Shown here: positions 1 through 24,752 of the stretch, piece after piece
Numbering within the stretch: the first letter of the stretch is position 1
How the letters are laid out: every line of letters starts with the position of its first letter
Origin: a virus
Reading direction: 5' to 3' (one strand)
Length of the DNA stretch: 24,752 nucleotides
Virus record (IMG/VR): IMGVR_UViG_3300042010_000245
Span: 1-24,752 of that record
Notes under the pieces: generated by a model
The model's input: the letters and a program-made list of their open reading frames with translations, nothing else
What the model was told of the DNA's origin: nothing
The model's database searches: none
Position numbers and translations under genes: made by a program

Positions 1-291
1 TCAGCTTGAAGGCAGTCGCGGAGGAGCCTGCGACTGGATCTCCTGGATGGTTTCGATCTGCTCGTGGGCGACATGCACGCCGGTCAGTTCGCCAATCAGC
101 CGCCAGTGTTCGTCCAGCCCGGCGCTGATGGTGGCCATGCGGTCGATCATCCGCCGACCGGCATCCCGGGTGACTTGATCGTTACTGCGCAGCAGTTCGA
201 ATGACATCGAGGTCATCGACGCGGTCAGGTGTGTCAGGGAGCGGGCTGTGAGGCCAAGCAATTCCATAAGCTGCTGTTCTTTCGATTCCAT
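1..291 (-). CDS. Small hypothetical protein, 96 aa
   Basis: I do not recognise this family. The protein is 96 residues, mostly predicted helical, with no signal peptide or membrane segment. It starts MESKEQQLMELLGL and ends in a Pro/Ser-rich tail. The stop codon occupies the first three bases of the window, so the gene is complete. The ATG at 291 is supported by AGGAAG about 8 nt upstream and by a sigma70-like promoter (TTGCTA, 16 bp, TATAAA) some 30 bp further up. It lies beyond the lysis gene and the non-coding stretch, so it could be the last phage gene or the first host gene. The sequence alone does not decide this. Confidence 0.6.
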   Translation of the reverse strand: MESKEQQLMELLGLTARSLTHLTASMTSMSFELLRSNDQVTRDAGRRMIDRMATISAGLDEHWRLIGELTGVHVAHEQIETIQEIQSQAPPRLPSS

Positions 292-322
292 CGCGGTGGC
301 TTCCTGCGTCGCTCGTGATTTA

Positions 323-350
323 TTTATAACCCAGCACTTTGCATTAGCAA
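323..350 (-). promoter_or_regulatory. Sigma70-like promoter of the 96-aa gene
   Basis: Reading the minus strand, TTGCTA (345-350; 4 of 6 to TTGACA) is followed after 16 bp by TATAAA (323-328; 5 of 6 to TATAAT). This places a start site about 25 nt before the ATG at 291. The -35 box lies inside a small dyad, TTTGC-taat-GCAAA, that could be an operator. This is a pattern match only. Confidence 0.45.
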
Positions 351-517
351 ATATTTCAGATCAGACGCACAGCGTCGAAATTCCACGAATATCCAGTCGC
401 AAACCGACCAACAAAGCGCCATCCGCGCCCCACTTGATTGCCAAGCTGAGCAAGCGCGGTGTACAAATGCTTCGCTGCTGTCAGGAAACAGGCTTCAAAT
501 GCGCTACTGCGGTTATC

Positions 518-554
518 CCGTAGCCCCTCTGAAATCCCCTAAAAACCGTAGCCC
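518..554. repeat. Direct repeat CCGTAGCCC, two copies
   Basis: CCGTAGCCC occurs at 518-526 and again at 546-554, 28 bp apart, in the non-coding stretch left of the lysis gene. Function is unknown; arm-type integrase sites or chance are both possible. Confidence 0.5.
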
Positions 555-672
555 TATTGGTAAGACGCGACATTTAATTATGACGTCAACACGGGGACGG
601 ATGGGGGATAGGCCGCTGGATTCAAGGGCCAAACCTTTCCGATTCCCCGCTCTACCCCGACACTCCCCTCAA

Positions 673-694
673 AATTGGCCCAAGAATTGGCCCA
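673..694. repeat. Tandem direct repeat AATTGGCCCA, two copies
   Basis: AATTGGCCCA is at 673-682 and 685-694 with a 12-bp period, about one helical turn. Short tandem repeats of this kind occur near phage attachment sites, but nothing in the window confirms that role. Confidence 0.55.
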
Positions 695-767
695 GCCATC
701 CCTGGCGTTCTGCCACACAAAAAACACTCCTCGTCGCATCGCTCTCGCGGAAATGTCGCGACTCAAT

Positions 768-787
768 TACTGTATATACAAACAGTG
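768..787 (+). promoter_or_regulatory. LexA (SOS) box
   Basis: TACTGTATATACAAACAGTG fits the gammaproteobacterial LexA consensus: CTG, ten mostly A/T bases, CAG, with flanking TA and TG. It lies 17 bp upstream of the GTG start of the coiled-coil gene at 805 and over the place expected for its promoter, so that gene should be repressed by LexA and induced by DNA damage. Confidence 0.8.
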
Positions 788-804
788 TTGGTAAGGCGCT
801 TTCC

Positions 805-1149
805 GTGGACCCGTATGAAATAGAAGACACCAGCGACTGGCTTGGTTGCCCGACGCCTCTCGAAACCTGCCGGCACCAGCTACGAATGCTTGAGAACGAA
901 ATCGAGGAATTGACCCTGCAGCTGCGCCAGGCTCGGCAAAACATTTTCAAGCTGGTGGAGATGCACGCAGAAGCAATCGGTCAACGCGATGAAGCTATGG
1001 CCAATTTGCGGGAGCGATCTGGAGAGGCAGCCAAACTACGTAAGCAAATTTACGACTTGGACATATCGGCGAGAGGTTATCAACGTGAAGCCGATCGGCT
1101 GCGCAAGATCCTCGAAGGCCTGACACCTCAGACGAAAACAGTTATCTGA
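805..1149 (+). CDS. LexA-box-controlled coiled-coil protein, 114 aa
   Basis: I do not recognise this family. From the GTG at 805 the product is 114 residues. The first about 25 (DPYEIEDTSDWLGCPTPLE) look globular and acidic. The rest is a long Leu/Glu/Arg heptad-rich helix (LENEIEELTLQLRQARQ onward to EADRLRKILEGL), a likely coiled coil. There is no signal peptide or membrane segment. The frame is open further upstream to 499, but GTG 805 is chosen because AAGG lies 8 nt before it, the LexA box sits immediately upstream, and the upstream translation is not protein-like. It converges with the lysin gene. It may be a phage accessory gene or a host SOS gene at the prophage edge. Confidence 0.6.
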   Translation: MDPYEIEDTSDWLGCPTPLETCRHQLRMLENEIEELTLQLRQARQNIFKLVEMHAEAIGQRDEAMANLRERSGEAAKLRKQIYDLDISARGYQREADRLRKILEGLTPQTKTVI

Positions 1150-1182
1150 TCGCAGCTAAAGCGCCCGCTGGGGTGGTCTGGT

Positions 1183-1608
1183 TCACGGCACATCTTTAAA
1201 GAAGACGTGCCCGCCCAGCTTGAGGGTCTGCTTCGCCTTCGCTGCCCAAGCCGGAGGCTTCTTCATGGCGATCGCGTAATAGTGCGTGGAGCCGCCGGTG
1301 GGGTCAGGCACCTTGCCATCGATCACCTGGTCAGCAGCGATGCGCGCCTGAGCCAGCTCGCGGAACGGGATCTGCTTCACGCCGATCAAGAACTGATAGT
1401 TCGGGTCGGTCTTGTTCCAGCAACTGAACTGGTACGGCTTCTGGCACACACCGGCATAACCCTCGCCCCACCAGGACTTGTCCTTTCCGTCGATGACACG
1501 GTTGCGGATGGTCCAGGCCACGGCAAGCTGCCCGGCCAGGCTTTCACCTCGAGCTTCCCCCCATAGGGTGCGCGCGAGGATGTCTCGGTCTTTATCGGTA
1601 ACGGGCAT
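1183..1608 (-). CDS. Endolysin, SleB-like cell wall hydrolase, 141 aa
   Basis: This is a compact peptidoglycan hydrolase of the SleB/Hydrolase_2 family, widely used as a phage lysin in Pseudomonas. The hallmark N-terminal segment LARTLWGEARGE (about residues 10-21) carries the probable catalytic Glu, followed by GQLAVAWTIRNRV and a Cys-containing segment around GVCQKPYQFSCW. The domain fills the protein and there is no cell-wall-binding module. No signal peptide or SAR anchor is visible, so release would need a holin, which is not evident nearby. The ATG at 1608 is preferred over the in-frame GTG at 1611 because GGAG lies 7 nt before it. It is the last minus-strand late gene and is preceded by a terminator. 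Confidence 0.85.
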   Translation of the reverse strand: MPVTDKDRDILARTLWGEARGESLAGQLAVAWTIRNRVIDGKDKSWWGEGYAGVCQKPYQFSCWNKTDPNYQFLIGVKQIPFRELAQARIAADQVIDGKVPDPTGGSTHYYAIAMKKPPAWAAKAKQTLKLGGHVFFKDVP

Positions 1609-1623
1609 CACTTTTCTCCAGGC

Positions 1624-1650
1624 AAAAAAAATCCCGCTCGATGGCGGGTT
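1624..1650 (-). terminator. Intrinsic terminator upstream of the lysin
   Basis: On the minus strand a CCCGC/GCGGG stem (1633-1637 with 1644-1648, 6-nt loop) is followed by eight T residues and then directly by GCCTGGAG, the lysin Shine-Dalgarno. It sits between the tail fibre assembly gene and the lysin, so it should reduce read-through into the lysin. Confidence 0.75.
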
Positions 1651-1674
1651 GCGTTGTCGCTGTTCGGCGTTACA

Positions 1675-2040
1675 TCAATCGGTGACCAGTACTTCAGGAT
1701 CAGCAACGATCACCGGTACAGCTGGCTCTATTGGCCAAACCGGCGCGGCATACCAGGTGGGCTGCACTGTCACTTTGCCGAGGGCGAATTTGTATGTCTT
1801 CCAGGCCTTCACGCTGAGGAGCAAAGCAGCCTGCTCAGCCTCGTCTTCTTCCGTAGCCTCGCCTACCTCGATGCCGAACCCGATGGTGTCAATCCGTTCC
1901 TGGATGCGGGCGATTTGCGCCAGAGCGCGGGTGTTCCTGGTGGAAAGCTCAGCTTTTGCAGCAGCGAGCTGAACGGCTTCAACAGCAGCGTCCTTCATGG
2001 CCTTGGTGATAAGTTGAGACCAGTCGATGTTATTCGGCAT
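1675..2040 (-). CDS. Tail fibre assembly protein, Tfa-like, 121 aa
   Basis: The product resembles the short tail fibre assembly chaperones of Pseudomonas prophages. The pattern DWSQLITKAMKDAA, ELSTRN, QIARIQERIDTIGFGIE, GEATEEDE, LLSVKAWKTYKFALGKV and a Pro-rich W-PxEPAVP tail is characteristic. These proteins help fold or trimerise the distal tail fibre. Residues about 10-60 form a helical, coiled-coil-prone stretch. The gene overlaps the preceding fibre-associated gene by 11 bp, which implies translational coupling. The call rests on remembered family pattern and on position next to the fibre gene. Confidence 0.75.
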   Translation of the reverse strand: MPNNIDWSQLITKAMKDAAVEAVQLAAAKAELSTRNTRALAQIARIQERIDTIGFGIEVGEATEEDEAEQAALLLSVKAWKTYKFALGKVTVQPTWYAAPVWPIEPAVPVIVADPEVLVTD

Positions 2041-2398
2041 TTTTCAGCGCCTCTATCATGGCAAGGGCTCCATCTCTCGCAGCTTGTTCGTCTTCTGAGA
2101 CTGTGCGCGGCAATGGAAGCGCAACAAGGCCATCCGGAACAGTCAATAAGGGCTCAGGAAAGGCTTGTTCGTGGCTGTAATTCCAGGGAAGCGGCAAAAC
2201 CAACGTCAGAACAATCTCACCGCCCGTTACATTTACGTCGCCATCGAACCAGCTTGAAAATATTGCCTCCCGAGGCAAGGTATCGCCTTCAGACATCTGC
2301 GAAAAATCAAATATCTCTCCGTTAATCGTGAGTGTGTGACCCTGTTTAATAACCTCAATATCAGGGGTGTTCCCTTTAGGAGAAAGCAGAATTTTCAT
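2030..2398 (-). CDS. Fibre-associated hypothetical protein, 122 aa
   Basis: This small, probably beta-rich protein starts MKILLSPKGNTPDIEVIKQG and contains LTINGEIFDFSQ and the acidic C-terminal SEDEQAARDGALAMIEALK. Similar small proteins sit between the tail fibre and its assembly chaperone in Pseudomonas prophages and tailocins; their role is not established. The ATG at 2398 overlaps the stop of the fibre gene (ATGA), which argues against the longer frame starting at 2521, whose extra residues lie inside the fibre coding sequence. Confidence 0.7.
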   Translation of the reverse strand: MKILLSPKGNTPDIEVIKQGHTLTINGEIFDFSQMSEGDTLPREAIFSSWFDGDVNVTGGEIVLTLVLPLPWNYSHEQAFPEPLLTVPDGLVALPLPRTVSEDEQAARDGALAMIEALKNAE

Positions 2399-3642
2399 GC
2401 GTACCACCTGCCTATAGCCGTCCACATTGCACTCAGCGCAAATGTTGCGCTTGCTGGATTCAAAATAAAAAAAGATCCAGTGGCAGTTGTCGTTGGAAGT
2501 GCAGACCCCTGCGTCGCCCATGCAAGCCCGCCCGACGAAATGATGTCGATATGGGTTTCACACAAACCAACAAAAGTTTGAGGGAAGGCTATTCCGTTGA
2601 ACGGGCCTACATAAAACAACGACCCGGTAGGGGTGGTTATTGATTGTGATCCGAGATCTTTAAACCCCCGGCAGATCATTGTTCCATCGGCGTACTTCGT
2701 CCAATCTCCGTTTGCATTGGTGCCACGCTCGATTATGGCACCAGTTGGAACTCCAGAAGATTGCGATACGGAACCCAGAATATTTGATTTGCCGTAGGCG
2801 CCAGCTGTTGTAAGTGCCGACAAAAGGGCTGCAATGGAGGTGACTCCTGTCCCGCCCTGCGCGGCAGATAAGGCGGTCGTTAATCCGCTCAGACTGGTGA
2901 TATCAGAGTTCGCACCACCTGTTGCAACTTTGCTCCAGCCTGACCATGTACTTCCATCAAAAACCTGAAGGTAACGTTGAGCCTTGTTAGCACCATTCAT
3001 CCCTGTTGCTTCAAGTAATATCAGTGAGCTGTGCGAGCTGCTTTCCACATACCACGCTTGGCCAGGAACCGGGAGTGCTGGCCCGCCATTGGGAAAGGAA
3101 TAAAGGAAGCCCGCAGGCAACGTCCGTACATCCGCAGTGTTGGGCTGCGAGATGGCTGAGCCTCCATTCCATCCAAAAGCACCAACCGCCAACACGCTTC
3201 CTGCTGTCTTATCCGCCGCACTTGTCTGGACAGGGAGCGTGGCAACAGAGCCCAGACCAAGCCCAGCCCGGGCATCCGCTTGGCTCGCACCACCCGTACC
3301 TCCTTTTGTAACCGGCAGCACGTCGTAATTGCCTGTGGTGCCTAGCGCCGCAAGTTTGGCACCGTAAGTGTTGACCAGCGCCCGCAGTGCGTCAGCCGAG
3401 TCTTTGACGTAGCCCTGCATGGGCGCGAGGGCATAAGCACCTGTCGCGTTAGTGACCCCTTTGTAGACTGGCGAGATCGACATCGCCGTGTCGCTGGCAA
3501 TGTTGGTTATCTCGTACCAACCGCCATCTGGACCACGAAAAGCATCGCCAACACGGCCATTGGAAAGGAAAGCGGTACCGGTGCCGATGACAGCGTTCGA
3601 ATCTAAGACGACAGAAACCGTTCCTGATTTGTACCAGGGCAT
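2395..3642 (-). CDS. Tail fibre (receptor-binding) protein, 415 aa
   Basis: The N-terminal about 110 residues (MPWYKSGTVSVVLDSNAVIGTGTAF) form the conserved attachment region. Two shaft motifs follow, VTKGGTGGASQADARAGLGLG (about 110-130) and AAQGGTGVTSIAALL (about 260-275), typical of trimeric phage fibres. The distal part ends in hydrophobic IGRWYA and probably holds the host-recognition tip. The start at 3642 has CTGGAG 7 nt upstream. The distal part (about 2400-3000) is visibly more A+T-rich than the tail genes upstream, as expected for an exchanged host-range region. It is followed by the small partner gene and the assembly chaperone. Confidence 0.85.
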   Translation of the reverse strand: MPWYKSGTVSVVLDSNAVIGTGTAFLSNGRVGDAFRGPDGGWYEITNIASDTAMSISPVYKGVTNATGAYALAPMQGYVKDSADALRALVNTYGAKLAALGTTGNYDVLPVTKGGTGGASQADARAGLGLGSVATLPVQTSAADKTAGSVLAVGAFGWNGGSAISQPNTADVRTLPAGFLYSFPNGGPALPVPGQAWYVESSSHSSLILLEATGMNGANKAQRYLQVFDGSTWSGWSKVATGGANSDITSLSGLTTALSAAQGGTGVTSIAALLSALTTAGAYGKSNILGSVSQSSGVPTGAIIERGTNANGDWTKYADGTMICRGFKDLGSQSITTPTGSLFYVGPFNGIAFPQTFVGLCETHIDIISSGGLAWATQGSALPTTTATGSFFILNPASATFALSAMWTAIGRWYA

Positions 3643-3666
3643 GGATTAACTCCAGAAAAATAAGGT

Positions 3667-4326
3667 TCAGGCCAGTAACTTGGCGCAGAGAAAAGGCCGG
3701 TGACCTTGGTCGGTCCAGGCGTTTGTTGCGAGGCTGTACATCCTGATTTGGCCATTGGCGTAATCCACGCCCAAGGCGCAGCCACCGCCCGAGGACGCGT
3801 TGTGGCAGTTCATGGCGAACGGATTGAGTGAGATGTATTCCCCCGTGCCGAGCAGTTTGTTGATCGCCCAGATGTAACGACGTCCGACGGTCAGCTCCTC
3901 GTCGCCGATGTACACCCAGTTGCCAGCGGCATAGGTCACCACAACAGCCGGCGCCCCGCTGTCATACACCAGCGCACCATTCGCCCCCCAAAGACGCATG
4001 CCGTACGCGGCGGTGCCCATCGAAGCCCAGGCGGCAACGAAATAAAGCCCGCTGAGGCTGGCATTCACCACCGACGCCTTCATCGAAAACCCGGTCCAGT
4101 TGCCCGGCCCGCCGGTGAACCACACCGAAATCGGAACCTGCATCACACCGACATCCGGACGGATAAACACAATAGGCGGATCCACGCTCGTTACGGGTCG
4201 AGCGAAAACGCCAGATGCATCGCCGCTGCCGGCGTACGCCCCTTTTGTCAGCATGCACAGCCGGGGCGCTTCGGAGTCGATCTGCACGAATGCGTTGTCG
4301 TTGATGCTTTGAAAGCCGTAGCTCAT
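3667..4326 (-). CDS. Tail-tip-associated hypothetical protein, 219 aa
   Basis: I do not recognise a named domain. The protein starts MSYGFQSINDNAFVQIDSEAPR, is rich in Gly, Ala, aromatic residues and predicted beta strands, and has no signal peptide. It lies between gpJ and the tail fibre, where lambdoid Pseudomonas phages carry small tip or fibre-linking proteins, so a structural role at the tail tip is likely. The ATG at 4326 overlaps the TGA of the preceding gene (ATGA) and has AAGG 8 nt upstream. The longer in-frame ORF starting at 4599 is discarded because it runs through the upstream gene in another frame. Confidence 0.65.
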   Translation of the reverse strand: MSYGFQSINDNAFVQIDSEAPRLCMLTKGAYAGSGDASGVFARPVTSVDPPIVFIRPDVGVMQVPISVWFTGGPGNWTGFSMKASVVNASLSGLYFVAAWASMGTAAYGMRLWGANGALVYDSGAPAVVVTYAAGNWVYIGDEELTVGRRYIWAINKLLGTGEYISLNPFAMNCHNASSGGGCALGVDYANGQIRMYSLATNAWTDQGHRPFLCAKLLA

Positions 4327-4679
4327 GTCGAAAACCTTATCGCGTAGCCCTTGGCGACAATCCTTGTCTGGCCAATGGCCGCACCGGCCGAAGGGTTTTT
4401 CGGGAGAACAGTCACTTGCCCTGCGGCAGTGGTTACATAGGGGTATGACTTCGTGTTGCCCAAGCCGTCGTTCTCTGCCGTTTGCACGTCCTGCGCCCTC
4501 GTCGGAATGATCATGAACACGCAGTTGGCCGGGTTGAAGCCCGGGATGCTGATCGTGTAGCTGGGCACGGCTCCGCTGAAGTCGATCACGCCCTGCCACA
4601 ACACCTGATAGGTGAAGCTGTTGGTGTCCATAGCGAGCTGACCGCTCTCGTTGAAGACACGCAGGCCAAATAGAGCCAT
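4323..4679 (-). CDS. Small tail-tip protein, possible DUF6453-like, 118 aa
   Basis: This beta-rich protein begins MALFGLRVFNESGQLAMDTNS, a pattern shared with small proteins downstream of gpJ in Pseudomonas phages. I think these are catalogued as DUF6453, but could not verify it here. Function is unknown; a tail-tip accessory role is inferred from position. It starts 3 bp after the J stop codon, with GGGG 6 nt before the ATG, and its stop overlaps the next start. Confidence 0.65.
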   Translation of the reverse strand: MALFGLRVFNESGQLAMDTNSFTYQVLWQGVIDFSGAVPSYTISIPGFNPANCVFMIIPTRAQDVQTAENDGLGNTKSYPYVTTAAGQVTVLPKNPSAGAAIGQTRIVAKGYAIRFST

Positions 4680-4682
4680 TAA

Positions 4683-7600
4683 TTACCCCAGATAGCCGAG
4701 ACGAACACGCAGCACGTTGTTGGCGTCGTAGACCGACACGTTCAACGAGTTGATCACGAGCCGCCCCTGACCGGGGACAATGCCGTTGATCTCCAGTGTT
4801 CCGTCCTTGTTGAGAATCCAGCCCTGCTGGCCGGCGATGTAGTTGGTGGAGCTGATGTAGCTGCCGATCTTGGCATTGGTGATGGTGCCGTCTTGGATGA
4901 ACGCTGAGTTCATGAAGACCTGGCCACCCTGCACTGCAAACGGCACTGAGATAGCGCCGCCGGCGATGGTGTTAACGATTGCGAACCGATCCGCAGCCAC
5001 CAAAAACTGGCTTTGGAAAACTCCGCCCACGTTCTCAATACCAAGCCCAACACCCGCAGTAACATACTGGCCATTGGCGGTGACTGACATTTTCACCGAC
5101 CACATCGTGCTTAGGTTGCCGTCCAGGTCAGCAAATGCTTCTGAGGTCTCCTGAATGGCTGATGTGTTTTCGCCCACCGTAGCGGTTAACTGTGTGATCG
5201 CCGTGGCGGTAGCTTCCTTATCGGTGGCCACAACCTGCCGCAGTTCGGTGACATTAGCTTCGTTTTCACCAACCGCAGCAGTCAGCGTGGTTACCTTCTG
5301 CGCGGTGGCAAGGTTTTCCGAGGCCCGCACTTTCTCTTCGGTTGCGATCGCCGCCGTACTGCTCCATCCCTTCAGCGCATCGGCGAGATCGCCCTCCCCG
5401 CTGTCGTCCCGGTATGCAGCACTCAAAGCCTGAAAGGCCGTGGCCTGCGCCGTGATCTCGCCGTCGAGCTCGATGATGTCGGCTGTGTTGAAGGCAACCT
5501 GCTGCGCCAATCCGTTCGCCGTCTCGATCGACTTGCCGATGTCCAGCCAGTAGGCCGGGTTCGGCGGCGGCGTGTTTATAGGCACATCGCCAGTGGCTTG
5601 GTATAGACGCTGCCCCATGCGAACCATGTCTTCATCGACATAGGTCTTCTCCGGGTCGTACAGCAGGATGTCGTCCAGCGCGTCGATCTGTTCCTGGAGG
5701 CCGGGGATCTTGTCGATTTCATCAAGGATGTCCCGGCCCAGTTCCGTGCGGCCAACCTGCCCGGCAATCATTTCCAGAATCGGCGCCGCCTCAGAACTCG
5801 ACTGACCCTGCACGCCCAGCCCCACCGGATACCACGGACCGATGTTGCCGATCCGGTCGACCAGGCGCGCCCAGAAGTAAAAGGTTACGCCCGCGGCGAG
5901 GCCGAGCATCGAGAAGTCGCTTTGCGGATACGAAAGGTCTGTCAGCTTGGTTGCTGCTTCCAGGCTGGTCGTCGGGCCGTACCAGATTTCCGTGCGCTGC
6001 GTGTCTTCGGCGCCAGCCGGGAAACCCCACTTCAGGTAGATGCCGAACAGCAGCGGCGTGGCCGTGAGATACGACACTGCCGGCGGTAGCCCCTGCTTGC
6101 CGCTGAGGTTGGTCAGGATCGAGTTGCGCCACGGCGAAGTGATGTCGAACGCACTCACCGCGCGGACGCGGGCCACGTAGGCACCGGCGTAAATGCCGAC
6201 CACGTCCAGGTTGGTCATACCGGTGCGCTGCAGTTTGATCCAGTTGCCGCTGTCCTTGCGCCACTCCACGTCATAGCCAACCGCGCCATTAACGGCGGGC
6301 CAACTGATGGTCATGGTGGCCACGGCCAATCCCTGGACTACTGAAGACGTCGACGAGAGAGTCACACTTGCCGGCGCCGGTACCACAGTGATCGGGATCA
6401 CGCTGATAGGCCGTTCTTCCAGCCGTGCACCGGTATCGATGAATGCGAACTTGCTCGGCTCGAACTGAAGCGCGGTGAATTCAAAGTCCCCTTCGGTCGT
6501 GCGGCGTCTGCGAAGAATCCGATAAAGGGGGATGGCCAGGTCGTCAGCGTCCAAGGCCCACTGCAACTGTGCCGCCGGCGCATCGCTATACGCAACGGTG
6601 ACAGTCACGGCGCGGCCGGTGACGCTCTGCACGGTACGACCTTCGGCGCGCCCACCTGGCAAGTTGATGATCAGCCGATCGCCGGCTTTGGCCTGGGTGT
6701 CGCGATCAAGCGTAATCACCCGCCCCGCCGCCGAAGAGATCCGCCCGCCAATCTCACGTCCTGCCAACAGTGAGTCGGCAATCGGAATGATGTAACCAGG
6801 AAGAGCAATCGCGCCTTCCATGCCGGTCTTGAATGAAACAGTGCGGTCCTGATTGTTGCTTAAGATCGCCCACTTCCCGCGGCGCTGGGCCTCCGATGCG
6901 CGGGTGCAGCCGATGGCGCTCAGCTCGGTCGGCCGGTCGCCGTAACGGCGCTGAAGATCCAGGTCGGCGAACGGAATAACGTCCGTGTCGTAGTTGTTCG
7001 CCGGGTTGTCGTAGCTGACCAGCGCCCGGGTGTAACGGGTCTTCGCTGAGGCGCTGCCATAGGAGAACTTGCCGTCGATGACGTTCGAGCGGGTGAAGAC
7101 ATAGTCAATGTCCTGCGCTCGAGGCATATCCGCTTGCATCACCAACTGGCCTTCCGCCCAGTACGTCATGCCTCGGTAAATCGCCGAGATATCACGCAGC
7201 AGCGACCAAGCGTCAGCTTTGCCCTGCAGGTTCATGTCGCAGAGAAAGCGCGGTTCAACGTCAGCGAGCCCATTCGGCACAAGTTCGTCGCAGTACTGGG
7301 CGATTCGATACAGCTCCCATTTGTCGACCATGAACGGCTTGATACGCTTGCCCAGGCCGAAACGATCTTCGGTGCACACCCCGTAGGTGATCCACGCAGG
7401 GTTATTAGTCCAAGCCGATTTCATCGAGCCATCCCACGTCCCGGTATAGGTGCGGAGGATCGGGTCGTAGTTGCTCGGCACCATCCAGCGCCGCGCCTTG
7501 CACTTGACGGTCACCGCCGGGATGTTGGTGAACTGCTCGGCATCGAATTCGATATAGAGCAACGCGGTGTTCGGGTAGCGCAGCTTGGCGTCGATCACTT

Positions 7601-8246
7601 CGGTGTAACCGGCCACCAACATGGTGTCGGCGATCTTGTTGCTGTTCTGGTTGGGCGTCAGGCGGCGGACGCGGATTTGCCAGCCTGTTGTGGCGTCCGG
7701 CAGATCGATACGACGGGAGCGCTCGTAGCGGGTGGTCGTCTTGCCGTCGACGGCGTCGACCAGTACCTGCTGATAAGCGCCGCCATCGGTGGCCACGTCG
7801 ATTGCATACTCGATGCGGTAACCGACGACATTGCCCTCGTCATCTGAACGTTGTAACGCCGGCCACGCCAGACGAATGCGCGCTGCCGACAGCTGGGTGT
7901 TGGTGATCGAGCGCACCCACGGCGCATCGCTACGCAGCTCGATGTTCAGCGAGGTCTCGTTCTCGACCGACGGGATGCCTGGAATATAGGTCTGATCCAC
8001 CGAGCCCGGGCGCCAATCCCATTTCACGTTCGGGAAGTTGTAATTGCCGCTGGCATCGCGAATCGGCGTGTTGTCCAGGTAGATGTCGTAATCCGTCGGG
8101 ACTTCATCAAACTCGCCCTCGCCCACTGCAATGAGCAGTTTTGCCAGGTTGGTCGAACGCAGGCTGTCGCTGGCTTCTGTGGGCGACTTCGGCTTGCTGC
8201 TGCCGCCCTTCTCGCCGTGGATGTCCATCTGTAGTGCTGCGCCCAT
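4683..8246 (-). CDS. Tail tip/host specificity protein, lambda gpJ-like, 1187 aa
   Basis: The central tail-tip protein, slightly longer than lambda gpJ (1132 aa). The N-terminus contains LAKLLIAVGEGEFDEVPTDYDIYLDNTPI and NVKWDWRPGSVDQTYIPG, the conserved opening of the gpJ family. This is followed by the long tip-barrel region (about 80-620), fibronectin-III-like segments (about 630-830, e.g. VDVATDGG-type beta repeats and AVARVRAVSAFD), a helical coiled-coil stretch (about 860-1010) and a DUF1983-like C-terminus with GTITNAKIG and KDGTLEINGIV. It seals the tube and usually contributes to receptor recognition. The ATG at 8246 has GGAGG 5 nt upstream, directly after a terminator. It follows I and precedes two small tip genes. 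Confidence 0.92.
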   Translation of the reverse strand: MGAALQMDIHGEKGGSSKPKSPTEASDSLRSTNLAKLLIAVGEGEFDEVPTDYDIYLDNTPIRDASGNYNFPNVKWDWRPGSVDQTYIPGIPSVENETSLNIELRSDAPWVRSITNTQLSAARIRLAWPALQRSDDEGNVVGYRIEYAIDVATDGGAYQQVLVDAVDGKTTTRYERSRRIDLPDATTGWQIRVRRLTPNQNSNKIADTMLVAGYTEVIDAKLRYPNTALLYIEFDAEQFTNIPAVTVKCKARRWMVPSNYDPILRTYTGTWDGSMKSAWTNNPAWITYGVCTEDRFGLGKRIKPFMVDKWELYRIAQYCDELVPNGLADVEPRFLCDMNLQGKADAWSLLRDISAIYRGMTYWAEGQLVMQADMPRAQDIDYVFTRSNVIDGKFSYGSASAKTRYTRALVSYDNPANNYDTDVIPFADLDLQRRYGDRPTELSAIGCTRASEAQRRGKWAILSNNQDRTVSFKTGMEGAIALPGYIIPIADSLLAGREIGGRISSAAGRVITLDRDTQAKAGDRLIINLPGGRAEGRTVQSVTGRAVTVTVAYSDAPAAQLQWALDADDLAIPLYRILRRRRTTEGDFEFTALQFEPSKFAFIDTGARLEERPISVIPITVVPAPASVTLSSTSSVVQGLAVATMTISWPAVNGAVGYDVEWRKDSGNWIKLQRTGMTNLDVVGIYAGAYVARVRAVSAFDITSPWRNSILTNLSGKQGLPPAVSYLTATPLLFGIYLKWGFPAGAEDTQRTEIWYGPTTSLEAATKLTDLSYPQSDFSMLGLAAGVTFYFWARLVDRIGNIGPWYPVGLGVQGQSSSEAAPILEMIAGQVGRTELGRDILDEIDKIPGLQEQIDALDDILLYDPEKTYVDEDMVRMGQRLYQATGDVPINTPPPNPAYWLDIGKSIETANGLAQQVAFNTADIIELDGEITAQATAFQALSAAYRDDSGEGDLADALKGWSSTAAIATEEKVRASENLATAQKVTTLTAAVGENEANVTELRQVVATDKEATATAITQLTATVGENTSAIQETSEAFADLDGNLSTMWSVKMSVTANGQYVTAGVGLGIENVGGVFQSQFLVAADRFAIVNTIAGGAISVPFAVQGGQVFMNSAFIQDGTITNAKIGSYISSTNYIAGQQGWILNKDGTLEINGIVPGQGRLVINSLNVSVYDANNVLRVRLGYLG

Positions 8247-8262
8247 GCTTTCCTCCAGGCAT

Positions 8263-8285
8263 AAAAAAGCCGCCTCGGGGGCGGC
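8263..8285 (-). terminator. Intrinsic terminator upstream of gpJ
   Basis: A GCCGCC/GGCGGC stem (8269-8274 with 8280-8285, 5-nt loop) is followed on the minus strand by six T residues and ATGCCTGGAGG, which contains the J Shine-Dalgarno. It lies between I and J and should attenuate, not stop, late transcription. Confidence 0.75.
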
Positions 8286-8304
8286 CTGCGTGCTGCTGTC
8301 CTGC

Positions 8305-8913
8305 TTACGCTTTGTCTTCAGCCAGAATCGAGGCCGAGATGATCATCCCGCCCCACCGGCGTTCGCCGATGCAGATCGGTACCGGGTTGCCGCTGGCTGT
8401 GGTGTTCTTGGCGCTGCCGAAGGCGTAGGACGGTGCGTTTTCGGGGGATGCGCTCTGCTTCAAGCCTGAGGCCTGCGGGCTGAGCATCTGGATGACGCCG
8501 CCAATTGCCATCGACGCGCCGGCCGCATACAAAAAAGGTGATGCGGCTGCAAACGGAGTGAAAGACAGCACATAGGCTGCTGCGATCATGACCGTGCCGA
8601 TGATGGTCTGTAACCCACCGGCACGCTTGCTACCACCAATAACCGGAACAATGCGGATTTCCCGTGTGCCGCCGAGATCGAATCCGTCCATCCCAATGTT
8701 CGCGCGGTTCCGGAAAATCGCGAACTTCAGCCCAAGGCGCTCCAGCCGCTTAATTTCCTCGGCGAAGCCATCAATCGTCGCATTGAGCGCGCGAAAAACC
8801 TCCACTGACGATCCGCCGTCGAGAAGGAATTGCTTGCTTCGAAAAAATTTCTTCGCGAGCGAACCCGACAGCATCACTTTCGTCATCGGTGTGTAGGTAA
8901 TTGCTGAGCACAT
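8305..8913 (-). CDS. Tail assembly protein, lambda gpI-like, 202 aa
   Basis: A lambda gpI (TAP-I) homologue, needed to assemble the tail tip with J, L and K. The N-terminal half contains KVMLSGSLAKKFFRSKQFLLDG and EVFRALNATIDGF. The middle has a long hydrophobic Gly/Ala stretch (about residues 103-148) seen in this family. The C-terminus has the typical PVPICIGERRWGGMIISASI. The ATG at 8913 is preceded by GGAG with 6-nt spacing, right after a terminator. In lambda, I directly follows K; here two accessory genes lie between them. Confidence 0.88.
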   Translation of the reverse strand: MCSAITYTPMTKVMLSGSLAKKFFRSKQFLLDGGSSVEVFRALNATIDGFAEEIKRLERLGLKFAIFRNRANIGMDGFDLGGTREIRIVPVIGGSKRAGGLQTIIGTVMIAAAYVLSFTPFAAASPFLYAAGASMAIGGVIQMLSPQASGLKQSASPENAPSYAFGSAKNTTASGNPVPICIGERRWGGMIISASILAEDKA

Positions 8914-8927
8914 GACATTCTCCAGGC

Positions 8928-8951
8928 AATAAAAAACCGCCCGGAGGCGGT
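8928..8951 (-). terminator. Intrinsic terminator after the lipoprotein gene
   Basis: An ACCGCC/GGCGGT stem (8936-8941 with 8946-8951, 4-nt loop) is followed on the minus strand by a T tract and GCCTGGAG, the gpI ribosome binding site. It closes the lipoprotein transcript and sits immediately before the gpI start. Confidence 0.78.
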
Positions 8952-8955
8952 CTGT

Positions 8956-9378
8956 TCAAAGGGTCGTAGGCAGTATGTCGATCTGCCCATCGCCCCCGGT
9001 GAAAACTCGATATTTCTTGATCGCGCCGTCTTTCACGATTACTTCCCTCTCCACTCGCGCCGCCCCCATGGAGCAGATGCCAGAGCCGGTGTAAGCCGCG
9101 CCGACTGAAACCGAATCAGGAGGTAGATAAAACGATGCCTTCTGGCCCGGCTCGAGCTTGGCGGCCTGTTTGCCATCGATAAAAACTGCCATCGCGCAAA
9201 GGCTCCCGGTCTGCCCAGAGTCACGGATTACTTGCAGTGTCCCATATGCCCCTGTTGGCTTGGCTTGGTATGCCGAAAGCTGACTCGTCGGCGCCTGCTT
9301 GGCCTCACTGGAAGGCATTGGCGAAGTCGCGCACCCCGCCAACAGCGCTACAGCCAACGCTCCTATGATCAATTTCAT
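8956..9378 (-). CDS. Small phage-encoded lipoprotein, 140 aa
   Basis: The N-terminus (MKLIIGALAVALLAGCATS) is a lipoprotein signal peptide with lipobox LAGC and lipidated Cys16. The +2 residue is Ala, not Asp, so outer membrane sorting is expected. The mature part is about 125 residues with YGTLQVIRDS, FIDGKQAAKLEPGQKASFYLPP, reminiscent of DUF2846-like small lipoproteins, and two Cys (SLCAM, GICSM) that may pair in the periplasm. ATG 9378 is preferred because AGGAG lies 8 nt upstream; the in-frame GTG at 9387 overlaps that site. It lies between terminators inside the tail operon, a moron arrangement. A role in superinfection exclusion or surface change is inferred from phage lipoproteins such as T5 Llp, not shown. 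Confidence 0.75.
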   Translation of the reverse strand: MKLIIGALAVALLAGCATSPMPSSEAKQAPTSQLSAYQAKPTGAYGTLQVIRDSGQTGSLCAMAVFIDGKQAAKLEPGQKASFYLPPDSVSVGAAYTGSGICSMGAARVEREVIVKDGAIKKYRVFTGGDGQIDILPTTL

Positions 9379-9432
9379 GCAGGTCACTCCTGTGGGAAAG
9401 GGTGCACGATATCACTGGCGCAGGCGGAAAAG

Positions 9433-9457
9433 AAAAAGCCCGGCGCTGGGCCGGGCT
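9433..9457 (-). terminator. Intrinsic terminator after the P63C gene
   Basis: A perfect 7-bp stem AGCCCGG/CCGGGCT (9437-9443 with 9451-9457, 7-nt loop) is followed on the minus strand by TTTTTCTTTT. It lies 19 bp after the P63C stop codon and isolates that gene from the tail genes downstream. Confidence 0.82.
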
Positions 9458-9475
9458 CGAATGTGTCTTATGCCA

Positions 9476-10450
9476 TCACTCTCTGAGGTCTAGGCTCTGT
9501 TGACCGTAAATCTTTTCAGCGATGTATTTTTCATACTCAGCTCTCGAATCTGAAACCGTGGCGATACCGATAATTTTCCCTATTTGGGTTCGCAAAGCTT
9601 TTACACCAATTTCAGACAGAAACATGTGAACTTTGTCGCCCTTTTCGCCATTCACTTGCTTGCTCGCTTTAGCGAGATCAAAAACTTTTCCATGACTGCG
9701 GGCCAAGGGTTTGTAGATATGGTCGATCGTTAAGTACTTGAACTCCCAAGGGCGCCCCCGCTCCGGTTTGGTCAGCCCGTACAGTCGATACCATTGTTCG
9801 TAGAGCTCAGGGGAAAATTCCTTTTCATATTCACGCGCTTCTTCACGCACATAGAGCTTATATGCCTCGATGACCTCTTCTTTGGTGCGGTCATACCCAG
9901 CGAGAGCGTATACCAAGCCTTGGATACCAGCTTTCGCTGATGCGCCTAGAATAATTCTGGCTTGATTAGCGATTCTCAGATACCTAGGCCCTAGCTCTCC
10001 ACGACTGTCTGCCATGATCAAAGCTTGGCAAATATCAATAAGAAGACCTACTTCATAACCATTTACCTGGCCCTGAAATTCCCCTTTCGCTCCTACGTGA
10101 TCGCCCTTAAAAATCAATGGGTTATCTATCCTATGAAGCAGTTCCGCTCCTAAGGCTTGAGAGACAATCTTACCCTTTGCAAATTTAGGGAGGGCACTGC
10201 CGCCAGATTGCTCATTCAAGAGCATCACTGCCATGCCAATCTGACTGATAACCGCAGTTTTCGAGTCGTCATCAAGTACGTAACAGTCGACGTCAATGCC
10301 AAAGGCTTCGGCAAAGTTCCCCTTATGGGTAACGTTATATCCCCACCGAGCTGCGGCTGCCGCCTTGGCGATAGATGAACGCTTTGAAGGCGTCAAAGAT
10401 TCCGCTCGCGCCTTACCGCCAGCTGCTTTCGATACATCCTTCTCTGCCAT
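9476..10450 (-). CDS. P63C-domain protein, phage accessory gene, 324 aa
   Basis: The N-terminus (about residues 9-36) carries the basic, Ala-rich motif GGKARAESLTPSKRSSIAKA...AARW that precedes P63C domains. The middle has a region with LLNEQSGGSALPKFAKGKIVSQALG, and the C-terminal about 85 residues (PWEFKYLTIDHIYKPLA to YIAEKIYG) match the P63C domain layout, including a Phe/Tyr-x-L-x3-I-Y segment and the VHMFLSEIGVKALRTQIGKI stretch. The family is widespread in phages and bacteria and its function is unknown. The ATG at 10450 has GAGGAGA 8 nt upstream. The gene has its own promoter, operator-like array and terminator, sits between lambda-order K and I, and is clearly more A+T-rich than its neighbours, all pointing to an independently acquired moron. 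DNA binding by the basic N-terminus is my inference. Confidence 0.82.
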   Translation of the reverse strand: MAEKDVSKAAGGKARAESLTPSKRSSIAKAAAAARWGYNVTHKGNFAEAFGIDVDCYVLDDDSKTAVISQIGMAVMLLNEQSGGSALPKFAKGKIVSQALGAELLHRIDNPLIFKGDHVGAKGEFQGQVNGYEVGLLIDICQALIMADSRGELGPRYLRIANQARIILGASAKAGIQGLVYALAGYDRTKEEVIEAYKLYVREEAREYEKEFSPELYEQWYRLYGLTKPERGRPWEFKYLTIDHIYKPLARSHGKVFDLAKASKQVNGEKGDKVHMFLSEIGVKALRTQIGKIIGIATVSDSRAEYEKYIAEKIYGQQSLDLRE

Positions 10451-10526
10451 GCAAGCATTCTCCTCTCAGTTATGCTTGCATTTAGCTTCTATTTTGCAAG
10501 CATGTCAACAAACTAAATGCTTGCAT
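10449..10526. repeat. Four ATGCAAGCAT-type sites in alternating orientation
   Basis: ATGCAAGCAT is at 10449-10458, its reverse complement at 10472-10481, TTGCAAGCAT (9 of 10) at 10494-10503, and the reverse complement again at 10517-10526. Start-to-start spacing is 23, 22 and 23 bp. Each site is itself a near-dyad with arms ATGC and GCAT around a central AA or TT. The array covers the P63C promoter from upstream of the -35 box to the start codon, as expected for a repressor operator. Confidence 0.8.
10480..10508 (-). promoter_or_regulatory. Promoter of the P63C gene
   Basis: The minus strand has a perfect TTGACA (10503-10508), a 17-bp spacer and CTAAAT (10480-10485; 3 of 6 to TATAAT). This predicts a start near 10473 and a leader of about 22 nt with the ribosome binding site GAGGAGA. 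One repeat site fills the spacer next to the -35 box, another abuts the -10 box. The weak -10 box is the main doubt. Confidence 0.6.
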
Positions 10527-11271
10527 TCTTATGGCGCAGCACTAGTCGCGTGCGGTCGAGCCACGGCCCGCCCCAAATGATGATTTCGCTAGGCCTGCTG
10601 TATAGGTGATGCAGCAGGAACGGACCGGGGCCGAACGTGGCAGAACCCTCGCCGGGCAATGCCGGATCAGCACCGAGGAATATCCCGGCGTGGTTGGGGT
10701 AAACGGTTCGGCCCACTTCCATCACGATCATGTCGCCGCGCTGCGGCCGGTCGACGCGGTAGAAGCCGGCTGCCTCGTAATTCGCTTCGTACAGGCTGGT
10801 GTTGTCCTTGCTCTCCCACCAACCATCAGTGCGCCTGAAGGCTTCGAACTCCAGCCCCCACTCGCGTTTGTACCAATCCGCGCAGACCTGCCAGCAGTCC
10901 CAAGCGCCGTGTACGAATGGGCGTTTCAGCAGCGGGGTTTCACCGGTGGGCATGACCGTGCGCAGATCTCCCTCCGGCCAGCTGAAAATGTGCCAGGGCA
11001 AATCGGTCGCCTCGCACATGGCCAGGTCACGCGGTGACGGACGGCTGGTTGCGTCCGGGTGCGAATGAACGACGCCGATCACGTCGCCGACATCCTCGGC
11101 CGCCGCGTATTGTTCCGGATCAATCCGAAACTCTTCGTTCGGCTCGGTCGAGACATTGATACAGGGGAAATATTGTTGCTTGCGCCCTATGGCAAGCAGC
11201 AGCCCGCAGCACTCTTTCGGGTACTCGGCCGCCGCGTGCGCCTGGATCGCATTCAAGATGTGCTTTCGCAT
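10513..11271 (-). CDS. Tail tip hydrolase, lambda gpK-like (JAMM + NlpC/P60), 252 aa
   Basis: A two-domain gpK homologue. The N-terminal JAB/MPN domain has Glu20 (KECCGLLL) and a complete JAMM motif, His69-Ser-His71, seven residues, Ser79, two residues, Asp82, which binds zinc in active members. The C-terminal NlpC/P60 domain has candidate catalytic Cys126 (GAWDCW) and His194 (NHAGIFLG). In lambdoid tails gpK is needed for tip assembly and may cut peptidoglycan during DNA entry. ATG 11271 is preferred over 11286 because AGGAG lies 5 nt before it and it starts one base after the L stop codon. Its last codons (NASI-stop) fall inside the outermost P63C operator site. Confidence 0.88.
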   Translation of the reverse strand: MRKHILNAIQAHAAAEYPKECCGLLLAIGRKQQYFPCINVSTEPNEEFRIDPEQYAAAEDVGDVIGVVHSHPDATSRPSPRDLAMCEATDLPWHIFSWPEGDLRTVMPTGETPLLKRPFVHGAWDCWQVCADWYKREWGLEFEAFRRTDGWWESKDNTSLYEANYEAAGFYRVDRPQRGDMIVMEVGRTVYPNHAGIFLGADPALPGEGSATFGPGPFLLHHLYSRPSEIIIWGGPWLDRTRLVLRHKNASI

Positions 11272-11272
11272 G

Positions 11273-12022
11273 TCAGCTCCTGGCAATCAGCGAAACAGCC
11301 GGGAAGCCACCGAACGGCAGCGGGTTTCCCTCCCCAAAGCGCGGAATGCAGCCACGGCCCAACGTGGCGTCGCACTCATCCAGCTCTGGGTTATCGGTAA
11401 CGACGCCGTCCTTTGTAACGTACGGCCCGGTATACCCGCAGTTCGGCCCCCGGTAACCGCCAGTGAGGCACCAATGGCAAAGAGTCGTGGCCTGTCGGCC
11501 AATGGATTCGTTTCCGACATCGCCCGGGCTGGCCAACTCCCAACTGACTGTTTCCCCGTCTTCAATGGTTTTCTGATCGATGTACCAGACCTCGATCGTT
11601 TCCTGTGTCGGGTCTGCCGTTGGGTTGCCGGCCGGGAAGTTCTCCGCATCAAGGTACGTGCCCAGCGTATGGCGCATCGTCAGCTTGAACTCGAGCAGGT
11701 CCTCGAACGCCAGACAAAGGGCAGTGATGCGCCCGTTGACGTTGCCAACCGACAGCGTTGGTCGAACTGCCGTGCCGTCGCCGTTCGCCTCAATGCCGTC
11801 AATCTGCATCGGCCAGGCACTGTACTCATTGCCCTGCCAATATATCGCTTTGGCCGGCAGATGGTCGGCATCGGCGCCGGCGGCAATCAACTCGGCCGGC
11901 GTGTGCGGTATCGCGTGCCCGTGGAAGCGCAGGACGTCCGCACCGTAGTCCGTGCCGTCCAATTCAAAAAGCAGCACCTCACTGCCAGGTTCAAGCACCT
12001 GGATATCACTGATCAGCGGCAT
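11273..12022 (-). CDS. Minor tail protein, lambda gpL-like, 249 aa
   Basis: A homologue of lambda gpL, a tail-tip hub protein. The opening ISDIQVLEPGSEVLLFELD and the GNVNGRITALCLAFEDLLEFKL segment are typical of the family. The C-terminal part has a Cys cluster: Cys182, Cys185 (LCHWC), Cys195 (GPNCGY), Cys217 (DECD) and Cys225 (GRGC). Lambda gpL was shown to hold an iron-sulfur cluster through four C-terminal cysteines, so the same is likely here. It lies between M and K in the standard order, 9 bp after the M stop codon. Confidence 0.88.
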   Translation of the reverse strand: MPLISDIQVLEPGSEVLLFELDGTDYGADVLRFHGHAIPHTPAELIAAGADADHLPAKAIYWQGNEYSAWPMQIDGIEANGDGTAVRPTLSVGNVNGRITALCLAFEDLLEFKLTMRHTLGTYLDAENFPAGNPTADPTQETIEVWYIDQKTIEDGETVSWELASPGDVGNESIGRQATTLCHWCLTGGYRGPNCGYTGPYVTKDGVVTDNPELDECDATLGRGCIPRFGEGNPLPFGGFPAVSLIARS

Positions 12023-12031
12023 GGTCGCCCC

Positions 12032-12370
12032 TTATGGATGGAATGCCCGCTCGAACGTGGCGGTGAGTTTGAAAACGCCGCCGCCCACCGGAGTGGGCAC
12101 GGGATTCTTGCAAGTGAACAGGCCGAGCTGTCCCAGCGGGGTCGTCCACAGGAACGCTTTTGCGCCGGCGTGCCGGTCAAGGAACGCCATGATCTCCAAG
12201 ACCCTGGCTTGAGAGCCGCTGTACGTGATCGGATAGGCGTCTTCCTTGTTGTTCGGCCCGTCGCCAACTTCCTGCTTGAAGCCGTCGCCGAACTGCGCGG
12301 TGCGGACCCGGTAGGTGATCTCTGGCGAATCACCGTGCTGGGTCGGCCAGATAAATGTCTCGATGGCCAT
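12032..12370 (-). CDS. Minor tail protein, lambda gpM-like, 112 aa
   Basis: A small tail protein of the lambda gpM family, probably the distal tail subunit that joins the tube to the tip. Diagnostic features are TFIWPTQHGDSPEITYRVRTAQFGDGFKQ at the start and the KAFLWTTPLG segment in the C-terminal half. Length (112 aa) is close to lambda gpM (109 aa). The ATG overlaps the TGA of the tape measure gene (TGATG), implying translational coupling. Confidence 0.85.
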   Translation of the reverse strand: MAIETFIWPTQHGDSPEITYRVRTAQFGDGFKQEVGDGPNNKEDAYPITYSGSQARVLEIMAFLDRHAGAKAFLWTTPLGQLGLFTCKNPVPTPVGGGVFKLTATFERAFHP

Positions 12371-15348
12371 CAGCCCCTCCCGTTTGTAAGGCGCCAGATC
12401 GAACCGCCCGGCTGGAGCGCGCGAGCGATGGCGGTTTCAGCCTCAGCCTTCGCCGCCTGTTGAATGCCCTTGCCCAACTGCGTGGTGTCTTCGGTGCTGG
12501 CCGTGCCGCCACCGCCCTGCGTCTGAACAGATACCGCGACGGGGAAGTTGTAGACGTTCCCGCCGCCACTGCCCCCGCCACCGATTGAGCGCACGCCTAG
12601 CTGTCCGCCAGCAGTGCGCGTCAGCGGCATGATCGCCTCCGGCCCCGCCTCGCCCATGACGCCTGTTCGCCCGCCCGCCATTCCGAAGGCCGTGGGCTTG
12701 CTGACCACGCCGTTGGTGAACGCGCCGCCACTGGAGAACATTTGTACTCCACCCGACCAGGCTCCACCCATAGCCTGGATGCTGCCCGGAGTGAATCCGG
12801 ACAGATCGCCGCTATAGCCGGCGGCAGTCGAGCCTGCGGATGTCGCCGCGCCGCCACCACCGAAGTAGCTCGCCCCCGCGCCCACCAAGCTGCTCAGCAG
12901 CGACGAACTGGCCTGCCGAGTCGCAATCCGCGCCATGTCCGCCAGAATCGATTTGGTGAAGTCAGCAAACGAGAGCTTTCCAGTCATGGCGAAGTTGACG
13001 ACGGCGTCTTCCATCGAACTGAATGCGTTGCTGAACAGGTCGCGGGTCTGGCCGGCGATGTTGCGGGCGCTCTCCAGGTAGTTGCTGAACGCCGAGGTCG
13101 CACCGTTGCGCCAATCGCTTTGCGCGGCCGACATCTGCTCGTAGTTGCTGAGCACCGTTTCGCTCAGGTCCGTCTCGCTTCTGTTGATCGCGTCCAGCTT
13201 GGCCTGGTACTCCTCGGCGCTCATGTTGCGCGCCTTGTCAGCCCGGTCGCGCGCCAGATCCAGGCGCTGCTGGTTGGCCCGATCGGCGATGCCGTTTAGT
13301 TCGCCGTTGATTGCGTTCTCACGGTCGCCACGTCCCACGCCTTCCGCCGCACGGCCGCCAGCGCGCCGCAGGGCGACGTTCTGCTGGTCGAGGGCATCGG
13401 TGTAGACCTTGATTGCCTGCGCCTGCTTGGCGAGCCGTCCCTGCTCGTTCGTCGCGATGACTTCGAGCTCACTGTCGGCTTCCTTCTGAGCCTTGACCAT
13501 GCTGGACCTGGCATCAGCGATCTTTTGGTCGAGCTGGATGCGTTGTGCAGCCGAGGTACTGGCCTTGCCTTTCGCCGCCTCCAACGAACTGATTTCAGCC
13601 TGATACGCGGCCGTTACCTCGTCGCGCTCGTTGCCAATCAGTGCTTGGCGCTTGAGCAGGTAGTCTTCTTGGGTGACTAGCCCGGACTTCTGCGCGGCCT
13701 CCAGTTCCTTCTGGGCGTTTTTGTATTCGCCGAGGATCAGCGACATCTGGTTTTTAGAGTCGTTGAACTCGGTGAGATTTACCACTGAGGTTGCGGTTTT
13801 CGGATCCTTGTTCTTGTCACGGATGTTCTGGATCGTCTTCGAGACAACCGCTTCCTGCACCAGCGGATCGTTCGGGTTTGCCTTGCGCAGCGCTTCGACG
13901 TCCCGCTTGTACTCCTTGATCAGCTTGTTGCGCTTTTCCTCGTTTGTGAGGTTCGAATCGCTGACCGCCTTGAGCCGCAAGCTGGCGTCGATGCCGTCAC
14001 GCTCGATTTTCACCCGGTCAGCGTCGGCCTTGGCGCCGGCGGTGATTTCGTCCTTGCGCTTTTGCAGCAGAACGATCTGTTGCTCAAGGAACTTGGTCGA
14101 CTGGCTGTTGGCTCCAAGCTCGTCACCGAAAAAGGACGAGAGAAATCCGCCAGACTTACGCCCATCAAGGATTTTCTGATAGTTGGCAATCTGCGAATCG
14201 ATGGATTGCGTGCGACCAACATCCAATGTTGCATCGAGCGCGCCAGCTGCTGCAGATTTTATCTTTTGCCAAGCACCCTCAATCAGGCCGAGATTCGCCG
14301 TCACTTCACCGGTTCGGTTTTTGATCGTATCAGCATAAGTATCGGTGAGCAGCTTGGCCGCGCCGATAGTGTCGCCCTGCTCTTTCAGTGCCACGATCTG
14401 CGAATAGACCGAAGCGGTGAGGAAGTTGTACTGGTCGTTGAGTTCCTTGGCAGCGGCGACCGGGTCCTTGGCGATCTTCGCGAATTCGGCAATCGTCTCG
14501 TCGATGGCTTTGCCGGTGGCTTTTTCCATCTGCAGAGCGGCTTCGGTGATCTCTTCGAAGCTGCCACTGGCGATCTTGCCATTACCTGCCAGCTTGGCCA
14601 GCACCTCGGCAGCAGCACCAGTAGTGCCGACCGTTGCGCTCACCTGCTGCGCCATCGACGCCAACTGTGTGGCACTTGTGCCGGCGGAGTTGCCGGTGAA
14701 GATGATTGCCTTGTTGTACTCGTCGACTTCCTGGCTGCCCTTGTAATAGGCCAAAGTCAGCGCGCCTACCGCCGCCGCAGCGACAGTGAACGGGTTGATC
14801 AAGCCAAGCACGTAACCGCCCAGTGCTTTCGCTGCTGGACCGATGCCGCCGAACATATCTTTGAGCTGGCCGCCCTGCTGAAGAAGCACGGTCAGCGGAG
14901 CCTGGCCACCCTGCAGCGACACCGCGATATCAGTGAACTGTGCAGGCACGCCACGCAGCGCAGCAGCTGTCTGTTTGGCGGTGTTGCCGGTGCGGGTCAG
15001 GCTGTCATCAAAACGGGACAGATTCGCCCGAGACTGGTCGATCTTCGACTGGTATTCGCTGAAGGTCGACGCATCAAGCGCGCCGAGTTTCTTCTGCTTC
15101 GCCAGCTTGTTCTCGAGTTCGTCCAGTCGGCCGAGAGCCTTCACCGTCGGGTCGATCTCACCGAGCAGATCACTCAGCTCGTCCTTCTGCTTCTTGATCG
15201 ATGCGGCGGCCTTGTCGGCGCCTTTAGAGACGCCTTCCGCCGCCTTTTCGGCCCGCGCACCTGCTGCCGTGAGTTTGTCGAGGTCGGAGCTTGCCTGCGC
15301 AGCATCGGTCGAATCGACCTTGATGCCGAGTTCAGCAATAGAAGTCAT
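12370..15348 (-). CDS. Tape measure protein, lambda gpH-like, 992 aa
   Basis: The protein sets tail length and is expelled with the DNA. The N-terminal about 130 residues are a helical coiled coil (LDKLTAAGARAEKAAEGV). A conserved TMP segment with RGVPAQFTDIAVSLQGGQAPLTVLLQQGGQLKDMFG (about 133-170) leads into hydrophobic helices (about 177-205, LGGYVLGLINPFTVAAAAVGALTLAYY). A long helical middle follows. The C-terminal region carries FADFTKSILADMARIATRQ and the Gly/Ser-rich, GVMGEAGPEAIMPLTR motif of lambda tape-measure C-termini. The ATG has GGAG 5 nt upstream and follows the GT stop codon by 10 bp. At 992 residues it predicts a tail of roughly 150 nm by the usual 0.15 nm per residue. Confidence 0.92.
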   Translation of the reverse strand: MTSIAELGIKVDSTDAAQASSDLDKLTAAGARAEKAAEGVSKGADKAAASIKKQKDELSDLLGEIDPTVKALGRLDELENKLAKQKKLGALDASTFSEYQSKIDQSRANLSRFDDSLTRTGNTAKQTAAALRGVPAQFTDIAVSLQGGQAPLTVLLQQGGQLKDMFGGIGPAAKALGGYVLGLINPFTVAAAAVGALTLAYYKGSQEVDEYNKAIIFTGNSAGTSATQLASMAQQVSATVGTTGAAAEVLAKLAGNGKIASGSFEEITEAALQMEKATGKAIDETIAEFAKIAKDPVAAAKELNDQYNFLTASVYSQIVALKEQGDTIGAAKLLTDTYADTIKNRTGEVTANLGLIEGAWQKIKSAAAGALDATLDVGRTQSIDSQIANYQKILDGRKSGGFLSSFFGDELGANSQSTKFLEQQIVLLQKRKDEITAGAKADADRVKIERDGIDASLRLKAVSDSNLTNEEKRNKLIKEYKRDVEALRKANPNDPLVQEAVVSKTIQNIRDKNKDPKTATSVVNLTEFNDSKNQMSLILGEYKNAQKELEAAQKSGLVTQEDYLLKRQALIGNERDEVTAAYQAEISSLEAAKGKASTSAAQRIQLDQKIADARSSMVKAQKEADSELEVIATNEQGRLAKQAQAIKVYTDALDQQNVALRRAGGRAAEGVGRGDRENAINGELNGIADRANQQRLDLARDRADKARNMSAEEYQAKLDAINRSETDLSETVLSNYEQMSAAQSDWRNGATSAFSNYLESARNIAGQTRDLFSNAFSSMEDAVVNFAMTGKLSFADFTKSILADMARIATRQASSSLLSSLVGAGASYFGGGGAATSAGSTAAGYSGDLSGFTPGSIQAMGGAWSGGVQMFSSGGAFTNGVVSKPTAFGMAGGRTGVMGEAGPEAIMPLTRTAGGQLGVRSIGGGGSGGGNVYNFPVAVSVQTQGGGGTASTEDTTQLGKGIQQAAKAEAETAIARALQPGGSIWRLTNGRG

Positions 15349-15358
15349 GCGGGCTCCG

Positions 15359-15673
15359 TTATTTCGATTCGCTCATCACGAGCATGGCTTCTGCTTCCAT
15401 GACGCGAATGTCGTGGAAGACTTCAGGGATCTCGCGCCGCTTCATGCCCAGCATCGAGGCCACCGGCGGCAAGGCGTTGTAGTCCAGTCCGGTAGCCCCA
15501 CCCATGCCTACACGCCACTGCGTCGACATCGCTTCGAACAGCAGAAAGGCCGGCCAGTTGTCCGGCCAGACCTCGTACTCTTCTTCAGGGATGTCGGCGA
15601 GCGTCATGCCGAAGGCTGCCAAATCAGCTTCGGACGGCCCGGGCTCGTACAGGATGCGGGCGGCGCCGGTCAG
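15359..15673 (-). CDS. Tail assembly chaperone GT extension, made by -1 frameshift
   Basis: This is the T part of the lambda G/GT pair. There is no convincing start codon or ribosome binding site of its own. If ribosomes slip -1 on GGGAAAC at 15673-15679, the reading continues LTGAARILYEPGPSEADLAAFGMTLADIPEEEYEVWP and ends at 15359, giving a 127 + 104 = 231-residue fusion. The T part has the DUF1799-like pattern NWPAFLLFEAMSTQWRVGMGGATGLDYNALPPV. In lambda the T domain recruits tail tube subunits onto the tape measure. The sequence immediately upstream of the tape measure gene is where GT belongs. Confidence 0.85.
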   Translation of the reverse strand: MTGAARILYEPGPSEADLAAFGMTLADIPEEEYEVWPDNWPAFLLFEAMSTQWRVGMGGATGLDYNALPPVASMLGMKRREIPEVFHDIRVMEAEAMLVMSESK

Positions 15674-16053
15674 TTTCCCAGGCGGGCCGGTTGATAGGCG
15701 CTCTGGTACGCGGAGAGCACAGCCTGAGGCGCACCAATGCAGGTAGTGACGAGTGCGGTCAGCGACTCATCAGAGAGCTTCTCGTCGAAGCCCCAGCCCG
15801 AGATGATGTCCTTGAGCTGACCGACCTGCAGCGCGATCTCGGTGGCGGTCGCTTCCTGCCAGTTCAGTTCGTCTTCCTGCACCTTCTTGGCATGCTCGTC
15901 GCGCGCCGCATTCCACTTATCGAAGTGCGCGGCCAATGCCAGCCGATCCATGTACTTGAACTCGAATTCAACGCTGACCGGCTCAGCGCCAACGCGTGGA
16001 ATCGCGACCTTCGCCTTGAAGGTGGGATTCTGGGAGATTTTGATCTTGGCCAT
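15670..16053 (-). CDS. Tail assembly chaperone G, 127 aa
   Basis: A lambda gpG-like chaperone that coats the tape measure protein before tube assembly. It is small, acidic and mostly helical after residue 35, starting MAKIKISQNPTFKAKVAIPRVG. It ends LGN-stop, with the last two sense codons GGA AAC forming part of the slippery heptamer. Its position between the tail tube and tape measure genes, and the paired out-of-frame downstream ORF, make the identification firm. It starts 3 bp after the tail tube stop codon. Confidence 0.88.
   Translation of the reverse strand: MAKIKISQNPTFKAKVAIPRVGAEPVSVEFEFKYMDRLALAAHFDKWNAARDEHAKKVQEDELNWQEATATEIALQVGQLKDIISGWGFDEKLSDESLTALVTTCIGAPQAVLSAYQSAYQPARLGN
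15673..15679 (-). other. -1 ribosomal frameshift site GGGAAAC
   Basis: On the minus strand the zero frame reads CTG GGA AAC TGA, so the heptamer G GGA AAC has the canonical X XXY YYZ phase and sits directly before the zero-frame stop. It differs from the lambda G/GT slippery site (GGGAAAG) only in the last base. The following bases are G+C-rich and self-complementary, but I could not define a clear stimulatory stem. Confidence 0.85.
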
Positions 16054-16056
16054 GGA

Positions 16057-16710
16057 TTACACCACCGCCGAGTAGCGGGTTGGACGACCAGCCAGCGACA
16101 GGCTGATAACGCGGGTCATCAGGTTATTGCGGGACAGTGCGGGGGTCGAGGTGATGGTCACGTAGGCGTTGTACAGAATGACGTCGCCATTCGGCAGGTT
16201 CAGGCGCAATACGCGGGTGACCTTGTCCTCGTCAGCAGCCTCAACCACAGGCACGTACGGCAGAGCCGGGTCATCTGCAACCGTCACCGACATGCTGATC
16301 GGGTTCTTCGTGGTCGGGATCTGGCGGTCGTCATCGTCAGCCAAGAAACCGAAGGTCAAGAACTGCTGGTCGCCGCCGCTGGTGGTCACGTCGGTGATTT
16401 GCGAGATTTCGACGAAGCCGGTCACCTCGCGCACCGAGCCAACGCCGGAGCCAGCCGGATATGGCTGCAGGTTGGTGGTGTTGATGTTTTCCAGTGCGAA
16501 AGAACCAGTCAGGCTGTCCGAGACGCGCGCTGCACGATCATTCAGACGAGTCCAGCCCGACGTCACGGCGAGGATGTCGCCATCGCTCAGTCCATGTGCC
16601 GCTGCCGTCGCTACGGCAGGATTGGCGTTGCTCAGTGCGGTTACAGGAATGGCAGCGCCATACGCCGCAGCAATTTGAAGGGTGGCGCCGTTGGGGAGTC
16701 GAAAGCCCAT
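16057..16710 (-). CDS. Major tail tube protein, gpV-like, 217 aa
   Basis: A beta-rich structural protein starting MGFRLPNGATLQIAAAYGAAI, located between the tail terminator and chaperone genes, where the major tail protein lies in lambda-like phages. The N-terminal half contains an SH3-like HGLSDGDILAVTSGWTRLNDRAARV segment seen in many phage tail tube proteins. The C-terminal half (NLPNGDVILYNAYVTITSTPALSRNNLM) fits the tube fold edge. The ATG has AGAGGA about 8 nt upstream and is preceded by a terminator-like hairpin. Confidence 0.82.
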   Translation of the reverse strand: MGFRLPNGATLQIAAAYGAAIPVTALSNANPAVATAAAHGLSDGDILAVTSGWTRLNDRAARVSDSLTGSFALENINTTNLQPYPAGSGVGSVREVTGFVEISQITDVTTSGGDQQFLTFGFLADDDDRQIPTTKNPISMSVTVADDPALPYVPVVEAADEDKVTRVLRLNLPNGDVILYNAYVTITSTPALSRNNLMTRVISLSLAGRPTRYSAVV

Positions 16711-16737
16711 GGTTGTGTTCCTCTGTGCAGAAATGAC

Positions 16738-16759
16738 AAAACCCGCTCAATGGCGGGTT
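16738..16759 (-). terminator. Weak terminator-like hairpin before the tail tube gene
   Basis: An AACCCGC/GCGGGTT stem (16740-16746 with 16753-16759, 6-nt loop) is followed on the minus strand by only a short TTTTG tract, so termination should be partial. The stem is nearly identical to that of the lysin terminator at 1624-1650. Confidence 0.6.
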
Positions 16760-16781
16760 CTGGGTTTGCCCAACGGGCGGA

Positions 16782-17198
16782 TTAGTTGGTGTCGGATCGG
16801 TATTGGAAGGAGGCCGGCACCGTGAAGGTGTTGCCGTCTGGAATTCCCGGCCCGGGCGCCACCGGCGTCATCACCAAGGCGACAAGTCCGGCGCGCGGGA
16901 TCCGCATGTTCAGCGGGAACAGTGCGGCCAGTTCGTCAACGATGCCGCTCGCCTCGGTGCGGTATTTGCCGGAGGGTGTGACGATGTTGACCTGGAACAC
17001 GCCCTGGTACAGCCGATGGTCACCGCTCAGCGTGTTGCTTGCAGTCACCGCTGGCAGCGTGAAAGCGCGCAGGTACGTCTCTCCGGCCGCCGGCGTGTAG
17101 GTTTCGTTCTCGACCACAACCTTGATCGGCTTGGCGCGAGCCTTGGCCCAAGTCAGCAGGCGCGACTCGAAGGCCGCAGCAATGATGTTGTGGCTCAT
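16782..17198 (-). CDS. Tail terminator-like protein (DUF4128, gpU-like), 138 aa
   Basis: The pattern MSHNIIAAAFESRLLTWAKA, a central YLRAFTLPAVTASNTL segment, YQGVFQVNIVTPSGKY and the terminal FTVPASFQYRS match the DUF4128 family of small neck proteins that are gpU-like in fold and position. Such proteins cap the tail tube and join it to the connector. The ATG overlaps the stop codon of the gp10-like gene (ATGA). Confidence 0.78.
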   Translation of the reverse strand: MSHNIIAAAFESRLLTWAKARAKPIKVVVENETYTPAAGETYLRAFTLPAVTASNTLSGDHRLYQGVFQVNIVTPSGKYRTEASGIVDELAALFPLNMRIPRAGLVALVMTPVAPGPGIPDGNTFTVPASFQYRSDTN

Positions 17199-17617
17199 AC
17201 CTGGTTGTTCCTGATGGCTTCAAGGACGATCTGCTGGAAGCGCGCCTGGGTGATGCGCACCATCCCGCCAGGCGCCTGATCGGAGTGGCCGTACTCCAGC
17301 GGGATCGCGTATGGCAGATTGTTCACGATGAAGGCAGCGGTGCCAGCCCGGAACAGGATCGACTCGCCCGCAATGCGCGCCGTCGCCTCTGCGCCGGTTG
17401 GGTCAAGCGCGCTGAGCGTGCCAGCCGCCGGCGCATCAATCGTCATCTGCCAGTTGCCACGGAATCGGCCGGTGTCTACCGGTGACATGCGGATCAGAGA
17501 GTTTCCGATCTCGATGATGATCTCGCGAAGACTGGCGTCGACCGCGTCCTTGGCCTGCTCTGCGAACTCTGCCAGCTGTAACGCGAAGCTGCCTTGCTGC
17601 CCTGCGTACTTGTTCAT
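17195..17617 (-). CDS. Neck/tail completion protein, HK97 gp10-like, 140 aa
   Basis: Characteristic of the HK97 gp10 family are the segment RMSPVDTGRFRGNW (about residues 44-57) and, in the C-terminal half, NNLPYAIPLEYGHSDQAPGGMVR. These proteins act in the head-tail connection or tail completion. The length is normal for the family. Both its start and its stop overlap neighbours by ATGA junctions, so it should be coupled to the stopper-like gene before it and the DUF4128 gene after it. Confidence 0.85.
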   Translation of the reverse strand: MNKYAGQQGSFALQLAEFAEQAKDAVDASLREIIIEIGNSLIRMSPVDTGRFRGNWQMTIDAPAAGTLSALDPTGAEATARIAGESILFRAGTAAFIVNNLPYAIPLEYGHSDQAPGGMVRITQARFQQIVLEAIRNNQV

Positions 17618-17979
17618 GAGCGCACCTGAAGTTCATACAGCAGCGGCGTGCCGGCTGGGTTGATCTCCTTGAAGTTGATCACCGTCCATGTTTTGCCCTG
17701 CACGTCCGCCTTGATCTGCGGTTTCGGCTTCCAGTCCATGCCGAGCGCCGCGACCTTGAGCTTCTTGTCGCCGCGCACAATCAGCGTGTCGTTCTGGAAT
17801 TCGAGGCCGGTGAAGTCAAGCAGAATGCCTTGGGCAGTTTGCTCAATAATCACTTCGCCGCCGTCAGGATTGTCCGGGTCGTATTCTGCCGACTGGATGT
17901 CTCGAAGCGTTACCGGCTGGCCGTATTGAGTAATCAACCGCAGAGCGGTGGCAGCCATGCGGTCGTAGAACTCACTCAT
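17614..17979 (-). CDS. Head-tail stopper-like protein, 121 aa
   Basis: No named domain is certain. The protein is beta-rich after an N-terminal helix (MSEFYDRMAATALRLITQYG) and contains GDKKLKVAALGMDWKPKPQIKADV and TWTVINFKEINPAGTPLLYELQVR, the pattern of small head-closure proteins that limit leakage of DNA at the connector. Position between the adaptor-like and gp10-like genes supports this. It starts 3 bp after the preceding stop codon. Confidence 0.65.
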   Translation of the reverse strand: MSEFYDRMAATALRLITQYGQPVTLRDIQSAEYDPDNPDGGEVIIEQTAQGILLDFTGLEFQNDTLIVRGDKKLKVAALGMDWKPKPQIKADVQGKTWTVINFKEINPAGTPLLYELQVRS

Positions 17980-17982
17980 TGG

Positions 17983-18483
17983 TCAGGCCCTTATGGCGTA
18001 AAGCCCACGCTTCTGGAGGTAGTCGGCAAACTGCGTATGGCTGGGACGATCCGGAGCCGCGGGCAACAGTTTGCCGCTGGTGTTCGAGATTGCCGCGTAT
18101 TCGGTATCCACCGCGCCTTCCACACGCTCGCGGATGATCGCACCTTTGCGTGTTGCCGGTGGGTCGATATCGTCTGCGTGGATCTCGCCCGCGAGGGCCA
18201 TCTGCCCGTACTGGATACGTGCAGGAATGTAGTCGGACGGCTTGTTTTCGCCGTCGATGTTCACGCCACGGCGAGGCCAGGCCAGCGCCTGGTCACCGTT
18301 GGCCCGGCATCCTTTCCACTTCATGCCATCCATCGCCAAGGCGGCCCGGCGAAGCAGAGTTTCCTGTGCTGCTTCTTCCGCCGGAATGGTCACGCCGTAC
18401 CGCGCGGCGTAGCTGACCAGTTCCGCTGCGGTTGAGTAGCTGTCCGCGTCAGGCTTGCCGGTACCGTCCTCGATGATGAGCAT
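17983..18483 (-). CDS. DnaT-like/head-tail adaptor-like protein, 166 aa
   Basis: It opens MLIIEDGTGKPDADSYSTAAELVSYAARYG and contains ETLLRRAALAMDGMKWKGCRA and QALAWPRRGVNIDG, the conserved core of phage proteins that databases often label DnaT-like ssDNA-binding protein. In this position they are more plausibly adaptor (gp6-like) proteins that extend the portal. A direct DNA-binding role is not indicated by the context. AGGAG lies 6 nt before the ATG at 18483. Confidence 0.72.
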   Translation of the reverse strand: MLIIEDGTGKPDADSYSTAAELVSYAARYGVTIPAEEAAQETLLRRAALAMDGMKWKGCRANGDQALAWPRRGVNIDGENKPSDYIPARIQYGQMALAGEIHADDIDPPATRKGAIIRERVEGAVDTEYAAISNTSGKLLPAAPDRPSHTQFADYLQKRGLYAIRA

Positions 18484-18486
18484 TTG

Positions 18487-18999
18487 TTACTCCTGGGTAG
18501 CGGGCTGGGCCTTGAGCAGTTCCAGCAGCTCAGCCTTGTTGGCAGTGGACGAATACTTCACTTCCTTGGCGTCCAGTTGCTCTTTGATTTCCGGGATAGT
18601 CAGGCTATCACGCGGATCGGCGTTAGATGCTTGGGCAGCAGCCAGATCAAGCTTTACCTGATCCAGTTCCTCGGAAAGCTTTTGGACGCCATCGTGGTAG
18701 CTGACCAGGGCCTGATGGATTCGCATCGCAGGCCCATCGCAGTCCGGCTCGATCAATCGGCCCTCTTCCAGGCCTTGCGCAAGCTGGTTCACCGCATCCA
18801 ACTGGATAGCCTGGACGCTCGCCTCGGCGCCACCGCCGCTATTCCTCGCCGCGCCGCCCTCGATACGCGTGCGCGCATGGTCCACGCCGCCAGTTTCGCC
18901 GACAGTCTCGGGGCCGACAGTGATATTGCCTTCGGTGCCGCCGAAGCCCCAGCGAGCCTTGAGCTCGGGGTCGATATGGCGATCTTTTTCAACTGGCAT
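18487..18999 (-). CDS. HeH/LEM-domain head-region protein, 170 aa
   Basis: The C-terminal about 40 residues (SLTIPEIKEQLDAKEV, then STANKAELLELLKA) form a HeH/LEM-like helix-extension-helix module, known from phage proteins and suspected to bind DNA or protein. The N-terminal part is low-complexity, Gly/Glu-rich (GGTEGNITVGPETVGETGG), and the middle is coiled-coil-like (VQKLSEELDQVKLDLAAAQAS). Coming right after the capsid gene, it may be a head decoration or connector accessory protein. GGAG lies 7 nt before the ATG at 18999. Confidence 0.65.
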   Translation of the reverse strand: MPVEKDRHIDPELKARWGFGGTEGNITVGPETVGETGGVDHARTRIEGGAARNSGGGAEASVQAIQLDAVNQLAQGLEEGRLIEPDCDGPAMRIHQALVSYHDGVQKLSEELDQVKLDLAAAQASNADPRDSLTIPEIKEQLDAKEVKYSSTANKAELLELLKAQPATQE

Positions 19000-19022
19000 G
19001 ATGATTCTCCTTCAAGTTTGCC

Positions 19023-19038
19023 GGCCCCCGAAGGGGCC
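19023..19038 (-). other. UUCG-tetraloop hairpin after the capsid gene
   Basis: On the minus strand GGCCCC-TTCG-GGGGCC forms a perfect 6-bp stem closed as C(UUCG)G, a very stable RNA tetraloop. It lies 10 bp after the capsid stop codon and lacks a T tract, so it is unlikely to terminate. It could protect the 3' end of the capsid message from exonucleases. Confidence 0.65.
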
Positions 19039-19047
19039 AGCCATCGG

Positions 19048-20064
19048 TCAGGCCGATACGGTGGAAGTGATGAACGCGAGCGGAACCTGCTTGCGCGCAA
19101 ACTTGCGGGTCCAGTTGGTGGCCAGCGCCAGATCCGCCCAACTCGCCGAGATCGGGCGAGTGGTGGTCGGGGTGCCGGTGATGGTCGCGCTGGTGAACGA
19201 GTAACCCAGCGGGTGCATCACAAAGTTGCGACGAGTCCACAGCGTTTCAGCGCCACCGCCGTTACCGCGATCCGGAGCGCGCTCGTACTCGAGGCCGTCT
19301 TCGCCTGGCGGGGTTTCTTCGGCAAAGCCGAGCGCACCCGGACCGAAGATGACCGACAGATACTTGTTCGGAGTGCCTACGATAACCGGCATACCGTCAT
19401 CAACCACAACGCGCATACCTTGGAAGCGGCCAAATTCTGGAATCTGGTCGGCGATCGGCGTGAAGTCGATGAGATTGAGGATCTGCAGCTCGGTTTGAAC
19501 GGCAGAATGCATTGCGATGACACTCAGGCCACCCAGCTGGCCGCTGTAGTCGCCCATGGTCGCCTTGGCGCGAATGATGGCTGCCGCACTGATGGTGCCG
19601 CCCGCGTCCACGACCATGTCACCACCGTTACCTGCAACGTTGTCGTTGTAGATGCCGATGGTGGTGGCGATAGCGCGGCGCTGGGCCACTTTGCGCCAGT
19701 AGCTCAGCAAGCGACCTGCGACGAACTCCAGCGGATCCTGATTAGTGATGTTTTTCACCAGGTTCATGCAGTTGAAGCCTTCGTTGAGGTACGCCGCTCG
19801 CGCCTGCATGCTGTCAGTATGCACGGACAGAGGCACAGCGATGTCGGTGTAAACGTCGTTCGAGTAGTTCGACTCGATGGACGCGTCCAGGTCAACCCAC
19901 CACGGAATGGTGAAGGTGTTGGACGGACTGGCCAGCAGCGTGGACATGTCCGAGTTGCTGGTCAGGATGCCGGACTCGAAGAACGCGGTGCGCTCCACGC
20001 TGTTGACGGTGATGTAGTCCCGCAGTTCGTCACGGAAGATGACGTCGGAAAGAATGGTTGGCAT
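19048..20064 (-). CDS. Major capsid protein, 338 aa
   Basis: Size, position after a scaffold-like gene and sequence features fit an HK97-fold major capsid protein. It opens MPTILSDVIFRDELRDYITVN, has an N-terminal arm rich in Ser/Asn, a central ARAAYLNEGFNCMNLVKNIT helix-like spine region, and the C-terminal NFVMHPLGYSFTSATITGTP, WADLALATNWTRKFARKQVPLAFI. Many related capsid proteins share the closing pattern of a conserved aromatic and Arg/Lys stretch. AGGA lies about 9 nt before the ATG. No protease gene precedes it, so maturation may rely on the scaffold alone or on a protein not recognised here. Confidence 0.85.
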   Translation of the reverse strand: MPTILSDVIFRDELRDYITVNSVERTAFFESGILTSNSDMSTLLASPSNTFTIPWWVDLDASIESNYSNDVYTDIAVPLSVHTDSMQARAAYLNEGFNCMNLVKNITNQDPLEFVAGRLLSYWRKVAQRRAIATTIGIYNDNVAGNGGDMVVDAGGTISAAAIIRAKATMGDYSGQLGGLSVIAMHSAVQTELQILNLIDFTPIADQIPEFGRFQGMRVVVDDGMPVIVGTPNKYLSVIFGPGALGFAEETPPGEDGLEYERAPDRGNGGGAETLWTRRNFVMHPLGYSFTSATITGTPTTTRPISASWADLALATNWTRKFARKQVPLAFITSTVSA

Positions 20065-20078
20065 TGCGATAGGTCCTT

Positions 20079-20795
20079 TTACGATGCCTCAGCCGCTGCC
20101 TTCAGGCGCGCGTGCTCGGCGGGGTTGGTTCGGCGGAGCTCTACGCGCTCCATCCCGGTAAGTTGGTTCCACGTTTTTGCGGCCCCGCCGCCTTTGCCAC
20201 CGGCAGCCCCGCCACCAGAAGCCCTGCTTGAAGCGATCAACGGAGCCAAGGAGGCGTCGTTGAAAAGTTGGGTCTTGAACTCTTCAACCGTCAGAGCGGT
20301 AGGCCGGCGATCAGCGTCCAGCACCACGACGGTGGGCTTGCTTTCGCGCAGCTCCATGGAGAGACGAGGCTCGATGATTTGTTGCAGCACGGCGGCAGAG
20401 CCTTGCACGGCCAGTTCGCCCGCTACACGTGCGGCAGTTGCGCCAACGGTCAGGGCGTGAACCTGAGCCTGTAGCGCGCTCAGCGTGCCGTCCTTCTCGG
20501 CCAGTGCCGCGGTGTGCTTTTCCTGCCAGCTGCGGTCGAGCGCTTCAGTGTCGCCGGATTTGCGGGCGGCATCCTCGGCAGCGATCCGCGCTGCCTCTTC
20601 AGCCTCACGCGCCTTCGTCTTGTTGGCTCGAAGCTCGGCCAGGAGTTCGTCGTTCTTGGCCTTCAAACCGGTGACGTCTTCGGGCGACGGCAAACCTTCC
20701 ACTGCCAGCACGTAGTCTTCTCCTTGCGCCTTGTAGAACGCCTGCAAGGAAGGTTCGAGCGCGTTATATGCTGCTTTGTCGATTAAATATTTCAT
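20079..20795 (-). CDS. Scaffold-like protein, 238 aa
   Basis: The gene directly before the capsid gene encodes a highly helical, Ala/Glu-rich protein: LKAKNDELLAELRANKTKAREAEEAARIAAEDAARKSGD and a second coiled coil around KHTAALAEKDGTLSALQAQVHAL, followed by a Gly-rich linker (GGGAAGGKGGGAAKTW) and a basic C-terminus (NQLTGMERVELRRTNPAEHARLK). The architecture, coiled-coil body with a basic C-terminal capsid-binding tail, is that of phage scaffolding proteins. ATG 20795 is preferred over the TTG at 20798 because AGGGGGA lies 8 nt before it. Confidence 0.78.
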   Translation of the reverse strand: MKYLIDKAAYNALEPSLQAFYKAQGEDYVLAVEGLPSPEDVTGLKAKNDELLAELRANKTKAREAEEAARIAAEDAARKSGDTEALDRSWQEKHTAALAEKDGTLSALQAQVHALTVGATAARVAGELAVQGSAAVLQQIIEPRLSMELRESKPTVVVLDADRRPTALTVEEFKTQLFNDASLAPLIASSRASGGGAAGGKGGGAAKTWNQLTGMERVELRRTNPAEHARLKAAAEAS

Positions 20796-20867
20796 CAAAA
20801 TTGTCCCCCTGAGACGGTCGCGAGCCCCGCCCGCAATGGAAAAAATAAAACTTTCATTTATCTACAG

Positions 20868-20886
20868 CGTACGTTACATTGTACAA
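20868..20886 (+). promoter_or_regulatory. Paired palindromes upstream of the plus-strand accessory gene
   Basis: CGTACG (20868-20873) and TTGTACAA (20879-20886) are perfect palindromes with centres 12 bp apart, in the 114-bp divergent interval between the scaffold and accessory gene starts. TACATT (20875-20880) could be a -10 box, but I see no good -35 partner. The promoter is therefore only suggested. Confidence 0.35.
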
Positions 20887-20909
20887 ACACAAACCGGAGA
20901 ACAACCCAA

Positions 20910-21371
20910 ATGAAACCAGTTCAGTTCATTCACAACGAAGACGGCGAAGTTGAATATGCAGTAATGCCGATTGCTCATTACCGGGAGCTGATTTCCGATG
21001 ACTTCGATGCATCTGTAGTCCCCCACCACCCTCTGCTCAATCAGGACAAGACCATGGTCAAACTTCCCTACGGCGGAGCGGACACTTGGGTGTGCATTGC
21101 TGATCTGATCTCTTATCTCCGGGCGCAAGACATAACCCACTTGGCGATCAATCAGCGCGCGCAGACGCTGGACAAGTTCCCTGAAGAGCAGCAGATGACG
21201 CTTGATCCAATCATCCGTCGTGAGTTCTTGGTCGATGGATCTCCTTACCGCAACACCATGCAAGCATCTGGCGAAGTCGTTGATGCTCTCGTTTCCACCG
21301 GTCTATTTCGCCGCACTAAGAAACGTTACGATTTCTTCAATCGTGCTGTTAACGCTATCGAATTGACCTAA
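20910..21371 (+). CDS. Plus-strand accessory (moron-like) protein, 153 aa
   Basis: The only gene in the structural region on the plus strand, inserted between the scaffold and minor head genes. The first about 30 residues (MKPVQFIHNEDGEVEYAVMPIAHYRELI) resemble the N-terminal segment of Phd/YefM-type or related antitoxin proteins. The remainder (ADLISYLRAQDITHLAINQRAQTL, RREFLVDGSPYRNTMQASGEVVDALV, FFNRAVNAIELT) is unfamiliar. No toxin partner is adjacent. GGAGA lies about 10 nt before the ATG. The region is noticeably less G+C-rich than the flanks and its stop codon faces the minor head stop codon 3 bp away. It is likely expressed independently of the late operon, but the function is unknown. 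Confidence 0.7.
   Translation: MKPVQFIHNEDGEVEYAVMPIAHYRELISDDFDASVVPHHPLLNQDKTMVKLPYGGADTWVCIADLISYLRAQDITHLAINQRAQTLDKFPEEQQMTLDPIIRREFLVDGSPYRNTMQASGEVVDALVSTGLFRRTKKRYDFFNRAVNAIELT
21258..21267 (+). repeat. Fifth exact ATGCAAGCAT site, inside the accessory gene
   Basis: The 10-mer that forms the P63C operator array occurs once more, exactly, in the coding sequence of the plus-strand accessory gene (codons for Met-Gln-Ala). About 0.05 chance hits of a given 10-mer on either strand are expected in a window this long, but a single site in coding DNA is still weak evidence. Confidence 0.5.
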
Positions 21372-21374
21372 CAG

Positions 21375-22454
21375 TCAAATGCCTGCGCGCTCGAAGGCCA
21401 AAGGCTCCAAGGCCTTCATCTCAACGAGTGTCAGTGGTTTGAAATTGCGGTCGAGCTGGAGCTCGGAGAAACGCTTAACGCTGAGCCCGCCGTTGCGGAA
21501 CAGAGCGCCACGGGCCTTGCCAATGGCTTTGTCCTGAAACGATGCGGGCTGCTGCTTGAGCCAGTGGTAGTAATCGAGATCAGCGCTGACTTGTGCTGCG
21601 CCATCTGCGCCTTTTGAGGCCCTTGTGGCGTCCTTCTCGAACATTTCGCTGAGGCGCGTCAGCAGCACGAAGGTGGTTCGGCAGTTCGGGTGGAACGGTG
21701 GCCTTGGCCCTGAATCGACAGGGAACCGGCGTTTATCCAACGTTCGGCAGATTTGGCTGGTCTTGCTGTCGAGCGTGGCGACCAGTTGGATCTCGGTGAC
21801 GATGTCGGTGTTGGCCTTCGCCGTCTCCATTCGCGCCTGGCTGGCAACGTGCTGGATTGCAGTGCGCACCACCGTGGAGGCGTTGCGATCAGTGATAGCC
21901 AGGATTCCGTCTGCGTACCCTGCTGCCTTCGTGCCTCGAATGTTCTGCAGGATCTGGAAGTTCGTCTGCCCTTCGAAGAACCCTTGCCGAATTGCGCCGG
22001 TGACACGCTCGCGCTCGGTTGTGGTCCAGTCCTTGATGAATGGTTTGAGCAGCTTGCCGCCGTCCCTGATGCTGAGCGGGTTGCTCATGACAGCTGAGCG
22101 GATGGCAGTGACGGATGGGACCGCTGCTTCAAGGCTGATGCCGGCCGGTACCGCTTTCGTCAGGCTCGTTGCCTCGAACTGCGCCTCATAGTTGGCCAGG
22201 TCAATCAGGTCTAGGGTCAACTGATCGGTGAAGCGGGTGAAAATACCCAGCAGCAGGCTATCCACTTCATCGAGCACCTTCTCCAGGCGCTTGCGACTGA
22301 AGCCGGTCAGATCTGACTTCGTCAGTCGCTCACGCAGCGAGCGGTCGATCTCCTTGAGGAAGGGGGTGAATTTCTTCACCTCCCCCGCCTTCAGCCTTTC
22401 GAGGAAGACAGCGTGCCGGATGGTGGCATCAAGGATCGCTTGGTTTGCCGCCAT
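21375..22454 (-). CDS. Minor head protein, Mu gpF-like, 359 aa
   Basis: A head morphogenesis protein of the SPP1 gp7/Mu gpF group. The C-terminal part contains LDSKTSQICRTLDKRRFP and PPFHPNCRTTFVLL, with Cys236, His255 and Cys258 in the pattern conserved in this family, possibly metal-binding. The N-terminal two thirds are helical. Such proteins are packaged in a few copies next to the portal. ATG 22454 is preferred over 22469 because GAGGA lies 8 nt upstream of it; either start overlaps the end of the portal gene. Confidence 0.82.
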   Translation of the reverse strand: MAANQAILDATIRHAVFLERLKAGEVKKFTPFLKEIDRSLRERLTKSDLTGFSRKRLEKVLDEVDSLLLGIFTRFTDQLTLDLIDLANYEAQFEATSLTKAVPAGISLEAAVPSVTAIRSAVMSNPLSIRDGGKLLKPFIKDWTTTERERVTGAIRQGFFEGQTNFQILQNIRGTKAAGYADGILAITDRNASTVVRTAIQHVASQARMETAKANTDIVTEIQLVATLDSKTSQICRTLDKRRFPVDSGPRPPFHPNCRTTFVLLTRLSEMFEKDATRASKGADGAAQVSADLDYYHWLKQQPASFQDKAIGKARGALFRNGGLSVKRFSELQLDRNFKPLTLVEMKALEPLAFERAGI

Positions 22455-23883
22455 CTGGTTTTTCCTCATCGTCTAGGCCAAGGCCCACTGGGTTCGCTTC
22501 GAGCTCGCCGCGAATGTCCTCGTCCGTCTTCTCTGGATCAATCACCCCGCGGTCGCGCAGGTACTGCCAGAAGTCCGACTCAGGCACTCGCCCGGCCTGC
22601 ACGGCATTGAACAGGCTGGCCATGATTGCGGCGTCAAGGCTCACTTGTGTGAAGTCTTGGTTCAGCTTCAGCAGCGCTTCGCCGGCGACGTTCTCGAATG
22701 CGCACATCCACATCAGGCACTGGCTGTAGGCCTCGCTGACGTTGCTCACGGCCAGCGACAGGATGCTGTGCTCTGCTGCGCTGTCGTTGTCAGCCTGGGT
22801 TGCGGTCTTCACCGCACTGCCCCGCTCAATCAGCCTGGCGCCCAGCGAAACCATGTCTTCCTTCTTGCCGTCCATGGCCTCTTTGACGAGGGTGTTCGGC
22901 TCTGGCTGCGCAAAACCGCATGATCCATTGACCGGAAGCGTCAGCGGTGCACGGGAGCCAACATAGATGCCGTTCTCTTCCAGGTGATCGCGCCAAGCCT
23001 CATCAAGGCCGGCGATCCAGAACTGTGGCTGCCCCGAGAACCAGACAGAGTCTTCGTAGTCGGCGCTGTTGTGGTAATGGCCGATGTTGATCTCGGCCAT
23101 GTCGTACAGCGGCGAGTCATCAATCGACGAATCGTTGTTCTCACTGCCGACGAACATGAACGGGATCAGACTCCAAGGCTTGCCGGTGCCGTCCAAAGGC
23201 GTATGGGCATCAGTAGCCGCCCAACTACCGCCCTCCGTCGTCCAGAGCTCCTGCTCGTACACGCCGGAGTCATTCAGGCGTAGTACGCGATACTGGTCTT
23301 TGCTCTCAACCCCAAAGCCGTCGTCGGTGTCCTTGTCGACCACTTCCTTCAGCACGACCAGGCTCAGCAGGTGCTGCCCGCCGACCTTTCGTGTCTTCCA
23401 GTTGATGATGCACTCGGCGTTGTAGCTGGCGATCGTTGGGCGGATGCCCATTGCCGCGCTGTCCGCCCTGCTGGTCGAACCAGGCTCAACGCTCGGATAG
23501 TCCACCAGCAGTCCGTGACGGCCAACCTCGAGAATGTGCCCGATGACCGATTGCGATTGCTGGTAGATGCTGATGCCCTGCCCGTCGACGTCCTTGGCAA
23601 CGTATTCGAGCGCGGCTGGCACGGTGAGCGTTGGCCAAGTGCGGAACACCGCACCTACCAAACTGTTTTTCGTGCGCCCGGTGGCGTTGTAGAACACGGC
23701 CCGCATCAGATATGTAGCGAACCGTGCCTTGTTCTCGTCGCTCTCATCGTGAGGATTTGGCCGAGGCAGGTAATGATCCCCGCGAGCCTTTACAGTCTCG
23801 GAGCCCTTGCACACGTCGCGCACCAGCCGCCAACGGGACTGTGCCGCGTCGTACTCCGGGCGGGTGTAGGTGACGTCTGCCAT
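22429..23883 (-). CDS. Portal protein, DUF4055 type, 484 aa
   Basis: The sequence RLVRDVCKGSETVKARGDHYLPRP, YLMRAVFYNATGRTKNSLVGAVFR and VGRHGLLVDYPS matches the DUF4055 family, which occupies the portal position in many siphophages. The dodecameric portal forms the DNA channel and docks the terminase. Position between the large terminase and the minor head gene supports the call. The ATG at 23883 overlaps the terminase stop (TAATG). The frame stays open to 24066, but that extension lies inside the terminase. The acidic C-terminus (LDDEEKPDGGKPSDP) overlaps the next gene. Confidence 0.85.
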   Translation of the reverse strand: MADVTYTRPEYDAAQSRWRLVRDVCKGSETVKARGDHYLPRPNPHDESDENKARFATYLMRAVFYNATGRTKNSLVGAVFRTWPTLTVPAALEYVAKDVDGQGISIYQQSQSVIGHILEVGRHGLLVDYPSVEPGSTSRADSAAMGIRPTIASYNAECIINWKTRKVGGQHLLSLVVLKEVVDKDTDDGFGVESKDQYRVLRLNDSGVYEQELWTTEGGSWAATDAHTPLDGTGKPWSLIPFMFVGSENNDSSIDDSPLYDMAEINIGHYHNSADYEDSVWFSGQPQFWIAGLDEAWRDHLEENGIYVGSRAPLTLPVNGSCGFAQPEPNTLVKEAMDGKKEDMVSLGARLIERGSAVKTATQADNDSAAEHSILSLAVSNVSEAYSQCLMWMCAFENVAGEALLKLNQDFTQVSLDAAIMASLFNAVQAGRVPESDFWQYLRDRGVIDPEKTDEDIRGELEANPVGLGLDDEEKPDGGKPSDP

Positions 23884-24752
23884 TAGCGTGCGAATCCCAT
23901 TTTGATTGATTTGACCGGCTTCCTTGCGCTCTTGGCGACTGCGAAGTACCGGAATGCATCGGACGGGTGAGACGCCCAGTCGTGAAGCGGCTTGTCTTTC
24001 CAGCAGCCCTTCTTGTCGTCCCACTCTTTCCTGTAGTTCTCGAGCGCGGTAATGCCCTCTTCGCACTTGGCCTCGTCAAAGGCACAGTGAGCGAGGATCT
24101 CGCGGGACTGGTCGATGCCGTCATCCACGCCGATCTTCGGCACGACCTGGAACGTCATGCGGTAGTGCTGACCGTCGATCTCGTAGCCTTCGCGCGCCAT
24201 CTCCCGGCGGGTCTTGGCATCGCTGCCGAACTCGCGGTTGTCGATGTCGTGCGGCCCCCAGTGCTCGGAATACGTGTAGCCTTTGTCCTTCAGCACCTTC
24301 ATGTAGTGCCGCAAGCCTTCCCCGCTGTTCTGGTAGAAGTCGATGACGTGGTATTCGGTGCCGACCTGACGCACGAACCAGATGGCCGTCGAGTCGCCGA
24401 CACCGATGTCCCAGAACGTCATCACCGGCAGGTGGCTGTTGTCTGGCAGCGCACCGATGCGCTGGGCGGCATACAGTTTGGTGAACTGCTGGGCGTAGTA
24501 GGCGCCCTCGATCGACTGCTGGAAGGCTTCGGCCGGGATCGACGGGTATTCCCGCTTCATGTCGTCGCCGAGGGTCTTCTCCTTGGCGGCATACCAGGCG
24601 CGCTGGCCAGGGTTGGTGTCGATGCCTTGCTTAGCGAACAGCTCGTTGAAATAGTCGGTCAGGCGCTGCGGGATGACCGCCTCGGCCGGATCGAGCCAGT
24701 AGGCCTTGTTCTTCCACCAGCTGAAGAAGAAGAACTTCCAGTCCAGCTTGCC
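23883..24752 (-). CDS. Terminase large subunit, C-terminal part (partial)
   Basis: The reading frame is open to the right edge of the window, so 289 C-terminal residues are seen and the start lies outside. The visible part is the nuclease half: WDIGVGDSTAIW carries the first Asp of the RNase H-like active site, followed by YHVIDFYQNSGEGLRHYMKVL, EHWGPHDIDNREFGSD, a segment typical of phage terminases with further acidic residues, and the C-terminal DWASHPSDAFRYFAVAK. The ATPase half is off the window. The gene cuts concatemeric DNA at the start and end of packaging. Its stop codon overlaps the portal start. Confidence 0.9.
   Translation of the reverse strand, partial: GKLDWKFFFFSWWKNKAYWLDPAEAVIPQRLTDYFNELFAKQGIDTNPGQRAWYAAKEKTLGDDMKREYPSIPAEAFQQSIEGAYYAQQFTKLYAAQRIGALPDNSHLPVMTFWDIGVGDSTAIWFVRQVGTEYHVIDFYQNSGEGLRHYMKVLKDKGYTYSEHWGPHDIDNREFGSDAKTRREMAREGYEIDGQHYRMTFQVVPKIGVDDGIDQSREILAHCAFDEAKCEEGITALENYRKEWDDKKGCWKDKPLHDWASHPSDAFRYFAVAKSARKPVKSIKMGFAR

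Follow-up and report, generated by a model that had tools for sequence, protein, structure and literature searches.

The P63C gene and its place among the tail genes

The window, meaning the whole 24,752-nucleotide stretch of viral DNA that was analysed, carries on its minus strand a P63C-domain gene (P0001, phrog_2384; 9476..10450) encoding a protein of 324 aa. The P63C domain (PF10546), which takes its name from p63 of the Myxococcus phage Mx8, covers residues 199-285 (9596..9856, minus strand) and was matched with 34.6 bits against a Pfam cut-off of 26.1. Directly after the stop codon lies an intrinsic-terminator-like hairpin with a T tail (9436..9458, minus strand), indicating that the gene forms its own transcription unit. 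One flank is occupied by a K-like gene with JAB and NlpC/P60 (10513-11286), and the unit is followed by a lipoprotein gene (phrog_890; 8956-9387) and then by an I-like gene. Promoter, gene and terminator together are a moron that separates the tail genes K and I in a lambda-like phage of Pseudomonas type. Other genes were seen in the same gap of the Pseudomonas phages PseuP_222, Medea1 and phiAH14a; those of Medea1 include an HTH regulator, a member of the Arc family and a putative antirepressor of Rha type. In these related phages the K-I gap is a variable insertion slot.

Residues 9-36 of the protein (AAGGKARAESLTPSKRSSIAKAAAAARW; 10343..10426, minus strand) represent an N-terminal module of ~28 residues with the consensus AxGGxARAxxLTxExRxxIAKKAAxARW, which two separate models predict as two helices (residues 6-18 and 21-36), i.e., a putative two-helix hairpin that we propose as the DNA-binding part. 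In Pfam, nothing matches the module of the window protein, and in 38-44 relatives no model was hit repeatedly there; a single sub-threshold CSLinker match was obtained in L093, and NCBIfam holds no model for the module. The whole window protein gave no significant sequence or fold match in the PDB (Foldseek for fold), a tblastn search of phages with the bare 31-residue module, a very short query, returned no match, and a literature search using P63C, the site sequence and module peptides found neither operator nor module described. Residues ~40-195 are BRO-N/antirepressor-like by weak fold matches: for the part after the module, Foldseek matches in BFVD were mainly to Bro-N, repressor-domain and antirepressor proteins, weak and few at E<=0.001. 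Pfam Bro-N had no match in 38 members, and the P63C relatives L139 and L117 matched phrog_2899 (anti-repressor Ant).

A four-site array over the promoter

Upstream of the gene, at 10449-10526, the window contains four ATGCwwGCAT sites with start spacings of 23, 22 and 23 and alternating orientations. Our re-scan reproduced what the earlier note had described, three exact sites and one matching at 9/10 positions: exact copies of ATGCAAGCAT (either strand) are present at 10449-10458, 10472-10481 and 10517-10526, and the 9/10 match at 10494-10503. The core of the sites is TGCAAGCA. Because each site is a near-palindrome, ATGC-WW-GCAT, its orientation lies in the central AA/TT only.

All four are given here in the sense of the gene, on the minus strand. 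Site 1 (ATGCAAGCAT; 10517..10526) is located upstream of the -35 box and overlaps the last codons of tail gene K, whose stop codon is at 10513-10515. Site 2 (ATGCTTGCAA; 10494..10503) abuts the -35 box with a one-base overlap; the exact TTGACA that the earlier note had reported is indeed there, at 10508-10503 on the minus strand. The first AT of site 3 (ATGCAAGCAT; 10472..10481) is the end of the putative -10 hexamer CTAAAT (10480..10485, minus strand), which was assigned from homologues and is separated from the -35 box by a 17-bp spacer, and site 4 (ATGCTTGCAT; 10449..10458) fills the gap between the Shine-Dalgarno sequence AGGAG (10460..10464, minus strand, 9 nt before the ATG) and the start codon, overlapping the ATG. 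Since the -10 box is weak (3/6 to TATAAT), a strict sigma-70 scan of the window reported no promoter at TTGACA-17-CTAAAT.

Over the whole window, five site matches with <=1 mismatch were observed compared to 1.97 expected, four of them within 80 bp, and in dinucleotide shuffles (n=200) the largest 80-bp cluster contained two sites and was reached once, leading us to reject chance clustering of the four sites. The fifth match (21258-21267) was considered as a second operator and rejected; it is single, has no partner and lies among head genes, and was taken as chance.

Among 122 distinct upstream regions, 84 contain exactly four sites in the order + - + -, with 8-bp cores that are ~100% conserved and random bases between them. 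Sites 1 and 2, as well as sites 3 and 4, are 22-24 apart in these arrays, and sites 2 and 3 are 30-32 apart, giving a spacer of 16-18 bp from TTGCAT to TAnnAT. TTGCAT within site 2 is the -35 box, and where sites 2 and 3 are 31 apart, as is common, the spacer measures 17 bp. The bases ahead of site 3 read T (77%), A (86%), n, n, A, and the -10 box ends in the first T of this site. The window belongs to a class with a site 2-3 distance of 22, in which TTGACA at the border of site 2 takes the place of TTGCAT as the -35 box and the spacer is likewise 17 bp. Site 4 fills the GGAG-to-ATG gap, with TGCTTGC running directly into the ATG in 42 of the 84 arrays. The conserved dyads of the 84 four-site arrays overlap the -35, the -10 and the SD/ATG of their own promoter, hence binding to them should block transcription initiation, and repression is the natural reading.

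Distribution of the sites and the module

The earlier note had named a lack of conservation upstream of close homologues as an argument against an operator; essentially every close homologue carries the array, including all those from IMG/VR whose upstream sequence is available. It was also found in relatives from the P22-like phages 611R6 and ST104, Pseudomonas phage Lodos and Paracoccus phage Pkon1, and is kept by homologues down to ~25-30% identity in unrelated neighbourhoods, where the neighbours of array-bearing genes vary between tail genes, cI and Arc/Ant. A protein-blind three-site DNA pattern, run to completion on the genomes of 84,980 species, identified 54 places, 50 of which adjoin a module gene; at L156 a module gene begins but is truncated by the end of the contig, bringing the total to 51 of 54. 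Of the other places, L175 stops at the array, and neither L153 nor L166 adjoins a module gene. All viral three-site places (54/54) have a module gene. The operator is thus almost entirely restricted to a module-bearing gene family, and the taxa with three-site arrays include Proteobacteria, Acidobacteria, Nitrospirae, Planctomycetes, Chloroflexi and Cyanobacteria. A two-site pattern found at least 119 loci in IMG/VR, and 79 of the 119 listed have an ORF with the N-terminal module directly behind the array.

An autoregulated P63C circuit, as the earlier note had suggested, is borne out in so far as the sites are conserved and placed to block promoter and SD, but the sites follow the N-terminal module and not the P63C domain. 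P63C loci were collected by a module-free core alignment, and module presence was scored by an HMM built from array-bearing genes, with the borderline L305 and L313 counted as absent. A site pair with <=2 mismatches was found in 48 of 67 P63C loci with the module and in 0 of 12 without it (Fisher p 2.8e-6, relatedness uncorrected), the background being 3 of 2134 random stretches. When the P63C set was widened to 91 loci, at least two sites were present in 64/76 loci with the module vs. 0/15 without; the 12 of 76 module-bearing genes with fewer than two canonical sites mostly carry diverged modules. A tree-corrected test yielded only six independent contrasts, 3-4 concordant and 0 discordant (p 0.125-0.25), and was underpowered, so relatedness may still account for part of the correlation between module and sites.

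Individual loci show the same pattern. P63C genes L266, L269 and L273 have neither module nor sites, and their close relatives L265, L267 and L268 have both; likewise, the P63C genes of SI8 and Midgardsormr38 lack module and sites, both of which are present in their relative Pkon1. Some RhuM proteins carry module and array (L093, also L324 and L325; L066, also L326), others neither (L327, 61% identical to the module-bearing type, and L328-L330). In four genomes, all from the phylum to which the Nitrospirae genome of L172 belongs, an HMGL-like protein carries array and module. The syntenic copy in G597, 80% identical, has neither, and the gene upstream of it is apparently the same (nucleoside diphosphate kinase, ndk, read by eye); those more distant HMGL-like relatives that allowed scoring have neither array nor module. 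In the four HMGL-like loci (L390:920-2908, L391, L392 and L393) we observed a C-terminal Cache-type domain and the gain of module and array. Finally, L185 of Ramlibacter (5710-6822, minus strand) encodes a protein of 371 aa that bears array and module and has no match in Pfam.

Diverged modules pair with diverged dyads in a qualitative comparison by eye, which sets them apart from the TGCAAGCA-class modules: L314 has TGCACGCA/TGCGTGCA, the Stx-phage type (L297, L004) has TTACGTGCA...TGCACGTAA, and L291 has ATGTAAGTT/AACTTGCAT. Natural specificity classes were seen in L291, L293, L294-L309, L314, L004 and L236, where changed IAKKAA/ARW positions accompany changed dyads.

Many genomes also encode small proteins of 75-110 aa with the module at the C-terminus, of the form GRxGGLKGGKARAxxLTxEKRxEIAKKAAxARW (e.g., L111:2092-2340, minus strand, L221, L223, L370 and L373), and in at least five loci such a gene is convergent to P63C. 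No ATGCAAGCAT array or canonical site was found at these genes, and the small proteins were therefore rejected as users of the same array. In ~20 loci (including L111:130-2978, L215:106-2575, L396, L397, L395, L096 and L156), P63C is divergent from an IS1-like transposase gene (PF03400) that starts beside the array. Inverted ends GGTAGTGGSTCAGTTTGA flank the genes in L111 and L215, so P63C and its array seem to be cargo of an IS1-like transposon there. A second dyad, CTTGACCGCTCAAG/GCTTGAGCGGTCA, recurs ahead of both the gene for the small module protein and that for the IS1-like transposase (L221, L226, L396 and L397) and may be their operator.

Proposed autorepression, alternative explanations and known systems

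Taking the comparisons together, we consider it likely that the array is an autorepressor operator of the gene behind it, and that the encoded protein would bind it through the N-terminal ~28-residue module and thereby shut out RNA polymerase. The two-helix module would serve as a sequence-specific DNA-binding element, each ATGCwwGCAT near-palindrome would probably be occupied by two modules, and four occupied sites would exclude RNA polymerase from the promoter. The pairing of the sites suggests that they may be bound cooperatively. Points against the autorepression reading are the small proteins with the module at the C-terminus, which have no such array, the 12 of 76 module-bearing P63C genes with fewer than two canonical sites, the low power of the tree-corrected test and the weak -10 box in the window. 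For the P63C protein, an antirepressor-like role under tight autogenous control is plausible. With distinctly less confidence, though still slightly in its favour, we propose that a cassette of ~200 bp, comprising the four-site promoter-operator and a ~28-residue DNA-binding hairpin of a new family, may be a natural graftable autorepression module that, once fused in frame, puts unrelated proteins (P63C, RhuM, HMGL-like and unclassified) under negative feedback and exists in several specificity classes.

The main rival explanation is co-inheritance: module and array form one continuous stretch of DNA, and being inherited together could account for part of their co-occurrence. The strongest counter-argument is that both remain conserved from phylum to phylum while the sequence separating and following them diverges, and that loci without the module also lack the array. 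A related possibility is that the module merely hitchhikes with the adjoining promoter and that the BRO-like P63C core binds the sites. BRO-type domains can bind DNA, the core resembles BRO-N/antirepressor proteins by weak fold matches, and the module sits directly behind the array; nevertheless, we regard binding by the core as unlikely, as module-free P63C genes have no sites even when closely related to genes that do (L266, L269 and L273; SI8 and Midgardsormr38), whereas RhuM, HMGL-like and L185 proteins carry module and sites without P63C. That the sites instead serve recombination or transposition of a mobile array-module cassette would fit the ~200 contiguous bp apparently grafted before the HMGL-like gene and the P63C copies that seem to be cargo of IS1-like elements. 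Against this, the sites are in exact register with -35, -10 and SD/ATG, and site 2-3 distances of 31 and 22 both keep the 17-bp promoter spacer through a shifted -35 box, making a function outside transcription highly improbable.

It would be equally improbable for the encoded protein to be only a target, with a CI-type phage repressor or a host regulator binding the array. The P63C gene does adjoin the immunity repressor gene in ST104, SI8, Midgardsormr38 and Kuwabara, but the cI-adjacent genes of SI8 and Midgardsormr38 have no sites, genome-wide the sites occur only at module genes, and in several phyla the same sites are found at chromosomal or transposon-like loci that have no phage repressor in their vicinity. 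A phage repressor is an unlikely binder because the array, in transposons and chromosomes, adjoins this gene family only. Neighbouring sites are complementary, and hairpins between paired inverted sites in the RNA could in principle regulate the mRNA; yet the inferred transcription start is downstream of sites 1 and 2 and falls within site 3, and site 4 is flipped in 8 of 122 regions, where pairing of sites 3 and 4 is impossible, and we give this explanation the least credence of all.

Autorepression by the module-bearing protein is in itself ordinary; out of the ordinary is a minimal, uncharacterised module with a strict site code that would have been transferred, operator included, onto unrelated proteins, module and site code being kept from Proteobacteria to Cyanobacteria and Chloroflexi. 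The proposal offers a first testable activity for P63C and RhuM proteins and names the precise DNA target expected for a widespread 28-residue motif outside the Pfam and NCBIfam models. Furthermore, the specificity classes constitute a natural data set for a protein-DNA code, and the cassette is a possible, very small feedback part for synthetic circuits.

With the known P63C phage proteins the window protein shares the P63C domain, and some of its relatives match anti-repressor PHROG profiles, as phage Ant proteins (phrog_2899) do, but the literature search found no regulatory array described for P63C or Ant proteins. Lambda- and P22-type operators (OR/OL, with CI, Cro, Mnt and Arc) place several near-palindromic sites over a sigma-70 promoter to repress it; the present array would do the same at its putative sigma-70 promoter, with pairwise cooperativity likely here as well. 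In contrast to these, the present array occurs only on the protein's own promoter, is not part of a divergent switch, also covers SD and ATG, and would be read by a 28-residue helical module without a Pfam or NCBIfam match. PutA, through its ribbon-helix-helix domain, and type II antitoxins are proteins fused to an autorepressor DNA-binding domain, and the proposed arrangement is similar in that a small N-terminal DNA-binding part would enable an unrelated protein to repress its own gene. It differs from PutA and type II antitoxins in that operator and putative DNA-binding part are contiguous and stand before at least three unrelated families, and in that the site code is shared from phylum to phylum.
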